Origin: an uncultured Ruminococcus sp. | Lineage (GTDB): Bacteria > Bacillota > Clostridia > Oscillospirales > Ruminococcaceae | Assembly: GCF_902762735.1 (NCBI RefSeq) | Contig: NZ_CACWPP010000007.1 | Span: 1-62,891 of the forward strand | Length of the DNA stretch: 62,891 nucleotides | Reading direction: 5' to 3' | In this document: positions 1-62,891 of the stretch, piece after piece | Layout: every line of letters begins with the position of its first letter | How positions within the stretch are numbered: position 1 is the stretch's first letter | Program-made: the position numbers and the translations under genes | The notes under the pieces: generated by a model | The model's input: only the letters and a program-made list of their open reading frames with translations | Told to the model about the DNA's origin: nothing | The model's database searches: none

Positions 1-45
1 CAATTTTGATGTGTATTGCTGATGATACAAAATGGCTGTTCTTTC

Positions 46-184
46 GTATTGTTCCCCCGCCTTCGGCGGGGGAACAATACACAACCAAATTGGGATATGC
101 GGTAAACAAAAGGATAAATATACGCCAAGAACCTTAAGTTCTGTATAGCCGCTGTTTTTGGTGGTGTGTCAGCGGGATAACCAC
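46..184 (+). mobile_element. MITE-like element, variant with GC-rich hairpin
   Basis: The right part (about 98-184) matches the family described at 3669-3792, ending in the shared GGATAACCAC. The usual left end is missing and is replaced by a perfect hairpin at 46-80 with 16-bp arms (GTATTGTTCCCCCGCC) and a 3-base loop. The same hairpin arm and the following bases recur at 52978-53022. No gene is visible in 1-255 apart from this element. Confidence 0.6.
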
Positions 185-255
185 ATTTCCAAATATTGAC
201 CTATTGCCGACTACACCGCATTGGCGCGGTACACATTCGGGCGGGAACTGTATTT

Positions 256-1116
256 TCAGCGCTTCTCAATATCCCTGTGGGATAATCTTATCGTCTTGCC
301 CTGATCTGTCAGATGTTTTGCCACCGCTTCCGCAAAAGTCACCGAGCGGTGCTTTCCGCCCGTACAGCCGAAAGCTATGACTAACTGCGCCTTGCCCTCT
401 TTTTCATAGAGTGGTATCAGGTAGTCGATGAGGTCGTTGAGCTTGGCAAGAAGTACCTGCGCTTCCTTAAAACTCATCACATAGCCCGAAACTTCGGGGT
501 TCAGACCTGTCTTATGCTTTAGTTCGGCTATATAGAACGGGTTTGGCAGACATCTCACGTCGAACGTCAGGTCAGCATCGTTCATAACACCGTACTTAAA
601 TCCGAAGGAGCGCACATCTATCTTCATGGCAGACTGCCCTTCGCCTAAGAAGATAGAGTAGAGCCTTTCTTTGAATTCAGCAGTCGAGGTCGAGGAAGTG
701 TCGATATAATAATCCACCTTATCCCTGACTGTTTCCAGAAAATGGCGCTCTGTCTCAATGGCACTGCGTATATTGCCGTGTGCCAGCTCATCGAGAGGGT
801 GCTTGCGGCGTGTTTCCTTATAACGGCGTATTATCGTATCATCGGAGCAGTCCAGAAACATGACTTTTACCTTTATGCCCATGCCGCGCATATCCTGTAT
901 AGCGTCTTTCAGTTTCAAAAACAGGTCGCCGCCGCGAACATCTGCCACGAAAGCGACTTTATCCATCTTGCCGTCAGACTGTGCGCATATCTCGGCAAAT
1001 TTGCTCATAAGCTCGGGCGGCATATTGTCTATGCAGTAATAGCCTATATCTTCCAGCACATTTACCGCCGTTGATTTGCCCGAACCCGAAATTCCCGTAA
1101 CTATTACAAATTCCAT
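256..1116 (-). CDS. rapZ: RNase adapter protein RapZ / YvcJ family nucleotide-binding protein
   Basis: 286 aa, the usual length for the RapZ/YvcJ family. The P-loop GISGSGKS is at residues 8-15, and the C-terminal part carries the family hallmark GCTGGKHRSV near residue 255. In E. coli RapZ controls GlmZ RNA turnover and senses glucosamine-6-phosphate; in Firmicutes YvcJ binds and hydrolyses nucleotides and its target is less clear. The start follows GGAGGA with 5-base spacing. It lies 61 bp downstream of murB on the same strand, with hprK further upstream. This is the common clostridial order hprK-murB-rapZ-(yvcK/whiA), so whiA may lie beyond the left edge. Identity is secure from the motifs; the regulatory role here is inferred. 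Confidence 0.93.
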   Translation of the reverse strand: MEFVIVTGISGSGKSTAVNVLEDIGYYCIDNMPPELMSKFAEICAQSDGKMDKVAFVADVRGGDLFLKLKDAIQDMRGMGIKVKVMFLDCSDDTIIRRYKETRRKHPLDELAHGNIRSAIETERHFLETVRDKVDYYIDTSSTSTAEFKERLYSIFLGEGQSAMKIDVRSFGFKYGVMNDADLTFDVRCLPNPFYIAELKHKTGLNPEVSGYVMSFKEAQVLLAKLNDLIDYLIPLYEKEGKAQLVIAFGCTGGKHRSVTFAEAVAKHLTDQGKTIRLSHRDIEKR

Positions 1117-1177
1117 TCTAGTCCTCCTCTGTGAGGTCGTTGCTCTGTCGCGTTTAAACGAGGAGTTTGCCTTGTTA

Positions 1178-2107
1178 TCATATCTGATATGGTATATATC
1201 TTACTTCGCACTCCAGCTCCACACCCGAGTCTGCTTTGACTTTGGCTTTTATCTGCTTTACCAGTTCAAGCACGTCTGCACTGGAAGCACCGCCCTTATT
1301 TACGATGAAACCGCAGTGTTTTTCGCTGACCTGTGCGCCGCCCACCGAGAAACCTCTAAGCCCGCTGTCCTCTATCAGCTTGCCTGCATAGCCCTGCACG
1401 GGGCGCTTGAAAGCACTGCCTGCGCTTGGCAGATTCAGGGGCTGTTTTTCGCGGCGCTTGCTCATCAGCTCGACCATTTTATCCTGAATATCGTCGTAAT
1501 TGCCGCTGTTCAGTTCAAATTCAGCCTCAACGATAAGCTCTTCGCCTTTAGTGAAGCGGCTTCCGCGATAGGTGAAAGCCATCTGCTCTTTTGAGAACTC
1601 AAATTGTCTGCCTGCACGGTCAACAGCGCGGCTCAGCTTGATAACGTCCTTTATCTCGCCCCTGTAAGCGCCTGCATTCATAAATATAGCGCCGCCGACG
1701 CTTCCCGGTATGCCGTAGGCAAATTCCAGACCGCTCAGCGAATGTTCCAGCGCAAAGCGGCAGAGCTTCAGCAGGGGACAGCCCGCCTGTGCCACGATGG
1801 TATTTTCGTCCTTCATGTATATCCTGTCCATCGAACTGCCTATCAGGAATATTATGCCATCGAAGCCCCTGTCATCAAACAGCACGTTTGAGCCGTTGCC
1901 CAGCGCCATCGTCCTGATGCCCAGTCTGTTAGCCTCTTCCCACAATGCGGCAAGGTTGTCGGGGGAATTTATATCTATCATCGCTGTGCAGTTCCCGCCT
2001 ATACGGAAAGTCGAATGCTTATCCAGCGGTTCATCCAGCAAGACTCTGCACTCCAGCTCCTCAGCCATCGCTATCAGCGAACGTGTATTCATGTCAAGTT
2101 CTTTCAC
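1178..2107 (-). CDS. murB: UDP-N-acetylenolpyruvoylglucosamine reductase MurB
   Basis: 309 aa. MurB reduces UDP-GlcNAc-enolpyruvate to UDP-MurNAc with FAD and NADPH in the cytoplasmic stage of peptidoglycan synthesis. The FAD-binding part shows GNGSNVLFDD (about residues 70-80) and YGIPGSVGGAIFMNAGAYRG (about 132-151). The catalytic Ser lies in SAGSAFKRP (about 229-237), and the C-terminal Glu in ECEVRY. The size fits the shorter type II MurB of Gram-positives. The start is GTG at 2107, preceded by AAGGAG at good spacing; an ATG five codons in is less well placed. It probably shares a transcript with rapZ. Confidence 0.95.
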   Translation of the reverse strand: MKELDMNTRSLIAMAEELECRVLLDEPLDKHSTFRIGGNCTAMIDINSPDNLAALWEEANRLGIRTMALGNGSNVLFDDRGFDGIIFLIGSSMDRIYMKDENTIVAQAGCPLLKLCRFALEHSLSGLEFAYGIPGSVGGAIFMNAGAYRGEIKDVIKLSRAVDRAGRQFEFSKEQMAFTYRGSRFTKGEELIVEAEFELNSGNYDDIQDKMVELMSKRREKQPLNLPSAGSAFKRPVQGYAGKLIEDSGLRGFSVGGAQVSEKHCGFIVNKGGASSADVLELVKQIKAKVKADSGVELECEVRYIPYQI

Positions 2108-2204
2108 TTGTAGTTCTCCTTATTGTTTTATTACAGCAGTATTCTTACGACCCGCCTGTTATTATTTCTCAGCGATATACTGCCGCTGAATGGCACACCT
2201 GCGC

Positions 2205-2683
2205 CCCGCTTTGCTGTTCTTTCCCGCACCATTGGCGGCACGGGGCGAACGGCTTAGTGTGTTTCCGCTGGCGGCACGGCATTATACGATGCATGCCAAT
2301 AATTATGGATAATGAACAGTATCATCGTGTACCCCGCTTTGCTGTTCTTTTCCGCACCGTCTGCGGCACGGGGCGAACGGCTTAGTGTGCTTCCGCCTGC
2401 GGCACGGCATTATCCGATGCATGCCAATAATTATGGATAATGAACAGTATTCATCGTGTACCCCGCTTTGCTGTTCTTTCCCGCACCGTTGGCGGCACGG
2501 CATTATCCGATGCATGCCAATAATTATGGATAATGAACAGTATCATCGTGTACCCCGCTTTGCTGTTCTTTCCTGTACCGTCTGCGGCACGGGGCGAACG
2601 GCTTAGTGTGTTTTTCGTTGGCGGCACGGCATTCTCCGATGCATGCCAATAATTATGAATTATGCATTATGAATTATGAATTA
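2205..2683. repeat. Tandem imperfect repeat array between murB and hprK
   Basis: Three to four imperfect units. Each contains GCATGCCAATAATTATGGAT followed by GAACAGTAT, CCCCGCTTTGCTGTTCTT and a GC-rich GCGGCACGG block. The shared AATTATGGATAATG core starts near 2299, 2429 and 2520, so spacing is about 130 and 91 bp; the shorter unit lacks one GGGGCGAACGGCTTAGTGTG block. The last unit (from 2640) switches to the GAATTATG form seen at 9014, 17520 and 21160 and runs up to the hprK stop codon. Frames that stay open through it are repeat artefacts. Confidence 0.8.
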
Positions 2684-3643
2684 TCAAAAAGCGTCCCAGT
2701 TCTTTACAGACTCTTTAGTGTCCATTTCAAGACCGAGATTTTGCAGAAGTTCGGCGGCGGCGTTGTAGCCCATCTTCTTGTGACGGTTGTTCATAGCCGC
2801 AACTTCGAGGATAACAGCCAGATTTCTGCCGGGCTTTATCGGTATGGTCAGCGAGGGTATCTTTATGCCGAGAATAGAGGTGTACTCGTTGTCAACGCCC
2901 ATTCTGTCATATATCTTCTTGCTGTCCCAGGGTTCAAGCTGAACTACGAGGTCTATCTTCTCGGAGATCTTTACAGCACCCATACCGAACAGACGGCGGG
3001 TATTAATAATACCTATTCCGCGCAGTTCAAGAAAATGCCTGATATTATCGGGCGACTGACCCACCAGCGTCCTGCTGGAGGTCTTTCTTATCTCGACAGC
3101 GTCATCAGCCACCAGACGGTGACCTCTCTTTACCAGCTCGATAGCCGTTTCGCTCTTACCTACACCGCTCTCGCCCACGATGAGTATGCCCTCGCCGTAA
3201 ACTTCGATAAGTACGCCGTGACGGGTGATGCGGGGCGCAAGCTCGACATTCAGGTAGCCTATCAGCGAGGCTATGAACGCAGTGGTGCTGTCGGCGGTGC
3301 GGGCTATCGGCACGCCGTATTTTGCTGCTATCTCTGTCATTTCGGGATAAAGCTCATGGCTTCTTGCCACTATGAACATGGGTATTTTTGTGGCGAACAG
3401 CGCATCGAGTCTTTGCCGCCTTACCTCTTCATCTATCGAAGCCAGATAAGCAAACTCCATATTGCCGCATATCTGCACGCGCTCGGCATTGAAGTATTCA
3501 TAAAAGCCCATCAGCTGAAGTCCCGGACGGTTGCAGTCGTTGTCGGTAACTTTAAGCTCGTCTATGTTGTCGGGTGCATAAAGTACTTCCAGACCCAGCT
3601 GTTTGATTATCTCGTTTACTGAAACGCTGAATATCTCAGCCAT
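2684..3643 (-). CDS. hprK: HPr kinase/phosphorylase
   Basis: 319 aa, normal for HprK. The enzyme phosphorylates and dephosphorylates HPr (and Crh where present) on Ser46 and so drives CcpA-dependent carbon catabolite control. Walker A is GESGVGKSETAIELVKRGH (about residues 154-172 of the trimmed protein), followed by LVADDAVEI. The family signature LELRGIGIINTRRLFGMGA follows about 45 residues later. The frame is open for 29 codons further upstream, but that stretch is the end of a MITE; the ATG at 3643 sits behind AAGGAGTTGATAG and is chosen. Catabolite control by HprK fits a plant-polymer degrader. Confidence 0.95.
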   Translation of the reverse strand: MAEIFSVSVNEIIKQLGLEVLYAPDNIDELKVTDNDCNRPGLQLMGFYEYFNAERVQICGNMEFAYLASIDEEVRRQRLDALFATKIPMFIVARSHELYPEMTEIAAKYGVPIARTADSTTAFIASLIGYLNVELAPRITRHGVLIEVYGEGILIVGESGVGKSETAIELVKRGHRLVADDAVEIRKTSSRTLVGQSPDNIRHFLELRGIGIINTRRLFGMGAVKISEKIDLVVQLEPWDSKKIYDRMGVDNEYTSILGIKIPSLTIPIKPGRNLAVILEVAAMNNRHKKMGYNAAAELLQNLGLEMDTKESVKNWDAF

Positions 3644-3668
3644 ATCTATCAACTCCTTATTATTTAAA

Positions 3669-3792
3669 ATGACTATCCCTTTAGCACACCAACTAAAAAT
3701 GCGGTAAACAAAAGGATAATTGAGCGCCACACGCCAAGAACCTTAAGTCCTGTATAGCCGCTGTTTTTGTGGTGTGTCAGCGGGATAACCAC
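3669..3792 (+). mobile_element. MITE-like element, intact copy with 10-bp target duplication
   Basis: A 124-bp element. The left end begins ATGACTATCCCTTTAGCACA; the right end, read on the minus strand, begins GTGGTTATCCCGCTGACACA. The ends form an imperfect inverted repeat of about 34 bp. It is flanked by ATTATTTAAA at 3659-3668 and 3793-3802, an exact 10-bp direct repeat, as expected for a transposition target duplication. It lies just upstream of hprK and supplies the bases that make the hprK frame look longer than it is. Confidence 0.85.
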
Positions 3793-3877
3793 ATTATTTA
3801 AAATCGCGGTCATACTGCCGACACACCGCCAAAAAGCGGTTTTACAGATCTTCAGGCAGTTTGCATGATCTTCCGTA

Positions 3878-5155
3878 TCAGAGAGTTATATTCCCCGCAC
3901 TGAGCATTTCCTGTGCCGCAAGGAGTATCCCCGCCTTGCCGCTGGGATAGGTAATGCCGCCCTGTAACCACACTGCAAAAGGCTCGCGTATGGGTGCATC
4001 GGCAGAAAGTTCGATGGAAGCACCCATCGTGAACGCGCCTGCCGCCATTATGACCTTGCTCTCGTAGCCGGGCATATCCCATGCTTCGGGGGTAACGTAG
4101 CTGTCAACAGGACTGCCTTTCTGTATGCCCTTGCAGAATGCTGTGAGGTTCTTTTCGTTTTCAAGCAGTATAGATGCTATGATGTCTGTGCGCTTCTCGC
4201 CGCTTTCGGGCAGAGTTTTGAAGCCCAGCTTCTCGAACAGCCTGCACGCAAAAACCGAAGTTTTCAGCGCACTTGCCACCGTCTGCGGACAGAGGAAGAA
4301 GCCCAGCAGTATCTCACGGTTCATGTTAAGCGAACAGCCGACTTCCTTGCCCATGCCAACGCATGTCAGCCTGTCAGCGCACTTTTCGACCAGGTCGGCG
4401 CGTCCGCAGATGTAGCCGCCTGTGCTTGCTATTCCGCCGCCCGGATTTTTTATCAGCGAACCCACTATCAGGTCAGCGCCCACCGCCAGCGGTTCTTTTT
4501 CTTCCACGAACTCGCCGTAGCAGTTATCTGTCAGTATGATGATGTGAGGGTTCGCGCCTTTTGCCGCCTTTATCACCTCAGCTATGACATCTACCGTGAA
4601 AGACGGTCTCAGCGAGTATCCCCTCGAACGCTGTATATAGCCGACTTTTGCGGACTTTGCCGCTTTTGCCACAGCCTCTAAGTCGGGTGTGCCGTCCTCT
4701 TTCAGGGGGACTATCTCATTCTGCACGCCGAAATCTCTCAGCGAACCGCTGCCGCTGTCACCCTCTTTGCCCACAACGCCCTCAAGGGTATCGTAGGGCG
4801 CACCTGTCAGGAAACACAGCTTGTCCTGCGGTCTTAAAATGCCGAAAAGCGCTGTGCTGAGGGCATGTGTGCCGTTCACGAAAGTGTGCCTTACTATGGC
4901 ATCTTCACCGCCCAGCGCCTGCGCGAACACCTTGTCGGCTGTATCTCTGCCGATGTCGCCGTAGCCGTAGCCTGTCGTGCCTTTAAGACAGCCCTCGCTG
5001 ACGCGGTTATCTATAAATGCTTTCAGTACTTTCTGCCCGTTTATCTCAGCGATGCGGTCTATCTCCGCAAAAGCCGCTGTACACTCGCTTTCAGCCTGCG
5101 AAGCCAGTGTGATAAGTTTTTCGTCAAGTCCGAAAATGTTTTCCAAATCATTCAC
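3878..5155 (-). CDS. PLP-dependent COG4100 protein (aluminium-resistance / methionine gamma-lyase-like family)
   Basis: 425 aa. The sequence matches the COG4100 family of cystathionine-lyase-related PLP enzymes, often called aluminium resistance protein (YnbB in Bacillus). Characteristic stretches are TTGYGYGDIGRDTADKVFAQ (about 61-80), HTFVNGTHALSTALFGILRP (about 91-110) and the likely PLP-lysine in SLIKNPGGGIASTGGYICG (about 235-253). The true substrate of the family is not settled; C-S lyase chemistry is inferred from the fold. Start is GTG at 5155; the upstream GAG gives only a weak ribosome-binding site, so the start could be slightly different. MITE copies flank it on both sides and no operon partner is evident. 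Confidence 0.85.
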   Translation of the reverse strand: MNDLENIFGLDEKLITLASQAESECTAAFAEIDRIAEINGQKVLKAFIDNRVSEGCLKGTTGYGYGDIGRDTADKVFAQALGGEDAIVRHTFVNGTHALSTALFGILRPQDKLCFLTGAPYDTLEGVVGKEGDSGSGSLRDFGVQNEIVPLKEDGTPDLEAVAKAAKSAKVGYIQRSRGYSLRPSFTVDVIAEVIKAAKGANPHIIILTDNCYGEFVEEKEPLAVGADLIVGSLIKNPGGGIASTGGYICGRADLVEKCADRLTCVGMGKEVGCSLNMNREILLGFFLCPQTVASALKTSVFACRLFEKLGFKTLPESGEKRTDIIASILLENEKNLTAFCKGIQKGSPVDSYVTPEAWDMPGYESKVIMAAGAFTMGASIELSADAPIREPFAVWLQGGITYPSGKAGILLAAQEMLSAGNITL

Positions 5156-5236
5156 CTCATTAAGTATTTGCCGTGTGCTTGTTGTGCAGAGTTTGCATAA
5201 TGCCGTATACTGCCGCCTTTTGCTATATTTAGTTTT

Positions 5237-5360
5237 ATGACTATCCCTTTAGCACATCAGCTGAAAATGCTGTAAACAAAAGGATAATTGAGCACCATAC
5301 GCCAACCACCTTAAGTTCTGTAAAACCACCGTTTTTGTGGTGTGTCAGCGGGATAACCAC
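5237..5360 (+). mobile_element. MITE-like element, second intact copy
   Basis: About 124 bp, same family and orientation as 3669-3792 with scattered substitutions. It is flanked by ATTTAGTTTT (5227-5236) and GTTTAGTTTT (5361-5370), a 9-of-10 match, which supports a 10-bp target duplication. It sits between the COG4100 gene and the DUF3592 gene. Confidence 0.8.
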
Positions 5361-5384
5361 GTTTAGTTTTTCTTTCTCTGTCTG

Positions 5385-5831
5385 TCATATATACGATTTA
5401 AAACGCACTCTTGTCAGCCTGTAGAAGAATATCGCCAGCGCGAAAAGCAGTACGCCCACAAGGTCGCAGGTGTTGAATACATCGTCATATTTTTTGCCTT
5501 TATAGACATATTCAAACGGGTTATTCGGGTCTATCAGCATTTTGTGCGTTCTGCGTGAACTTATCACATCGGGGTAGGAATTTGTTTCCACAAAAGAGTA
5601 TTTATCGCCGTCGTAGGTGTAGGTATAGGTGAGATATGAAACTGTATGCCCTCCGCGACCGCTTGTAACAAACTGCCGTTCACTGTCAGTGAGTTCTGCC
5701 GTTACGCTTACAGTACACTTTGATGCTCTTTTTGCCTCTTTTACCGACATCGGTATGCCTATCGCGAACATGATGATGCCGATGCCTGTCAGCACCGACA
5801 GAAATATCTTTAACTGAACATCTCCGCGCAT
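5385..5831 (-). CDS. DUF3592-type membrane protein
   Basis: 148 aa. There is one hydrophobic segment near the N-terminus (about residues 9-27) and one near the C-terminus (about 122-138). Between them lies a soluble stretch with the YTYDGDKYSF ... YPDVISSRRTHKMLIDPNNP pattern typical of DUF3592. The function is unknown. The start follows AAAGGAAAACAGAT. A paralogue with the same layout is at 28868-29296, and remnants of a related 3' end occur in the repeats at 28380-28862. It is probably a single-gene unit or is cotranscribed with the upstream GNAT gene, about 50 bp away. Confidence 0.7.
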   Translation of the reverse strand: MRGDVQLKIFLSVLTGIGIIMFAIGIPMSVKEAKRASKCTVSVTAELTDSERQFVTSGRGGHTVSYLTYTYTYDGDKYSFVETNSYPDVISSRRTHKMLIDPNNPFEYVYKGKKYDDVFNTCDLVGVLLFALAIFFYRLTRVRFKSYI

Positions 5832-5880
5832 ATCTGTTTTCCTTTCGTTTTGTTCATTTGTTCCTTTTGACTGTTATCTG

Positions 5881-6669
5881 TTATGTATCGTTGTGTGTGG
5901 CGTTTTTCATCTCTAATACCACATCTATACCGATGGCTTTGAAGCCTATCTCTTCGTAGTAGCTTACCCTGTGGGGTCTTGCGAACAGCTTTACCGCTAT
6001 GCCCTGCTGTGCAAGGCGCTCACCTATCCAGTAAAGCAGAGTCCTCGCGTGCATCTTGCCGCGCTCTTCGGGGATAGTGCCTACCTGCCCCACCAGTGCC
6101 ACCTTGTCTATTATATATTGTATGGTAGCGGTGGTGTAGTTGCCCATCAGGAACGACTGCGACAGCCCCCGCCTTACGCGGTGTGAGGTATCTGTCAGCC
6201 ACATCTCATAGTCCTCAGCCAGTCGCGGGAAGCACTTTGCCAGTATCGAATACACATCGTCCAGCTTAGGCGTTTCATCGACTTCCAGCGGTGGAAGTTT
6301 GCCTGTGGCGTTGTATGTGAATTCCGTCCTGCGCTGTACGCGGTACTCGTCATCAAGCACAACAGCGAGCTTTTCGCCGTACTTCCTTTCCAGCTCCACC
6401 GAGAACGGTTTGAGCATTCTCACAAAGCCTGCCAGCTCTTCTATCATCTCATCGGGAAGCTCCCTGCCCTCGAATGTGGAGATCATCAGCGCACTGTTGA
6501 ACTCCGAGAACATGCCCAGCCGTTCGCCTTTATACTCCATGAAGAAGAACCTCAGGAAGTCATACTGTGTGCCGTATGCCAGAAAATGGGACTTTATCCT
6601 CCTTGTATAGTTGTTATCCTTGAGCTTTGCTATCAGCGCAAGGTCTATATCTTTTGTCTGATATATCAT
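5881..6669 (-). CDS. GNAT-family N-acetyltransferase
   Basis: 262 aa from the ATG at 6669, which follows GGGAGAAAATA; the open frame runs 18 codons further upstream without a better site. The C-terminal half looks like a GNAT domain: VALVGQVGTIPEERGKMHAR (acetyl-CoA loop region, about 189-208), then ARTLLYWIGERLAQQGIAVK and VSYYEEIGFKAIGIDVVLEM, the usual C-terminal beta-bulge pattern with Tyr-Tyr-x-x-x-Gly-Phe. The N-terminal 130 residues may be a second, degenerate GNAT-like domain. The acceptor substrate cannot be told. It lies 71 bp downstream of murD on the same strand. Confidence 0.75.
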   Translation of the reverse strand: MIYQTKDIDLALIAKLKDNNYTRRIKSHFLAYGTQYDFLRFFFMEYKGERLGMFSEFNSALMISTFEGRELPDEMIEELAGFVRMLKPFSVELERKYGEKLAVVLDDEYRVQRRTEFTYNATGKLPPLEVDETPKLDDVYSILAKCFPRLAEDYEMWLTDTSHRVRRGLSQSFLMGNYTTATIQYIIDKVALVGQVGTIPEERGKMHARTLLYWIGERLAQQGIAVKLFARPHRVSYYEEIGFKAIGIDVVLEMKNATHNDT

Positions 6670-6740
6670 TATTTTCTCCCTTCCGCCGAAAACGGCTCGG
6701 TGAAAGCATTGTTTGCCCGTCATGCGGGACGAAAGATCTG

Positions 6741-8138
6741 TCAGCTGAGTTCGTTGACCAGCTGTTTGAAGTGTCTGCCCCTGTCCTCGAACATGCGGTA
6801 CATGTCAAAAGATGCGCAGGCAGGTGTCAGCGAAACTATATCGCCCTCTTCCGCGAATTCTCGGGCGGTCTGCACAGCCTCAGCCATGTCTTTTACAGTG
6901 ATTATCTTTATGCCGCTGGTCTTGTAATTAGGTGCAGCCTCAACAGCGGCGCGTATCTTGTCCTTAGTCTGACCCATAAGTATCAGCACCTTGACCTTAT
7001 CGCAGATGGGTGCCGCCATCGGCTCAAATGAAACGCCCTTGTCAGAGCCGCCCTGTATCATTATCTGCTTCTTGTCGAATGCCGCCAGACAAGCCAGAAC
7101 TCTTGTGGGGCTTGATGCGATGGAGTTGTTATAGTACTTTACGCCGTCCAGTTCACGCACGAACTCGATGCGGTGTTCAACGCCGCCGAACTCCTTAGCT
7201 ATCTTAGCGACAGTTTCGGGCTTTACCTCGCCGTAAGTCATGGCGATAGCAGTGAGGTAGTCCTCGACATTGTGCATGCCTGGTATCTTTATATCATTCA
7301 TGTGTACATATTCAGTGACCTTGCCGCGCTCATTGTAGCACAGCATGCCGTCCTCACGCAGGAACGCGCCGTTATCGGGCTTCTCTTTGATGCTGAACCA
7401 TACAAGTTCACCGCGCACCAGGTCAGCCAGACCGTGTGTCACCTCGTCATCAAGGCTGAGTATAGCTTTTGAATAAGCGTTCTGATGGTATAGTATATTG
7501 CACTTAGCCTGAGTATACTCCTCCATAGTGCCGTGAACGTTCAGGTGGTTGGGACGGATATTGGTGATGCCCGCAACATCGGGGCTTTCGCGCATGGAGA
7601 TCAGCTGGAAGCTGGAAAGCTCGCAGACTGCCACATCTGTTTCGGAGATAGTTTCAACCAGCGGGAGCAGTGCTTTGCCGATATTGCCGCCCAGATGAAC
7701 GCGCTTGCCCTCAGCTTTGAGGAACTCGCTCACCAGCGTGGTAGTGGTGGTCTTGCCGTCAGAACCTGTCAGCGCATAAGTCTTGCAGGGGCAGAGGTCG
7801 AAGAAAGTTTCCATCTCAGATGTTATCACAATGCCCTGTTTGCGTGCTTTTGTAAGTGTAGGGTCATTATAGTACATACCCGGTGTACGGAAAACTATAT
7901 CGCAGTTGAATATCTCATCGAGGTAATTCTCGCCCAGCGCGAACTCACAGCCTTTAGCACGGAAGTCCTCGATAAGCAGTGCATCGAACTCGCTCTCTTC
8001 GCGCTTATCGCAGATAACGCAGTTGATGCCTTTAGACAGGAACACCTTTATCAGGTCAGTATGGCTGACACCAACGCCTATAAAAGCGACTCTTTTATCC
8101 TTGATCGAATTAAAATACTTTTGAGCTTTAGTCATCAT
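6741..8138 (-). CDS. murD: UDP-N-acetylmuramoyl-L-alanine:D-glutamate ligase MurD
   Basis: 465 aa. MurD adds D-glutamate to UDP-MurNAc-L-Ala using ATP in the cytoplasm. The N-terminal Rossmann part has AFIGVGVSHTDLIK, the central ATP loop is TGSDGKTTTTTLVSEFL (about residues 122-138), and the Mur-ligase pattern NIRPNHLNVHGTMEEYTQAK follows. The C-terminal domain includes HRIEFVRELDGVKYYNNSIA and ASSPTRVLACL. The ATG at 8138 follows AGGAG by about 10 bases; a GTG two codons upstream and an ATG one codon later are alternatives. A strong promoter (8206-8234) lies just upstream. Confidence 0.94.
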   Translation of the reverse strand: MMTKAQKYFNSIKDKRVAFIGVGVSHTDLIKVFLSKGINCVICDKREESEFDALLIEDFRAKGCEFALGENYLDEIFNCDIVFRTPGMYYNDPTLTKARKQGIVITSEMETFFDLCPCKTYALTGSDGKTTTTTLVSEFLKAEGKRVHLGGNIGKALLPLVETISETDVAVCELSSFQLISMRESPDVAGITNIRPNHLNVHGTMEEYTQAKCNILYHQNAYSKAILSLDDEVTHGLADLVRGELVWFSIKEKPDNGAFLREDGMLCYNERGKVTEYVHMNDIKIPGMHNVEDYLTAIAMTYGEVKPETVAKIAKEFGGVEHRIEFVRELDGVKYYNNSIASSPTRVLACLAAFDKKQIMIQGGSDKGVSFEPMAAPICDKVKVLILMGQTKDKIRAAVEAAPNYKTSGIKIITVKDMAEAVQTAREFAEEGDIVSLTPACASFDMYRMFEDRGRHFKQLVNELS

Positions 8139-8205
8139 TGTCACATATCTCCTAAATATCACTTTACTATGTTACGTCTGTCTGCGCACATAGACTATCT
8201 ATTAT

Positions 8206-8234
8206 ATTATACACTATTTTCCCTGAAAAGGCAA
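8206..8234 (-). promoter_or_regulatory. Sigma-A-type promoter for murD
   Basis: On the minus strand TTGCCT (8229-8234), 17-bp spacer, TATAAT (8206-8211), about 68 bp before the murD start. Confidence 0.7.
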
Positions 8235-8250
8235 GAGGGAAAAGGGATTT

Positions 8251-8500
8251 TAATTCATAATTCATAATTCATAATTCATAATTGTTGGCATGACCGAAAG
8301 TTTGCCGTTCTGCTGCAAGCGGGTAAGAACGGCAATCATCGCGATGGGCGGTCAACGCTCAACCGCTCAAAACAGGGCTTTTTTAATTCATAATTCATAA
8401 TTCATAATTGTTGGCATGACCGATAGTTTGCCGTTCTGCCGCAAGCGGGTAAGAACGGCAGTTATCGCGATGGGCGGTCATCGCTCAACCGCGTAAACAG
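8251..8500. repeat. Two direct copies of an AATTCAT/TGTTGGCATG repeat unit
   Basis: Two units of about 134 bp starting near 8251 and 8384. Each begins with three to four TTCATAA iterations, then TTGTTGGCATGACCGA, then TTGCCGTTCT ... AGAACGGCA, which can fold as a 10-bp hairpin, then CGCGATGGGCGGTCA and CGCTCAACCGC. The same AATTCAT block occurs at 21151 in this orientation and reversed at 2650, 9014, 9074, 9155 and 17520. Nothing coding is seen. Confidence 0.75.
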
Positions 8501-8504
8501 GCGC

Positions 8505-8634
8505 TTGTGACGACTTGTGACGGGTTGACGGCGTTTTGCAATACTTCTTTCTATATATATTTGTTTTTCTTTTTCTATGTGAAAGGAATATAAAAACCCG
8601 TCAAACCCGTCACGACCCGTCACACTCAGGAAGG
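8505..8634. repeat. Iteron-like array of GTGACGGGT / ACCCGTCAC around an A+T-rich core
   Basis: The left block has TTGTGACGACTTGTGACGGG followed by TTGACGG. The right block has ACCCGTCAAACCCGTCACGA followed by CCCGTCACAC, the same words on the other strand. The roughly 60 bp between them are T-rich (TATATATATTTGTTTTTC). Converging repeats around a low-GC core are typical of origin or initiator-binding regions of plasmids and phages, but no replication gene is present, so this is a structural description only. Confidence 0.55.
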
Positions 8635-8655
8635 GGCATGCTCTACATTTTGGGA

Positions 8656-8985
8656 GGTGTTTCCCACGAGGGTGAGCGGGTCAAAAACGTTTCCCGTAAG
8701 GGTGCGCGGGGCGACAGGCGGGAGCAAGCCCCTGCCCTACAATTTAGCGGTGTTTGCCGCAAGTGAGGGTGGTCAAGCGGCGGGGGCAAGCCACCCGCCC
8801 TACATGTAAAAAATGCGTTTCCCACGAGGGTGAGCGGGTCAAAAACGTTTCCCGTAAGGGTGAGCGGGTCAAAAACGTTTCCTGTAAGGGTGCGCGGGGT
8901 GACAGGCGGGAGCAAGCCCCCGCCCTACAATTTAGCGGTGTTTGCCGCAAGTGAGGGTGGTCAAGCGGCGGGGGAATGTCGGTGA
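8656..8985. repeat. Nested GC-rich repeat array
   Basis: Two long units of about 160 bp. Each contains a roughly 30-bp subunit GTTTCCC(A/G)(C/T)GAGGGTGAGCGGGTCAAAAAC repeated one to three times, then GACAGGCGGGAGCAAGCCCC, CCCTACAATTTAGCGGTGTT and GTGAGGGTGGTCAAGCGGCG. Frames that stay open through it on both strands reflect the repeat period and are not treated as genes. Confidence 0.75.
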
Positions 8986-9000
8986 CATACACGTTTATCG

Positions 9001-9200
9001 CGCTGAACTCCTGTGCATGTCAACAATTATGAATTATGCATTATGAATTATGAATTATAAAGCTGAACTCCTGTGCATGTCAACAATTATGAATTATGCA
9101 TTATGAATTATGAATTGAAAAGCATGCCGTTCTGAAACGCACGAAACTTCCGTGCATGTCAATAATTATGAATTATGCATTATGAATTATGAATTATATA
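9001..9200. repeat. Three direct copies of a 60-bp GCATGTCAA-AATTATG repeat
   Basis: Units start near 9001, 9061 and 9121. The first two share GCTGAACTCCTGTGCATGTC followed by AACAATTATGAATTATGCAT and further ATGAATT iterations; the third has a diverged left half (AAACTTCCGTGCATGTC). The block ends about 95 bp before spoIIAA. I see no convincing sigma-H or sigma-A promoter for spoIIA in the remaining bases. Confidence 0.75.
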
Positions 9201-9295
9201 ACCGTTTCGACATTTTGCGCACTGCGGACATGCTATGATATATGTAACGCAGGCGGTACACTCGCTGTTCCGCCAAAAAGAAAGGACTGGTTTAT

Positions 9296-9676
9296 TTGAC
9301 AGAGTTGAAAACGGTCGGCGGGGTGACAGCAGTGATGCTGTCGGGCGACCTCGACCACCATTCGGCAGGCATGATGCGCACCGACATCGACCGCGAGATA
9401 ACCGAAAAACACCCCCGCCGCCTTGTGATAGATTTCTCCCGCGTGACATTTATGGACAGTTCGGGTATAGGGCTTATCATGGGCAGATATAAGCTGATGT
9501 GCGAACAGGGCGGGGAAGTCATAGTTGCCCGCCCGCCTGCCTACATAAAAAAAGTCCTGCGCCTTGCAGGTGTGGACAGGCTCGCGCGTTTGACCGATGA
9601 CATCAGCGGACTGATACCCGATGAAAATGAAAAGGAGGACGAAAAAATTGAGCAGACGACCCCTCAGACCAATTAA
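9296..9676 (+). CDS. spoIIAA: Anti-sigma F factor antagonist SpoIIAA
   Basis: 126 aa STAS-domain protein. Unphosphorylated SpoIIAA binds SpoIIAB and frees sigma F in the forespore; SpoIIAB inactivates it by phosphorylating a Ser. That serine is visible in the signature FMDSSGIGLIMGRYK (about residues 54-68). The C-terminus is a little longer than usual and acidic/Gln-rich. The start is TTG at 9296 after AAAGGA. It overlaps spoIIAB by 29 bp, giving the classic spoIIAA-spoIIAB-sigF operon. Confidence 0.93.
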   Translation: MTELKTVGGVTAVMLSGDLDHHSAGMMRTDIDREITEKHPRRLVIDFSRVTFMDSSGIGLIMGRYKLMCEQGGEVIVARPPAYIKKVLRLAGVDRLARLTDDISGLIPDENEKEDEKIEQTTPQTN

Positions 9677-10103
9677 TGAGATGACGCTGACTTTCCCCGC
9701 GCTGTCCGAAAACGAACGCTTTGCAAGGCTGGCAGTCAGCGGTTTTCTCTCACAGCTTGACCCGAATATCAGCGAACTTTCCGACATAAAGACCGCCGTT
9801 TCGGAAGCTGTCACCAACGCGATAGTTCACGGCTACCGCGAACGTTCGGGCGAAGTGATGATGCAGGTGCGCATCTTTGAGGACAGCCGCATCTGCATAA
9901 AAATACAGGATAAAGGCTGCGGTATGGCTGATGTGGAACAGGCTATGACACCGCTGTATACATCTTCCCCCGAAGAGGAAAGGGCAGGGCTGGGCTTCAC
10001 CATAATGGAAACTTTCATGGAGAAAGTGCGCGTCAAAAGCAAGCCCGACAAGGGTACGACCGTGATACTTGAACGCACCGTTCAGGGGAAACGCCGTCTA
10101 TGA
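9648..10103 (+). CDS. spoIIAB: Anti-sigma F factor / SpoIIAA kinase SpoIIAB
   Basis: 151 aa from a TTG start at 9648 that follows AAAAGGAGG; the frame is open nine codons further, but the ribosome-binding site fits this start. It is a GHKL-type ATPase: N-box EAVTNAIVHGY, G1 box DKGCGM and G2 box GLGFTIMETFM are all present. It binds sigma F and phosphorylates SpoIIAA. It overlaps spoIIAA at its start and sigF by ATGA at its end, so the three are translationally coupled. Confidence 0.94.
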   Translation: MSRRPLRPINEMTLTFPALSENERFARLAVSGFLSQLDPNISELSDIKTAVSEAVTNAIVHGYRERSGEVMMQVRIFEDSRICIKIQDKGCGMADVEQAMTPLYTSSPEEERAGLGFTIMETFMEKVRVKSKPDKGTTVILERTVQGKRRL

Positions 10104-10753
10104 GCGCTGAGAGCCATCTTCCCGAAGACAATCTCGGACTTGTGCATCTGTGCGCCAACCGTTTTCGCGGGCGTGGGATAGAGTATGACGATCTGTGCGG
10201 GGCGGGGTGCATCGGTCTGCTGAAAGCGTCAAAAGCGTTTGACAGCGGGCGCGGAGTGAAATTCTCCACATACGCTGTGCCTGTCATTCTGGGGGAGATA
10301 AAACGGCTTTTCCGTGACGGTGGCACTGTAAAAGTCAGCAGGAGTCTGAAAGAACTCTCGCTCAGGCTGACTAAAGAAGCGCAGGTCTTTGCACATAAAA
10401 ACGGCAGAGAACCTACTGTTGACGAACTTGCCGATCTTGTCGGCGCGCCTGTTGAAGATGTCATTGAAGCGCTGAATGCGGCACAGCCTGCCATCAGCCT
10501 GACAGTGGGCGATGATGAAAATGAAACGCAGGCTGACCTTCCCGCGCCTGCACCCGATGAGGACATAACCGACCGTCTGGCTTTACGGCAGGTACTTAAC
10601 GAACTGGGTGAGAAAGACAGACAGCTGATAGAACTCCGCTATTTTCGCGGAATGACACAATCAGCCGCCGCCGCAGTACTGGGCATGACACAGGTACAGG
10701 TCTCAAGGCGGGAGAAAAAACTGCTTTTATATATGCGCTCTAAACTCTTATGA
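10100..10753 (+). CDS. sigF: RNA polymerase sigma factor SigF (SpoIIAC)
   Basis: 217 aa, slightly shorter than Bacillus sigma F. Region 2 is visible as HLCANRFRGRGIEYDDLCGA followed by GCIGLLKASKAF and GVKFSTYAVPVILGEIKR. The RDGGTVKVSRSLKEL stretch is typical of sporulation sigmas F and G. Region 4 has a helix-turn-helix ending GMTQVQVSRREKKLLLYM. It starts in a 4-bp ATGA overlap with spoIIAB. Gene order and the presence of the anti-sigma pair make sigma F much more likely than sigma G. Confidence 0.93.
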   Translation: MSAESHLPEDNLGLVHLCANRFRGRGIEYDDLCGAGCIGLLKASKAFDSGRGVKFSTYAVPVILGEIKRLFRDGGTVKVSRSLKELSLRLTKEAQVFAHKNGREPTVDELADLVGAPVEDVIEALNAAQPAISLTVGDDENETQADLPAPAPDEDITDRLALRQVLNELGEKDRQLIELRYFRGMTQSAAAAVLGMTQVQVSRREKKLLLYMRSKLL

Positions 10754-10965
10754 TCCATAATGCATGGATCATAATTGCTGACATGCATTCGGGAATGCCG
10801 CTTAGGACCGCACTGGCGGAAGTTTCGTGCGTTAAATGTGCAGGGCGGGGGATTGCTCCCGCCTTTTGCCGCACGCAAAGCTGTGTCGCGGGTGTGCGCA
10901 CAAACAAAACAGCTCCCCGAACATGTCGGAGAGCTATCCTGCGGTAAAATTATTTATAGGAGAGG

Positions 10966-11028
10966 GTGAATACTGTCTTGTTTTGCTCTTTCTCTGAGCT
11001 TGTTTACAGTATACATCGCTTCGCTTAA
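10966..11028 (+). CDS. Possible 20-aa peptide, copy 1 of the triplicated unit
   Basis: GTG start directly behind AGGAGAGG; the peptide begins MNTVLFCSFSELVYSIHRFA. It is too short for any family assignment. Coding on the minus strand is also possible in the same unit: ATG at 11015 gives a 20-aa basic peptide starting MYTVNKLRER that ends before the hairpin. I cannot decide between them from sequence alone. Confidence 0.25.
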   Translation: MNTVLFCSFSELVYSIHRFA

Positions 11029-11155
11029 ACTTACCTTAAAAAATTTGTATCTTCGGGAAATTTTTTCGTGCGCGGCAGAGCTTCCCCGCACAAACAAAAC
11101 AGCTCCCCGAACATGTCGGAGAGCTATCCTGCGGTAAAATTATTTATAGGAGAGG

Positions 11156-11218
11156 GTGAATACTATCTTGTTTTGCTCTTTCTCTGAGCTTGTTTACAGT
11201 ATACATCGCTTCGCTTAA
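11156..11218 (+). CDS. Possible 20-aa peptide, copy 2 of the triplicated unit
   Basis: Same layout as the frame at 10966. The peptide differs by one conservative change, Val to Ile at position 4; the same base change is silent in the minus-strand frame. Confidence 0.22.
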   Translation: MNTILFCSFSELVYSIHRFA

Positions 11219-11339
11219 ACTTACCTTAAAAAATTTGTATCATCGGGAAATTTTTTTCGCGCGTCATTTATATACGACAAAATAGCTCTTTGAACCAAGT
11301 CAAAGAGCTATTCTGCGGTAAAATTAATTATAGGAGACG

Positions 11340-11417
11340 GTGAATGCTGTGATTTTGAATATATTATATTATATATTATATTGCTCGCTCATATTTAAAA
11401 AAATGTTAAACAAATAG
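11340..11417 (+). CDS. Possible 25-aa hydrophobic peptide, copy 3
   Basis: GTG start behind TAGGAGA in the third unit. The peptide begins MNAVILNILYYILYCSLIF and ends KKMLNK, so a single hydrophobic helix is followed by basic residues. This is the general look of type I toxins and other small membrane peptides; function is not shown. Confidence 0.3.
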   Translation: MNAVILNILYYILYCSLIFKKMLNK

Positions 11418-11424
11418 TTAACTT

Positions 11425-11732
11425 TTATGTCAGATATTTAATGTAAAAGTCAGCAGGCTTGTCAAAAGGGATAACACTGTCAGCACCGCCGTCAGAAAGG
11501 TCGGTGTGGACTGCGCCTTCGATGACAGGCAGTTCCTTGTTGGCGGTGTACTTGCTGTCACGGGTCATGTTCTCATAAGCGTCCTTGCCGAAATAGAAGC
11601 TGTGCGCCTTGCCGCCGAGAAATCCTCAGTGTTTATGTCGGGCGATGCCACATATCTCGGCTGACCTCAGCTCTCGCCTGTGAAAGAGGGGGCGAATGCT
11701 ATGGTCAGGAAACCTTTCTCCGCATCAATGGG
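11425..11732 (-). pseudogene. Decayed alpha/beta hydrolase (YcjY-like) gene
   Basis: Translated by hand on the minus strand. The N-terminal fragment reads FPIDAEKGFLTIAFAPSFTG then ES, a TGA stop, and GQPRYVASPDINTEDFS. The C-terminal fragment, in another frame, reads GGKAHSFYFGKDAYENMTRD and further to a HTDLSDGG...IPFDKPADFYIKYL end. Both halves fit secreted or cytosolic alpha/beta hydrolases of about 300 aa (GES-G motif near the start, catalytic His in GAVHTDL). The middle, including the nucleophile elbow, is deleted, and the halves join out of frame near GGCGGCAAGG. The upstream end is cut off by a MITE fragment at 11733. Confidence 0.75.
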
Positions 11733-11804
11733 GAAAGATAACATCAACTGTATTTGGTTCCCGATATAACATCGTTTATTTTGGTGTATCAGCGGGATGA
11801 TCAC
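11733..11804 (+). mobile_element. MITE fragment (B-type right end)
   Basis: Matches the reverse complement of the element at 39579-39698 over about 70 bp, from GGGGAAAGATAAC through CCCGATATAACATCGTTTAT to the end AGCGGGATGATCAC. The left half is missing and the alpha/beta hydrolase remnant adjoins it. Confidence 0.65.
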
Positions 11805-11964
11805 ATATCTTATTGAGAGTATAGCACAATTCTCGTGAAATAGCAAATACTTATTTCAAAAGTTCGTGTATGCGCAAAAAGCATAACAGATGAAAAAGCC
11901 TCACAGTTATGCTGTGATACGAACCCTGTAAAAAACTGTCTCTGCGGGGGATAGTCCCCTCGTA

Positions 11965-11993
11965 TTGACTTTGGTGCGTGAATGTGTTAAAAT
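11965..11993 (+). promoter_or_regulatory. Sigma-A-type promoter for the dockerin-GH3 gene
   Basis: TTGACT (11965-11970), 17-bp spacer ending TGTGT, TAAAAT (11988-11993); the start codon is at 12017 behind GGGGGG. Confidence 0.65.
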
Positions 11994-12016
11994 ATAATGT
12001 ACAGGGGGGATAAATA

Positions 12017-13339
12017 ATGCATAATAAGATCAGAGCATTTATTTGTACGGCAGCAGCTGCCGCTCTTATGAGCGTCAATGCGTATGCCGCAGGCGAGTTT
12101 AAAAAAGGCGATGTCAATGGTGACGGCAGAGTAAATGTCACCGATATAACAAAAACAGCCGCGTATGTCAAGGGGCTGAGACCGCTCACGGGCGATTCGC
12201 TGAAAGCGGCTGACATGAACGGCGACGGTTCGGTGAACGTGACCGATATAACGATGATAGCCGCTATGGTGAAGGGCATCGACCTGAATGCCAAAAAGAC
12301 TAAGGCTGAAAAAGTACTGGATAAAATGACACTGCATGAGAAGGTCTGTCAGCTTTTCATAGTTGCGCCCGAGTCGCTGACGGGGTACGATCAGGTGATA
12401 TATGCCGACGAGAACCTCAACAGCGGGCTGAAAAACTACCCTGTGGGCGGCATCATACTTTTCAGCTACAATCTGAATAATGTCACCCAGACTGAGGGGC
12501 TTATAAGCTGGGCGCAGAAATACAACAGCTATCATTCTGATGTGCCGCTGTTCGTTACGGTCGATGAAGAGGGCGGCACGGTGGCAAGGTGCGCACAGAA
12601 GCTGGGCACTACTTCTTTCTACGATATGTATGAATACCGCTATAAGGGCACTGACAGGGCTTACAGCAACGCTTACACGATAGCTAAGGACATATCGGGG
12701 CTGGGCTTCAATCTTGACTTTGCGCCTGTGGCAGATACATGGTCAAATCCGTACAATGCTGTAATAGGCACTCGTGCTTACAGCGACGATTTCAGCGTGT
12801 CAGCCACACTGGTAGCGGCGGCTGTGAAGGGCTTTAATGACGGCGGCGTGGCATGCACGCTCAAGCATTTCCCGGGACACGGCGACACTGCCACCGATTC
12901 GCATATAGGCACTGCATGTTCGTACAAGACCATATCACAGCTTGAAAATCAGGAATATCTTGCTTTTAAGAGCGGTATAGCGGCAGGTGCGGATATGGTC
13001 ATGGTGGGGCATATAACAATGTCTAACATCGACGGTCTGCCCGCAACAGTCTCACCTACTATGGTAAACGGCGAACTGCGCGGAAAACTGGGCTACAAGG
13101 GCGTTGTAGTCACAGATGCGCTGGGCATGGGCGCGGTGGCGAATATTTACAGCAGTGCAGACCTGGCAGTAAAGTGCCTTCAGGCGGGAGATGATATACT
13201 GCTGATGCCTGCAAACCTGTCTGCCGCTGTAAACGGCGTTGAAAAAGCCGTAGCTGACGGCACACTGACCGAGAAACGCATAGACGAGAGCGTGCTGAGG
13301 ATACTGACCCTCAAAGAAAAGCGCGGCATACTCAAATAA
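12017..13339 (+). CDS. Secreted GH3 beta-N-acetylhexosaminidase-like enzyme with N-terminal dockerin
   Basis: 440 aa. The signal peptide (about 1-25, ending NAYAAG) is followed by a type I-like dockerin at about 28-90 with two calcium loops, DVNGDGRVNVTD and DMNGDGSVNVTD. The GH3 domain then runs to the end. NagZ-type features are KHFPGHGDTATDSH (about 283-296, with the Asp-His general acid pair) and the nucleophile Asp in VVTDALGMGAV (about 362-372). NagZ-type enzymes release terminal beta-GlcNAc from muropeptides or chito-oligosaccharides. The dockerin would attach it to a scaffoldin cohesin outside the cell. coaX follows 15 bp later, so they may be cotranscribed. Confidence 0.9.
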   Translation: MHNKIRAFICTAAAAALMSVNAYAAGEFKKGDVNGDGRVNVTDITKTAAYVKGLRPLTGDSLKAADMNGDGSVNVTDITMIAAMVKGIDLNAKKTKAEKVLDKMTLHEKVCQLFIVAPESLTGYDQVIYADENLNSGLKNYPVGGIILFSYNLNNVTQTEGLISWAQKYNSYHSDVPLFVTVDEEGGTVARCAQKLGTTSFYDMYEYRYKGTDRAYSNAYTIAKDISGLGFNLDFAPVADTWSNPYNAVIGTRAYSDDFSVSATLVAAAVKGFNDGGVACTLKHFPGHGDTATDSHIGTACSYKTISQLENQEYLAFKSGIAAGADMVMVGHITMSNIDGLPATVSPTMVNGELRGKLGYKGVVVTDALGMGAVANIYSSADLAVKCLQAGDDILLMPANLSAAVNGVEKAVADGTLTEKRIDESVLRILTLKEKRGILK

Positions 13340-13354
13340 CGGAGGCATATCAAT

Positions 13355-14119
13355 ATGCTGCTTGCAGTAGATATAGGCAACACTAACATAGTACTCGGCT
13401 GTATCGAGGAAAACAACATAATCTTCCGCGAGAGGATATATACAAATCAGCTGGCGACGGACCTTGAATATGCCGCCAATCTAAAGACCGCTATGGACAT
13501 GCACGACATCAAGCCCGAGAGCATAAGCGGCGCTATCATATCATCGGTAGTGCCGACCATGACGGCGACTTTTTCAGCGGCGGTGCGCAAGCTGATAGGC
13601 GTAAAGCCTAAGGTGGTGGGACCCGGACTTAAAACAGGGCTGTCCATCGTGATAGACAACCCCGCACAGCTGGGAAGCGACCTTGTGGTGGACGCAGTGG
13701 CAGGTATAAATGAGTACACTGCGCCAATGATAATCATTGACATGGGCACAGCAACCACTCTTTCGGTGGTGGACGATAAAAAGCGCTATCTGGGCGGCAT
13801 GATAGTAACAGGCATGGCGGTGTCCTCAGATGCACTGATAAAGCGCACTGCACAGCTGCCGAAATTCGCATTTGAAAAGCCAAAACATGTCATTGGCACG
13901 AATACTGTTGACTGCCTGAAAAGCGGTCTGATGTACTCGACTGCATGTGCGCTTGACGGCATGATAGAACGCATCGAGGAAGAACTCGGACAGGAATGCA
14001 CGGTCATAGCCACAGGAGGTCTGGCTTCAACGGTCGTGCCGCTTTGCAGAAAGACTATTATCCTTGATGATGACTTGCTGCTGAAAGGGCTTAACCTGAT
14101 ATACAATAAGAATATCTGA
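13355..14119 (+). CDS. coaX: Type III pantothenate kinase
   Basis: 254 aa, typical for CoaX. It phosphorylates pantothenate at the start of coenzyme A synthesis. The ASKHA-fold phosphate loop is the N-terminal LLAVDIGNTNIVLG; GSDLVVDAVAG and IIDMGTATTLSVVDDKK carry the conserved second and third motifs. The ribosome-binding site GGAGG is 9 bases before ATG. A terminator follows at 14144. Confidence 0.94.
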   Translation: MLLAVDIGNTNIVLGCIEENNIIFRERIYTNQLATDLEYAANLKTAMDMHDIKPESISGAIISSVVPTMTATFSAAVRKLIGVKPKVVGPGLKTGLSIVIDNPAQLGSDLVVDAVAGINEYTAPMIIIDMGTATTLSVVDDKKRYLGGMIVTGMAVSSDALIKRTAQLPKFAFEKPKHVIGTNTVDCLKSGLMYSTACALDGMIERIEEELGQECTVIATGGLASTVVPLCRKTIILDDDLLLKGLNLIYNKNI

Positions 14120-14143
14120 AATAAGAATATCTGAACTTTCTGT

Positions 14144-14173
14144 CTCCCCCGAGAACATCGGGGGAGTTTTTTT
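14144..14173 (+). terminator. Intrinsic terminator after coaX
   Basis: Stem CTCCCCCGA / TCGGGGGAG with a 5-base loop, followed by seven T. Confidence 0.9.
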
Positions 14174-14233
14174 GCAAAAAAAATAGCAGGAGATCAATTC
14201 TCCTGCCTGATAGGCTGTTATGCTGACTGTCAC

Positions 14234-14611
14234 TCATTTATTGCTGACGAGCAGATCGCTTATGCAGTCGGCTATCGCGCGGTAAACGCAGTATGCCTTG
14301 CCAAAGCTGACACGCGCACTTTCGGCATCGCCGCTGCGCATTTCCTCAACGGTATCAAAGCACAGCCTGTAAAGCCCGTTCATCGAAAGCGTGCCTGTCA
14401 CGGACTTCATGGCGTGTATGGCTTTGAGAAAGCCCTCACGGTCGTCCTTTTCAAGCAGGCGGCGTGCTTCTTCAAAAGTATTCTCGGTGAGAAAATCTAC
14501 CAGCAGACCCTCATAAAGCTCCTCTTCGTCCATGAATTTTTCAAGCCCTTCACGGTAGTCAACACCGCAGCTTTCGAGCTTTTGTATGTTCTTTTCGCTC
14601 ACTGAGATCAC
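14234..14611 (-). CDS. Hpt-domain (histidine phosphotransfer) protein
   Basis: 125 aa, all helical in appearance. The Hpt phospho-site pattern is FLKAIHAMKSVTGTLSMNGL (about 62-81), where His is followed by x-x-K-x-x-x-G as in canonical Hpt domains. Such proteins relay phosphate between hybrid kinases and response regulators. No kinase or receiver gene lies beside it, so its partners are elsewhere. It is convergent with coaX and has its own promoter at 14629-14657. Confidence 0.75.
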   Translation of the reverse strand: MISVSEKNIQKLESCGVDYREGLEKFMDEEELYEGLLVDFLTENTFEEARRLLEKDDREGFLKAIHAMKSVTGTLSMNGLYRLCFDTVEEMRSGDAESARVSFGKAYCVYRAIADCISDLLVSNK

Positions 14612-14628
14612 CTCTTTCTTTGAAATAT

Positions 14629-14657
14629 ATTATACACTATTAATTCACAAATTTCAA
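14629..14657 (-). promoter_or_regulatory. Sigma-A-type promoter for the Hpt gene
   Basis: Minus strand TTGAAA (14652-14657), 17-bp spacer, TATAAT (14629-14634). Confidence 0.7.
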
Positions 14658-14803
14658 TCGCCGTCTGATATTTCTGCGAAATTGACAAACTGCGTATAAA
14701 AATCACGACTTGATTTATGCATTATTCACTCTGCAAAACTGTGAAAAACTTGTTATGCTTAATGTATGGCAGAAGGCTGTTCTAAAAATATTCAAATTTG
14801 CAC

Positions 14804-14831
14804 TTGACTTTTGCAAAAGATGTGGTATAAT
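14804..14831 (+). promoter_or_regulatory. Promoter for the XRE regulator
   Basis: TTGACT (14804-14809), 16-bp spacer ending TGTGG (extended -10), TATAAT (14826-14831). The spacer contains TTTGCAAAA, a short palindrome that could be an operator. Confidence 0.65.
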
Positions 14832-14881
14832 ATAAATGATAAGAATTTCTGAACACAGACTATTCAGGGGAGTACAGAAAT

Positions 14882-15427
14882 ATGAGTTCATTTGCAGAAA
14901 ATTTACGTGCGGCTATGGCAGAACGCAGTCTGACACAGGCTGAGCTGAGCAAGCGCACAGGTATATCAAAATCATTTATAAGCCAGTATCTTTCAGGCAA
15001 ATTCAAGCCGCGTGATGACAAGCTGTCGGCGCTTGCGCAGGCGCTGGGCACGACTAAGGGCGCACTGCTGGGATATGAGAGCCGCTCGGGTGAGGGCGGT
15101 GCTGTGGAGACGGTCGGTATAATAAAAGTACCCGTTTACAGTGCCGATGACCCGAAAACTCAATGGGGCGAAGAATACGCGGGTGCTGAACACGGCAATT
15201 ACCGCTTTTATATCTGCCGTGATGATAAGAACAGACCGTTTGTGATGTTCGGTGATTATCTGCTGGTAAGCGTTGACGAGATAGGTACGACAGGGCTGTA
15301 TGCTGTTGTCAGGGAGGGAGTCGAGCGTGTGTATTTCCGCGAGTTCTCCGAACCGAGAAAAGAGGCAGCTGAGCTTGGACTGCGCCTGATAGGAAGGGTC
15401 TGCGAGATAAGAAGAAAAATGACTTGA
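14882..15427 (+). CDS. XRE-family regulator with S24/LexA-like C-terminal domain
   Basis: 181 aa. The N-terminal HTH_3 domain has RSLTQAELSKRTGISKSFIS (about 16-35). The C-terminal part resembles the S24 fold of cI/LexA repressors: FVMFGDYLLVSVDEIGTTGL, YAVVREGVERVYFREF and a final LRLIGRVCEIRRKM. The usual catalytic Ser before the GD motif is replaced (VMFGD) and no Lys is seen at the second catalytic position, so self-cleavage is unlikely. It could be a prophage-derived or stress regulator; no phage genes are near. The ribosome-binding site is AGGGGAG. Confidence 0.75.
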   Translation: MSSFAENLRAAMAERSLTQAELSKRTGISKSFISQYLSGKFKPRDDKLSALAQALGTTKGALLGYESRSGEGGAVETVGIIKVPVYSADDPKTQWGEEYAGAEHGNYRFYICRDDKNRPFVMFGDYLLVSVDEIGTTGLYAVVREGVERVYFREFSEPRKEAAELGLRLIGRVCEIRRKMT

Positions 15428-15441
15428 TCGTGATGTCACAT

Positions 15442-15475
15442 CAGCCGAGCGGGAAGGTCCGCTTGGCTGTTTTTG
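15442..15475 (+). terminator. Intrinsic terminator after the XRE regulator
   Basis: Stem CAGCCGAGCGG / CCGCTTGGCTG (one mismatch) with a 6-base loop, then TTTTT. Confidence 0.85.
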
Positions 15476-15639
15476 TGCAAAAAATCTGATTTTTTGAAGT
15501 TTTGGTGATGAAAATTTCAACGGCTGCTCACCTGCGCCGATATTGACATGGCGGCGCTGATGGTATATAATAATATAGATATTTGGTATGAAAAAGAAAG
15601 GCTGTGCAGTAAGATGCAGTAAACGGCATAAATTTTTTA

Positions 15640-15700
15640 TGACTATCCCTTATAGCACACCAATTAAAAATGCGGTGAATAAAAGGATAATTGAGCGCGC
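15640..15700 (+). mobile_element. MITE fragment (left half)
   Basis: Matches the left half of the family from ATGACTATCCCTTATAGCAC to GGATAATTGAGCGC; the right half is absent. It lies between the XRE gene and the WG-repeat lipoprotein. The remaining intergenic bases hold a possible GGTATATAATAATATAG run near 15561 but no clear promoter. Confidence 0.65.
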
Positions 15701-15765
15701 AATATCTTTATTGTCGTTTACAATACTATTGCAGGAGACAGCATGAGTTGTAAGGAGGATCAGAA

Positions 15766-17166
15766 ATGAATAAGTTTATGCGCAGCGCTGCGGCGGCTGT
15801 GTCTGCGGCACTGATGATGGCGGGCTGTACTATACCCGGTACTAATGCGAAAGTCGGCGGCAACAACGAAATGACAGACTCATACAGTTACAGTCCCACA
15901 GAGAACGGTGAGGCTGAACAGATATATGACTGGCTGATAAAGCCTTCAATAATGGCAGATAACATCATTTCTTTCGATGCCAGCCGCATTGACCCCGATA
16001 ATATTGAGAACAAAATGTTTATGAACTACTCGGTCATAAGGCAGACGGGGCGCTACGGGCTTATCGACTACGCGGGAAACATCGTCATCAAGCCTGAGTA
16101 TGATGACTACTACCTGTGCAGCTGCGGTGAGATAGTTCTGCTGAATGTGGTCGATGAGCGAAACAATGAATATGAGTACTGCACACTCGATGCTGACAGG
16201 AAGATAACAGAATACCCAAAGCATACTGAGGACGATAACAGTGTGTACTACTGGGATATTGCCACCAAAAAAGTGTTTGAGGGCAAGCGCGGCAGTGATA
16301 CGGTGACTGAATATACGGGCAAGAAGGCTGTTGCTGTTACAGAAGCTGAGGTCACGCTGGACGATTACGGTCTGCTTGATGTCAGCATACCCGACGGTGC
16401 GCTGTGCGGCATGGCAAAAGAGGGTCAGCTGCTGGTGGACTGCATGTATGATGCATATTATGCGCCGACACACAAGGGCGCAGGCTCAACGGCTGTCGCT
16501 TTCAAGAATGCTTCGGGCAAGTGGGGCTATTTCGATTCTGACGGCAATCAGATCATCGACTTTATCTGCGACGGCGACCCGAATGCTTACAACGGCAGGC
16601 TGAACGATGACCAGATGCTGATACATCCCTACCTGTTCTGCGATGATTACATACCCGTTTACAAGGACGGTTTCTACTGCTATTACGATTTTAGCGGCGA
16701 ACAGGTAGTCGGTCCAGGCGAATTTGCTCAGGCAAGACCTGTAAATAACGGCAGAGCATGGGTTAAACAGGGCGACTTCTGGGGCATTATACAGCTGGGC
16801 GATATAATTGAAGAGGAAAAGCCCAAGAATGACACATCCTCATCTTCGCAGACCACTTCCACTACCACATCTGCAAGTACATATTATTGGACTGAGACTA
16901 CCACCTCGACCGAGAGTCAGCCCGAATATTCGCAGACTTGGGCGGCGGTTACAGATGAGTACGGCAATCCCGTGACATCAGCTTCCGATGTGTGGACAGA
17001 TACAGGCACGAATACAAATACCGACCCTGCATGGTCTGAAACAGGCGCTTCCGAGCCTGTAAACACTGATACGCCCGCAGTTACAGATCAGCCTGCTGTT
17101 TCCGATCAGGGCGGCAGCACAGAACCTGCCATTACCGAAGCGCAGGGCGCAGAATTTGAATACTGA
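15766..17166 (+). CDS. WG-repeat lipoprotein
   Basis: 466 aa. The signal peptide ends in the lipobox MMAGC, so Cys21 is the predicted lipidated residue. The middle has WG/KWG-type repeats: GRYGLIDYAGNIVIKPEYDD (about 86-105) and GKWGYFDSDGNQIIDF (about 252-267), with weaker copies such as DFWGIIQL. The C-terminal 110 residues are a Thr/Ser/Pro-rich low-complexity stretch without a membrane anchor. WG repeats are surface beta-propeller-like modules of unclear role. The ribosome-binding site is AAGGAGG. A terminator follows. Confidence 0.8.
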   Translation: MNKFMRSAAAAVSAALMMAGCTIPGTNAKVGGNNEMTDSYSYSPTENGEAEQIYDWLIKPSIMADNIISFDASRIDPDNIENKMFMNYSVIRQTGRYGLIDYAGNIVIKPEYDDYYLCSCGEIVLLNVVDERNNEYEYCTLDADRKITEYPKHTEDDNSVYYWDIATKKVFEGKRGSDTVTEYTGKKAVAVTEAEVTLDDYGLLDVSIPDGALCGMAKEGQLLVDCMYDAYYAPTHKGAGSTAVAFKNASGKWGYFDSDGNQIIDFICDGDPNAYNGRLNDDQMLIHPYLFCDDYIPVYKDGFYCYYDFSGEQVVGPGEFAQARPVNNGRAWVKQGDFWGIIQLGDIIEEEKPKNDTSSSSQTTSTTTSASTYYWTETTTSTESQPEYSQTWAAVTDEYGNPVTSASDVWTDTGTNTNTDPAWSETGASEPVNTDTPAVTDQPAVSDQGGSTEPAITEAQGAEFEY

Positions 17167-17174
17167 TGACAAAC

Positions 17175-17217
17175 GGTCTCCGATATGCATTATTATTGCG
17201 CATCGGAGACCTTTTTT
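17175..17217 (+). terminator. Intrinsic terminator after the WG-repeat lipoprotein
   Basis: Stem GGTCTCCGATATGC / GCATCGGAGACC with one bulge, then TTTTTT. No gene is seen in 17218-17497. Confidence 0.88.
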
Positions 17218-17497
17218 GCATGCATCGGGGAATGCTGTGCCGCCGTCATAGCTGAGGAAAACGCTGGCAAAGCCGACTCAAAGCGCGTGGTCAGCTGTCC
17301 AATGTGACAGAGTGTCAATATTTCAAGGCACAAGACTCTGCGGGCGGGAGGGAGGGGGACACCCCCATAAAAAGAGAACCACCGACCCGCAGCCGCAGTT
17401 TCACGAAGCAAATAAGATGCACACATATACCGTGCATGGCGTGCGTGGCGCACTCCCTCGTGTTAGAGCGGAAAAGACATCAAAGCGGGAGAGTGAA

Positions 17498-17566
17498 AGT
17501 CAAAACAGCATTCCCGAATGCCTGTCAACAATTATTATGAATTATGAATTATGAATTATGAATTAC
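17498..17566 (+). repeat. AATTATG-family repeat upstream of citrate synthase
   Basis: CATTCCCGAATGCCTGTCAA followed by CAATTATTATGAATTATGAA and further ATGAATT iterations, the same family as at 9001-9200. It ends 9 bp before the -35 box of the citrate synthase promoter. Confidence 0.7.
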
Positions 17567-17574
17567 AAAAGTGG

Positions 17575-17603
17575 TTGACAAATAGGGCGAAATGTGGTAT
17601 AAT
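17575..17603 (+). promoter_or_regulatory. Strong sigma-A promoter for citrate synthase
   Basis: TTGACA (17575-17580), 17-bp spacer ending TGTGG, TATAAT (17598-17603): consensus boxes with an extended -10. Confidence 0.88.
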
Positions 17604-17637
17604 ATTTCAATACGTGATGAAAGTGAGATGAAGCATA

Positions 17638-18984
17638 ATGGTAAACGATACAGCGAGAAAGCTGCTCTGCCAGCAGTTTGTTACAAACAACACCATAGAC
17701 CCTAAGTTCTACGACAGATACAGCGTTAAGAGAGGTCTGCGAAACGCCGATGGTACAGGCGTTACAGCGGGTCTTACAAACATCTGTAACGTTCACGGCT
17801 ATGTTGTCAATGAGGGCGAAAAAATGCCCATAGAAGGTCAGCTGATCTATCGCGGCTACAATATAAACGACCTTGTCGGAAATGCGGTGAAAGAGAACCG
17901 CTTCGGCTTTGAGGAGATCGTTTATCTGCTGCTGCTGGGTGAGCTGCCAAATAAGGACGAGCTTGCGGCGTTCAAAATGATGATCGCGGAGAACCGTCCG
18001 CTGCCGCAGGATTTCTTCTCGGATATGATACTTAAAGCACCGTCTAAGGACATTATGAACAAGATGTCACGCTCCATACTGGCACTTTATTCCTACGACG
18101 ATAACCCCGAGAACCGTGCGCCCGAGTATGAGATGGCAACTGCTATCTCGATAATCTCTAAACTGCCTTATATTATGACGCTGGCATATCAGGTCAAGAA
18201 GAGGACTTTTGACAATCAGACGATGTTCCTGCACCCACTTGACCCCAACCACAACACCGCTGAGATGATACTGGCAGCCATCAGACCTGACAGGAAGTTC
18301 ACCGATGAAGAGGCTAAACTGCTCGACCTGCTGATGATGCTGCACGCTGAACACGGCGGCGGCAACAACTCAACTTTTGCCTGTCGTGTGCTGACTTCTT
18401 CGGGTACTGACCCATATTCGGCTTACTCGGCGGCTATCGGTTCGCTGAAAGGACCAAAGCACGGCGGCGCGAATATCAAGGTGTCGGCTATGCATGAGTG
18501 TGTCAAGGCAAATGTTGCTCACTGGGACGATGAGGGCGAAGTTGCCGACTTCCTGACAAAGATACTTAATAAAGAGGCGTTTGACAAGACGGGGCTTATC
18601 TACGGCATGGGACATGCGGTATATACGCTGTCTGACCCGAGAGCGGTCATACTAAAGGCGAACGCAAAGCGAATGGCTGAGGGCACGGAGTTCGAGAAGG
18701 AGTTCAACCTGCTGGATACTATCGAGCGCCTGACACCCGAGCTGTTCCTGAAGATAAAGGGCAGCGACAAGGCGATGTGCGCCAACGTGGATATGTATTC
18801 GGGCTTCGTTTACAGGATGCTCGGCATTCCGCAGGATCTGTTCACGCCCATGTTCGCGGTATCGAGAATGCCCGGCTGGTGCGCACACAGGTTTGAAGAG
18901 CTTGTTACAGGCAAGCGCATAATCAGACCTGCATACAAGGCAGTTGCCAGAGAAAGGGAATATGTGCCGATAAATGAAAGATGA
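17638..18984 (+). CDS. gltA: Citrate synthase
   Basis: 448 aa. It condenses oxaloacetate and acetyl-CoA to citrate. The family signature is in GSLKGPKHGGANIKVSAM (first catalytic His, about 277-294), GMGHAVYTLSDPRA (second His, about 322-335) and the C-terminal substrate Arg in SRMPGWCAHRFEE. The N-terminal VTAGLTNICNVHGYVVNEGE and IEGQLIYRGYNINDLV are standard. In anaerobes of this group it probably serves glutamate synthesis, since no other TCA genes are present here. The ribosome-binding site is weak (GAGATGAAG) and the start codon is at 17638. Confidence 0.95.
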   Translation: MVNDTARKLLCQQFVTNNTIDPKFYDRYSVKRGLRNADGTGVTAGLTNICNVHGYVVNEGEKMPIEGQLIYRGYNINDLVGNAVKENRFGFEEIVYLLLLGELPNKDELAAFKMMIAENRPLPQDFFSDMILKAPSKDIMNKMSRSILALYSYDDNPENRAPEYEMATAISIISKLPYIMTLAYQVKKRTFDNQTMFLHPLDPNHNTAEMILAAIRPDRKFTDEEAKLLDLLMMLHAEHGGGNNSTFACRVLTSSGTDPYSAYSAAIGSLKGPKHGGANIKVSAMHECVKANVAHWDDEGEVADFLTKILNKEAFDKTGLIYGMGHAVYTLSDPRAVILKANAKRMAEGTEFEKEFNLLDTIERLTPELFLKIKGSDKAMCANVDMYSGFVYRMLGIPQDLFTPMFAVSRMPGWCAHRFEELVTGKRIIRPAYKAVAREREYVPINER

Positions 18985-18990
18985 TATTAA

Positions 18991-19019
18991 AGCCGATGCA
19001 GTGATGCGTCGGCTTTTTT
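18991..19019 (+). terminator. Intrinsic terminator after citrate synthase
   Basis: Stem AGCCGATGCA / TGCGTCGGCT with a GTGA loop (one mismatch), then six T. Confidence 0.88.
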
Positions 19020-19103
19020 GCTGTCTGTTTTCGGGTCGGTGTGCATAAGGTGAAACTTTGGTGTTGAAAAGAAAACAATTTGCACGAAATATGTTAATAA
19101 CTA

Positions 19104-19132
19104 TTGCATATTTTGGCGGTATGTGATATAAT
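19104..19132 (+). promoter_or_regulatory. Sigma-A-type promoter for the M48 protease gene
   Basis: TTGCAT (19104-19109), 17-bp spacer ending TGTGA, TATAAT (19127-19132). Confidence 0.72.
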
Positions 19133-19208
19133 AATTGCGGACGGTCTTTCCGTCAAGAAAAAAATCGGCTTCTGACCGATGATAGTAAAACAACTGAGGT
19201 GACAAAAA

Positions 19209-20552
19209 ATGGCATTAAATCACGACCTTTTTATCCATGAGTCTGACCGCACTGCGCTCAACGCACTTAAAGCAATACCCGGTTTTACCCAGATATTGCG
19301 CGGCTTTATGAAGATATGGAACGAGAGACAGTTCAAACTGCTAAACCTTTCTACATACGTAAGGGCTGATGAAACACAGATGGCTAAGTATCACGATATG
19401 CTTGTGCCTATCTGCAAGCGGCTCGACATACCTGTGCCCGAACTTTATGTGGCGCTGAATCCCTATCCTAACGCCTATACTTCGGGCGATAATGAGCCTT
19501 TCATCGTTATGACTTCGGGGCTGATAAACACTGTTCCCGAAGAACTTCTGCCCACTGTGCTTGCCCATGAATGCGGGCATATCGCCTGCCACCATGTACT
19601 CTACCTGACTATGGGCAGACTGATACTGAGCGGTGCGCTGAGCATGCTGGAAGTCTCGCCGCTGATAACCCAGCCTGTCAGCATGGCTTTCTATTACTGG
19701 ATGCGGTGCAGTGAATATTCCGCTGACAGGGCGGCGGCTGTCTGCGACGGTTCGGGCGAAAATACCATAGAGCTTTGCATGCGTCTGGCAGGCTTTGACA
19801 AGAATATCCCCATAGCGGCGAACAAAGCGGCTTTCCTGAAACAGGCTGAGGAATATTACAAGATGGTGGACGAGTCGGCTTGGAACAAGGTGATGGAGTT
19901 TATGATGTTCAGCCATGCCACTCACCCGCTGAATGCGCTTAGGGCTTACCAGTGCAACAAGTGGACGAGCACATCTGATTTCAAACGCATGGTGAAATAT
20001 TTGGACGACCTCGATAACGGTCAGCAGAGCGCCCATGTGCCGATGAACGTGCCGCTGAGCAGTTTCCTGAAAAGGGACGCAAACACAGTTGCCTCAGAAC
20101 TCCGCGAAGCGGGTTTCACCAACGTGAGCATCACCCGCACCACCCAAGCGGGCGGCGCGGCGGTCAACAGTGTAGTCGCCATAACAGCGGGCGGCAGGAC
20201 TGATATTAAGGCGGGAGAATGGCTTCCTGCCGACATCGCGTGGCTGATCTCGGCTTATGTTCCGCTCAGTGAGCAGGAACAGCGTGCGGCGCATCCGGGT
20301 CAGATATGCGTACCGTATTCCGATGCGGGTTACTGCGGCAGGGATTACCGCACAGTAGTCGATGAACTGAGGGCGCTGGGCTTCACTAACATATCCGTCT
20401 GCGAACAGGCTGACATCAGGGTGAAGTTCCTCATCAAAGAATACAGCGTGGCGCACATCTCCATCGACCACACTGACAGGTTTGAACGCAACACATGGTT
20501 CAGGCAGAACGCGCCTGTTTCCATAAGATACCACGTAATGGCACAGAACTGA
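19209..20552 (+). CDS. M48-family metallopeptidase with C-terminal PASTA-like repeats
   Basis: 447 aa. The zinc site HECGHIACHH (about 120-129, HExxH) and the third ligand in EYSADRAAAVC (about 171-181) identify an M48 peptidase. A hydrophobic stretch lies between them, but there is no signal peptide. The C-terminal third carries two repeats with the PASTA-like pattern TVASELREAGFTNVSI (about 300) and TVVDELRALGFTNISV (about 390). Those in membrane kinases bind muropeptides; here the role is inferred only. The next gene starts 42 bp downstream and is probably cotranscribed. Confidence 0.82.
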   Translation: MALNHDLFIHESDRTALNALKAIPGFTQILRGFMKIWNERQFKLLNLSTYVRADETQMAKYHDMLVPICKRLDIPVPELYVALNPYPNAYTSGDNEPFIVMTSGLINTVPEELLPTVLAHECGHIACHHVLYLTMGRLILSGALSMLEVSPLITQPVSMAFYYWMRCSEYSADRAAAVCDGSGENTIELCMRLAGFDKNIPIAANKAAFLKQAEEYYKMVDESAWNKVMEFMMFSHATHPLNALRAYQCNKWTSTSDFKRMVKYLDDLDNGQQSAHVPMNVPLSSFLKRDANTVASELREAGFTNVSITRTTQAGGAAVNSVVAITAGGRTDIKAGEWLPADIAWLISAYVPLSEQEQRAAHPGQICVPYSDAGYCGRDYRTVVDELRALGFTNISVCEQADIRVKFLIKEYSVAHISIDHTDRFERNTWFRQNAPVSIRYHVMAQN

Positions 20553-20594
20553 ACTCTGCAAAACTGTCATTCGACTACCGAAAGGAGAATTTTA

Positions 20595-21149
20595 ATGGGA
20601 CTTTTTGACAATATTGGCACTCCTGCTTCGACAAACGCACCTCAGCAGTCGGGCAACAGGACGGTTGATGTTACTTTCGCACGGCTGCCCGATAATTTTG
20701 CCGAGTTTGCGGCACTTCCGCAGGCGGCGCTTGCAAACCCTTTTGACACCGCCGCGCTGACAGTGCTGGCGCTGTGCTTCTATCCGCAGGACAAGGACGC
20801 GAGCATTCAGATGCTCGGCATGCTGAAAGGTCCTCAGCCGCTTTCGACTTACGAACAGCAGTTTTTGCGCGACCGTTTTTCGGCGGCAGACTATGTGCCG
20901 CGCAGTTACTTTGTCGGTGCGACCCCAAATAACGACTACAAACCCGCCGAGCCTTACACTGTAAAAGTCAGCGAGAACCCCTATTCTTATCAGGAACAGG
21001 GCTATGCCAAGCTGTATTTGCAGTCGGGCGGTGCTGACAGCCCCCGCGCAGTGACACTTCGTCTTGCCAAAGACGGCAAGTGGTATCTGTGGGAGCAATT
21101 CCTCCTTGCGGGCATACGTCAGCCCGAATCCTCCAACCCATGGGCTTGA
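20595..21149 (+). CDS. Conserved hypothetical protein, cotranscribed with the M48 gene
   Basis: 184 aa, not recognised. It begins MGLFDNIGTP and has a Gln/Pro-rich N-terminus. The middle has an alpha-helical DTAALTVLALCFYPQDKDAS segment, and the C-terminal beta-rich half ends with AVTLRLAKDGKWYLWEQFLL, as in small lipocalin- or NTF2-like folds. No signal peptide or membrane segment is present. The ribosome-binding site AAAGGAG is well placed. Proximity to the protease suggests a joint role but does not show one. Confidence 0.6.
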   Translation: MGLFDNIGTPASTNAPQQSGNRTVDVTFARLPDNFAEFAALPQAALANPFDTAALTVLALCFYPQDKDASIQMLGMLKGPQPLSTYEQQFLRDRFSAADYVPRSYFVGATPNNDYKPAEPYTVKVSENPYSYQEQGYAKLYLQSGGADSPRAVTLRLAKDGKWYLWEQFLLAGIRQPESSNPWA

Positions 21150-21150
21150 A

Positions 21151-21196
21151 TTTAATTCATAATTCATAATTCATAATTCATAATTATTGGCATGAA
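21151..21196 (-). repeat. AATTATG-family repeat after the 184-aa gene
   Basis: TTTAATTCATAATTCATAAT with further TTCATAA iterations and TTATTGGCATGAACG, the reverse orientation of the 17498 copy. A separate hairpin, GCCATAGTA...TACTATGGC, lies at about 21348-21385 between this and the next promoter. Confidence 0.7.
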
Positions 21197-21392
21197 CGAA
21201 AGCGAGCTGTTTTAGCTGAAACTTTGCCGCCAAATAAAGCTGAGTAAGAACACAAAGCTATGCGCGAGTCAAAGCGGTCGGGCGAACAACTCTATATGAA
21301 AGAAAAACCCCCTGAGATAAGTGCGATGCTGATATAGAAGTTTTAAGCCATAGTATTTCTGATGCAAAGTCAGAAGTACTATGGCGTTTCTA

Positions 21393-21421
21393 TTGACAGT
21401 GCTGTGATGCTGTGATATAAT
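21393..21421 (+). promoter_or_regulatory. Sigma-A promoter for the 235-aa CxxC gene
   Basis: TTGACA (21393-21398), 17-bp spacer ending TGTGA, TATAAT (21416-21421). Confidence 0.85.
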
Positions 21422-21473
21422 TGTTACTAACATAAATCGGAATTTTACAGTATGATTTAATTGGAGGCTAACA

Positions 21474-22181
21474 ATGTATTATTTTTTATATGACAACCAT
21501 GATCCAAAGAATATGGCTATATTGAGTGAGAATGAATACGATCGTGATATTTGTGATAATTGCGGTGGTATACATATAACATACACAGGCAATTTTAATT
21601 TCAAGATAATGGGGAAACTACTTGATTTTTATGTAGCTTCCGCAACTCCTGTGATATCTGAAAGATTCTTAAATGTTCTTAGGGAAAATGGATATACGGG
21701 TTTTGAAGCCACTGAGACTACGCCTCGCTACGGCACAGTAACAACTGTTGGTGACCCGATTAAGGAGAAGTATTATCGCTTAACGGTTACAGGCAGATGC
21801 GGTCTGCTAAAAAAACTTGACGGCGAGTTTTTTCCTTATTGCAGAAAATGTCACAGAAAAATAGGAAGTACAGGTTTAGTCACCACAGGAGTAACTTTTG
21901 CTGAGAGCGAATACGATGGAAGGGATATTTTTGCTTTTGAGAATTTAAGCAATATACCGATCGTTTCAGAAGAAGTAAAAGATGTTCTTTTACAAAGTAA
22001 GCTGACAAATCTTAGATTTGTTGCATTAAATGAATGGGAATACTCTGACCGAATACTGACTAGATCGGCGCGTAGAAGTTTGGAGAAAGGATCTATTTAT
22101 CCCGAACTCATCGAGGCTTGGCTTAAATACGGCGTGTTGACCGAGCAGGAACTGAATGAGCAACTGAATAAAAGACGATAA
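21474..22181 (+). CDS. Uncharacterised protein with two CxxC motifs
   Basis: 235 aa. Two Cys pairs, CDNCGG (about 28-33) and CRKCHRK (about 122-128), could form one zinc site or two. The layout is reminiscent of the double-CxxC immunity-like proteins found next to toxin genes, but I cannot confirm the family and no toxin gene adjoins it. Codon use is more A+T-rich than in neighbouring genes, which suggests later acquisition. It has its own promoter, and a hairpin follows at 22229. The ribosome-binding site is GGAGG. Confidence 0.55.
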   Translation: MYYFLYDNHDPKNMAILSENEYDRDICDNCGGIHITYTGNFNFKIMGKLLDFYVASATPVISERFLNVLRENGYTGFEATETTPRYGTVTTVGDPIKEKYYRLTVTGRCGLLKKLDGEFFPYCRKCHRKIGSTGLVTTGVTFAESEYDGRDIFAFENLSNIPIVSEEVKDVLLQSKLTNLRFVALNEWEYSDRILTRSARRSLEKGSIYPELIEAWLKYGVLTEQELNEQLNKRR

Positions 22182-22228
22182 GGGTTGTGAGATAAATTCT
22201 GATTTAGCTTAGTAACAATAAGTACAAT

Positions 22229-22258
22229 GCCCCTGAGCACTTTGAAAGGCTCAGGGGC
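22229..22258. terminator. Hairpin between the convergent CxxC gene and valS
   Basis: Perfect 10-bp stem GCCCCTGAGC / GCTCAGGGGC. No T-run follows on either strand, though a short TTTTG precedes it on the minus strand, so terminator function is only possible. Confidence 0.45.
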
Positions 22259-22311
22259 AAAACTTCTATATTGGTACCCGTCTTATATTCTCAGGGGGTT
22301 CGCTGTTATGT

Positions 22312-25005
22312 TCAGAGATTATTGAGCATCTCGGTCAGGTTAGCTACCAGCGCTTTTGCTTTGACTTCCTTCTCGCGTATCTCGTTTACCACCTTTTCGG
22401 GGGCTTTCGACATGAACTTTTCGTTGTTCAGCTTGCTGTTGACGAAATCCAGTTCCTTGTTAGCCTTTTCGAGTTCCTTAGTGATACGCGCCTTTTCAGC
22501 TTCTATATCCACCAGTTCTCTCAGCGGCAGAAGGAGTTTCGCGTCAGCAGTGGCAACAGTGACCATGCCGCTTGCCTCAGCAGGTTCGTCAGCGGTCAGG
22601 GTAACTTCCGATGCGCTTGCCAGCCTTTTCAGGAAGTCGCCTGCCTCAGCGTAATCAGCGGTGTTCGCAGTTACGATGGTTATGTGAGCCTTTCTGGAGT
22701 TGGGCACATTATGACCCGAGCGGCACTCGCGTACAGCGCGTACAGCTTCCATTATCTTCTCCATTCTTGCTTCATCTTCGGGGAAATCCAGTTCGGGCTT
22801 GTAGTCTACCCAGCTCTGCATCATCAGGAAGCCTTCCTCGTGGGGCAGCGTCTGATAGATCTCCTCAGTGATGAAAGGCATGAACGGGTGCAGAAGTTTG
22901 AGTATATCTGTCAGCACGTAAGCCAGCACGTTCTCAACATTCTTCTTAGCCTGTGCGTCATCGCCGTTGAAACGGTTCTTTGCCAGTTCGATATACCAGT
23001 CGCAGAAGCTGTTCCAGATAAAGTCGTAGACCTTCTGTGCGGCAACGCCCATCTCGAAGTGTTCGAGGTTGTAAGTAACTTCCTTAGCCACCTTGTTAAG
23101 GCTGGAGAGTATCCACTTGTCTTCCAGAGTCAGTTCTTTAGGCAGTTCTATCTTGTCGATGGTCATGTTCATCAGCAGGAAGCGTGAAGCGTTCCATATC
23201 TTGTTGGTGAAGTTTCTCATCGCAACTATCTTTTCTTCGCTGTAACGCATGTCGTTTCCCGGTGAAGAACCCTGTACCAGCATAAATCTCAGTGCATCAG
23301 CGCCGTACTGGTCGATAACTACCAGCGGGTCGATACCGTTGCCCAGCGACTTCGACATCTTTCTGCCCTGAGAATCTCTTACGATACCGTGTATCAGCAC
23401 AGTGTCAAAAGGAGCTTTGCCCGTGTAAGCCAGACCCGAGAAGATCATTCTGCTTACCCAGAAACCGATTATATCATAGCCCGTTACCAGTGTGCTTGTG
23501 GGGTAGAAGTAGTTGAAGTCATCAGACTGCTTGTCAGGCCAGCCCAGTATGCTGAAAGGCCACAGTGCAGATGAGAACCATGTATCCAGCGAGTCCTCGT
23601 CCTGTGTCAGGTTGGTGCTGCCGCACTTCTTACACTTGCATGGTGCAGATTTTGCAACGTTTATCTCGCCGCAGTCATCGCAGTACCACGCAGGTATCCT
23701 GTGCCCCCACCACAGCTGACGGGAGATGCACCAGTCGCGTGTGCCTCTCATCCAGTTGAGGTAAGTTTTGGTAAATCTTTCGGGCACGAACTTTATCTTG
23801 CCCTCTTCAACAGCCTGTATAGCAGGTTCAGCCAGCGGCTTCATCTTAACGAACCACTGCTTTGAGATCATAGGCTCGATAGTCGAGTGACAGCGGTAGC
23901 ATGTGCCGACATCGTGTTTCAGCGGCTCTACCTCTTTCAGCAGACCCAGCGCCTCCAGATCGGCAACAATGACTTTTCTCGCCTCAGCGGTGGTCATGCC
24001 CGCATACTTGCCGCAGTCAAGGACTTCAGGCTCGCCCTCAGTCATCAGACCGCTTGCTTTCAGTTCTTCATAAGCCGCCTTGTCCTCAGCGCCTGTCATG
24101 TGACCGTCGTAGGTGAAGCATCTTACGCTGGGCAGAGAATGCCTCTGACCAACTTCAAAGTCGTTGGGGTCGTGGGCAGGGGTTATCTTAACGACACCTG
24201 TACCCTTTTCCATATCAGCGTGTTCATCGCATACTATGGGTATCTCCTTGTCAAGCAGGGGGAGTATGACATGGCAGTTATGCAGATGCTTGTATCTCGG
24301 GTCTTCCGCATTGATAGCAACGGCAGTATCGCCCAGCATGGTCTCGGGACGTGTGGTAGCTATCTCAAGGAACTCGCCTGTTTCCTTGACCTTGTAGAGG
24401 ATATGCCAGAAATTGCCGTCCTTGTTCTCATACTCAACTTCCGCATCGGATATGGAGGTCTGGCATTTCGGGCACCAGTTTACCATTCTGTTGCCGCGAT
24501 AGATAAGACCCTCTTCATAGAGTTTTACGAATACTTCCAGCACAGCCTTAGAGCACTGCTCGTCCATAGTGAAATGCTCGCGCTCCCAGTCGCAGGAAGT
24601 ACCAAGTGTTCTCAGCTGTTCAACTATCCTGCCGCCGAACTTTTCTTTCCACGCCCACGCTCTCTCCATGAACTTTTCTCTGCCAAGATCAGCCTTAGTC
24701 AGCCCCTCCTGACGCATAGCCTCAACGATCTTTGCTTCTGTTGCGATAGCGGCGTGGTCGGTACCGGGTATCCACAGTGCGGCATAGCCCTGCATTCTCT
24801 TGAAACGTGTCAGTATATCTTGCATGGTGTTGTCAACAGCGTGACCCATGTGCAGCTGACCTGTAACGTTCGGGGGCGGCATAGCTATCGAATAGGGCTT
24901 CTTCTTGGGATCGGCTACCCCGCGAAAGCACCCGTTCTTCTCCCACGCTTCGTAGGTACGCTTTTCTACTTCGCGGGGATCGTAAGTCTTTGATAATTCT
25001 TTCAT
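22312..25005 (-). CDS. valS: Valyl-tRNA synthetase
   Basis: 897 aa class I synthetase. It charges tRNA-Val and edits Thr-tRNA. The HIGH motif appears as PPPNVTGQLHMGHAVD (about 38-53) and KMSKS as GRKMSKSLGNGIDP (about 535-548). The editing domain begins near TTRPETMLGDTAV, and a coiled-coil tRNA-binding arm forms the last 60 residues. The ileS gene lies 69 bp upstream on the same strand. I find no T-box leader before valS, so it is probably read through from ileS. Confidence 0.97.
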   Translation of the reverse strand: MKELSKTYDPREVEKRTYEAWEKNGCFRGVADPKKKPYSIAMPPPNVTGQLHMGHAVDNTMQDILTRFKRMQGYAALWIPGTDHAAIATEAKIVEAMRQEGLTKADLGREKFMERAWAWKEKFGGRIVEQLRTLGTSCDWEREHFTMDEQCSKAVLEVFVKLYEEGLIYRGNRMVNWCPKCQTSISDAEVEYENKDGNFWHILYKVKETGEFLEIATTRPETMLGDTAVAINAEDPRYKHLHNCHVILPLLDKEIPIVCDEHADMEKGTGVVKITPAHDPNDFEVGQRHSLPSVRCFTYDGHMTGAEDKAAYEELKASGLMTEGEPEVLDCGKYAGMTTAEARKVIVADLEALGLLKEVEPLKHDVGTCYRCHSTIEPMISKQWFVKMKPLAEPAIQAVEEGKIKFVPERFTKTYLNWMRGTRDWCISRQLWWGHRIPAWYCDDCGEINVAKSAPCKCKKCGSTNLTQDEDSLDTWFSSALWPFSILGWPDKQSDDFNYFYPTSTLVTGYDIIGFWVSRMIFSGLAYTGKAPFDTVLIHGIVRDSQGRKMSKSLGNGIDPLVVIDQYGADALRFMLVQGSSPGNDMRYSEEKIVAMRNFTNKIWNASRFLLMNMTIDKIELPKELTLEDKWILSSLNKVAKEVTYNLEHFEMGVAAQKVYDFIWNSFCDWYIELAKNRFNGDDAQAKKNVENVLAYVLTDILKLLHPFMPFITEEIYQTLPHEEGFLMMQSWVDYKPELDFPEDEARMEKIMEAVRAVRECRSGHNVPNSRKAHITIVTANTADYAEAGDFLKRLASASEVTLTADEPAEASGMVTVATADAKLLLPLRELVDIEAEKARITKELEKANKELDFVNSKLNNEKFMSKAPEKVVNEIREKEVKAKALVANLTEMLNNL

Positions 25006-25074
25006 TTATGAGCTTTCCTTTCAAACATCACTCCCCGCCTCCGCCTGGCGGAAACGGGGTGTGAAAGCGTTATT

Positions 25075-28000
25075 TTACTTTTTCAGCGAAACGGTCACTT
25101 TTCTGCCGTCCTCATACTCAACTTCGTAGGAAGTATCAGCATCAGCGATCTCGCCGCTGTCTGACAGAGTTTCACCGCAGATATAATCCACCCATGCAGA
25201 AGGCACATCGCCCTCCAGCTTCATTGTGATCTTATCGGTGATGGCACAGCCCAGCTTGCGGCGTGCGTCCTGAATGCTTCTTACGATGTCTCTTGCGAAG
25301 CCTTCATCTCGCAGTTCGTCGGTGATGGTCAGGTCAAGTGAGACTACTATGCACTTGTCGGAAGCCACATGCTGACCTGCCTTAGCCTGATAGGTCACCA
25401 GTATCACCTCAGCATCGAACTCTTCCTCAGTGCCGTTTATGTTCAGTACTGCCTTGTCGCCCAGCCTGAACTTGCCGCTCTTGACAGCCTTGATGATGTC
25501 GGGTATCCTGTCGGGGTATCTGTTCCTTATCTCATTGAAGTTAGGCGCATACTTGATCTCAGCCACGCTCTCGGCGCTTTCGAGTATCTTCACGCTCTTG
25601 ACATTCAGCTCTTCCGCGATAATATCCTTGAAACTATCGACTACCGCATTACCCTCGCTCTCGCTCAGTGCAACGCACAGCTCGCTCAGCGGCTGACGGT
25701 TCTTGACGTTGTTCTTGCTTCTGATAGACCTTGCCAGATAGATGACATTTCTGACCAGCTTGACTTCGTCCAGCAGTTTGTCATCACGGAAGCTGTCGGG
25801 TATATCAGCCCAGCTCTCCAGATGTACCGAGTAGCCGCCTGTCAGTGTCTTGTACAGCTTTTCAGCGATGATAGGCGCGGCAGGTGCGAACAGCTTGCAC
25901 ATGTTCACCAGTACATAGTACAGTGTTTCGTAAGCGTTCTTCTTGTCCTCGCTCAGACCCTTCTCCCAGAAACGTCTTCTCGAACGTCTGATGAACCAGT
26001 TTGTCAGACCGTCTACCAGCTCGATGAGGTTCTCGACATACTTGTTTACGAAGTAAGCGTCCATATTCTTGCTGATAGCGTTTGAAGCCTCCCACAGCTT
26101 AGCCAGCATCCAGCGGTCGAGCTGGTTGTCGGAAGTCGGAGGTGTCAGGCTCTCGGGCTTGAAATCATCTATGTTAGCATAAGAGATGTAGAAGTTGCAT
26201 GCGTTCCACAGCGGGAAGATTATCTGCTGGAGTGCATCGGAGATGCCGTTGTCATCAAACTGCAAGTCGCCTATCAGCATAGCGTTGGTCTGATAGAGAT
26301 ACAGCCTGAATGCATCAGTGCCGAACTTCTTCATCAGCTGCATCGGGTCGGTGTAGTTTCTGGAAGATTTTGACAGCTTCTTGCCGTCCTTAGCAAGGAT
26401 AGTGCCGTGTACCACGCAGTTTGAGAAGCATGGCTTGTCGAACAGTGCCACGCTCAGCACATGCAGGTAGTAGAACCAGCATCTTATCTGACCTGTATAC
26501 TCAACTATGAAGTCAGACGGGAAGTGGGAATCGAACCACTCCTTGTTCTCGAAAGGATAGTGCTTCTGTGCAAAAGGCACCGAGCCGCTCTCGAACCAGC
26601 AGTCGAGAACTTCGGGTACTCTTACCATAGTGCCGTCACAGTCGGGGCAGTCGCACTTGAACTTTATCTTATCCATGTACTGTCTGTGCAGGTTTGTCAG
26701 CCTTACGCCGCTCTTTTCCTCTATCTCGTCGATAGAACCCAGCACGACTCTCTTGCCGCACTTGTCGCACTCCCATATCGGTATAGGAGTAGACCAGTAT
26801 CTGTTTCTGGAGATGTTCCAGTCACGGGCATTCTCCAGCCACTTGCCGAATCTGCCGTGCTTAACAGTTTCAGGCACCCAGTTTATCAGTTCGTTCTGGG
26901 CGATCAGCTTGTCCTTGATCTTGGTAACGTCGAAGTACCAAGCGTCCATAGCCTTGTAGATGAGAGGGCGCTTGCATCTCCAGCAGTGGGGATAGTTATG
27001 CTCGATAGTACCGTCAGCCACAGCCTTGCCCTGCTCGTACAGGAAGCGTATAACAGTCGGGTTCATCTCGATAACGTTCTTTTCGCCGTCCTTCTCATAG
27101 AAGTCGGTGACTTCCTCAGTAAATCTGCCCTTAGCGTCAACGGGGTTGACCAGCGGTATGCCGTTGTTCTTGCATGTCCAGTAGTCGTCCTCACCGAAAG
27201 CGGGAGCGGTGTGTACGATGCCCACACCTTCGTCAGCGCCGACATAGTCAGCAGTAACTACTCTGAACGCCTTGTCCTTCAGGTCTGCAAAGTATGGGAA
27301 CAGCGGCTCGTAAGTCCTGCCCACCAGTTCTTCGCCCTTAACGGTCTTTACTATCTTAGGCTCTTTGCCGAATATCTTGTCATATCTGCCCAGCACTGCG
27401 GTACAAGCTATGAATATCTCCTCGCCCACATCGCAGAATGCGTAGTCAAGGTCTTTGCCCACAGCCAGACACAGGTTAGACGGCAGTGTCCAGGGAGTGG
27501 TCGTCCATGCCAGGAAGAACACAGGCTTGCCGTCGATGACCTCTTCGGTCTTGAACTTAGCGATTATCCATCTGTCCTGACGGGGTCTTGTAGAGTCAGA
27601 CTCTCTTGTATCGGAGATGGACAGCGAAGTTTCGCAGTGGGTGCAGTAAGGGGTAACTCTGTAATCGCGGTAGATAAGTCCCTTGTCATAGCACTGCTTG
27701 AACGCCCACATAACGCTCTCCATGAAAGTCGGGTTCATGGTCTTGTAAGCGCCGTCGTAGTCTACCCAGCGCGCCATCTGCTCAACGTATTCTTTCCATG
27801 CTTCGTTGTTGCCGCTCACCAGCTCAAAGCACTTGTCGTTGAACTTGTCTATGCCAAGTGTATTTTCGATATAGTTCTTGTCGTCGATGCCGAGATCTTT
27901 CTCCACCTGATTTTCGATGGGCAGACCGTGACAGTCCCAGCCCCATACTCTGGGGACTTTGTAGCCCTTCATCGTCCAGTAGCGGGCGATCATATCCTTG

Positions 28001-28197
28001 ATGAAGGATACCAGTATAGTGCCGTGATGGGGCTTGCCTGTGGGGAAGGGAGGTCCGTCATAGAAAACGACCTCAGGGGCTTCCTTGTTGACTGATTTTT
28101 CAAATACGTTCTCATCTTTCCAGAATTTCAGGACATCTTCCTGTATTTCGGGAATGTTCGGCTTTCCTGCCAGTTCTTCGTACTTCAAATTTTTCAC
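25075..28197 (-). CDS. ileS: Isoleucyl-tRNA synthetase, long (type 2-like) form
   Basis: 1040 aa from the GTG at 28197. The open frame continues to 28284, but this would run into the -35 box, and AAAGG precedes the GTG. The HIGH motif is in YDGPPFPTGKPHHGTI and KMSKS is KLSKSSRNY. TTTPWTLPSNLCLAVGKD marks the editing domain. Length and the GPPFPTGKPHHG form fit the eukaryote-like type 2 IleS, a class that includes naturally mupirocin-tolerant enzymes; resistance here is only an inference. A zinc-ribbon-like CDKCG/CDCPDC pair is in the middle of the protein. No T-box is visible between promoter and start. Confidence 0.96.
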   Translation of the reverse strand: MKNLKYEELAGKPNIPEIQEDVLKFWKDENVFEKSVNKEAPEVVFYDGPPFPTGKPHHGTILVSFIKDMIARYWTMKGYKVPRVWGWDCHGLPIENQVEKDLGIDDKNYIENTLGIDKFNDKCFELVSGNNEAWKEYVEQMARWVDYDGAYKTMNPTFMESVMWAFKQCYDKGLIYRDYRVTPYCTHCETSLSISDTRESDSTRPRQDRWIIAKFKTEEVIDGKPVFFLAWTTTPWTLPSNLCLAVGKDLDYAFCDVGEEIFIACTAVLGRYDKIFGKEPKIVKTVKGEELVGRTYEPLFPYFADLKDKAFRVVTADYVGADEGVGIVHTAPAFGEDDYWTCKNNGIPLVNPVDAKGRFTEEVTDFYEKDGEKNVIEMNPTVIRFLYEQGKAVADGTIEHNYPHCWRCKRPLIYKAMDAWYFDVTKIKDKLIAQNELINWVPETVKHGRFGKWLENARDWNISRNRYWSTPIPIWECDKCGKRVVLGSIDEIEEKSGVRLTNLHRQYMDKIKFKCDCPDCDGTMVRVPEVLDCWFESGSVPFAQKHYPFENKEWFDSHFPSDFIVEYTGQIRCWFYYLHVLSVALFDKPCFSNCVVHGTILAKDGKKLSKSSRNYTDPMQLMKKFGTDAFRLYLYQTNAMLIGDLQFDDNGISDALQQIIFPLWNACNFYISYANIDDFKPESLTPPTSDNQLDRWMLAKLWEASNAISKNMDAYFVNKYVENLIELVDGLTNWFIRRSRRRFWEKGLSEDKKNAYETLYYVLVNMCKLFAPAAPIIAEKLYKTLTGGYSVHLESWADIPDSFRDDKLLDEVKLVRNVIYLARSIRSKNNVKNRQPLSELCVALSESEGNAVVDSFKDIIAEELNVKSVKILESAESVAEIKYAPNFNEIRNRYPDRIPDIIKAVKSGKFRLGDKAVLNINGTEEEFDAEVILVTYQAKAGQHVASDKCIVVSLDLTITDELRDEGFARDIVRSIQDARRKLGCAITDKITMKLEGDVPSAWVDYICGETLSDSGEIADADTSYEVEYEDGRKVTVSLKK

Positions 28198-28255
28198 ACA
28201 CCTTTTCTTAGCGGGGGCTGTTCTATTTAACCCGCGCCTAAAATATACAAAATTA

Positions 28256-28284
28256 ATTATACCACCGTATAATATCATTGTCAA
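28256..28284 (-). promoter_or_regulatory. Consensus sigma-A promoter for ileS-valS
   Basis: Minus strand TTGACA (28279-28284), 17-bp spacer ending GGTGG, TATAAT (28256-28261). The leader to the GTG start is only about 50 bases, too short for a T-box riboswitch. Confidence 0.88.
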
Positions 28285-28379
28285 GCATTATTTATTAAAA
28301 TTTGTGGCTTTTTGCGCGGATACGCCGCATCGGTCGGGGGACTTTCCCGCCGTATGCGCCCATACCCGCCGTAAATAAC

Positions 28380-28862
28380 ACCGCCTTCCGCTGATGCGCC
28401 CGCCGAACGCCGTCTTATCGCGTTATTTGTTCGCGGGTGACTGTATCATTCCCGCGCCGCCTGAAAAAAAGTCTGCCCCTCACATTATCGTGAAAAGCAG
28501 ACTTTGCGCTTATTTCCTGTTCTTTACAAGATATATCGCGAAGATACCCGCCGTAAACAACACAGCCTTCCGCTGATGCGCCCGACGAACGCCGTCTTAT
28601 CGCGTTATTTGTCAGCGGTGACTGTATCATTCGCGCCGCTTGAAAAAAAGGTCTGCCCCTCACATTATCGTGAAAAGCAGATTTTGCGCCTATTTCCTGT
28701 TCTTACAAGATATATCGCGAAGATACCCGCCGTAAACAACACCGCATTCCGCTGATATGCCCCGCCGAACGCCGTCTTATCACGTTATTTGTTAGCGGTG
28801 ACTGTATCATTCGCGCCGCATGAAAAAAGTCTGCCCCTCACATTATCGTGAAAAGCAGACTT
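28380..28862 (-). repeat. Triplicated gene-end plus terminator units (about 180 bp)
   Basis: Read on the minus strand, units share GTCTGCTTTTCACGATAATG and a GCAGAC arm followed by a T-run, at 28462, 28641 and 28821 (spacing 179 and 180). Just before each hairpin, two units encode a frame ending AVLFTAGIFAIYLVKNRK-stop, resembling the VIIDAVKNRK end of the DUF3592 gene at 28868. The middle unit has a one-base deletion (GTTCTTACAAG) that breaks it. They look like decayed copies of a gene 3' end with its terminator. Confidence 0.7.
28822..28862 (-). terminator. Intrinsic terminator of the 28868-29941 operon
   Basis: Minus strand stem AAGTCTGC ... GCAGACTT with an inner TCAC/GTGA pair, followed by TTTTT; located directly after the stop codon of the DUF3592 gene. 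Confidence 0.85.
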
Positions 28863-28867
28863 TGCGC

Positions 28868-29296
28868 CTATTTCCTGTTTTTTACAGCATCTATTATCAC
28901 ATATAACGCGAGTATATCCATAAAAATGCCCGCCGCCACACAGATCGTGGGTATCAGCTTGTTGTTGTTTTCGGGGTCTATGAAATCTTCGGGCGAATCG
29001 GGATCTATGTATATCTCCTGCACATAGCCCTCAGTCTTGTCGCGGGCGTATGTGTTGCCTCCTGTCACCTCATACAGCTTGCCGCCGTATTCGTACCTGA
29101 ATTTCGGGTAGTAGTTCTTGTAGCTGCTTTTGCTTGTATTTGTATGTTTGACTATATCATAGCCGATGAATTCGGCGCTCACGCTCTCGGTACAGCGCTT
29201 TATCTGCCTGAATGCTGATATTCCCCGCACCAGCGCCACCGCAGAAACAATCACCAGCGCCGCCGTAAATATCACAAATGACACTCTCTTTGACAT
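28868..29296 (-). CDS. DUF3592-type membrane protein (paralogue of 5385-5831)
   Basis: 142 aa. An N-terminal hydrophobic helix (about 7-25), a soluble part with YPKFRYEYGGKLYEVTGGNT and YVQEIYIDPDSPEDFIDPEN, and a C-terminal hydrophobic helix (about 115-136) match the layout of 5385-5831. Function unknown. The start is three bases beyond the stop of the upstream gene, with GGAGGA as ribosome-binding site, so the two are an operon. The 3' end has been duplicated in the adjacent repeat array. Confidence 0.7.
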   Translation of the reverse strand: MSKRVSFVIFTAALVIVSAVALVRGISAFRQIKRCTESVSAEFIGYDIVKHTNTSKSSYKNYYPKFRYEYGGKLYEVTGGNTYARDKTEGYVQEIYIDPDSPEDFIDPENNNKLIPTICVAAGIFMDILALYVIIDAVKNRK

Positions 29297-29299
29297 ACA

Positions 29300-29941
29300 T
29301 CATTCCTCCACTATCGACTTGACGGGCGCTGTATCCCTGAGATGCTGTGCCCGCTTTGCCGCAAGTATCCTCAGTATTATCCACCATACCAGTATGACCA
29401 GTTCCAGCGCCGCCGCAGCCGCCATCGGGTAATGGTGCTTCATGTACTCGGTATTTATCGACTTCATGCCTTCCTCGACCCACACCTTGTCCAGCCTGTC
29501 GCTGAGGTAGTCGATGAAATACTGCGCCGCTCTCAGATAAAGCGCTGTACCTGCGGAAATGACTATAAATGCTGGTATGTGCTTTTTGCAGAACTCGGTG
29601 ATGATGCCGCCCAGCACCAGCAGGTCTCCCGCCAGCATGCACCAGCCCACCCACGTCGGCGGCTGAGGTTCTATGTACCCGCCGAAAGTGCCGAATATCA
29701 TTATAAGTCCGTAGTATATGCCCGACCACGCGAACGGCACGAGCATCAGCAGGCGTATGAACAGAAAGCCCAGCGGTTCTTTTCCGTACCTGCCGTATTT
29801 AGTCTTGTTGAGCAGTTTTTTAGCCGACTTGCTCTGTTTGCGGCGGGCGGCTTCGCGCTCTTCCCGCTCTTCTTCTTCCAGCTCGCGGCGTTCAAGTATC
29901 TGCTTTTGTGCCTGAGCTTTAAGTCTGTCTTTTTTTGACAT
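29300..29941 (-). CDS. Multi-pass membrane protein, uncharacterised
   Basis: 213 aa from the ATG at 29941; the frame stays open upstream only because it runs into a repeat array. The first 60 residues are highly charged (KDRLKAQAQKQILERRELEE, then KQSKSAKKLL) and probably a cytoplasmic coiled coil. Four hydrophobic segments follow: about 73-95, 107-122, 130-145 and 180-197. No family recognised. No clear ribosome-binding site is seen (GGTATAAC only). It is cotranscribed with the DUF3592 gene. Confidence 0.6.
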   Translation of the reverse strand: MSKKDRLKAQAQKQILERRELEEEEREEREAARRKQSKSAKKLLNKTKYGRYGKEPLGFLFIRLLMLVPFAWSGIYYGLIMIFGTFGGYIEPQPPTWVGWCMLAGDLLVLGGIITEFCKKHIPAFIVISAGTALYLRAAQYFIDYLSDRLDKVWVEEGMKSINTEYMKHHYPMAAAAALELVILVWWIILRILAAKRAQHLRDTAPVKSIVEE

Positions 29942-29968
29942 GTTATACCTCTGATCTGTGATATTATT

Positions 29969-30530
29969 GACTGCGGCGCACCGTTCACCACACGCCCGCC
30001 ACACGTTCGGCTTACACGCCTGAAACCGCGCATTATCGGGCTTTACACGCCCACACGCCGCAGGACGGAGCTGTTCTTTTATACGCAGTGATGCGGCTGA
30101 CTGCGGCGCACCGTTCACCACACGCCCGCCGCACGTTCGGCTTACACGCCTGAAACCGCACATTATCGGGCTTTACACGCCCACACGCCGCAGGACGGAG
30201 CTGTTCTTTTGTGCATCAGTGATGCGGCTGACTGCGGCGCACCGTTCACCACACGCCCGTCACACGTTCGGCTTACACGCCTGAAACTGCGCATTATCGG
30301 GATTTACACGCCCACACGCCGCAGGACGGAGCTGTTCTATTATGCGCAGTGATGCGGCTGACTGCGGCGCACTGTTCACCACACGCCAGCCGCACGTTCG
30401 GCTTACACGCCTGAAACTGCGTATTATCGGGATTTGCACGCCCACATGCCGCAGGACGGAGCTGTTCTATTATGTGCAGTGATGTGGCGACTGCGGCGCA
30501 CCGTTCACCACACGCCCGCAGGATACCGAC
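29969..30530. repeat. Array of about 4.3 direct repeats of 130 bp
   Basis: Units begin with GACTGCGGCGCACCGTTCAC at 29969, 30099, 30230, 30360 and 30489 (the last partial), i.e. a steady 129-131 bp period. Each contains ACGTTCGGCTTACACGCCTG, AAACCGCGCATTATCGGG-like bases, and CACGCCGCAGGACGGAGCTG followed by TTCT. Divergence is about 5 per cent between units. Both strands stay partly open in frame because of the period; I do not call genes in it. The next 370 bp (30531-30900) hold no recognised feature. Confidence 0.85.
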
Positions 30531-30906
30531 CGCGCTGTGTGTTGCTTTTTCTGCCCGATAAGCAGTATAAAAAATATTATCTTTATCCTAAGAAGTAAGA
30601 ATATAGGCGTGTAGGCGTGTAAACGCCTGTATTTCGGGCTTTTGAAGCGCGTGATGCGGCGCGTGACCCTCGTGTGTGAGCGTGTGTGCCGTACAGGACG
30701 TTCTGCACGATAAGCGTAAACTATTATAGCATATATCTCACGGCTTTTCAAGGCGCATTTTTGAAAATTTTGCTATTCGCGTTAATTTCAGCCGTTTCTG
30801 CCAATACAAATTATACTTATGTGCGGCTGTGCATGAAATATCATCAGCGGTAAACAATATCACAGGCAGATGTTTTTTGATGAAATAAAAGTAAAGGAAG
30901 ATGCAT

Positions 30907-32109
30907 ATGAGGATAAAAGCAAAAAAACGGCGTACTGCGGGAGCTTTTGCCGCCGCCGCACTGTGTCTTATGGGAGCGGTGGGGCTTTACGGCAAGGCTC
31001 TGCCCGACAGTTACCGCGTCGGCAGGGGAGAAAAGCTGACGCTGAACAGTTTTTGGGGCATCACGGCACGTCCCGCAAAGCAGGGGTATACTACGGCACT
31101 CAAAGATATTTCGGGACAGGCTTCACAGTCTGGCGAGAACATACTTCTGCTGTTCGGAAGTGTGCCTGTCAAAAACGTCACAGCGACAAGCGAGCCGCGC
31201 CCGATGCTCGTGCCCTGCGGCGAGACTTTCGGCATAAAACTGCTGACAGACGGCGTGATAGTAACAGAACTCACCTCTGTGGGAGGGCGCTGTCCCGCCC
31301 GTGAATGCGGGATAAGAAAGGGTGATATTATCATCTCCGTCAACGGCGCAGATATACGCTCCAACCGCGATGTTTCAGAAGCGGTGCGGGCAGGCAGGGA
31401 CAGCGGCTGTGAGGTCAGGCTCAGGCGCGGCGGCGAAGATATGACGGTAACACTTGTCCCCACCTACTGCGAGGGCAGCTACAAGGCGGGCATGTGGGTG
31501 CGGGATTCCTCTGCGGGGATAGGTACGCTGACTTTCTATGACGCTGACACGGGCGTTTTCGGCGGGCTGGGACACCCTGTCTGCGACAGTGATACGAAAG
31601 AGATACTGCCCCTTTCGGAGGGCGCGGTGGGTGACATAGAGATAACAGGTCTTGTACCTTCTGCGGAGGGCTGTCCCGGTCAGCTGACGGGGGAATTTTC
31701 AGGCGATGAAGTGCTGGGCGAGATAACTCTCAACTGCCGCGAGGGTCTGTTTGGCACACTGCAAAGCTGTCCCGATGAAAAAGAAGCCCTGCCGCTGGGC
31801 TTCAAACAGGAGACCGAACGGGGGGCGGCGCAGATATACAGCTCGATAGACGGCGAAAAGCCCGTCGCCTACGATGTTGAGATAGAGCATATCGACCTGA
31901 GCGAGAACGCAGAACACGATATGGTGGTACACATCACCGATCCCCGCCTGCTGAAAGAAGCGGGCGGCATCGTGCAGGGCATGAGCGGTTCGCCCGTTAT
32001 ACAGAACGGCAGACTTGTCGGGGCGGTCACTCATGTTTTTATTGATGACCCCACAAGGGGCTACGGCATCTTCGCGGAGGATATGGCAGAAAAAGCAAAA
32101 GTTTCATAA
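30907..32109 (+). CDS. spoIVB: SpoIVB-type serine peptidase (S55, PDZ-containing)
   Basis: 400 aa from the second ATG (30907), which is 6 bases from AGGAAG; an ATG two codons earlier is too close to it. An N-terminal membrane anchor (about 10-30) is followed by a PDZ domain (about 115-180: GIRKGDIIISVNGADIRSNR). The SpoIVB peptidase domain has GGLGHPVCDSDTKE with the catalytic His and GIVQGMSGSPVIQNGRLVGA with the catalytic Ser. SpoIVB is made in the forespore and triggers pro-sigma-K processing in the mother cell. I could not identify a sigma-G promoter with confidence. Confidence 0.93.
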   Translation: MRIKAKKRRTAGAFAAAALCLMGAVGLYGKALPDSYRVGRGEKLTLNSFWGITARPAKQGYTTALKDISGQASQSGENILLLFGSVPVKNVTATSEPRPMLVPCGETFGIKLLTDGVIVTELTSVGGRCPARECGIRKGDIIISVNGADIRSNRDVSEAVRAGRDSGCEVRLRRGGEDMTVTLVPTYCEGSYKAGMWVRDSSAGIGTLTFYDADTGVFGGLGHPVCDSDTKEILPLSEGAVGDIEITGLVPSAEGCPGQLTGEFSGDEVLGEITLNCREGLFGTLQSCPDEKEALPLGFKQETERGAAQIYSSIDGEKPVAYDVEIEHIDLSENAEHDMVVHITDPRLLKEAGGIVQGMSGSPVIQNGRLVGAVTHVFIDDPTRGYGIFAEDMAEKAKVS

Positions 32110-32117
32110 AATGCAAA

Positions 32118-32152
32118 CTGCGCGGTCACGGGCTGACGGCGCAGCTTTTTTT
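32118..32152 (+). terminator. Intrinsic terminator after spoIVB
   Basis: Stem CTGCGCGGTCA / TGACGGCGCAG with one G-G mismatch, then a seven-T run. Confidence 0.85.
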
Positions 32153-32224
32153 GCGGAAAACACCCTCAGATACAGAGATTTTTGCTATGGCATGACAGAG
32201 GAATATCATATGTCTTTCACCGCC

Positions 32225-32253
32225 TTGATTTTTCAGACGATATGTGCTATAAT
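32225..32253 (+). promoter_or_regulatory. Sigma-A promoter for purB
   Basis: TTGATT (32225-32230), 17-bp spacer ending TGTGC, TATAAT (32248-32253). Confidence 0.75.
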
Positions 32254-32335
32254 AAATGTGTATTTCATGTTTTGCCGTTCTCCGTGCGCGGACAGGCAGA
32301 GCGCTGTAAACGAAAAAACGAAAGAGGTAATCACT

Positions 32336-33775
32336 ATGTCTACAAACAGTTATGAATCACCATTCTGCACAAGATATGCCAGCAAGGAGATGCAGTACAT
32401 CTTCTCGGCTGACAAGAAGTTCACCACCTGGAGAAAGCTCTGGGTAGCTCTGGCAAGGGCTGAGATGAAGCTGGGTCTGAACGTTACTCAGGCGCAGGTA
32501 GATGAGCTGGAAGCAAACATCAACAACATCGACTACGCTATGGCGGCTGAGGAAGAAAAGCTGGTGCGCCACGATGTAATGGCGCATGTACATACCTACG
32601 GCAAGTGCTGTCCCAACGCCGACAAGATAATCCATCTGGGTGCAACTTCCTGCTATGTGGGCGACAACACAGATGTCATCATCATGCGCGATGCCATGAA
32701 GATAGTCAAGAGAAAGCTGGTAAAGGTAATAGATCAGCTGGCTAAGTTCGCTGACAAGTATAAGGGTCTGCCATGTCTGGCTTATACACACCTCCAGCCC
32801 GCACAGCTGACCACAGTGGGCAAGAGAGCGACTCTCTGGTGCAACGAACTGGTCATGGATCTGGAAGACCTTGATTTCCAGATGGGCAGACTGAAACTGC
32901 TGGGCTCAAAGGGTACAACAGGCACACAGGCATCTTTCATGGAGCTGTTTCACGGCGACACCGACAAGGTGAAGGAACTTGAAAGACTGATCGCTGAGGA
33001 GATGGGCTTTGACGCAGTCGTTCCCGTATCGGGTCAGACCTATTCGAGAAAAGTTGACTTCGCGGTTTGTCAGGTAATGGCTGCCATTGCGCAGAGTGCC
33101 ATGAAGTTCGGCAACGATATAAGACTTCTCCAGTCATTCAAGGAGATAGAAGAGCCTTTCGAGAAAACACAGATAGGTTCTTCCGCTATGGCTTACAAGA
33201 GAAACCCCATGCGCGATGAGCGTATCTGCTCGCTGGCAAGATACGTTATATGCGATGTTCTCAACCCCGCATTCACCGCAGGTACACAGTGGTTCGAGAG
33301 AACTCTCGATGACTCCGCAAACAAGCGTATCTCTGTGGCTGAGGCTTTTCTCGGCGTTGACGCTATACTGAACATCATGCTCAACGTTACCGACTCCGAT
33401 AACGGTCTGGTGGTATATGACAAGATGATCACCCGCCGCGTTATGGCTGAACTGCCTTTCATGGCTACCGAGAACATAATCATGGACGCTTGCGAAAAGG
33501 GCGGCAACAGACAGGACCTCCACGAGCATATCAGAAGACTTTCGATGATAGCAGGCGAACATGTCAAGAGAGACGGTCTTGACAACGACCTCGCAGACCT
33601 CATCGCGGCTGACCCTATCTTCATGGTGACACGCGAAGAACTGGCTGAGATAATGAAGCCCGAAAACTACATCGGCAGATGCCCCCAGCAGGTGGACGAG
33701 TTCATCGAGAATGTCGTAAAGCCCATAATCGAAGCTAACGGCGTTTCCGACGATGTGGCAGAGATAAACGTATAA
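32336..33775 (+). CDS. purB: Adenylosuccinate lyase
   Basis: 479 aa from ATG 32336 behind AAAGAGG; the frame extends further upstream but that would cross the promoter. PurB cleaves SAICAR and adenylosuccinate in purine synthesis. The fumarase/aspartase-superfamily signature is GSSAMAYKRNPMRDERICSL (about 282-301). The catalytic His region is YTHLQPAQLTTVGKRATLW, and GATSCYVGDNTD is the first conserved loop. Located alone between terminators, not in a pur operon. Confidence 0.95.
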   Translation: MSTNSYESPFCTRYASKEMQYIFSADKKFTTWRKLWVALARAEMKLGLNVTQAQVDELEANINNIDYAMAAEEEKLVRHDVMAHVHTYGKCCPNADKIIHLGATSCYVGDNTDVIIMRDAMKIVKRKLVKVIDQLAKFADKYKGLPCLAYTHLQPAQLTTVGKRATLWCNELVMDLEDLDFQMGRLKLLGSKGTTGTQASFMELFHGDTDKVKELERLIAEEMGFDAVVPVSGQTYSRKVDFAVCQVMAAIAQSAMKFGNDIRLLQSFKEIEEPFEKTQIGSSAMAYKRNPMRDERICSLARYVICDVLNPAFTAGTQWFERTLDDSANKRISVAEAFLGVDAILNIMLNVTDSDNGLVVYDKMITRRVMAELPFMATENIIMDACEKGGNRQDLHEHIRRLSMIAGEHVKRDGLDNDLADLIAADPIFMVTREELAEIMKPENYIGRCPQQVDEFIENVVKPIIEANGVSDDVAEINV

Positions 33776-33948
33776 GATAAAAACAGTGCTTTCCCCGCAC
33801 GGTGAGCGGAGCAGAAAACGCCGTCTGCAATATTGGCTGAAAGGCTGTTCAGTCAGGTGTTTCGGCGGGACAGTCAAAAAAGAAAGAGGACTGTAACGGC
33901 ACTTTTTTACGTACTGTGCGGGAAATATACATATAATAAAGGAGAAAC

Positions 33949-34203
33949 ATGGACTATAATAATTACGGCTATAATAACTACGGTTACACAGGCAAAGTCT
34001 GCCCCAAGTGCGGCTGTCCCGACTGCCGCCTTATAAACGAAACTACCACAAAAGGCGGCGATTACGGCGTTTGCAGCGGTATTTGCGGGTATCTTATAAT
34101 GGGTCCTGTGGGACTGCTGTGTGGTCTGTGCGGCATGGATACAACGACCAAGACCCGCGCCTACTGGGTCTGCCCGAACTGTGGCAAGAAGTTCAAGGCA
34201 TGA
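33949..34203 (+). CDS. Small Cys-rich protein with zinc-ribbon ends
   Basis: 84 aa. It starts with an Asn/Tyr/Gly-rich tail (MDYNNYGYNNYGYTG), then CPKCGCPDC (about 19-27), a Gly/Cys-rich hydrophobic loop, and CPNCGKKF near the end. The two CxxC pairs would make one split zinc ribbon around a short hydrophobic insert that may touch the membrane. The stop overlaps the next start (ATGA). The ribosome-binding site AAGGAG is well placed. No named function. Confidence 0.65.
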   Translation: MDYNNYGYNNYGYTGKVCPKCGCPDCRLINETTTKGGDYGVCSGICGYLIMGPVGLLCGLCGMDTTTKTRAYWVCPNCGKKFKA

Positions 34204-34598
34204 CGGCACAGCAAAAGGAACAGCTGTGGCTCAAAGCGATGGAGTACGGCGAAAGATGCGGCTGTCACCAGCGGGCTGACAGGAGCTTTTTCATCGGTCA
34301 GTGGCAGATGCCTGTCTGTGCCAGATGCACAGGCGTGCTGGCAGGTCATATCATCGCTTCTGCACTGCTGTTTAAACGGAAGAAACTGCCGTCATGGGCG
34401 GCTGTCGCTCTGTGCGGCGTTACTTTCACCGACTGGCTGATACAACAGCTGGGCATAAAAGAGTCTGACAACCCGCGCAGACTGGTGACAGGCATCGCAG
34501 GCGGCATCGGTACGGCTGTGCTGTACTTTGAGGGCATAAAATACGTGATAAGGACAGTGAAAAAATTTGGACATAGCAAAACTGCAAAAGGGCGCTGA
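34200..34598 (+). CDS. DUF2085-family membrane protein
   Basis: 132 aa starting in the ATGA overlap. The family hallmark CHQRADRSFFIGQWQMPVCA then RCTG (about 21-44) is followed by three hydrophobic segments. DUF2085 proteins are small membrane proteins with conserved Cys/His residues and no known role. Translational coupling to the Cys-rich gene suggests joint work on a metal or redox task; that is inference. Confidence 0.8.
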   Translation: MTAQQKEQLWLKAMEYGERCGCHQRADRSFFIGQWQMPVCARCTGVLAGHIIASALLFKRKKLPSWAAVALCGVTFTDWLIQQLGIKESDNPRRLVTGIAGGIGTAVLYFEGIKYVIRTVKKFGHSKTAKGR

Positions 34599-35196
34599 CG
34601 CAGTGCTGGAAAGGCTGGTCAATGCCATGCGCGGCGGAAGCGGCGAGATACATCCGCAGTCGCTTGTGTGCGCAGTGGGTTCGCTGGCAGGGTATGCCTG
34701 CCAGAAAGATGTGCGGGTGATGTTTATGAAGAAGAACCACCTGACAGAAGATCAGGTGTTCACGGTGATGACCGATAAGCAGGGAAGAAAGCTGTTTTTC
34801 GGCGATCTGCTGAACGAGCCGCTGGTCAATGAAAAGCTGTCGGTGTGGTCGATGATAGGCGGCGCTGTCAAAAAGCGCGGGGGCACTCTGCCCGATGTCA
34901 ACGACATTTTCAGATACATCTCCTACACGGCAGGCGGCGAACAGTTCGGCAGACCGCGTGCTTGTCAGGTGGGCGAAAGCATGACAGACTATCTGGGGCG
35001 GCTGTGGCTGCCGCTGGCAGAAGTCGCAAAGCAGTACGCTGAGGACGGCGAACTGCATATAGTTTTCGGCATAGCACTGCAAAAGGCAGTGTTCACGGCA
35101 GGCGGAAGCATGAATGTCACCGAAGCCGCTAGGATAGCTATGGAAAGCGCAGTCAGCATGAGCAAAGTCGATTACAATTCGATACATGTGAACTGA
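34567..35196 (+). CDS. Uncharacterised 209-aa protein
   Basis: Not recognised. It starts with TTG at 34567, overlapping the DUF2085 gene by 32 bp; no strong ribosome-binding site is visible (GTGAAAAAA). The predicted fold is mixed alpha/beta with HPQSLVCAVGSLAGYACQKD (about 29-48), QVFTVMTDKQGRKLFFGDLL and a helical C-terminus. No membrane segment or signal peptide. Tight spacing puts it in an operon 33949-36229 with the small membrane proteins. Confidence 0.6.
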   Translation: MDIAKLQKGADAVLERLVNAMRGGSGEIHPQSLVCAVGSLAGYACQKDVRVMFMKKNHLTEDQVFTVMTDKQGRKLFFGDLLNEPLVNEKLSVWSMIGGAVKKRGGTLPDVNDIFRYISYTAGGEQFGRPRACQVGESMTDYLGRLWLPLAEVAKQYAEDGELHIVFGIALQKAVFTAGGSMNVTEAARIAMESAVSMSKVDYNSIHVN

Positions 35197-35216
35197 CTTT
35201 ACTGCGAGGTGACAAA

Positions 35217-35672
35217 ATGAGAATAAAAGAGTTTAAGGAACTTGCAAAAGATTGTCTTTGCATGATGGCGGTCATACCTGCGGGCGTGACAACTGCGCTG
35301 GTACAGCTTATCGGCAGAAAAGACGAAGAGATATACAACCCTGTGGCTTATGTGGCAGGTGCCGTGTTGTTTCTGGCATATCTTGTGCTGGCGGTCAGAT
35401 ATATCACATCTGAGAAAAAATATCCTCCCCACCGTGATTCGGGGATACTGTACTGGGTGATATTTTTCGCAGTTGCACTGCTGTCGTCTTATTGGGCGTT
35501 ACTGGGACTGGCGTTTACGTTGTTCAGCTTGTGTAGTTTCTGGGGTATGTCCCCGACTTTAGCCTATAACTTTACTCTTGTAGGTATACCCATCACTAAT
35601 GCGGTAGTTATGGTGATAGCAGGGATACTCTGTGTGCAAAGCAGGGCAGACCGCGTGAAAAAAGCCGCATAG
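35217..35672 (+). CDS. Small membrane protein, tandem paralogue A
   Basis: 151 aa with four hydrophobic segments (about 13-32, 43-62, 78-105, 112-140). It shares with the next gene the N-terminal pattern LAKDCLCMMAVIPAGVTTAL / LLGRK-like and the block YVAGAVLFLAYLVLAVRYIT before PPHRDSGILYWVIFF. Function unknown. It follows the 209-aa gene by 20 bp (ribosome-binding site GAGGTG). Confidence 0.65.
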   Translation: MRIKEFKELAKDCLCMMAVIPAGVTTALVQLIGRKDEEIYNPVAYVAGAVLFLAYLVLAVRYITSEKKYPPHRDSGILYWVIFFAVALLSSYWALLGLAFTLFSLCSFWGMSPTLAYNFTLVGIPITNAVVMVIAGILCVQSRADRVKKAA

Positions 35673-35746
35673 AAAGAGAGTTCTGTAAACAGAAGAACGT
35701 TTGTCGGCAGATACATGTTTATGATGTATGACGGCGAGGTGACAAA

Positions 35747-36229
35747 ATGAAAAAGACAAATATAAAAACACTTTTAAAAGATATTTTTTGTATGCTGGCG
35801 GCTGTTCCCGTCGGTGCGGCGGCATCGGCGGTGCAGCTTCTCGGCAGAAAAAGCACAGGCAGTCATTCTGTCGGTTTTCTGGGCGGCAAGGTGTACGGCT
35901 ACAACGCCATAGCATACACGGCGGGCTGTCTGCTGTTTCTGGCATATTTGGTGTTTGCGATAAGATTTCTCACATCAAAAAAGAGGTTTCCCGCTCACCG
36001 TGATATGATACCGCCTTTCTGGGTGGTGTATTTCGGCGCGGCACTGCTGACAGCGTTCCTGACACTGTTCGCGGAGTCGGTCGTGCTGATAGGCATGCTG
36101 GGCTTTACGGAAGATATGTCGCCCGAAAGCGCATTGTATATCACACTGTTCGGCTTCCCTGTGCTGGTGCTTGTCAGCTGGGTGAGCGCAGGGGTGATGT
36201 GTATCAGACGCATGAAAGGAACTGTGTGA
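35747..36229 (+). CDS. Small membrane protein, tandem paralogue B
   Basis: 160 aa, four hydrophobic segments, clearly related to the gene at 35217: IFCMLAAVPVGAAASAVQLL, then GCLLFLAYLVFAIRFLTSKK and FPAHRDMIPPFWVVYFGAAL align along the length. It carries an extra Gly/Ser loop after the first helix. The same ribosome-binding context (GGCGAGGTGACAAAATG) precedes both genes, so the duplication included the translation start. Confidence 0.65.
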   Translation: MKKTNIKTLLKDIFCMLAAVPVGAAASAVQLLGRKSTGSHSVGFLGGKVYGYNAIAYTAGCLLFLAYLVFAIRFLTSKKRFPAHRDMIPPFWVVYFGAALLTAFLTLFAESVVLIGMLGFTEDMSPESALYITLFGFPVLVLVSWVSAGVMCIRRMKGTV

Positions 36230-36237
36230 TAAAAAAC

Positions 36238-36360
36238 ATGGCTGTCCCGCCGACACACAGCAAAAACAGCAGTTTTATGAGATTTGGGTGGTCGGCATGC
36301 GGCGCTCGCTCACACTTTTGTTCACCGCATTTTCAGCCGTTGTGCTGAAGGGATAGCCAT
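36238..36360 (-). mobile_element. Old, diverged MITE copy
   Basis: Ends GGCTGTCCCGCCGACACACA and TTGTGCTGAAGGGATAGCCA are recognisable against the GTGRTTATCCCGCTGACACA and TGTGCTAAAGGGATAGTCAT ends of younger copies; the middle is unlike them. No target duplication remains. It separates the small-membrane-protein operon from the lipoprotein gene. Confidence 0.55.
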
Positions 36361-36387
36361 ATATCGGATAGAAAGAGAGTATTGCCA

Positions 36388-37407
36388 ATGAAAAGAGCGC
36401 TTATCATCACCGCCGCAGTGTGTATCGGGCTGACAGCCTGCGGATTTGACGGCAGTATCGAGGAACTGCCCGCGCAGACGGACAGCAGGACGGTACAGAC
36501 GCGCGAAAAAGGTGAATTTGAAGTGAGCGTTGAGGAGTACGGCTTTCATATCGAACTGCCCGAAGAACTGTACAAGGGCGCTGTTATCGAAGAAAACGCC
36601 GTGTGGTCTGCGGAAAACGATATTTTTTCGGACGATGAGTGCAGGCTGATACTGCACAGCGATGCGGGCGATGCGGGTGATCTTGGCGCAAGGGTCTATC
36701 ACTGCGGGAAAGATAATGCATTCACTTTTCTCGATTTCGGGCTTATGGTAAATGAGCCGTCTGAGGGCGTGGAGACCCGCAGGTGCGAGCTGAAAGGCGG
36801 CAGGCGCGGATATGTCATGCATGCGGTCGGTACGGAAGATCACGAGATCATCTCGGGTTCTTATGAACTGGACAGCGATACGTTCCTTAACCTGACGTTC
36901 AGGGTGAACAAGAATGTGCGCAAGGCTTTGCAGGAACAGCGCGTGCGCGAAGCGTGGGACAGTCTGCTGACGCTGGACTTCGATGAAACGTTGACTGCGG
37001 AGGCTGACTTCGGTGAGATGGGCAGGCTTCGTGAACTTGTACCCATAGCGGACACCGAAAAGACAGGTAAAGCGGAGGGTGAGCTGTATAAGGCTGACAG
37101 CGGTGCAGGGCTGGAGTTTTCGGCTGAATATTCGCCGTCTGCCGAAGATGCCGCTTCAAAGGCGGAAGAACTGTTCGCAGCGCTGTCCGACAGCACCGAA
37201 AAAGATGAGCTGATAAGCAGGTGCGGCGTTAAGGGCAGTTATTTCTGCGGCAGGGACAAAAACGGTGTGCAGACGGCTATGGTCATCTATCCCGCTGAGG
37301 ACGGCGGGGCGCTGACGCTTTGCTATACATATCACGGCAAAGAAAATGAGGCTGACGATGATCTTGCCATGCGCATGAAAAGCTCGCTGAAAACTTATGA
37401 GAGGTGA
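36388..37407 (+). CDS. Lipoprotein, uncharacterised
   Basis: 339 aa from the ATG at 36388. The signal peptide ends in the lipobox GLTAC (Cys17). The mature part is acidic and starts with a spacer before beta-rich repeats; two halves with a similar order (FEVSVEEYGFHIELPEELY near 45 and AGLEFSAEYSPSAEDAASKA near 235) hint at a duplicated PsbP- or DUF4367-like domain. No catalytic motif. A surface sensor or chaperone role is possible but unproven. Confidence 0.65.
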   Translation: MKRALIITAAVCIGLTACGFDGSIEELPAQTDSRTVQTREKGEFEVSVEEYGFHIELPEELYKGAVIEENAVWSAENDIFSDDECRLILHSDAGDAGDLGARVYHCGKDNAFTFLDFGLMVNEPSEGVETRRCELKGGRRGYVMHAVGTEDHEIISGSYELDSDTFLNLTFRVNKNVRKALQEQRVREAWDSLLTLDFDETLTAEADFGEMGRLRELVPIADTEKTGKAEGELYKADSGAGLEFSAEYSPSAEDAASKAEELFAALSDSTEKDELISRCGVKGSYFCGRDKNGVQTAMVIYPAEDGGALTLCYTYHGKENEADDDLAMRMKSSLKTYER

Positions 37408-37490
37408 CTGCGGCAGGAAAGTCAGCAAAAATACGACATTAGGCTGAACGAACTCAGCTTGAAATATACATATGATCGAAAGGACAGATA

Positions 37491-38762
37491 ATGATGAAGA
37501 TCGAAACAAAATGTTTGCACGAGGGTTATACCCCTAAAAACGGTGAGCCGAGAGTTGTGCCGATAGTACAGAGCACGACCTACGTTTATGACTCCACCGA
37601 TGCAGTGGCGGCTGTGTTTGATGACCCCACACTCAGTCTTATCTACGGCAGATTTGAAAACCCCACCACAGACGCTGTCGAGAAGAAGATAGCAGCGCTG
37701 GAGGGCGGCGTGGCTGCTATGTGTACCTCTTCGGGTCAGGCGGCTACCCTCTGCACTATACTTAATATCTGCGAGAGCGGCGACAGCTTTATCGCATCGA
37801 CTGCCATCTACGGCGGCACTATCAACCTGTTCAGCATAACCATGAAGAAGCTGGGCATCGAGTGCATCTATGTTGACCCCGACTGCACCGAAGAAGAACT
37901 GATGGCAGCATTCAAGCCCAATACAAAGCTGGTGTTCGGCGAAACTATCGCCAACCCCGCGCTGACTGTGCTTGACATAGAGAAGTTCGCGAAGGCAGCA
38001 CACGCAAACGGCGTGCCGCTGGTGGTAGACAACACCTTTGCCACTCCAATACTTTGCAGACCTTTCGAGTGGGGCGCTGACATCGTTATACACTCCACTT
38101 CAAAGTATATGGACGGCCATGCTGTACAGGTGGGCGGCGTTATCGTTGACAGCGGCAAGTTCGACTGGGCGGCGAGCGGCAAGTTCCCCTGCATGACCGA
38201 GCCTGACGAGAGCTATCACGGCACTGTATACACCGAGAAGTACCCGTTTGCACCTTTCATCGTAAAGGCAAGGATGCAGCTTATGAGAGATTTTGGCTGC
38301 TACCCTGCGGCTAACTCTTCCTTCCTGCTCAATCTGGGTCTGGAAACACTGCCTGTACGTATGAAGCAGTATGTTGAGAACGCTAAGATAGTAGCAGAAT
38401 ATCTGAATAGCAACGATAAGGTCGAGAGCGTGTTCTATCCGGGTCTTGAGGGCAACAAGTACTATCCTCTGGTGCAGAAGTACCTGCCTCTGGGCGCATC
38501 GGGCGTTATCAGCTTCTCCATCAAGGGCGGCAGACCCGTTGCTGTCAAGTTTATGGACAGCCTGAAACTGGCTTCCAACGAAGTGCATGTTGCTGATATA
38601 CGTACCTGTGTGCTGCACCCTGCATCTGCAACACACCGTCAGCTCAGCGATGAACAGCTGAAAGCGGCAGGCATCGACGGCGGCATGATAAGATTTTCTG
38701 TTGGTCTTGAAAATGTCGAGGATATTCTCGATGACCTGAAGCAGGCATTCGCAAATATCTGA
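37491..38762 (+). CDS. metY: O-acetylhomoserine sulfhydrylase-type PLP enzyme
   Basis: 423 aa Cys/Met-metabolism PLP enzyme. MetY makes homocysteine from O-acetylhomoserine and sulfide. Motifs: IYGRFENPTTDAVEKKIAAL, TSSGQAATLCTIL, PLVVDNTFATPILCRPFEWG and the PLP-lysine in VIHSTSKYMDGHAVQVGG (about 198-215). The insertion ASGKFPCMTEPDESYHG after that lysine is typical of MetY rather than cystathionine gamma-synthase or methionine gamma-lyase, though a lyase cannot be fully excluded. No SAM riboswitch is seen in the 83-bp leader. A terminator follows. Confidence 0.85.
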   Translation: MMKIETKCLHEGYTPKNGEPRVVPIVQSTTYVYDSTDAVAAVFDDPTLSLIYGRFENPTTDAVEKKIAALEGGVAAMCTSSGQAATLCTILNICESGDSFIASTAIYGGTINLFSITMKKLGIECIYVDPDCTEEELMAAFKPNTKLVFGETIANPALTVLDIEKFAKAAHANGVPLVVDNTFATPILCRPFEWGADIVIHSTSKYMDGHAVQVGGVIVDSGKFDWAASGKFPCMTEPDESYHGTVYTEKYPFAPFIVKARMQLMRDFGCYPAANSSFLLNLGLETLPVRMKQYVENAKIVAEYLNSNDKVESVFYPGLEGNKYYPLVQKYLPLGASGVISFSIKGGRPVAVKFMDSLKLASNEVHVADIRTCVLHPASATHRQLSDEQLKAAGIDGGMIRFSVGLENVEDILDDLKQAFANI

Positions 38763-38774
38763 AAATGACTTATT

Positions 38775-38810
38775 AACGGCGCGTAAGATGAAAGGTCTGC
38801 GCGCCGTTTT
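38775..38810 (+). terminator. Terminator after metY
   Basis: Stem ACGGCGCG / CGCGCCGT with a long loop, followed by TTTTG. Confidence 0.7.
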
Positions 38811-38875
38811 GCAGACTGTTTTGCTGATATGCATTATCTGATATAAGCGATTTCCGTTATGGTATGTTTAAACTA

Positions 38876-38905
38876 TTGACAAAATAGGGTCTGATGTGAT
38901 AGAAT
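38876..38905 (+). promoter_or_regulatory. Sigma-A promoter for the 184-aa gene
   Basis: TTGACA (38876-38881), 18-bp spacer ending TGTGA, TAGAAT (38900-38905). Confidence 0.75.
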
Positions 38906-38979
38906 AGTCATTGAATGGCAGAACACTGCGCAGATAACCGTGCGGCAAGTCTGCGAACAGGAAGGCGGTGAGCACTATA

Positions 38980-39534
38980 ATGAAATATGCTGTTTATAAA
39001 TCATCGGCAGGATACTACTGCAACGAGTACCATGATACGCTTGATACGCTGAAAGGCACACCGTTTGAAACGATGGTAAAGGAAGAACAGCTGCCGGTAG
39101 TGCTCGACGGAAAGGGCGGTTACTATCGCTTCAAAGAGGACGACTATAATTTCGTCAAAGTGATCGAGTCTGATAAGAAATACCCGCTTCCGCTGGAAAA
39201 GATGTTTTTCAAGAACAGTGACAGTTTTAAGCTGGGCTGGATGTCGCCGCAGGGCGATACCTATTCCTGCGATTACTATAACCATAACCGCTGTGCTATC
39301 ATGCTGGCTGACAGGTTCATACCGGGTGCAAAGTTCCCCGAAAGGGCGCTGGGCAAGGCGGGCTGGATAAAAATAATCGACTCGTGGGACGGTATGCAGC
39401 GTCAGCACGGTCAGTTCGTATATTCGCTGACGGGCAAGGTGACAAAACAGCAGGCTGACAAGCTGTTCGATATAGGCTTGTATTTCAATGAAGAGGTGCA
39501 GCAGCTCATAAAAGACTGCGAAGATGACTGGTGA
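38980..39534 (+). CDS. Uncharacterised cytoplasmic protein
   Basis: 184 aa, not recognised. ATG 38980 is preferred over the GTG four codons upstream because GGTGAG is better spaced to it. The protein is rich in Tyr, Lys and Asp, without membrane or signal segments: YKSSAGYYCNEYHDTL near the start, DSFKLGWMSPQGDTYSCDYY (about 86-105) in the middle and a charged C-terminus (IKDCEDDW). It stands alone with its own promoter. Confidence 0.55.
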   Translation: MKYAVYKSSAGYYCNEYHDTLDTLKGTPFETMVKEEQLPVVLDGKGGYYRFKEDDYNFVKVIESDKKYPLPLEKMFFKNSDSFKLGWMSPQGDTYSCDYYNHNRCAIMLADRFIPGAKFPERALGKAGWIKIIDSWDGMQRQHGQFVYSLTGKVTKQQADKLFDIGLYFNEEVQQLIKDCEDDW

Positions 39535-39578
39535 TGCGGGTGTGATGCATCTGCGAAAGTATTTTAATATATGAAAAT

Positions 39579-39698
39579 GTGATTATCCCGCTGACACACC
39601 AAAATAAACGATGTTATATCGGGAATTGAATACAGTTGGCGGTTATCTTTCCTCATTGATAAAGGTATTTTGCAGTGGTATGCTAAAGGGATAGTCAT
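39579..39698 (-). mobile_element. MITE-like element, B subtype, with 10-bp target duplication
   Basis: 120 bp. Left end GTGATTATCCCGCTGACACA, right end GCTAAAGGGATAGTCAT; the ends match the 3669 element but the middle (AATAAACGATGTTATATCGG and CAGTTGGCGGTTATCTTT) differs, so this is a second internal type. It is flanked by an exact ATATGAAAAT at 39569-39578 and 39699-39708. Confidence 0.85.
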
Positions 39699-39951
39699 AT
39701 ATGAAAATATACTCCGTTCATACAAATGTGTGGGCGGAGTAAATGTATGACTTTGGCAAAAATCCACAAAAAGTTTCGCACAATTTCTGCGTTCGGAATA
39801 TCTGAACACATTTGTACAGTTTAAATAAATTGCAATTGATAAATCTGGTCGAATGGCGCAAATTTTGGGCAGTCACACAAGAAGAAACTAAACTAACTGA
39901 ACTGATTTGAATAAAACGTCGAAAAAAGTTCGTTATATGTGAAAAAATCTA

Positions 39952-39980
39952 TTGACAATTGTGAAAAAAAGATTTATACT
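39952..39980 (+). promoter_or_regulatory. Strong sigma-A promoter for the coiled-coil gene
   Basis: TTGACA (39952-39957), 17-bp A-rich spacer, TATACT (39975-39980). The transcript would have a leader of about 90 bases before the start at 40076. Confidence 0.85.
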
Positions 39981-40075
39981 TAATAATATAAATTATATGG
40001 AAGGGTAAGGCGGTGCCGCGTTGTTTTAGAATCAAAGGCAGCTGCGCACCCTGCGGCATCAGGAGGAATGATAGA

Positions 40076-41173
40076 ATGGCGGAAACTAGGTTTATCAAGA
40101 CTGTCGAATTTGGCGGTTATGACAGAAATGAAGTTATAAAAAGGTTGGAATTTCTGAACAGTCAGGTCTTTGATCTTAAAAACGAGCTTCGTGAGACAAA
40201 GCTGATGATGGAAGAATATAAGAAGGGCACCGATGAGGAGAAAGCCCACGAGACCGTGCTGGCACAGGAAAAGGTCAAGCTGACCAGTTTGCAGGTGCAG
40301 AATGAGACAAATTCCGCAAAGCTGAAAGCGGCAGAAGAGGATAAGTCAAAACTTGCGGAGGAGCTGTCAGCGCTGAAAGAAAGCCACGCGGCGGCTTTGA
40401 AGGAGCTGGAGGACGTTAAGTCAAAGCTGAGCGCTTATGAGGCTGATAACGAGGCTGTAGCGCTGAGCCAGGTGTTTATTGCGGCACAGCAGTCGGCAAA
40501 TGCACTGGTGGGCAACGCAAGCAAGGAAGCGGAAGAGAAAAAAGCTGCGGCAGAGGCACTGGTCAAGGAAATGATCGCTGATGCTAACCACACTGCTGCT
40601 GAGATAGTTTATGAGGCTGAGAAAAATGCCGCTGAACTGGAAGCGGAATCGAAAAATTCCTCCGAAAAGATGAAGGTGGCTTCAAATAATCTGAGGGCTG
40701 TCATGTTCACAGATGTTGAAGAGCTGGGCAAGCAGGTCGCACAGCTTAATGAGGCACTGGCTGCTATAACCGAAAGAGGTGCTGAGGCAGAAAAACTGCT
40801 CAAAGAGACCGAGAGCAAGCTGTCGGCAGGCGGTGTGCCTGAGTTTAAAATACCTGAACTTATGGAAGCACAGCTTCCCGATGCACCCGAGCCGAGAAAG
40901 CCTGCGGAGCAGAGCAAAAAGTCAAATGCTAAGCTGGATGAGCTGATGAAGCAGGCAAGTGCGCTGAAGGGCGACATGGCTGATGAGGAAGGCGAAGCAG
41001 ATCCCGAAGCGGCAGAAGAAAAGCCCGCAGAGGAAAAGTCAGAAGAGAAGAAGCCCGAAGAGAAAAAGCCCGAAGAGAAAAAACCTGAAGAGAAGAAACC
41101 TGCGGAAGGCGGCAAAAAGTCGGGCGTTGACCTTGCTGCGCTGATGAAACAGGCTAAGGAACTTAAAAAGTAA
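40076..41173 (+). CDS. DivIVA-like coiled-coil protein with EEKKP repeats
   Basis: 365 aa from ATG 40076 behind AGGAGG. Residues 1-40 (FIKTVEFGGYDRNEVIKRLE) resemble the N-terminal GYD-x-x-EV module of DivIVA/GpsB proteins, which bind curved membrane or the division machinery. A long coiled coil (about 35-265) rich in Ala, Glu and Lys follows. The C-terminus is acidic and basic in alternation, with four copies of EEKKP near 320-342. The last 20 residues (GVDLAALMKQAKELKK) repeat an earlier LDELMKQASALKG segment and may be a short docking motif. Function is inferred from the N-terminus only. Confidence 0.65.
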   Translation: MAETRFIKTVEFGGYDRNEVIKRLEFLNSQVFDLKNELRETKLMMEEYKKGTDEEKAHETVLAQEKVKLTSLQVQNETNSAKLKAAEEDKSKLAEELSALKESHAAALKELEDVKSKLSAYEADNEAVALSQVFIAAQQSANALVGNASKEAEEKKAAAEALVKEMIADANHTAAEIVYEAEKNAAELEAESKNSSEKMKVASNNLRAVMFTDVEELGKQVAQLNEALAAITERGAEAEKLLKETESKLSAGGVPEFKIPELMEAQLPDAPEPRKPAEQSKKSNAKLDELMKQASALKGDMADEEGEADPEAAEEKPAEEKSEEKKPEEKKPEEKKPEEKKPAEGGKKSGVDLAALMKQAKELKK

Positions 41174-41383
41174 AAACGATCCCGATGTGGGGGCGTATCG
41201 CTTTGCTGTATCAAAGGCGGTACGCTCTCTCAGGCGGGTAAAAATATGACCGATGCGTTTTGCTATGCAAATTAATGGCAATACAGGGTGCAAAACGGGA
41301 AAAGTATTATTTATAAAGTATTATTTATTATGGGTAATTGGGAGTTAGCTTGCCCTCAATGCGGGCAGTAAGGAGTGTATATT

Positions 41384-43066
41384 ATGAGTGAAATGATTAT
41401 AGTAAGACCTGACAAGTGCGTGGGCTGTAACGCCTGCGTAAGGTCATGTCCTGCGCCTGAGGCGAATATAACAAAGATAATCGAAGGCGGCAGATTCATC
41501 ACGATGGTAAACAATGACAGATGTATCGGCTGCGGTGAATGTGTAAAAAACTGTAATCACGGTGCAAGAGACTATATCGACGACACTGATGAAGCTATGA
41601 GCAGAATGAAGAAGGAAAAGATGATAATACTGGCTACGCCTGCGATAAAGACTGTATTCCCCACAAAGTGGAAAGGCATACTGGACTGGTTCCGCAAGCA
41701 GGGCTGTATCATCTATGATGTTTCTTTCGGCGCTGATATATGCACATGGGCACATCTGAGGGCGATAGAGCAGAAGAAGGTCGGCAACATGATAACTCAG
41801 CCATGCTCTGCTATCGTCAAGTATGTGGAGACATATCAGCCTAAGCTGCTGGCTAACCTTTCGCCTATACACAGCCCTGTTTCGTGCAGCGCGACATACA
41901 TAAAGAAGTACCTCAACAGAAATAACCCGATAGCAGTGCTGTCAGCATGTATCGCAAAGAAGTTCGAGTTTGAGGAGACAGGTCTGATAGAGTATAACAT
42001 CACTTTCAAGAAACTGAGTGAGTATTTTGAGAAGAACGGTATCAGCATACCTGTTTCAAATACTGATGATTATGATTATCGCTTTGATGACCAGCAGGGT
42101 CAGCTCGGCGCTATCTATTCGCGTCCAGGCGGACTGAGAGACAATCTCTGGCTGCATAATCCCGATATTAATATCACAACATCGGAGGGCGTGGGCAAGG
42201 TCTACCGCGAGCTGGATATGTATGCCGAGATGCCTGATTTCAAGCATCCCGAAGTCTTTGATGTGCTTTCATGCGAGTTCGGCTGCAATATCGGACCCGG
42301 TGCAGGCGCTAACCAGACCATGTTCGATGTCATGGCGACTATGAAGGAAGTAGAGAACGAGGCTAAGAGCCGCCGCAAATCAGGCTTCATGGGCAGGGGC
42401 GACGACAAGATGTTCAAGAAGTTCGATGATGAGCTGAAACTCAATGACTTCCTGAGAAACTATAAGCCTGTTACTCCTACTCCCGTCCCCACAGAGAGAC
42501 AGCTGGAGAACGTTTATGAGAGCATGGGCAAGATCGAAGAGGACGACAAGCACTTTAACTGCCGCGCATGCGGTTACAGGTCATGCCGTGATATGGCTAT
42601 CGCTATATACAGAGGTCTGAATACACCCGATAACTGCGTTATCCATGCGAAGAGCGTGATGGTAGCAAGACACAGCCAGCTGGCTGAACAGCATGAGAAA
42701 CTGGCGGAGATAACATATGAGTGTCTCGAACTTTCAGATAAGCTGAAAGAGGGTGTTGAAAATATCCTTAAAAATATGGAGACTATCGGCGAGTCTACCG
42801 CAAAGACCAGCGAGAGGGCAGGTGTCGTAAGAAATCTGCTGGAGAATGTCGTTGCGTTCTGTAATGATAACTCCACTATGGATGCAGACAGCGTGAGTCA
42901 GCTCATTACTATTCTGGAAACTACCATAGACGCTTTCAGTGCGCTTGATGACAATGTTAATGTCACAAATGAAAGCTCGGGCTTTATCAATAATTCGATC
43001 GGAGATATAACCAACCTGGTCGACGAGATCAATAAGACTCTCCACAAGACTACTGAGAAGAAGTGA
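41384..43066 (+). CDS. Sensory-type [FeFe]-hydrogenase-like protein with C-terminal helical signalling region
   Basis: 560 aa from ATG 41384 behind AAGGAG. The N-terminus has two [4Fe-4S] ferredoxin motifs, CVGCNACVRSCP and CIGCGECVKNC (about 12-58). The H-cluster domain follows with recognisable loops: L1 as TQPCSAIVKYVETYQPKLLA, L2 as SACIAKKFEFEE and L3 as SCEFGCNIGPGA, so the four H-cluster cysteines are kept. The Cys that relays protons in catalytic enzymes (first Cys of TSCC) is Pro here, as expected for sensory rather than catalytic forms. An extra FeS module (NCRACGYRSCRDMAIAIYRG, about 389-408) is followed by about 130 residues of coiled coil like a chemoreceptor stalk. There is no PAS domain and no output enzyme in the chain. 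Confidence 0.82.
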   Translation: MSEMIIVRPDKCVGCNACVRSCPAPEANITKIIEGGRFITMVNNDRCIGCGECVKNCNHGARDYIDDTDEAMSRMKKEKMIILATPAIKTVFPTKWKGILDWFRKQGCIIYDVSFGADICTWAHLRAIEQKKVGNMITQPCSAIVKYVETYQPKLLANLSPIHSPVSCSATYIKKYLNRNNPIAVLSACIAKKFEFEETGLIEYNITFKKLSEYFEKNGISIPVSNTDDYDYRFDDQQGQLGAIYSRPGGLRDNLWLHNPDINITTSEGVGKVYRELDMYAEMPDFKHPEVFDVLSCEFGCNIGPGAGANQTMFDVMATMKEVENEAKSRRKSGFMGRGDDKMFKKFDDELKLNDFLRNYKPVTPTPVPTERQLENVYESMGKIEEDDKHFNCRACGYRSCRDMAIAIYRGLNTPDNCVIHAKSVMVARHSQLAEQHEKLAEITYECLELSDKLKEGVENILKNMETIGESTAKTSERAGVVRNLLENVVAFCNDNSTMDADSVSQLITILETTIDAFSALDDNVNVTNESSGFINNSIGDITNLVDEINKTLHKTTEKK

Positions 43067-43352
43067 TCGGATAAGCCGCCTTTGTGCGGTAAAGACTTCC
43101 GGGCGTGCGCAGTGGGGCTGTCAGAAGCGTAAATGGCTGTGGCGCTGAGAGAAAACGGCATCAGTGCCGTCTGCTGAAAAAAGTGCGCATGGTCTGTACA
43201 CGGAGGCGCACGGCATGGAGCAGTTTATTCGGTAGGATAATATTTTTTGCGGCAGAGTCTTGCAAACAGCAGGGCTTTGCCGCTGAATTTTTATCGAAAA
43301 CGTTATCTTTGTTTAATATCGGTAAAATATAGCCTTAGAGGGTCATTTTTAC

Positions 43353-43381
43353 TTGACAATTTTATCAAAAAGTGGTATACT
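43353..43381 (+). promoter_or_regulatory. Sigma-A promoter of the kinase/phosphatase operon
   Basis: TTGACA (43353-43358), 17-bp spacer ending AGTGG, TATACT (43376-43381). Apart from this, 43067-43538 shows no gene or repeat that I recognise. It leaves a leader of about 150 bases before 43539. Confidence 0.85.
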
Positions 43382-43538
43382 GAAATAAATGTATTTAGAG
43401 TGCAATTTGGATAAAATAATTACCATTCATAAGCCGCTGCGTGAAGCTCTTTTTGAACAGAATGCGCATGCTCGTATGCGGCGCGGAATATAAAAAGAAT
43501 GGCGAAAACAAAATTTTATATGTCAGGAGAGAAGATTT

Positions 43539-44600
43539 ATGCAGTGTGAAAGATGTAATGCTGAGCTGCCGCCCAAAGCCATAGAGTGTCCTAATTGCGG
43601 CGCACCTGCTCCGCAGAATATCGAAGGCTTTGAAAATACCATGGAGATCCAGCACATACTGAAGACCATCATGGAAAAACATGGCAGCATACTTATCAAT
43701 GACCCGACCCAGTTCGTGTCGATGCTGAATGATTACTTGGCAGCATACGACAAGGAACGCAGACTGCTGGTAAATGCTATGAGAGCGGGCGTTCTCAAAA
43801 ACATGGTCAAGGAAGAAAAGACCAACAGGGAATATGCTCTGCTGAGTGCGAAAAGCTATATGATAAATGAGCTGTTCGTGTCGGAAAATGCAGCGGAATT
43901 CGTGCTGGCATGCTTCACATATACGCTGGGCTGGCCCTACGATTCTTCCATGTCGAAGAATAAAGAGCCTGAAAAGCCCGCAGAACCCGTTGAGGAAGAG
44001 AAGAAGCCCGAGACACCAAAGCTCAGACCTGATACGAAAATATTCAAGTCGTCAGATGCCACAAGGCACAGACTGGCAAGAAATATCACGATCCCCGAAG
44101 GCTTCACCAAGATAGACAGCTTCTGCTTTGACAGATTCAACTTTATGAGGTCGATAAAGCTGCCATCTACGATGATAGCTATCGGAGACTATGCATTCTC
44201 CGAATGTAAAAATCTGAAAGGCGTTGAAATGCCCGAAAGCCTCAGGGTCATCGAGCAGGGCGCGTTCAGCCAGTGCGGCAAGCTGGCGATGATAAAAATA
44301 CCGAGAGGTATACTGGAAATACCGGATAATACCTTTGAGTTCTGCGCTAATCTCAGCGTGGTAGATATACCGAATACTGTCAGCAGCATCGGCGTTGAGG
44401 CTTTCTCGGGGTGTGAAAAACTCGAAAAGCTGTTCCTGCCCGACAGTGTCAAGTTCATCGACAAAAATGCTTTTTCTTATTGCCCGCAGCTTACTATCCG
44501 CTGCTACGAAAACTCATATGTGCATAAGTATTGCCTTACTTATAACATTGACTTTGAAACAGTGCAGATAGGCGTGGGTCTGAAGCAGAAGCCAATATAA
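43539..44600 (+). CDS. Zinc-ribbon plus BspA-type leucine-rich-repeat protein
   Basis: 353 aa, first gene of the six-gene operon. The N-terminal zinc ribbon is CERCNAELPPKAIECPNCG (about 3-21), followed by a helical region and an acidic linker with EPVEEEKKPE. Five or six LRR_5 repeats occupy about 190-340 (SIKLPSTMIAIGDYAFSECK, GVEMPESLRVIEQGAFSQCG and so on). There is no signal peptide, so unlike most BspA-type proteins it should be cytoplasmic. A scaffold role for the kinase/phosphatase pair is inferred. The ribosome-binding site is AGGAGAG. Confidence 0.8.
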   Translation: MQCERCNAELPPKAIECPNCGAPAPQNIEGFENTMEIQHILKTIMEKHGSILINDPTQFVSMLNDYLAAYDKERRLLVNAMRAGVLKNMVKEEKTNREYALLSAKSYMINELFVSENAAEFVLACFTYTLGWPYDSSMSKNKEPEKPAEPVEEEKKPETPKLRPDTKIFKSSDATRHRLARNITIPEGFTKIDSFCFDRFNFMRSIKLPSTMIAIGDYAFSECKNLKGVEMPESLRVIEQGAFSQCGKLAMIKIPRGILEIPDNTFEFCANLSVVDIPNTVSSIGVEAFSGCEKLEKLFLPDSVKFIDKNAFSYCPQLTIRCYENSYVHKYCLTYNIDFETVQIGVGLKQKPI

Positions 44601-44623
44601 GGAAGTAATGGAGGAAGTAGCAG

Positions 44624-45967
44624 ATGGTAGAATTAAAGATCGGCCAGGAGGTCGAGATGGAATTCGGAGGGAGAGCGAAAGTCCTCAAGGTCATCGGCAG
44701 CGGTGGTCAGGGTATCGTTTACCTCGTAGAATTCAATTCCCAGAAATGGGCGCTGAAATGGTATGATATTGATAAGATCAAGCGTCCGAAGGAATTCAGG
44801 CAGAATATCAAGAACAATATACAGGACGGTGCGCCAAGCAATAAGTTCCTGTGGCCTAAATATCTCACAAAGGAAAATGCTGACGGCACTTTCGGCTATA
44901 TCATGGAGCTGAAACCCGAGAGCTTTGACTCTTTCGTGGATATACTCAATACCTACAAGCTGGTCATCGACCCGCTGACAGGCAGGGCGACCAAACAGGC
45001 TGTAAGATTCCAGAGCCTGTATGCTATGGTCACTGCGGTCATAAATATAGCAAATACGTTCAGACAGCTGCACCGCGCAGGCAAGAGCTATCAGGACCTT
45101 AACGACGGTGGTTTCTTCATCAACGTCAATACAGGCGCTGTACTGGTCTGCGACTGCGATAATATCGCGCCCGAAGGCTCGAACTTCGGCATCGGCGGTA
45201 AGCCCGGCTACATGGCACCCGAAGTAGTAAGGGGCATCGCAAAGCCTGATGTGCAGACAGATAAATACTCGCTGGCAGTCGTGCTGTTCAAACTGCTGTT
45301 CAGGGGCGACCCGATGGAGGGCGAAAAGGTCGTTAAGGACGTTTGCCTCACCGAAAGCTCGGAGCTGAGACATTACGGTCAGGACGCTGTGTTCGTTTAC
45401 GACCCCGATAATGCCACGAACAGACCTGTAAGAGGCATTCACGACAACGTTATCAAGTTCTGGAGGATATACCCCAAGTATATCAGAGATGCTTTCATAC
45501 TGTCGTTCACTCAGGGCATCGCAGACCCCAATAAGCGTATAATCGAGAATGAATGGCAGAAGCTGTTCATCAGACTGAGATCTGAGATAATACAGTGCGT
45601 GTGCGGCAGAACTAATTTCACCTCCATGTTCGCTAAGTCCGATGAAAAAACCTTCCGCTGCCCCAAGTGCGGCACGGAGTTCGCAACACTCGGCTTCAGC
45701 AACAGGGAAAACAGAATGCCGCTGTATGTGGGCTGCAAGTTCTATAAGTGCGAGATAGACCCCGATTGCGATGATTTCCTGACAGTTGCGGGTGAGCTGG
45801 TAGAGAATAAACTCAAGCCCGGTGTGCTGGGTATCAAGAACTGCACTGAGGATACATGGAACGCTAAGCTCCCCGACGGCAAGTTCTACCCGATACAGCC
45901 CGGTAAAGGCTTCCCGATATGGAAGGATCTGGAGGTCGATTTCGGAAAAGTTACCGCGAGAATATAA
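44624..45967 (+). CDS. Ser/Thr protein kinase with C-terminal zinc ribbon (TerY-P-type kinase)
   Basis: 447 aa. Kinase elements are present in order: glycine loop GSGGQGIVY (about 26-34), ATP lysine in WALKWY, catalytic loop YQDLNDGGFFIN (the HRD site reads YQD, with the downstream Asn kept), the metal-binding Asp in CDCDN in place of DFG, and MAPEVV for APE. A zinc ribbon follows (CVCGRTNFTSMF ... CPKCG, about 325-352). A final domain has YVGCKFYKCEIDPDCDDF. No transmembrane segment. Kinases of this layout are known partners of TerY-like vWA and PP2C proteins, the next two genes. The GGAGG site is 8 bases before ATG. Confidence 0.88.
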   Translation: MVELKIGQEVEMEFGGRAKVLKVIGSGGQGIVYLVEFNSQKWALKWYDIDKIKRPKEFRQNIKNNIQDGAPSNKFLWPKYLTKENADGTFGYIMELKPESFDSFVDILNTYKLVIDPLTGRATKQAVRFQSLYAMVTAVINIANTFRQLHRAGKSYQDLNDGGFFINVNTGAVLVCDCDNIAPEGSNFGIGGKPGYMAPEVVRGIAKPDVQTDKYSLAVVLFKLLFRGDPMEGEKVVKDVCLTESSELRHYGQDAVFVYDPDNATNRPVRGIHDNVIKFWRIYPKYIRDAFILSFTQGIADPNKRIIENEWQKLFIRLRSEIIQCVCGRTNFTSMFAKSDEKTFRCPKCGTEFATLGFSNRENRMPLYVGCKFYKCEIDPDCDDFLTVAGELVENKLKPGVLGIKNCTEDTWNAKLPDGKFYPIQPGKGFPIWKDLEVDFGKVTARI

Positions 45968-45990
45968 TTTAGGAAAGGGCGAAAAGATTT

Positions 45991-46803
45991 ATGAATAATA
46001 ATAACAATGAGGTTAAGGAAAACACCACTGTTGATGACCTGCTGGATTTTGATGATGATGATCCCCTCGGCGCTACGGCGGTCTCGAAAAAGAGTCTTGT
46101 AATCTTCTTCCTGATAGATACTTCGGGAAGCATGAAGGGCAAGAAGATGGGTCAGCTGAACACCGTTATGGAAGAGCTGATACCTGAGATAAGAAGAGTC
46201 GGTGAGGCTGATACCGATGTTAAGGTCGCAGTACTGACTTTCGATACAGACGTTAAGTGGATGTATTCAGCTCCTATCTCCATAGAGGAGTTTGAGTGGG
46301 CAAGACTTGGCGCACAGGGCGTTACAAGCATGGGCGCTGCATTCACCGAACTGGCTGCAAGAATGTCGAGAAACAGCTTCCTGAACTCGCCTTCACTGTC
46401 CTTTGCACCCGTAATGTTCCTTATGACAGACGGTTATCCTTCTGATGACTATAAGGCAGGTCTGAAGGCACTTCAGGCCAACAGCTGGTACAAGTTCGGT
46501 CTTAAGGCTGCGCTGGGTATCGGTGATGAGGCGAATGACGATATGCTGGAAGAGTTCACAGGCTCTAAGGACACTGTTGTTCACGCTTACACAGGCGGAC
46601 AGCTGGCTGCGATGATAAAGATAATCGCAGTAACAGCTTCCCAGATAGGAAGTAAGTCAATGACACTTTCCGACGAAACTAACGAAGAGCTAAGCGATGA
46701 GGACGTATTCGCAGCTAAGCAGAAGATGCTGGGTCAGCAGATCCAGGAACTGGTCGGCGACCAGACCGATGCAGGCGACGTTCCTTACGATACGGGCTGG
46801 TAA
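45991..46803 (+). CDS. TerY-like von Willebrand factor A protein
   Basis: 270 aa, cytoplasmic. After an Asn- and Asp-rich N-terminus (DDLLDFDDDDPLG) the vWA fold carries an intact MIDAS: DTSGSMKG (about 43-50), the Thr in GVTSMGAAF, and LMTDGYPSDD. The closest named family is TerY of tellurite-resistance systems. It would bind a divalent metal and possibly a protein partner phosphorylated by the upstream kinase. The gap to the kinase is 23 bp. Confidence 0.88.
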   Translation: MNNNNNEVKENTTVDDLLDFDDDDPLGATAVSKKSLVIFFLIDTSGSMKGKKMGQLNTVMEELIPEIRRVGEADTDVKVAVLTFDTDVKWMYSAPISIEEFEWARLGAQGVTSMGAAFTELAARMSRNSFLNSPSLSFAPVMFLMTDGYPSDDYKAGLKALQANSWYKFGLKAALGIGDEANDDMLEEFTGSKDTVVHAYTGGQLAAMIKIIAVTASQIGSKSMTLSDETNEELSDEDVFAAKQKMLGQQIQELVGDQTDAGDVPYDTGW

Positions 46804-46836
46804 ATCGTAAGATGTCGGAAGGAGTGTTGGAAGAAA

Positions 46837-47742
46837 ATGTCTTTTAATGGCTTTAGCCACTCGGTAATGGGTGCCAGCCACGTGGCAAAAGGAATAGTGT
46901 GCCAGGACAGCTCGGCGCACAAGATAACCGACCGTTATGCTATTGCTGTGGTGGCGGACGGTCACGGAAGTAAAAAACACTTCCGCAGCAATATAGGCTC
47001 GCAGTGCGCTGTTGAAGCCACTATCGAGACGATCGACAGGTTTTATGAGGACCCTGATGCGTTTGAGAAAAATCTGCCGAAAAATCACAAAATGATAATC
47101 AGAAATATCGAAAGACAGATAATCGCGGCGTGGAACACCAAAGTGATGAAGCATCTTGAGGAAAATCCTGTTACAGTTGTTGAGAAGAAGCCTTTCACAC
47201 AGGAGGAATTTGAGGCGATAAACCCTGAATCTTACTATGGCACTACGCTGATCGCGGCAGTGGCAGGCAGGGGATTTACTTTCGGCGTGCAGATAGGCGA
47301 CGGCAGTTTCGTGGCTATTTTTGAGGACGGTGAGGCTGTTATGCCGATGGAGTATGAAGAGGCTAATCCCGCAAACATAACTTCGTCGATGTGCAACGCC
47401 AACGCCGCTTCGATGTTCGAGAGCTTCTATGTAGATGACAAGCGCCTTATAGCGCTGTTCTCCTCGACTGACGGGCTTTATACGTCTTTCGGCAGTGAGT
47501 ATGATTTCAGAGATTATCATGTAATACTCGCATCGCAGGTAAATTCGCCCTCGCTGGAAGCGTCTGTGGTGAAAAACATAACAAAGAGGTCGCATTTCGG
47601 TACAGAAGATGATATATCGCTGGCATGCGTTTACGATGTTGAGTTTGCTCAGGAAAAAGTTGATCTGCTCAAGGAAATGATCGAGCGCAATAAGAAGCTC
47701 GCCGCTGAAAGAAAAGCACGGCTTCATACTGCGAATTTCTGA
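46837..47742 (+). CDS. PP2C-type protein phosphatase
   Basis: 301 aa. PP2C motifs: metal-binding Asp in CQDSS (about 24-28), VVADGHGSKKHFRSNIGS (about 39-56), YGTTLIAAV, and SSTDGLYTSF near 209, with DDISLACVY at the end. All metal-ligand Asp residues are in place. Probably reverses phosphorylation by the kinase at 44624. No membrane anchor. Third member of the kinase/vWA/phosphatase triad; ribosome-binding site GGAAGGAG. Confidence 0.9.
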   Translation: MSFNGFSHSVMGASHVAKGIVCQDSSAHKITDRYAIAVVADGHGSKKHFRSNIGSQCAVEATIETIDRFYEDPDAFEKNLPKNHKMIIRNIERQIIAAWNTKVMKHLEENPVTVVEKKPFTQEEFEAINPESYYGTTLIAAVAGRGFTFGVQIGDGSFVAIFEDGEAVMPMEYEEANPANITSSMCNANAASMFESFYVDDKRLIALFSSTDGLYTSFGSEYDFRDYHVILASQVNSPSLEASVVKNITKRSHFGTEDDISLACVYDVEFAQEKVDLLKEMIERNKKLAAERKARLHTANF

Positions 47743-47787
47743 TCGCGTTGGGCATAAATTGGAAAATTGTATAATGGGGTGTTTAAA

Positions 47788-48783
47788 ATGGAAAAGAAAA
47801 AGGATAATAAAAGTATTATCATTATAATTGTTTGTATATTCATTTATCTGGGATGCAGCTTCTTGCAGACAAGAATATCCAGTCCCGGTGCTGCGGCACA
47901 GCAGGCTGCGCAGCAGGCAGGTCAGTCAGCACAGGCAGCACAGCGTGCAGGCGCTGCTGCCGGCAACAACCCGATGGCGGGCGTAATAGTACAGATACAG
48001 GTCGTTGTAACAGTCGTTCTGACACTGTTTGCTAAGAAAAAAGGCTTTATAACCGCTATGATACTCAATGGTATCAATGCTTCTTATCTGCTGATCGTAC
48101 ATATGATAATCAACGGCAGTAAAAAGTCGATGCCGGGCTTTATCGCGGTGCTGATCTCGATGGGTATCTCGACGATAATCTACATTTATACGAGCAGGAA
48201 CGATAAGATAACAGATGAGCTGAAAGAGAGCTATCAGGAAGCTATCGCTAAGAACCGCATCATCGAAGAGCAGGACGAGACCCTCAAGTATATGGCATAT
48301 TATGACAAGCTGACAGGTATGCCCAACAGAGAGAATTTCATGGAGCGCCTTGAAAAGCAGATCAAACAGAGCGGTGACTGCGTAATGATCTACATAGATC
48401 TGGACGATTTCAGACGCATCAACGATAACTTCGGTCATGCAATAGGCGATGAACTGCTGAAGCAGTACGCTGACAAGATCAAGACCTACTGCGGCGGCAA
48501 CACTTTTGCGGCTAAGATAGGCGGCGATGAGTTCGGCATAATCCTTGGCAACGGCATGACTAATGAGGCTATATTCAAGTATGCAACAGGTATCAGCGGC
48601 ATATTCAGTGAGCCTATATCTATGGGCGGCAACGTTTATACAGTAGCTGCAAGCTATGGTGTTGCCAGCTTCCCTGAGAATGCCATGACAGCAGATGACC
48701 TGTTCAGATGTGCTGAGACTGCGATGTTCAACGCTAAGGAAAGCGGTAAGAACCAGCTTTGCTTCTACACAAGACAGGGCTAA
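47788..48783 (+). CDS. Membrane-bound diguanylate cyclase (GGDEF)
   Basis: 331 aa from ATG 47788. The first helix (about 8-28) is followed by a Gln/Ala-rich stretch (AAAQQAAQQAGQSAQAAQRA, about 35-54), then three more hydrophobic segments to about residue 140. A short coiled coil leads to the GGDEF domain: YYDKLTGMPNRENFMERLEK, IYIDLDDFRRINDNFGHAIG and an intact IGGDEFGI (about 251-258). No RxxD inhibitory site is seen just before it. It makes c-di-GMP, which links the phosphorylation triad to a second messenger. Gap to the phosphatase 45 bp. Confidence 0.88.
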   Translation: MEKKKDNKSIIIIIVCIFIYLGCSFLQTRISSPGAAAQQAAQQAGQSAQAAQRAGAAAGNNPMAGVIVQIQVVVTVVLTLFAKKKGFITAMILNGINASYLLIVHMIINGSKKSMPGFIAVLISMGISTIIYIYTSRNDKITDELKESYQEAIAKNRIIEEQDETLKYMAYYDKLTGMPNRENFMERLEKQIKQSGDCVMIYIDLDDFRRINDNFGHAIGDELLKQYADKIKTYCGGNTFAAKIGGDEFGIILGNGMTNEAIFKYATGISGIFSEPISMGGNVYTVAASYGVASFPENAMTADDLFRCAETAMFNAKESGKNQLCFYTRQG

Positions 48784-48809
48784 GACCCGATTCATTGGAA
48801 AGGTAATTG

Positions 48810-50249
48810 GTGTTTGGTATGGAAATAAACGAGCTTTATAATCTGGCTAAACAGTATGCAGATATGATAATGCAGAGCAAGCCTGAGTATATTTCCGAGA
48901 GCGATTCAGCTGTATGCGTTATTGTTGACAAAGATGAACAGCCTATAACAGGTGTTACAACTGTTACAGTAAAAGGCGGTCAGGTCGAAACAGTGCCTGC
49001 TGAAACGGTGGCTGTAAGACGTTTTATAGACAGCGCCGACAGTACTGCTGCCAAGAAGATCGTCACACTTCTTTTCAAGGACGGCAATGTGGTAAATACA
49101 GGAAAAGCAAGTCTTATGATACTGGCGCAGGCAAATCCTGCAAATGGTGACTGCTGTGTGCTTACTTCTCCCGAAGAAGGCACACTGCTCAGGGAGATCG
49201 TCCCTGTGCCTGAGGCTGCACCTGTTGTTGAGAAAGCACCTGAGGTCAAAGCAGCGGCTGAACCGAGTATGATGGATCTGATGGACGGTTTCGACGTTGA
49301 TACCGATACTGAGGAGAAGTCTGCGGCTGATAAGAAGGCAGTTAACGCCGCTGAGAGTGTCGGCGCACCTGCTGAGTTTGCTGATGGTTTCAGCGTAGAT
49401 GAGAGCAATCCTTTCTTTGAGGCTTCTGCTCCCGCAAACGGCGCGGCGGCTGTAAATACGATCGACAACGGCGGTGTCAAGACAATGTTCGACCACCCGA
49501 GCGATGCGACTGCACAGGGCGCGGCAGGTTTCAATATACCTCCGACGATGCAGCAGGGCTACCCAAGACAGGGCATGCAGAGCGGCTATCCCCAGCAGGG
49601 AATGGGCTATCCTCAGCAGGGCGTGCAGAGCGGTTATCCCCAGCAGGGAATGGGCTATCCTCAGCAGGGCATGCAGAGCGGTTATCCCCAGCAGGGAATG
49701 GGCTATCCTCAGCAGGGCATGCAGGGCGGCTATCCCCAGCAGGGAATGGGCTATCCTCAGCAGGGCATGCAGGGCGGCTATCCTCAGCAGGGAATGGGCT
49801 ACCCTCAGCAGGGCATGCAGGGCGGCTATCCCCAGCAGGGAATGGGCTACCCTCAGCAGGGCATGCAGGGCGGCTATCCTCAGCAGGGCATGGGCTTCCA
49901 GCAGCAGCCGATGCAGAACGGTTTTCAGGGCGCAGGTACGACAGTTCGTCCCGCTGTTAATAATGGCGGCGTAGTTTCTACCATGATGAAGATGCCTGGC
50001 GTTGGACAGACTTCGATACAGGTAGGCGATATTTCATCGAGACAGGCTGTAAGCCAGAGCATCAAGTCCATCAGCACCGATGAGCTGCGCAGACCATCAA
50101 CATTCGCCTCGACGATTGATGATGATGACGAAGATGAAGAAGAAGTGCCAATGACTCTGGATGAAATGAGGAAACTGGCTAAGCAGAAGAAAAAGAACGC
50201 CAAAGTAAACTCGAATTTCAAGAAGAAGATGAGAGATTCAGGCTTCTGA
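48810..50249 (+). CDS. Protein with possible deaminase-like N-terminal domain and YPQQGM repeats
   Basis: 479 aa. Starts TTG 48807, GTG 48810 and ATG 48819 are all possible; GTG has the best spacing to AAAGG. Residues about 1-130 are compact: [33 protein letters not shown] and [11 protein letters not shown] line up loosely with cytidine-deaminase strands and its (C/H)AE helix, but the Cys pair of the zinc site is not convincing ([10 protein letters not shown]). An acidic linker follows, then about seven copies of a 16-residue [15 protein letters not shown](S/G) repeat (about 250-365). The C-terminus is acidic then basic ([27 protein letters not shown]). Last gene of the operon. Confidence 0.65.
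49557..49895 (+). repeat. 48-bp coding tandem repeat (YPQQGM)
   Basis: About seven copies of a 48-bp unit GGCTATCCYCAGCAGGGMAT ... CAGCAGGGCATGCAG(A/G)GC. The copies differ mainly at third codon positions, so the repeat is maintained at protein level. It encodes [15 protein letters not shown](S/G). Confidence 0.9.
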
Positions 50250-50258
50250 TATAATGAA

Positions 50259-50293
50259 AATGCCGTTGGAGATCATTCCAACGGCATTTTTTG
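50259..50293 (+). terminator. Terminator of the kinase/phosphatase operon
   Basis: Stem AATGCCGTTGGA / TTCCAACGGCATT with a short loop, followed by a T-run, 10 bp after the last stop codon. Confidence 0.92.
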
Positions 50294-50320
50294 TTATGCG
50301 TATTGTTAGCTGAATATATG

Positions 50321-50353
50321 AAAAAGACCATGCACCGAGCGATGCATGGTCTT
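50321..50353 (-). terminator. Terminator after the 176-aa membrane protein gene
   Basis: On the minus strand, stem GACCATGCATCG / CGGTGCATGGTC followed by TTTTTC. Confidence 0.85.
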
Positions 50354-50357
50354 GAAT

Positions 50358-50888
50358 TTACTTGAATTGTACGCCCCAGTCAGAACTGATCTTACTGTAT
50401 AGATCAAGTTTGACCTTGTTTTTCTGCCAACGGAAGAACCATGTCATACCGCCGACAACAGCCAGCGAACCAACAGCAGCAATAATGATGCCGACAACAC
50501 CCTTAACTACGAAAATACCGAGTGCGGCAAATATCAGCACACCAACAATAATGATAGGCAGTGCAAAAGTAACAAAACTCCTGTCAGTTACCTTGATATA
50601 GTTCTGTATCTCTTTGAGATCAAATGACTCATAATGTCTTGCAATAAAGTTGTCGGGTCTTGCCCACTTGCAGAACTCATTTATGCTTCCGAATCTGGCA
50701 GCGTAATCTCTGAAAGAATAGCCCTTGCCAACATCGGTAACACGGTAGTCAACAACTATACCGTCTTTTTTCTTTGTGGCATTCAGCACATGTATGATGC
50801 TGCCCGGCTCAGCCTGCGCCTTCATCTGTTTAGTTACAAGAAACTTTCTGTCGATCGCTTCATCTATACTGTTGAGCATATATGTCAT
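50358..50888 (-). CDS. Membrane protein with N-terminal soluble domain
   Basis: 176 aa. Residues 1-100 are soluble (NSIDEAIDRKFLVTKQMKAQ ... FRDYAARFGSINEFCKWARP). Two hydrophobic helices follow (about 107-128 and 130-150), and a basic tail ends DLYSKISSDWGVQF. Not recognised. It is convergent with the kinase operon, with its own promoter (50974-51002) and terminator. Confidence 0.6.
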   Translation of the reverse strand: MTYMLNSIDEAIDRKFLVTKQMKAQAEPGSIIHVLNATKKKDGIVVDYRVTDVGKGYSFRDYAARFGSINEFCKWARPDNFIARHYESFDLKEIQNYIKVTDRSFVTFALPIIIVGVLIFAALGIFVVKGVVGIIIAAVGSLAVVGGMTWFFRWQKNKVKLDLYSKISSDWGVQFK

Positions 50889-50973
50889 AACTATCTTCCT
50901 TCCCTGATCATATACTTACTATAAATCACATGGCATCAGCCACGATATACACTGTATACATATCCACAAATAT

Positions 50974-51002
50974 ATTATAGCATATTATTTTCAAAAATGC
51001 AA
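50974..51002 (-). promoter_or_regulatory. Sigma-A promoter for the 176-aa gene
   Basis: Minus strand TTGCAT (50997-51002), 17-bp spacer ending ATGC, TATAAT (50974-50979). Confidence 0.75.
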
Positions 51003-51081
51003 GCAATTTTGAAAATTTTTCACAAAAAACTGAATATATTATTGTTCACAAAAATACAGGAACATGTGAATATCTTAAACA

Positions 51082-51111
51082 GCGAAAAGGCACTGCACAA
51101 GTGCCTTTCGC
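51082..51111 (-). terminator. Hairpin after the CE2-like esterase gene
   Basis: Minus strand stem CGAAAGGCACT / AGTGCCTTTTCG with a TGTGC loop; the T's are partly in the stem, so it is a weaker terminator than the others. Confidence 0.65.
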
Positions 51112-51125
51112 AAAGTATATATCAG

Positions 51126-52655
51126 TTATTTCTTCCTTTTGGAGATTATCACAGCGCCGCCCATCAGCGCGATCATTGCCATGCCGCCAGCCATGCCTGT
51201 TGTAGGATTCTGGTTCGTTGTCTGGTTGGGATTTGTGGTCGTCTTAGCACTGCTCGCACTGCTTGCAGCAGCGGAGGAAGCCTTGCTTTCAGCAGCTGAA
51301 CTGCCTGATGTGCTTTCAGCGGCAGAGCTTGACTCAGCCGCACTGCTCGACTCAGCCACAGAAGAGCTTTCGCTTTCAGCAGCGGAAGAACTGTTTTCTT
51401 CAGGCTGACTGTCAGGCTCAACAGCGGGCTGTTCGTGGAAATCGCCCTGCTCGATATTATCGGGAGCAAGTGTCATAGTGCCGTCATCGGGCAGATCACC
51501 GAGCTGCCAGCCCATGACATCAGCTATATAAGGACCAAGCTCGTCAGCAGCCGCGCGTGTGTTAGATACGACTGTGGGGTGATAATCAACAGCATAACCT
51601 TCGGAAGCCGCATTGATAGGCTCCAGCTCGAATGTGTAGACCTCTTCATCATTTGTCTCGGTCTTGTAGTCATCGACCGCATTTTCGATCTGCTCAAACA
51701 GATCGGCACCCATCAGACCCAGCGTGCATACTATTTTAGCATCGGGGCTGCCTTTGCGTACCATTTTCAGGAAGTTTATGTAGCTCTCCTCAAAATCGTC
51801 AGTATCGCCCTTGCTCTGGAAATAAGACCAGTCGTTCGTACCAAGATTGATAACTACACAGTCGGGCTGATAATTCTTGAAATCCCAGTCAAATGACTCG
51901 ATCAGCGTGTAATCAGAAGCCGATACCGAGTTCCATGTGTGCGGACCGACCTGATCGTAGTACTTTTCCATGATATTGTCTCTGCCGCCGCCGTAGTTGC
52001 ACCAAATGCCGTAGCCGCTGCCCGAGAAGAAATTCACATCAGCATCGAACATCTCTGCTATCTGATAAGCGTATGTCTTTGAAGCGTCCTCGCTTACAGT
52101 CGAGAAGCTGTTGTTCTTATTTGTCTCGGGGTCTTTCAGCGGCAGGTCGATGCCGTAGCCGCAGGTTATGGAGTCGCCGATGAATTCCATCTTCTTCTCC
52201 TTAGCTTCTGCGGGCTTTATCGAAGCACCCTCGTCCAGCTCGATACTCTGTATCGACATGGAGGACTGCGGACCTTCAGAGAGCTTTATCAGCTTGACAC
52301 TGTTCTCGCCGTTTTCCAGCGCAGCGGTGACACTGCACTTTTTGGGCTTGCCCTTAACGCCCACAAGACCGCGCTGCACCAGCTTGTCATTAACATAAAT
52401 GCCGATCCTTGTAGGGTCGCCCGAGATCTTCAGGTTGAATGTTACCTGTGAGCCTGTTGCCTTGAATTCAACGCCTGCCGCCGAATTTGCGAACCAGAGC
52501 GCATCTTCAAAGTAAACAGATCTGCCGAGCATTTTTACATTTTCGGCAGTGGCTTCGTAAAAGTCGGTCTTTGGACTTTCTGCCGAAACTGACAGCACAC
52601 TTGCCGCCAGTGCCGCAGAGCAAAGACCTGCAAAAAATCTGTTTCTTAATTTCAT
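51126..52655 (-). CDS. Secreted SGNH acetyl-esterase (CE2-like) with sortase-type tail
   Basis: 509 aa. The signal peptide (about 1-25) precedes a beta-sandwich domain (about 30-145) and an SGNH hydrolase domain (about 150-375), the CE2 layout of acetyl-xylan/cello-oligosaccharide esterases. The nucleophile Ser is in FIGDSITCGYGID; GSGYGIWCNYGGG and NLGTNDWSYF are blocks II/III; the catalytic His is in VDYHPTVVSNTRAA. A Ser/Ala/Glu-rich linker of about 80 residues ends in NPTTGMAGG, a hydrophobic helix and KRKK. That is a cell-wall sorting signal with an NPxTG motif in place of LPxTG. It should deacetylate plant polysaccharide at the cell surface. Confidence 0.85.
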   Translation of the reverse strand: MKLRNRFFAGLCSAALAASVLSVSAESPKTDFYEATAENVKMLGRSVYFEDALWFANSAAGVEFKATGSQVTFNLKISGDPTRIGIYVNDKLVQRGLVGVKGKPKKCSVTAALENGENSVKLIKLSEGPQSSMSIQSIELDEGASIKPAEAKEKKMEFIGDSITCGYGIDLPLKDPETNKNNSFSTVSEDASKTYAYQIAEMFDADVNFFSGSGYGIWCNYGGGRDNIMEKYYDQVGPHTWNSVSASDYTLIESFDWDFKNYQPDCVVINLGTNDWSYFQSKGDTDDFEESYINFLKMVRKGSPDAKIVCTLGLMGADLFEQIENAVDDYKTETNDEEVYTFELEPINAASEGYAVDYHPTVVSNTRAAADELGPYIADVMGWQLGDLPDDGTMTLAPDNIEQGDFHEQPAVEPDSQPEENSSSAAESESSSVAESSSAAESSSAAESTSGSSAAESKASSAAASSASSAKTTTNPNQTTNQNPTTGMAGGMAMIALMGGAVIISKRKK

Positions 52656-52739
52656 ATTCTATTCCTCTCTTCACTTAGCTGCCGAATATGGCAGCTTTTA
52701 CCATATCTCCTAAACAGGTCAATCCTGTTACCAATTAAC

Positions 52740-52767
52740 ATTATACCATATTTCACAAAATTTTCAA
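52740..52767 (-). promoter_or_regulatory. Promoter for the CE2-like esterase
   Basis: Minus strand TTGAAA (52762-52767), 16-bp spacer ending ATGG, TATAAT (52740-52745). The leader contains a GCTGCCGAATATGGCAGC hairpin at about 52678-52696. Confidence 0.7.
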
Positions 52768-52977
52768 GAGGTTTTCATAACATTTAACCCATGCGTAAAC
52801 AATCTTGTGTATCTTTTACAAATCTGACAGATGACTTTTATCAAATAAGCAGACGAATGTTATAAATATCTTTTGACCTTGTGAAAACGCTTTGCTGAAA
52901 GCGATGCCGCGACCTTCATTTTTTTGCATCACGGCGATACGGAATAAGTGAGGAAGAATGATCTTCACGCCCGCAGA

Positions 52978-53022
52978 CTGCCGCTGCGGCGGGGGAACAA
53001 TACACAACCAAATTGGGATATA
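52978..53022 (+). repeat. Fragment shared with the element at 46-98
   Basis: GCGGCGGGGGAACAATACAC and ACAACCAAATTGGGATATA are identical to about 62-96, but the 5' arm of the hairpin is reduced to TGCCGC. It is a truncated copy; nothing else is seen between 52768 and 53084. Confidence 0.65.
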
Positions 53023-53084
53023 AGAGTTGTGCAGTACGGCGGATAAGAAAAAATATTCAATCAGACAAATATATTGAAAATCGC

Positions 53085-53113
53085 TTGACTTAAACGTTTG
53101 AAAGTATTATAAT
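53085..53113 (+). promoter_or_regulatory. Sigma-A promoter for glmU
   Basis: TTGACT (53085-53090), 17-bp spacer, TATAAT (53108-53113). The palindromic element at 53137 then lies within the glmU leader. Confidence 0.75.
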
Positions 53114-53136
53114 TAATGTTATGGTAAACGTCATTC

Positions 53137-53244
53137 ATAGCAATCCGCCTTAAAATTCAGACAAAATCCAGTCACAAAACCCATAAATCCTAGCTTTTGC
53201 GACTGGATTTTGTGAATTTAAACAGTTGGATTGTGGATTGCTAT
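53137..53244. mobile_element. 108-bp near-palindromic mini-element
   Basis: The outermost ATAGCAATCC is repeated inverted as GGATTGCTAT at the other end. An inner arm AAATTCAGACAAAATCCAGT pairs with ACTGGATTTTGTGAATTT around a roughly 27-base loop. The whole unit can fold into one long interrupted hairpin. It resembles a miniature transposable or REP-type element. No second copy was noticed in this window. Confidence 0.6.
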
Positions 53245-53392
53245 AATATTTCACACTGCCCCCGCAGATACGGGGATCATTGACTGCGGTGAATGTCCGT
53301 ATCCGTGAGCGGGAAATGTATGAGATTTTATGCCGCTTACTGTAAGTCAGAGCTGCACGGCAGCGTATTCTTTTCTTTGAGGAGTTATTGAT

Positions 53393-54811
53393 ATGGCAAA
53401 TAATGTGATAATACTGGCAGGCGGTCAGGGCAAGCGCATGAAGATAAATTCGCCGAAAGCGCTGTGTAATGTGCTGGGCGAACCGATGCTCGAATGGGTG
53501 ATGAGTGCGTGCGAGGACGCGGGGCTGAGCGACATCTGCATTGTAAAGGGCTTTGCGGGCGAAATGATAGATGATTATGTTGCAAAGCGCAGTTCTGTGG
53601 GCAAGGTAAGCACTGTTTTGCAGGCTGAAAGGCTGGGCACAGGTCATGCTGTGATGATGGCGGCGGATTTCCTGAAAGCACATGTGGGCGGCAGCACGCT
53701 GGTGCTGTGCGGCGATGCTCCTTTTATAGATGCCGATACCATCAAAGGCGCACTGGAGCTTCACGAGAAGAAAAACTGCGGTGTCACGGTAGTCACTTCA
53801 AAAGTCGATGATGCCACAGGCTATGGCAGAGTGGTCCGCACTGATGACGGCATCGCGGGGATAGTCGAACATAAGGACTGCACGGCTGAACAGCTGAAGA
53901 TAAATGAGATAAATTCGGGCTGCTACTGGTTCAACACCGAAGCACTGCTGGAAGTGCTGTTCGAGATAAAGCCCAACAACGCACAGGGCGAGTATTACCT
54001 CACCGACTGTGTTGAACTGATGATAAACAAGGGCAGGGCGGCTGACGCTTACATATCGGAGAACCCGAATGTCGCGCTGGGTGCAAATGACAGGCGCGGT
54101 CTGCTGAAACTCAACGATATAGCCAGAATGTCGGTGATAGACAAGTGGCTTGACTTCGGCATCGAGTTTACCTGCCTCGACGGCGTGAGCATCGGCAGAA
54201 ATGTCGAGATAGGCGCAGGCACACGCATAGATGCAGGTGTTGAACTGAGAAACGGCACTAAGATAGGCGAAAACTGCATGATCGGCAGGAATTGTATCCT
54301 CGAAAACACCATCATCGGCAACGGCGTGAACCTCAATAACGTACAGGCGTATGATGCGGTGGTCGATGACTGCGCAAAGATAGGTCCTTTTGTACAGCTG
54401 AGACCCGATACACACATCTGCAAGGGCGTTAAGATAGGCGACTTCGTTGAGATAAAGAATTCCGTCATCGGTGAGGGCACAGCAGTTTCGCACCTGACTT
54501 ACGTGGGCGACTCGGACGTTGGCTGCAACGTAAACTTCGGATGCGGCGTGGCGACTGCCAACTATGATGGCGAGAAGAAGTTCAGGACAGTCGTTGGCGA
54601 CAATGCTTTCATCGGATGCAACACCAACCTTGTCGCACCCGTGACGGTGGGCAGGGGCGCGTATACGGCGGCAGGTTCTACCATAACGGACGATGTCCCC
54701 GCAGATGCGCTGGCTATCGAGCGCGGCAAAGAGGTCATCAAAGAGAACTACGCAAAGAAAAAACTGGAGAAGCGCACGCAGAAGTTCGCGGACGCTCACG
54801 GGAATAACTGA
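53393..54811 (+). CDS. glmU: Bifunctional UDP-GlcNAc pyrophosphorylase / GlcN-1-P acetyltransferase GlmU
   Basis: 472 aa. N-terminal uridylyltransferase: LAGGQGKRMKINSPKAL (about 8-24), LCGDAPFIDADT. C-terminal left-handed beta-helix acetyltransferase with hexapeptide repeats (GAGTRIDAGVELRNGTKIGE) and the catalytic His region HLTYVGDSDVGCNVNFGCGV, then TANYDG. It makes UDP-GlcNAc for wall synthesis. The window thus holds GlmU, MurB and MurD of the same pathway, unlinked. The ribosome-binding site is TGAGGAG. Confidence 0.96.
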   Translation: MANNVIILAGGQGKRMKINSPKALCNVLGEPMLEWVMSACEDAGLSDICIVKGFAGEMIDDYVAKRSSVGKVSTVLQAERLGTGHAVMMAADFLKAHVGGSTLVLCGDAPFIDADTIKGALELHEKKNCGVTVVTSKVDDATGYGRVVRTDDGIAGIVEHKDCTAEQLKINEINSGCYWFNTEALLEVLFEIKPNNAQGEYYLTDCVELMINKGRAADAYISENPNVALGANDRRGLLKLNDIARMSVIDKWLDFGIEFTCLDGVSIGRNVEIGAGTRIDAGVELRNGTKIGENCMIGRNCILENTIIGNGVNLNNVQAYDAVVDDCAKIGPFVQLRPDTHICKGVKIGDFVEIKNSVIGEGTAVSHLTYVGDSDVGCNVNFGCGVATANYDGEKKFRTVVGDNAFIGCNTNLVAPVTVGRGAYTAAGSTITDDVPADALAIERGKEVIKENYAKKKLEKRTQKFADAHGNN

Positions 54812-54815
54812 TATA

Positions 54816-54850
54816 CAGCGGCGCTGTCCTGCGAGGGCGGCGCTGTTTTT
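54816..54850 (+). terminator. Terminator after glmU
   Basis: Stem CAGCGGCGC / GCGGCGCTG with a mismatch, then TTTTT, 5 bases after the stop codon. Confidence 0.8.
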
Positions 54851-54855
54851 GGAAT

Positions 54856-55362
54856 ATGACTATCCCTTTAGCACACCAACTAAAAATGCTGTGAACAAAA
54901 GGATAATACAAATCAATCCGAACATAAAAATTGACAAAATTGACAAAGGCTGACACGAAAGTGTCAACTACATAAACCCCGAAAAATAGGGCTTTCAGGG
55001 GTCAAAACATAAAAGTTGACAAAATTGGCGGGGGTATTATAAAGCCAAAATAAAATAATTACCATATATTGGAAATTACCTACTATTTTTTTTATTTTAT
55101 CCCTTACCCTGTCAACATTGTCAATTTTCTCAAAAACAAGGCTTAAACGCCGTAAAATAGGGCTTTCAAAAGTTGACAAAGCGATGCAATTTGTGTCAAC
55201 TTTGTCAACTTTTGTATTAGCGTGCTAAAGTGAAAGGGGTCTATCCATGAAAAAACACCTGATGACCGTATATACCTATATCGTTTCGGGCGAAAAATAT
55301 ACTCCAAGAACCTTAAGTTCTGTATAGCCGCTGTTTTTGTGGTGTGTCAGCGGGATAACCAC
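54856..55362 (+). mobile_element. MITE-family element carrying about 390 bp of extra DNA
   Basis: The left part (54856-54907, ATGACTATCCCTTTAGCACA ... AAAAGGATAAT) and right part (about 55303-55362, CCAAGAACCTTAAGTTCTGT ... GGATAACCAC) together equal one standard copy. The whole is bracketed by TTTTTGGAAT (54846-54855) and ATTTTGGAAT (55363-55372), a 9-of-10 target duplication. So the two halves are one element with an internal segment. Confidence 0.75.
54908..55299. repeat. TTGACA / TGTCAA repeat arrays around an A+T-rich core
   Basis: The left block has ATTGACAAAATTGACAAAGG, GTGTCAAC and AGTTGACAAAATTGG. The right block has TGTCAACATTGTCAATTTTC, AGTTGACAAAG and TGTCAACTTTGTCAACTTTT. A direct repeat AAATAGGGCTTTCA is present in both blocks. 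The roughly 70-bp centre is T-rich. A 26-codon frame (ATG 55247 behind AAAGGGG, MKKHLMTVYTYIVSGEKYTP...) runs from the insert into the MITE right half. Layout parallels 8505-8634. Confidence 0.6.
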
Positions 55363-55572
55363 ATTTTGGAATACGGCAAAAAAGACGATGAGCGGGAAGC
55401 ACGTCGGGCGGAAACGATAAGCAGGCAGACCGTGAAGCCGTTGGTTTTGCAGTGTATGTTTCCACCGCCGCGACAGGGAAAGAAAACCGTCAACTGCTTT
55501 TGATACCCGCTGAAAGGCTGTTTAGTCAGGTGTGTCAGCGGATAGACCATATATCAGAAAAAGGAGAACGAA

Positions 55573-56868
55573 ATGAAAACAGCATACACATGCTTCTGCA
55601 CCGATGTCATACACGAGGGACATATGAAAGTCATCGCGCAGGCGGCTTCACTGGGAAGAGTCGTGGTGGGGTGCCTGTCTGACAGGGCGCTGATACGCTA
55701 CAACAAATTCCCCACCATAAGCCAGCAGGAAAGGCTCGCGCTTTACCGCAGTATCAAGGGCGCAGATGAGGTCATCATGCAGGAGGATATGCTCTATGAT
55801 GATGTGATACCCGCTTTAAGACCCGACTATGTGGTACACGGCGACAACTGGGCTGAGGGTCCCGCCGCCGCCATCAGGGCGCATGTTGAAGAACTTCTTG
55901 CAGAGTACGGCGGCAGGCTGGTCAATATCCCCTATACCTATAACGAGAATGTGCATAAGATAGACATGCAGCTGAGAAGAAAACTAGCTATGCCCGAATA
56001 CCGCCGCAAAAGGCTGAGACAGCTCATCGGGCTGACACCCATCGTCAAGATAATGGAAGCTCACAGCGGTCTTACAGGGCTGATAGTGGAGCGCACTGTG
56101 GTAGAGCGCGGCGGGCGGCTCGACCAGTTTGACGGCATGTGGCTCTCCAGCCTGTGTGACAGCACTGCGCGTGGCAAGCCCGATATTGAACTGGTTGACC
56201 TCACCAGCCGTTTCTGCACCATCGACGAGATAACGGAAGTCACCACCAAGCCCATAATTTTTGACGGTGATACAGGCGGGCTGACCGAGCATTTCGTCTA
56301 CACGGTGCGCACGCTGGAAAGAATGGGAGTTTCGGCGGTAATAATCGAGGACAAGTGCGGGCTTAAACGCAACAGCCTCTTCGGTACCGATGTCTGCCAG
56401 ACACAGGCTGATACAGAGGACTTCGCCCGCAAGATAGCCGCAGGCAAGCGGGCACAGCTGACCGATGACTTTATGATAATAGCCAGGATAGAGAGCCTTA
56501 TCCTTGAAAAGGGCATGGAAGATGCGCTGACAAGGGCGTTCGCATACACGGCGGCGGGTGCTGACGGCATAATGATACACAGCCGCAGGACCGAACCGAC
56601 GGAGATACTGGATTTCTGCGACAGGTTCAGGGCGGTGGACAGTAAGACCCCTCTGGTGGTCGTGCCAAGCAGTTTCAACAGCATCACCGAAGAAGAACTG
56701 GCGGCGCATGGGGTCAGCATAGTGATATATGCCAATCAGCTGACGCGGGCGGCTTTTCCCGCCATGCAGAAAACCGCTGAGAGCATACTGATAAACCATC
56801 GTGCAAAAGAGGCAGATGAAATGCTGATGCCGATAAAGCAGATAATAACACTGGTGGACGAAGTGTAG
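55573..56868 (+). CDS. aepX: Phosphoenolpyruvate mutase with N-terminal nucleotidyltransferase domain
   Basis: 431 aa. The first ~130 residues are a cytidylyltransferase-like domain with TDVIHEGHMKVI (HxGH, about 10-21) and YVVHGDNWAEG; the usual ISTT motif near its end is not seen. The PEP mutase domain (about 140-431) has VDLTSRF, FDGDTGGLTEHF and the diagnostic EDKCGLKRNS (about 257-266) that separates mutase from isocitrate-lyase relatives. It forms the C-P bond of phosphonopyruvate. The ribosome-binding site AAAAAGGAG is good. Phosphonopyruvate decarboxylase follows 20 bp downstream. The 200 bp before it include a further MITE-like end (AGGTGTGTCAGCGGATAGAC, about 55526). Confidence 0.9.
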   Translation: MKTAYTCFCTDVIHEGHMKVIAQAASLGRVVVGCLSDRALIRYNKFPTISQQERLALYRSIKGADEVIMQEDMLYDDVIPALRPDYVVHGDNWAEGPAAAIRAHVEELLAEYGGRLVNIPYTYNENVHKIDMQLRRKLAMPEYRRKRLRQLIGLTPIVKIMEAHSGLTGLIVERTVVERGGRLDQFDGMWLSSLCDSTARGKPDIELVDLTSRFCTIDEITEVTTKPIIFDGDTGGLTEHFVYTVRTLERMGVSAVIIEDKCGLKRNSLFGTDVCQTQADTEDFARKIAAGKRAQLTDDFMIIARIESLILEKGMEDALTRAFAYTAAGADGIMIHSRRTEPTEILDFCDRFRAVDSKTPLVVVPSSFNSITEEELAAHGVSIVIYANQLTRAAFPAMQKTAESILINHRAKEADEMLMPIKQIITLVDEV

Positions 56869-56888
56869 GTCTGCCGCAGGAGGAAAAT

Positions 56889-58007
56889 ATGAAAGTACAG
56901 GATTTTGCAGAAATAATAGGCGCAGATTTTTATACGGGCGTGCCCGACAGTCAGCTGAAAGCGCTGTGCAATTATCTCATGGACAGGTACGGCATCGACG
57001 GCAGACACCACATCATCGCCGCCAACGAGGGCAACTGCGCGGCACTGGCGGCAGGCTACCACCTGGCAACGGGCAAAGTGCCTGTGGTGTATATGCAGAA
57101 CAGCGGCGAGGGCAATATCATAAACCCTGCGGCAAGTCTGCTGAATGAAAAGGTCTATGCCATACCGATGCTGTTCGTGGTCGGCTGGCGCGGTGAACCT
57201 GGTGTCCATGACGAACCTCAGCACATCTATCAGGGCGAGGTCACGGTGAAACTGCTGGAAGATATGGGCATATCCGTCTTTGTGATAGGCGCGGATACTC
57301 CCAACGAAGAAGTCAGCGCGGCTATGGCAGATTTCCGCGAGGTGTTCCGAAAAGGCAGACAGGCGGCTTTCGTCATACGCAGGGGCGCACTGACCGATGC
57401 ACCGAAAGTCACCTATAAAAACGACTGCACCATGACCCGCGAAGATGTCATAAAGCATATCACAGCAGTCAGCGGCGATGACCCCGTAATATCCACCACA
57501 GGCAAGGCGAGCCGTGAGCTTTTCGAGATAAGAGAAGCGAATTCACAGGGGCATGGGCTTGACCTGCTTACAGTAGGTTCAATGGGTCACAGTTCTTCAA
57601 TAGCGCTGGGCGTTGCACTCAATAAGCCAAAAAAGCGCGTCTGGTGCATCGACGGTGACGGCGCAGTGCTGATGCACATGGGCGCGATGGCGGTGATAGG
57701 TGCGCAGAAGCCCGCAAACCTTGTCCATGTGGTGATAAATAATTCAGCCCACGAAACTGTCGGCGGCATGCCCACCGTTGCGGGTCAGGCAGACCTTGTG
57801 GGCATCGCAAAAGCCTGCGGCTATCCCCATGCCGTCAGGGTGGACAGCTTCGATGCACTTGACTGCGAGCTTTCGGCGGCAAAAGACAGGCGTGAACTGA
57901 GCTTCATCGAGGTCAGGTGCGCACTCGGTTCAAGGGACGATCTCGGCAGACCAACTACCACCGCCGTCGCTAACAAGCTGGCATTCATGGAAGCGCTTGC
58001 TGAATGA
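56889..58007 (+). CDS. aepY: Phosphonopyruvate decarboxylase
   Basis: 372 aa ThDP enzyme. It pulls the unfavourable PEP mutase step by converting phosphonopyruvate to phosphonoacetaldehyde. Motifs: FYTGVPDSQLKALCNYL (about 19-35), the ThDP Glu region in NEGNCAALAAGYHLATGK, and the ThDP/Mg motif CIDGDGAVLMHMGAM ... VVINNSAHETVGG (about 253-300). Ppm and Ppd form an operon with GGAGG before the start. The third gene expected for aminoethylphosphonate (a transaminase) is not in this window. Confidence 0.93.
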   Translation: MKVQDFAEIIGADFYTGVPDSQLKALCNYLMDRYGIDGRHHIIAANEGNCAALAAGYHLATGKVPVVYMQNSGEGNIINPAASLLNEKVYAIPMLFVVGWRGEPGVHDEPQHIYQGEVTVKLLEDMGISVFVIGADTPNEEVSAAMADFREVFRKGRQAAFVIRRGALTDAPKVTYKNDCTMTREDVIKHITAVSGDDPVISTTGKASRELFEIREANSQGHGLDLLTVGSMGHSSSIALGVALNKPKKRVWCIDGDGAVLMHMGAMAVIGAQKPANLVHVVINNSAHETVGGMPTVAGQADLVGIAKACGYPHAVRVDSFDALDCELSAAKDRRELSFIEVRCALGSRDDLGRPTTTAVANKLAFMEALAE

Positions 58008-58065
58008 TGACGGTGCGCTGTGCTTTTTGTAAGAACAAAAATATGTATTGATTTTAGAAAAGCTG

Positions 58066-58094
58066 TTGCAAAAATGATAATAATATGATATAAT
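58066..58094 (+). promoter_or_regulatory. Promoter upstream of the EAL protein gene, before a MITE
   Basis: TTGCAA (58066-58071), 17-bp spacer ending ATGA, TATAAT (58089-58094). The MITE at 58107 begins 13 bp downstream, so it would be transcribed in the leader. A second CGGTATAAT (about 58266-58274) lies beyond the MITE and may serve instead. Confidence 0.6.
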
Positions 58095-58106
58095 ATAAAA
58101 TAAAAT

Positions 58107-58221
58107 GTGATTATCCCGCTGATACACCAGAATAAACGATGTTATATCGGGAATTGAATACAGTTGGCGCTTATCTTTTTGTTTACCGCATTTTTAGTTG
58201 GTGTGCTAAAGGGATAGTCAT
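58107..58221 (-). mobile_element. MITE-like element, B subtype, in the EAL gene leader
   Basis: 115 bp, ends GTGATTATCCCGCTGATACA and GTGTGCTAAAGGGATAGTCA; middle as in 39579 on its left and as in 3669 on its right, i.e. a hybrid of both internal types. Flanks AAAATAAAAT and AAAATATTGG match only at 6-7 positions, so the duplication is weak. Confidence 0.75.
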
Positions 58222-58309
58222 AAAATATTGGTGCAGTCTAACAATAACGACGACAATACGATACGGTATAATACAACACGAGTTGAACTCACAACGAGGA
58301 TTTGATATT

Positions 58310-61300
58310 ATGGGGAGTACAAAAAAGCGTATAGCTCTGTTTGCAGGACAGGCAGATGAAAGCTACCAGAGTAAATTTATAACGGGATTTTGCGCGGTCG
58401 CATTCAGACTGGATATGGATGTCTGTGTGTTCTCGATGTATCATAAGTACCAGAATACCGCTGTCCGTGAAAAAGGCGAGGCTAATATCTTTGAGCTGAT
58501 GCAGCCCGAGCTGTTTGACGGTGCTGTGATACTGGAAGATACGATACAGACGGCAGGTGCGGCAAAACGCCTTGAACAGCGCCTGCACGAAAATTTTGAC
58601 AAGCCCGTGCTGGTCATAGAGACTGACAGTCCTTATTTCCCGAGCGTTTTTACCGACTGCCATGACGCGGTGGTGGAACTGGTCAGCCACCTGATAGAGG
58701 TGCATGGATATAAGGATATTGCTTTTCTCGCAGGCAAAAAATGGCATAAGCACACAAAGCTCAGGTTACAGGCGTTCAAAGATGCGTTGGAAAGTCATGG
58801 GCTGGTGCCGAGCGATGACAGGATAATTTATGGCGATTTCTGGTATCTCAGCGGTGAGGCGTGCGCTGATACACTGCTTTCAAGCGAGAGGGGACTGCCC
58901 GAAGCGGTGGTGTGTGCCAATGATGCTATGGCGATAGGACTCTGCAAGGCGCTGACCGAAGAGGGAATAAATATACCCAAAGATATTGCGGTGGTGAGCT
59001 ATGATTCGACCTTTGAGGGACAGACTTCGCCCAAGACCATAACTTCATCGCTGATACCAGCCGAAGAGATAGGGCGGTATGCGGCGAAGTATATGAGTGA
59101 CAGGTTCGCGGGAAGAGAGACTGATGCATTCTGCGCCGAACCCTATCTTGTGATAGGGGAGAGCTGCGGCTGCAAGCAGACGAATATCCCCGAATTTACC
59201 ATGCGCAGGCGCGAATGGGGCACAGATATTTCGGAAGAGGGCTTCAATTCAGTCAATAATACGATGGCTGAGGAGCTGCTGATGCAGACCGAGCTTGACG
59301 GATTTATAGGCACAGTATACTCTTATGCTTTCCAGATAAAGGGGGCGAAGAGCTTTCATCTCTGTCTTTGTGACCAGTGGAAGTATATGGACAGGAGCAA
59401 GGACTTAAAATGCCGAAATCAGGGCTATCCCGATAAGATGATATACGCTGTCAGATACAACAGCGACCGCAAGGACGGCATAGCGGGCGTTGACAACGGA
59501 TTTGACCTGAAAGAGATACTTCCCGGTCTTACGGACGAGCATGATGAGCCGCGCATGCTGATATTCACACCCGTTTTCTTTGAGGATAACTGCTTCGGCT
59601 ATGCGGCGGTGGAGTACGGTCAGCCGCGCAGTTATGACGATATTTACCGCAGGTGGATCGGCGTTGTGGCACGCGGTCTTGAGGGGCTGAGAAGATTTGT
59701 CACCGTAAGAAGCCTTCAGGCACAGATGGAAAAGTATAAGTCGGGCAGGTTCACGGCGATGTCGGCGTATGAAAGGCTCGATGATGACGAGAAGGAAGAC
59801 TATGAGCTTGTGACAAGGATACTCGATGACAACCTGCTGTCATACCGCTTCCAGCCGATAGTCAATACGACAGACGGACGGATCTATTCATATGAGGCGC
59901 TGATGCGTTCGGCAACGGACAAGCGCGTTCCGCCGCTTTCGATCGTGAAGTATGCCGATATGCAGAACAGGCTGGCTGATGTTGAAAGGGCGACTTTCAT
60001 CAACGTGCTGAAAATAGTGGAAGAGAATATGGATATTATAGGCGATGCGAAGATATTCATAAACAGCATACCCGGTGTCAGGCTGACGGGAGATGACCTG
60101 ACGGCGGTGGAGAGTTCGCTGAAAAGGCTGGGCGATACAGTTGTGGTAGAACTGACAGAAGAGGCTGAGATGGACGATGATGATCTGAACAGGCTAAAAG
60201 AGACGTTCAAGCGCATGGATGTTAAGATAGCGGTCGATGATTACGGCACAGGCTATTCAAATGTAAGCAACCTGCTGAGGTATATGCCCGACTATGTAAA
60301 AATAGACCGCGCACTGCTGAGCGATGTGCAGAACAAGCCGCAGAAACAGCATTTCGTAAAGGAAGTCATAAGCTTCTGTCACGACAACGGAATAATGGCG
60401 CTGGCTGAGGGCGTGGAGACCACAGAAGAACTGAGGGCATGCATACTGCTGGGGGCTGACCTGATACAGGGATTTTACACAGGTAAGCCATCAAACGTAT
60501 TTATGCCCGATACCGATGCCAAGATAAAAGCCGAGATCTGCAAATATCACGAGGAATATATGCAAGGCGGCGCGGTAAGGCAGTATATTGCGGGCAAAAC
60601 CAACCGTGTCGGGCTGTCGTCACTGGTCAAGGACGGCGTGAGCGAGATAGTTGTGGGTCAGGGTGCTATGATCTATAAGGATATAACAGTGTTCGGTACA
60701 CCCGGCGTAAAGACAGGTGTGCATATCAGGATAGAACCTGAGTACAAGGGCATGATAACTCTGGAAAACGCATATCTGTCAAACGATGTGAAAAATCCGT
60801 GTATAGATGTGGGTGAAAAGGCAGATGTCACGCTTGTGCTGACGGGCGATAACACGATGAAAAATACAGGTATACTCGTTCCGAAAAACGCAAGGCTGGC
60901 GGTCGAGGGTGACGGCAATCTCAGGATAGAGCTGAGGGCGCTGGAATATTACGGGATAGGCAATCTGCCCGCAGAAGAGCATGGCGAGCTGTTCTTTGCG
61001 CCGTCGGGTACTGTGGAGATAAATGGTCATGGTGTGAACGGAAGCTGTATAGGTTCGGGTCTTGGCGGAAAGATAAAGCTGGTCAGCGGGCGGTATCTGC
61101 TTGATGCTGACGGGCATGATGCGGTGTGCATAGGCGCACTTTACGGCGATACCGAGATAGAAGCTGAGGACTGTGAGCTTTCGGGCGAATTCAGCGGTCA
61201 GCGGGGCGCGGGCGCAGGCTCGGTGACGGGCAGGGCTGATATTGCGCTGGACAGATGCACGGTGAAGCTGTACGGCGACGGCACAGATTCGGCAGGCGCG

Positions 61301-61633
61301 GGCAGTCTGACGGGCGCAGATGCGAAGATCTCGCTGAAAGACACGAACATGTATATCTCGCTCAACTGTGTGAACGGAACAGGTATAGGCGCATATCGCG
61401 GCATGACACGGTTCGGTGCGGAAAGATCACAGATAAAGCTGGAAGCTAAAGGCGAGAGCGCACTGGCATTCGGCGGCGGAGGCGATGACATTAGCGCAAA
61501 GCTGGTCGATACAGATATAAAGTGCAGTGTGAAGAGCCATAAGGACAAAAAACCTCAGCTGCGTCACGAGAACTTTGTGCTTGAAAACAGCACAGGCAGG
61601 TTTGTGCTTAACGGTGAAGAGATACACTTCTGA
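58310..61633 (+). CDS. LacI-type substrate-sensor / EAL / beta-helix fusion protein
   Basis: 1107 aa from ATG 58310 behind ACGAGGA; the frame runs upstream into the MITE. (1) About 1-285: periplasmic-binding fold as in LacI/GalR effector domains but with no HTH (KKRIALFAGQADESYQSKFI, VCANDAMAIGLCKALTEEGI, DIAVVSYDST). (2) About 290-505: linker, GAF-like (LCLCDQWKYM, GYAAVEYGQP). (3) About 510-730: EAL domain with the key parts FQPIVNTTDGRIYSYEALMR, VDDYGTGYSN, VKIDRALL, ALAEGVETTEEL and LIQGFYTGKP, so it should hydrolyse c-di-GMP. (4) About 765-1107: a long series of short beta-strand repeats (right-handed beta-helix, carbohydrate-binding look). No signal peptide or membrane helix; cytoplasmic. 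Confidence 0.85.
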   Translation: MGSTKKRIALFAGQADESYQSKFITGFCAVAFRLDMDVCVFSMYHKYQNTAVREKGEANIFELMQPELFDGAVILEDTIQTAGAAKRLEQRLHENFDKPVLVIETDSPYFPSVFTDCHDAVVELVSHLIEVHGYKDIAFLAGKKWHKHTKLRLQAFKDALESHGLVPSDDRIIYGDFWYLSGEACADTLLSSERGLPEAVVCANDAMAIGLCKALTEEGINIPKDIAVVSYDSTFEGQTSPKTITSSLIPAEEIGRYAAKYMSDRFAGRETDAFCAEPYLVIGESCGCKQTNIPEFTMRRREWGTDISEEGFNSVNNTMAEELLMQTELDGFIGTVYSYAFQIKGAKSFHLCLCDQWKYMDRSKDLKCRNQGYPDKMIYAVRYNSDRKDGIAGVDNGFDLKEILPGLTDEHDEPRMLIFTPVFFEDNCFGYAAVEYGQPRSYDDIYRRWIGVVARGLEGLRRFVTVRSLQAQMEKYKSGRFTAMSAYERLDDDEKEDYELVTRILDDNLLSYRFQPIVNTTDGRIYSYEALMRSATDKRVPPLSIVKYADMQNRLADVERATFINVLKIVEENMDIIGDAKIFINSIPGVRLTGDDLTAVESSLKRLGDTVVVELTEEAEMDDDDLNRLKETFKRMDVKIAVDDYGTGYSNVSNLLRYMPDYVKIDRALLSDVQNKPQKQHFVKEVISFCHDNGIMALAEGVETTEELRACILLGADLIQGFYTGKPSNVFMPDTDAKIKAEICKYHEEYMQGGAVRQYIAGKTNRVGLSSLVKDGVSEIVVGQGAMIYKDITVFGTPGVKTGVHIRIEPEYKGMITLENAYLSNDVKNPCIDVGEKADVTLVLTGDNTMKNTGILVPKNARLAVEGDGNLRIELRALEYYGIGNLPAEEHGELFFAPSGTVEINGHGVNGSCIGSGLGGKIKLVSGRYLLDADGHDAVCIGALYGDTEIEAEDCELSGEFSGQRGAGAGSVTGRADIALDRCTVKLYGDGTDSAGAGSLTGADAKISLKDTNMYISLNCVNGTGIGAYRGMTRFGAERSQIKLEAKGESALAFGGGGDDISAKLVDTDIKCSVKSHKDKKPQLRHENFVLENSTGRFVLNGEEIHF

Positions 61634-61654
61634 GAAATGGATACAAGATAAAAA

Positions 61655-61692
61655 AGACCGTCCTGTTTTGGGTAAAAACAGGGCGGTCGTAT
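61655..61692. terminator. Bidirectional terminator between convergent genes
   Basis: Stem GACCGTCCTGTTTT / AAAACAGGGCGGTC with a short loop; TTTTTT follows on the minus strand and GTATTATTT on the plus strand. Confidence 0.85.
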
Positions 61693-61701
61693 TATTTCAG
61701 C

Positions 61702-62655
61702 TTACTTTTTCTTCTTTGCGGCAAGTGCTGTCACTACACCTATCACCGCAGCGGCAGCTATCGCTATGCCCGCTATCAGACCTGTGTTCGACTTCTCTTC
61801 GGTCTTTTCTTCGGTCTCTGCGGGCTTTTCTGCCTTAGACTCAGCCTTGCTCTCGGAGGTGGCTTCTTCTTCGGCAACAGGCACTTCCTCAGCGGGTGCT
61901 TCGCTTTCTGCGGTGCTTTCTGCGGTGCTTTCTGCGGCGGACTCGGCTTCGCTTGTCTCGCCGCCTATCGGCGGGTCTTTTGAAATATCGCCGTTGCCGC
62001 AGATCTTCTCCACCGTTTCATCTGCAAAACCCTCTATCTTATCGGTGGGCAGACCCGAAATGGTGAAGTTGATGGTGATGGGATCGGTGGTGTTCCATGC
62101 CTTGTTGTCCATCGGAGGTTCGGTGACAGCAGGTTCACCGTAGGCGTTCTTTATTTTCAGCATCTTGCCGTCAAGCTCCGAATCTTCGGGTATCGGCTGT
62201 TCGACGAATGTGTACTTCACGCCGTCGATGGTCACGTCATCTATGTTTACAACTACCGTCGGCTGAAACCCCTCTTCCTCATCGGGCGCTTCCAGCGGAA
62301 GTTCAAGATACAGACCGAAATAGCCGCAGTTGTAGTCGCCGCCCGAAACGTCCTTGCAGTCATAGCCGCTCATATCAACGGTATATGAGCCGTTGCCTGT
62401 GATGTTGACATCGTGATAGGTACTGGAGATCTCCATCTTGCCTGTCTCGTCCATCGCAGGTTCACTGGTGCCGCGTCGGTAGTCCCACCAGTCCATTATC
62501 ATCCACGATATGCCCGCCTGACCGTAAACGCCGTTCTCATCGGGCTGAGGTATCTCCTCTTCTGCCGCAGATGCCGTCACGCCTGATGCCATCATCGACA
62601 GCGACATTACCCCTGCACATAAGACAGAGGCTGTTTTTTTCAGTATGCTTTTCAT
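61702..62655 (-). CDS. Secreted acidic protein with C-terminal membrane anchor
   Basis: 317 aa from ATG 62655 behind GGAGGATTTCAAA. Signal peptide about 1-33 (ending VTASAAEEE). The mature N-terminal 190 residues are beta-rich and Trp-containing (ISWMIMDWWDYRRGTSEPAM, DVNITGNGSYTVDMSGYDCK), like a carbohydrate-binding or dockerin-less surface module. A Ser/Glu/Ala/Lys-rich linker follows. The end is KSNTGLIAGIAIAAAAVIG and a KKKK tail; it resembles a sorting signal but lacks a standard LPxTG, so it may simply be membrane-anchored. No named family. Confidence 0.7.
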   Translation of the reverse strand: MKSILKKTASVLCAGVMSLSMMASGVTASAAEEEIPQPDENGVYGQAGISWMIMDWWDYRRGTSEPAMDETGKMEISSTYHDVNITGNGSYTVDMSGYDCKDVSGGDYNCGYFGLYLELPLEAPDEEEGFQPTVVVNIDDVTIDGVKYTFVEQPIPEDSELDGKMLKIKNAYGEPAVTEPPMDNKAWNTTDPITINFTISGLPTDKIEGFADETVEKICGNGDISKDPPIGGETSEAESAAESTAESTAESEAPAEEVPVAEEEATSESKAESKAEKPAETEEKTEEKSNTGLIAGIAIAAAAVIGVVTALAAKKKK

Positions 62656-62716
62656 TTTGAAATCCTCCATTATCACATCGGCGCACTGCACCGAAGATCT
62701 GTCTGTAATATGTTTT

Positions 62717-62805
62717 GTGATTATCCCGCTGATACACCAAAATAAACGATGTTATAATACAGTTGGCGGTTATCTTTCCCCCGCCTGCGGCGGGGGAAAG
62801 ATAAC
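62717..62805 (-). mobile_element. MITE fragment with GC-rich hairpin
   Basis: GTGATTATCCCGCTGATACA and AATAAACGATGTTATA match the B subtype; the right half is replaced by a perfect hairpin (62769-62805) with 17-bp arms GTTATCTTTCCCCCGCC and a 3-base loop. The loop and C/G block are the same type as the hairpin at 46-80. Confidence 0.65.
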
Positions 62806-62818
62806 ACAGTCTGTCGCA

Positions 62819-62847
62819 AAAGTCTACCCGAAAGGGTAGGCTTTTTT
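62819..62847 (+). terminator. Intrinsic terminator near the right edge
   Basis: Stem AAGTCTACCC / GGGTAGGCTT with a GAAA loop, then TTTT. It may belong to a gene on the plus strand not seen here, or protect the gene starting at 62883. Confidence 0.8.
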
Positions 62848-62859
62848 GAATAAGTGTGG

Positions 62860-62865
62860 TATAAT
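62860..62865 (+). promoter_or_regulatory. Extended -10 promoter element for the last gene
   Basis: GTGTGGTATAAT: TATAAT with TGG before it. No -35 hexamer is evident at 16-18 bp. Confidence 0.5.
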
Positions 62866-62882
62866 AAAGAGGGGTGAAAAAG

Positions 62883-62891
62883 ATGCTGGAA
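62883..62891 (+). CDS. Start of a gene cut by the window edge
   Basis: ATG CTG GAA after GAGGGGTGAAAAAG, downstream of an extended -10 element. Only three codons are present, so nothing can be said about its product. Confidence 0.5.

Follow-up and report, generated by a model that had tools for sequence, protein, structure and literature searches.

The window analysed here is the whole 62,891-nt stretch of contig NZ_CACWPP010000007.1 (assembly GCF_902762735.1, forward strand) from an uncultured Ruminococcus sp. whose genome resembles that of Ruminococcus albus. It contains six open reading frames in tandem, encoding an LRR protein, a Ser/Thr kinase, a vWA protein, a PP2C phosphatase, a GGDEF protein and a protein called REP here (Table 1). 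The gaps between them measure 23, 23, 33, 24 (or 45) and 23 (or 35) bp, the last two sizes depending on the choice of start codon. A first-pass annotation had described six genes separated by about 23-45 bp and enclosed by one promoter and one terminator, and all of these features proved to be real; the Pfam matches to LRR_5, Pkinase, VWA, PP2C_2 and GGDEF all exceed the respective cut-offs.

Table 1. Features of the operon and its upstream flank (positions refer to the window)
Feature	Position	Strand	Evidence
[FeFe]-hydrogenase-like protein, conserved neighbour	41375..43066	+	Fe_hyd_lg_C, E 8e-24
Terminator-like hairpin between hydrogenase-like gene and operon	43249..43283	+	mechanical scan
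Promoter-like site TTGACA-17-TATACT, TG before -10	43353..43381	+	11/12 consensus positions
LRR protein, 353 aa: zinc ribbon 3-23, helical adaptor ~28-148, BspA-type LRR_5 190-318	43539..44600	+	LRR_5, E 1e-49
Ser/Thr kinase, 447 aa: zinc ribbon C325-C349, beta-rich C-terminal domain ~360-447	44624..45967	+	Pkinase, E 5e-10
TerY-like vWA protein, 270 aa: MIDAS D43-x-S45-x-S47, T112, D147	45991..46803	+	VWA, E 5e-10
PP2C phosphatase, 301 aa	46837..47742	+	PP2C_2, E 8e-36
GGDEF protein, hydrophobic N-terminal stretches, lineage-specific insert; GGDEF domain 48295-48756	47767..48783 (TTG 47767 or ATG 47788)	+	GGDEF, E 3e-35
REP protein: cytidine-deaminase-fold domain ~48819-49193, YPQQGM-rich tail, basic C-terminus	48807..50249 (TTG 48807 or ATG 48819)	+	
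48-bp tandem repeat coding the YPQQGM stretch	49569..49896	+	6.8 copies, 96% matches
Intrinsic terminator, 10-bp perfect stem then T6	50261..50292 (stem 50261-50286)	+	sequence and fold of 50256-50300, -21.9 kcal/mol

Promoter hexamers and spacer are identical in all five R. albus-group loci with 300 bp of upstream sequence. More generally, the 300 bp preceding the LRR gene contain a promoter-like site with at least 10 of 12 consensus positions at 65 of 76 loci, versus 34 of 400 random 300-bp stretches, an imperfect control because such stretches are mostly coding. The terminator stem is absent from the list of the mechanical terminator scan, and a strict exact-stem search finds a terminator 3' of REP in 18 of 66 relatives; in the region as a whole, 12 terminator-like sites were found versus 7.1 expected. 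The hydrogenase-like gene, a relative of which lies within 8 kb at 55 of the 58 loci having at least 7 kb of flank on both sides, is separated from the operon in the window by a hairpin and the promoter. The six genes probably share a common transcript.

The order LRR-kinase-vWA-PP2C-REP is kept in all 64 complete Ruminococcus loci. The GGDEF gene, located between PP2C and REP, is present inside the operon in only 10 of these (12 of 80 when all loci are counted) and is thus a lineage-specific insert; conserved synteny therefore holds for a five-gene version of the operon and fails in most of these relatives for the six-gene version, in which the diguanylate cyclase had been taken for a fixed member. 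The in-operon GGDEF genes cluster apart from other GGDEF genes in a tree, and their motif is intact in the window and in 12 of 13 rows (GGDQY in the remaining locus, L070). RxxD is the motif of the I-site, and by eye none is found at that position of the GGDEF protein, whose hydrophobic stretches make it, again judged by eye, a putative membrane-anchored enzyme. At 40 of the 60 loci whose flank is long enough, another GGDEF gene is found upstream next to a gene for a periplasmic binding protein, which makes a c-di-GMP link plausible; such a pair also adjoins a second copy of the operon in the same genome. This second copy consists of LRR, kinase and REP genes and lacks vWA and PP2C, which indicates that the triad of kinase, vWA protein and PP2C is not always needed.

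A precedent for c-di-GMP as the main output is SiaABCD of Pseudomonas aeruginosa, where, in the sections of PMC7647112 drawn on here, PP2C and kinase act on one partner Thr and a diguanylate cyclase is part of the set. The window also encodes a PP2C, a kinase and a diguanylate cyclase, and the phosphatase and kinase might likewise set a partner that activates the adjacent cyclase. Besides the in-operon gene with its conserved motif and the upstream GGDEF pair, the 31 GGDEF and 17 EAL matches in the genome agree with this explanation. However, 15 of the 60 loci show neither GGDEF arrangement, some GGDEF neighbours are expected by chance in a genome with 31 such genes, and no PilZ match was found in the genome. 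In addition, SiaABCD contains neither vWA nor LRR protein, its kinase is presumably of another type than the window kinase, and the cyclase is not a constant component of the Ruminococcus loci. A search for c-di-GMP-I riboswitches found none, and its controls were silent too. We regard c-di-GMP as main output as improbable. The earlier suggestion of a phosphorylation switch whose output includes c-di-GMP applies at best to part of the lineage and not as a general statement: the GGDEF protein may be under control of the switch, c-di-GMP is best read as a side branch, and the last gene, REP, is the more constant output candidate.

Median identity to the window proteins is 81% for kinase and vWA protein, 66% for PP2C, 54% for the LRR protein and 30% for the REP domain; such a tight core with faster-diverging ends is the pattern expected of a sensor and an effector. 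In the kinase, K45, D158 and D177 are invariant in 80 of 80 rows. In an alignment to a solved kinase, however, Gly163 stands opposite the Asn of HRDLKPSN in all 80 rows, and the loop Lys position is occupied by Asn160. Of the residues that make up a canonical Ser/Thr kinase active site, the Lys, the HRD Asp and the DFG Asp are present and the loop Asn is missing; kinase activity is therefore not certain. The first-pass annotation had considered all catalytic residues intact, which has to be corrected for the kinase, while the MIDAS residues of the vWA protein (invariant in 76/76 rows), the PP2C residues D24, D41, G42, D212, D258 and D259 (75/75) and the window GGDEF motif do hold. The zinc ribbons are borne out by invariant cysteines, C3, C6, C17 and C20 in the LRR protein (78/78, below the Pfam cut-off) and C325, C327, C346 and C349 in the kinase (80/80), though they lie below or outside Pfam cut-offs. 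The predicted kinase model is poor as a whole (mean pLDDT 61), but residues 341-447 reach block pLDDT values of 77-94.

In the TerY-P triad, as outlined in the parts of PMC11090510 drawn on here, a vWA protein and a PP2C are combined with a Ser/Thr kinase carrying a C-terminal zinc ribbon. All three members are present and adjacent in the window, the vWA protein with its MIDAS, the PP2C with metal-binding residues and the kinase with its ribbon. In tblastn searches, the window vWA protein matched genes annotated as 'TerY-C metal binding domain-containing protein' (E 2e-12 to 4e-10 among the matches listed), and the kinase matched a kinase in a region with TerY-C, PP2C and kinase in a row (E 4e-12); the match to ter-plasmid kinases covers residues 142-353 and includes the zinc ribbon. 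The proposed homology to the ter-plasmid triad is thereby supported, and the window triad is a distant relative of the ter-operon TerY-P triad, on another branch. In contrast to TerY-P triads, the window kinase belongs to a separate branch with a beta-rich C-terminal domain, the vWA protein has no TerY_C match in Pfam, TerD is absent from the contig, and the partners are an adaptor-LRR and a deaminase-fold protein. In the TerY-P anti-phage system of the Gao et al. 2020 type, again following those parts of PMC11090510, the kinase is fused to an OB fold replacing the zinc ribbon, whereas the window kinase keeps its ribbon and may add an OB fold with its beta-rich tail. A kinase-zinc ribbon-beta-rich/PP2C/vWA set also occurs in GAP1-N2 systems (Kaur et al. 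2020, PMC7159879), which in the portion of that work used here is linked to GAP1-N2 GTPases and limited to actinobacteria, unlike the window triad, found in Ruminococcus with LRR and deaminase-fold proteins.

This relationship raises the question of a module for metal or stress sensing which is independent of Ter partners and to which the LRR and deaminase-like proteins are accessory. Homology of the triad to ter-operon proteins would fit, as would TerD genes elsewhere in the genome: there are five TerD matches genome-wide, two of them on contig C87, where a gene for a P-type cation ATPase comes next, and others on C47 and C73. The window's contig has no TerD match, as the first reading had it, and no TerC was found among the 18 window proteins scanned against Pfam. 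However, the TerD-bearing stretches of C87, C47 and C73 encode no kinase or vWA relative, and a TerD-linked triad of the same bacterial family (L037, with two TerD genes and a cation ATPase) has the gene order vWA-PP2C-kinase and a different kinase (~26% identity, 491 aa). Together with the missing TerY_C match of the window vWA protein, this makes such a module an unlikely explanation.

The LRR part of the first protein is as conserved (65%) as its zinc ribbon (65%), the adaptor less so (49%); fast-changing recognition within the genus is thus not suggested. The adaptor domain recurs on proteins adjoining six of seven distant full triads of this kinase type (L035, L129, L130, L135, L136 and L138, with a weak match of 6e-4 in the last profile round for L129) and is absent beside the seventh, L034, and beside all four ter-type triads (L036, L037, L038, L131). 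Where the kinase occurs outside a full triad, the adaptor is present at L137 (kinase only) and absent at L139 (kinase only) and L033 (kinase-PP2C). In place of the LRR, adaptor proteins carry FGE-sulfatase (L136, L129), Sel1 (one L130 protein) or DUF6273 domains (four of four in L035) at their C-termini. Two other L130 proteins with the adaptor yielded either no C-terminal Pfam match or Tim44, L138 yielded none, and at L135 one of three proteins has a sub-cut-off match. Of 148 genomes, 17 encode a kinase of this type (E <= 1e-70); the adaptor was detected in 16 of them and in none of the remaining 131. The Fisher p of 2e-20 overstates this association, because the adaptor profile was built from proteins beside these kinases, which renders the co-occurrence partly circular, and because close orthologues of the window gene are present in most of the 16. 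Matches lie on the contig of the kinase within ~10 kb in 21 of 22 cases; the adaptor match of G036 sits on another contig, and G122 has the kinase without adaptor.

These adaptor proteins also bear on the view that there is no single system, i.e. that the neighbours are conserved by descent and the GGDEF gene is a passing insert. Synteny in Ruminococcus alone is weak evidence because all loci share common ancestry, and the second copy in the same genome lacks two of the genes. Adaptor proteins with differing C-termini beside triads in Bacillota, Bacteroidota and Pseudomonadota, however, are hard to accept as descent of one neighbourhood, and we consider this explanation very improbable.

Alternatively, the operon might serve in defence against phages or in another kind of conflict, comparable to the TerY-P defence triad or to sensors linked to DGRs. 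A TerY-P system gave P. aeruginosa PAO1 protection against phage, according to the part of PMC10889362 drawn on here, and distant relatives are found on a Prevotella plasmid, in a gene row that includes an annotated 3'-5' exonuclease, and on a Methylomonas plasmid with five adaptor-bearing proteins. In DGR-diversified conflict-system sensors, a recognition domain of the C-type-lectin kind is fused to a signalling N-terminus (PMC10907252), and a DUF6273-like domain resembles a C-type lectin (PMC10743442), both as given in excerpts of these sources. The L035 locus combines four DUF6273 adaptor proteins with a reverse transcriptase (RVT_1, E 2e-15), and a simple scan of 18 kb there detected no A-biased repeat pair; unlike in DGR systems, no reverse transcriptase is among the window genes scanned. 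The Ruminococcus loci, on the other hand, have a common neighbourhood and the kinase is present in 21 of 29 genomes of the genus, a distribution closer to that of a resident system than to that of a patchy island. The 18 window proteins that were scanned (the window holds more) gave no significant match of mobile or restriction type. PADLOC gave no match for vWA protein and PP2C, and for the kinase only kinase models of other systems, a result which is uninformative because ter-type and plasmid controls were equally unmatched. A conflict system seems rather unlikely to us.

The description of the last gene as a YPQQGM repeat protein was correct with respect to the repeats and left out an N-terminal domain. 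For this part (48819-49238) AlphaFold predicts a structure with a mean pLDDT of 91.2, which Foldseek matches to deaminases (best E 7e-6); it gave 54 matches with E <= 0.001, and the 50 of these that were listed all belong to cytidine or blasticidin S deaminases. PF00383 matches REP orthologues and not the window copy. The REP N-terminus is thus predicted to have a cytidine-deaminase fold. Deaminases carry the zinc motifs [HC]-x-E and PCxxC. Unlike in cytidine and blasticidin S deaminases, these are not whole in 66 of 74 REP rows, the window included, which reads PAE at the first motif and has no PCxxC; the window protein therefore lacks the zinc motifs of an active cytidine deaminase. Both motifs are whole in 8 of 74 rows. 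REP further differs from these enzymes by its YPQQG-rich tail, present in 51 of 68 orthologues.

About evenly balanced between right and wrong, in our judgement, is the reading that the operon encodes a receptor-gated Ser/Thr phosphorylation switch of the TerY-P kind with the deaminase-fold protein as likeliest target or effector. The LRR protein, probably the sensor, would be the recognition part and bind a ligand or protein partner, with zinc ribbon and helical adaptor docking it onto the kinase-vWA-PP2C set. The vWA protein would hold a target whose phosphorylation is adjusted by kinase and PP2C. REP would be the most constant candidate for this target or effector, in R. albus acting by binding and not by deamination, although it could be a scaffold instead. 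Where a GGDEF enzyme has been inserted, on the R. albus branch and in a few relatives, it would add a c-di-GMP branch. The kinase-phosphatase core is of a known kind, while its LRR and deaminase-like partners seem to be new and may provide its input and output. If so, the TerY-P switch, for which neither sensor nor target is named in the partial descriptions drawn on here, gains a candidate for each encoded next to it, and fibre-degrading rumen bacteria possess a conserved Ser/Thr signalling system.

More tentatively, and with somewhat less confidence, the adaptor (with or without zinc ribbon) and its exchangeable LRR, FGE-sulfatase, Sel1 or DUF6273 parts may define an unnamed, widespread family of cytoplasmic receptors wired to switches of the TerY-P branch. 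In Ruminococcus, a once-mobile conflict-type switch would have become a resident regulator, with REP as an effector which lost its zinc site in many lineages and, with its prion-like tail, came to act by binding. This would link the ter-operon and defence-locus triads to a family of modular receptors in which the recognition part is exchanged from lineage to lineage. Among orthologues of this one deaminase-fold gene, some species have an intact zinc site and others have lost it, a variation that can help to trace how binding proteins arise from an enzyme fold.

A unit of five genes, rather than the ordered set of six proposed in the first-pass annotation, is conserved around the kinase. The six genes stand in tandem and encode an LRR protein, a Ser/Thr kinase, a TerY-like vWA protein, a PP2C phosphatase, a GGDEF protein and a protein, here called REP, with an N-terminal cytidine-deaminase-fold domain and a YPQQGM-rich tail. 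The synteny set consisted of the best 80 of 243 relatives, picked by kinase likeness and many of them metagenome-assembled; 64 of these 80 loci (numbered L hereafter) are complete, with at least 1.2 kb to the left and at least 4.3 kb to the right of the kinase. The LRR, vWA, PP2C and REP genes were in place around the kinase in all 64 complete loci, but a GGDEF gene between PP2C and REP was found in only 10 of them (12 of the 80 overall), which rules out the six-gene operon as a fixed unit. The promoter and terminator described as enclosing the six genes were recovered: a strong promoter-like site lies ahead of the operon and an intrinsic terminator, absent from the list of the mechanical scan, lies 3' of it, while a terminator-like hairpin separates the operon from the upstream hydrogenase-like gene. 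In all 5 of the R. albus-group loci that include 300 bp of upstream sequence, the promoter hexamers and spacer are identical to those of the window; a promoter-like site scoring at least 10/12 was present in 65 of 76 loci versus 34 of 400 random stretches, which are mostly coding. Pfam matches above cut-off were obtained in the operon proteins for LRR_5, Pkinase, VWA, PP2C_2 and GGDEF, and none for the window copy of REP; NCBIfam gave only the GGDEF domain above cut-off and PHROGs only matches of a general kind. PADLOC, considered as a gauge of a defence role, carries no information either way.

Coordinates of features in the window and in loci of relatives
Sequence	Position	Feature
Window	41375-43066	[FeFe]-hydrogenase-like gene
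Window	~43190-43240	frame ending AVYSVG before stop
Window	43249-43283	terminator-like hairpin
Window	43353-43381	promoter-like site
Window	43539-50249	six operon genes
Window	50261-50292	intrinsic terminator
Window	55573-58007	PEP mutase and TPP enzyme genes
Window	58139-61633	gene for 1164-residue protein
Window	59822-60490	EAL domain of this protein
L032	4881-11357	second copy in the own genome
L033	8516-10747	kinase-PP2C pair
L035	7345-16782	triad, adaptor proteins, reverse transcriptase
L130	10882-15415	five adaptor proteins

In the GTDB collection, Ruminococcus albus 8 carries the best match to the kinase gene (99% identity). The kinase (E <= 1e-30) was detected in 21 of 29 genomes of the genus, including 15 of the 20 of good quality, and at the phylum level in 3 of 398 genomes, the own genome among them; at the family level, a kinase of the window type (E <= 1e-70) occurs in 17 of 148 genomes. 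The genome of the window (4.06 Mb, 242 contigs) carries a second copy on contig C58 (L032), in which LRR, kinase and REP genes are found without vWA and PP2C, divergent from a binding-protein-GGDEF pair.

The triad of kinase, vWA and PP2C is itself already known, and the TerY-P triad is defined in PMC11090510. In tblastn searches against plasmids, the vWA protein matched TerY-C-annotated genes (E 2e-12 to 4e-10 among the matches listed) and the kinase matched, with E 4e-12, kinases encoded in ter regions, including one region with consecutive genes for TerY-C, PP2C and kinase. These matches make the window triad a relative of the TerY-P triad so defined, as the first-pass annotation had surmised. 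It nevertheless falls outside the ter-type branch. Ter-type triads of the same family (L036-L038) show the order vWA-PP2C-kinase and kinases of ~490 residues with ~26-29% identity; L037 has a P-type cation ATPase and a pair of TerD genes next to its triad, and L038 has the ATPase. Contig C87 of the own genome (L126) carries a TerD gene pair with a gene for a P-type cation ATPase after it, and no triad relative was found on this contig. The nearest published architecture in the literature searched is that of actinobacterial GAP1-N2 systems, in which, according to PMC7159879, a kinase with a zinc ribbon and a beta-rich domain adjoins PP2C and vWA. Sequence searches of the PDB gave one weak match each for vWA and kinase and none for PP2C. 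The AlphaFold model of the kinase was poor (mean pLDDT 61), only its beta-rich C-terminus was used, and its Foldseek matches were general kinases with low TM-score.

The earlier statement that the catalytic residues look intact applies to the GGDEF motif, to kinase residues K45, D158 and D177 together with its APE motif and the four cysteines of its zinc ribbon, all invariant in 80/80 rows (best 80 of 243 relatives), to the vWA MIDAS (invariant in 76 rows) and to the PP2C metal ligands (invariant in 75 rows). It does not apply to the kinase loop, where alignment to a solved kinase places Gly163 opposite the Asn of HRDLKPSN, again in 80/80 rows of the best 80 of 243 relatives. In a wider 26-row kinase alignment, 22 rows have Gly and four distant relatives (L016, L017, L034, L035) keep the Asn, and the change from Asn to Gly thus belongs to the branch of the window kinase. 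With this glycine, the kinase may be weak or may bind metal in another way. A kinase-PP2C pair without vWA was seen in one relative (L033); the kinase of this pair, a paralogue, has Ala at the position of the catalytic Asp and is likely a pseudokinase kept beside the phosphatase.

Between its zinc ribbon and LRR, the LRR protein contains a domain (about residues 28-148; no Pfam match above cut-off), here called the adaptor, whose description as helical rests on residue make-up. In round one, an adaptor profile matched ORFs close to the kinase in distant loci with E 6e-12 (L136) and ~1e-6 (L130) and more weakly with 2e-4 to 6e-4 (L135) and 3e-3 (L138); enlarged with these matches, it added L035, L137 and, weakly, L129. 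Six of the seven distant full triads (L035, L129, L130, L135, L136 and L138, not L034) have the adaptor; among kinase-alone or kinase-PP2C loci it is present in L137 and absent in L139 and L033, and the profile found none in the ter-type loci L036, L037, L038 and L131. Short loci repeating counted places and the 4.8-kb contig L140 were left out of this count. The C-termini of the adaptor proteins matched FGE-sulfatase (L136, L129), Sel1 (one L130 protein; L137), DUF6273 (4/4 in L035) and Tim44 (a second L130 protein); no C-terminal match was obtained for a third L130 protein or in L138, and L135 gave one sub-cut-off match among three proteins. On the Methylomonas plasmid of L130, five adaptor proteins, three of which were scanned, stand in a row behind the triad. 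Beside its triad, L035 encodes a reverse transcriptase (RVT_1 E 2e-15) as well as the four adaptor proteins with DUF6273, and the locus looks like a retroelement-diversified receptor set; a simple scan of this locus found no A-biased template/variable repeat pair.

When the 148 family genomes were taken as one set for the kinase and adaptor searches (numbers and handles agree), the adaptor was found in 16, all within the 17 with the window kinase type, with a Fisher p of 2e-20 that is overstated because the profile derives from proteins encoded next to such kinases and the majority of the 16 are orthologous to the window gene. One genome (G122) has a kinase of the window type without adaptor. 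No more than about 10 kb separates 21 of the 22 adaptor matches from a kinase, the match in genome G036 lying on another contig. The stronger argument is that the adaptor occurs with different C-termini and in three phyla, Bacillota, Bacteroidota and Pseudomonadota.

For REP, the N-terminal domain of the window protein was aligned with 74 relatives, giving 74 rows with letters at the deaminase zinc site. Both zinc motifs, H-x-E and PCxxC, are present in 8 of these rows (L053 and L054 are examples of orthologues with whole motifs) and PCxxC only in 2, and the Glu is kept in 58; the window protein reads PAE at the H-x-E position and has no PCxxC, and the REP protein of L039, outside the 74-row set, has both motifs. 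The cytidine/deoxycytidylate deaminase family PF00383 matched seven of eight REP proteins scored, three of them above cut-off (best E 1e-7), these seven having been picked for whole or partial zinc motifs; the Pfam search gave no PF00383 match in the eighth, window REP. An AlphaFold model of the window domain from a 45-row alignment reached a mean pLDDT of 91, and Foldseek returned cytidine/blasticidin S deaminases in all 50 listed of 54 matches (E <= 0.001), with a best E of 7e-6 and TM-scores by query length of 0.49 to 0.65 among the 50 listed. The tail of window REP is encoded by a 48-bp repeat in 6.8 copies, and at least four YPQQ-like units occur in 51 of 68 orthologues and none in 12. 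On distant triad loci, a REP-domain profile found nothing except the second copy in the own genome (L032); the deaminase-like partner is therefore confined, as far as seen, to Ruminococcus relatives.

Median identity to the window is 81% for both kinase and vWA, 66% for PP2C, 54% for the LRR protein and 30% for the REP domain, although the repeats of the LRR protein are no less conserved than its zinc ribbon. A slow core with fast outer genes, together with the swapped C-termini in distant loci, fits a sensor and an effector round a fixed switch. From conservation and module swapping we infer that the LRR protein may act as sensor and REP as effector, with kinase, vWA and PP2C as the putative fixed switch between them. 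The literature searched, as far as its text was accessible, mentions no adaptor-LRR or deaminase-fold partner of the triad; the founding TerY-P paper, reportedly that of Anantharaman et al. 2012, is outside that scope and may describe one.

GGDEF genes gather at the operon locus, and none is constant; some such neighbours are expected by chance because the own genome has 31 GGDEF matches. With 17 EAL matches in addition, enzymes of c-di-GMP turnover are present; PilZ gave no match in the own genome, and a search for the c-di-GMP-I riboswitch gave none, but its controls were silent too. The window also encodes a 1164-residue protein with an EAL domain. Of the 60 loci with enough flank, 40 have a periplasmic binding protein and its GGDEF partner next to each other upstream of the operon; either arrangement (in-operon or binding-protein-linked) is found in 45 of the 60, both in 4 and neither in 15. 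In a GGDEF tree whose bootstrap had not settled, the in-operon genes group together with good support and separately from the binding-protein-linked genes, and this separation does not support the in-operon gene as a recent copy of the latter. This group has 13 rows: 12 in-operon genes, counting that of the window, and L101, which has a very long branch and falls among them so that the in-operon label needs two changes; the in-operon gene of L079 was outside the clustered set and is thus absent from the tree. The GGDEF motif is whole in 12 of the 13 rows (L070 reads GGDQY). A kinase tree built by a quick method from 80 rows requires three changes for the in-operon GGDEF label (13 rows) and likewise three for the whole-zinc-site label of REP (8 rows); gain and loss are therefore inseparable for both.

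ORF clustering of the best 80 of 243 relatives placed a hydrogenase-like gene in 62 loci, a coiled-coil protein in 61, a 177-residue membrane protein in 57 and a periplasmic binding protein in 48, one member of the last cluster matching Peripla_BP_4 (E 2.5e-43). Of 58 loci in this set that extend at least 7 kb to either side, 55 have the [FeFe]-hydrogenase-like gene close to the operon. It occurs in several orientations (window and L042-L121), and in L051, L064, L068 and L101 a gap of 14-24 bp lies between its end and the LRR gene, which suggests a shared transcript. In L044-L046 the hydrogenase gene is followed by a small gene whose products resemble the TM1266 hydrogenase-system family and end in TVYSVG; the window frame ending in AVYSVG is possibly a remnant of such a gene. 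Further downstream, the window encodes a PEP mutase with a cytidylyltransferase-like domain and then a TPP enzyme, as in phosphonate synthesis.
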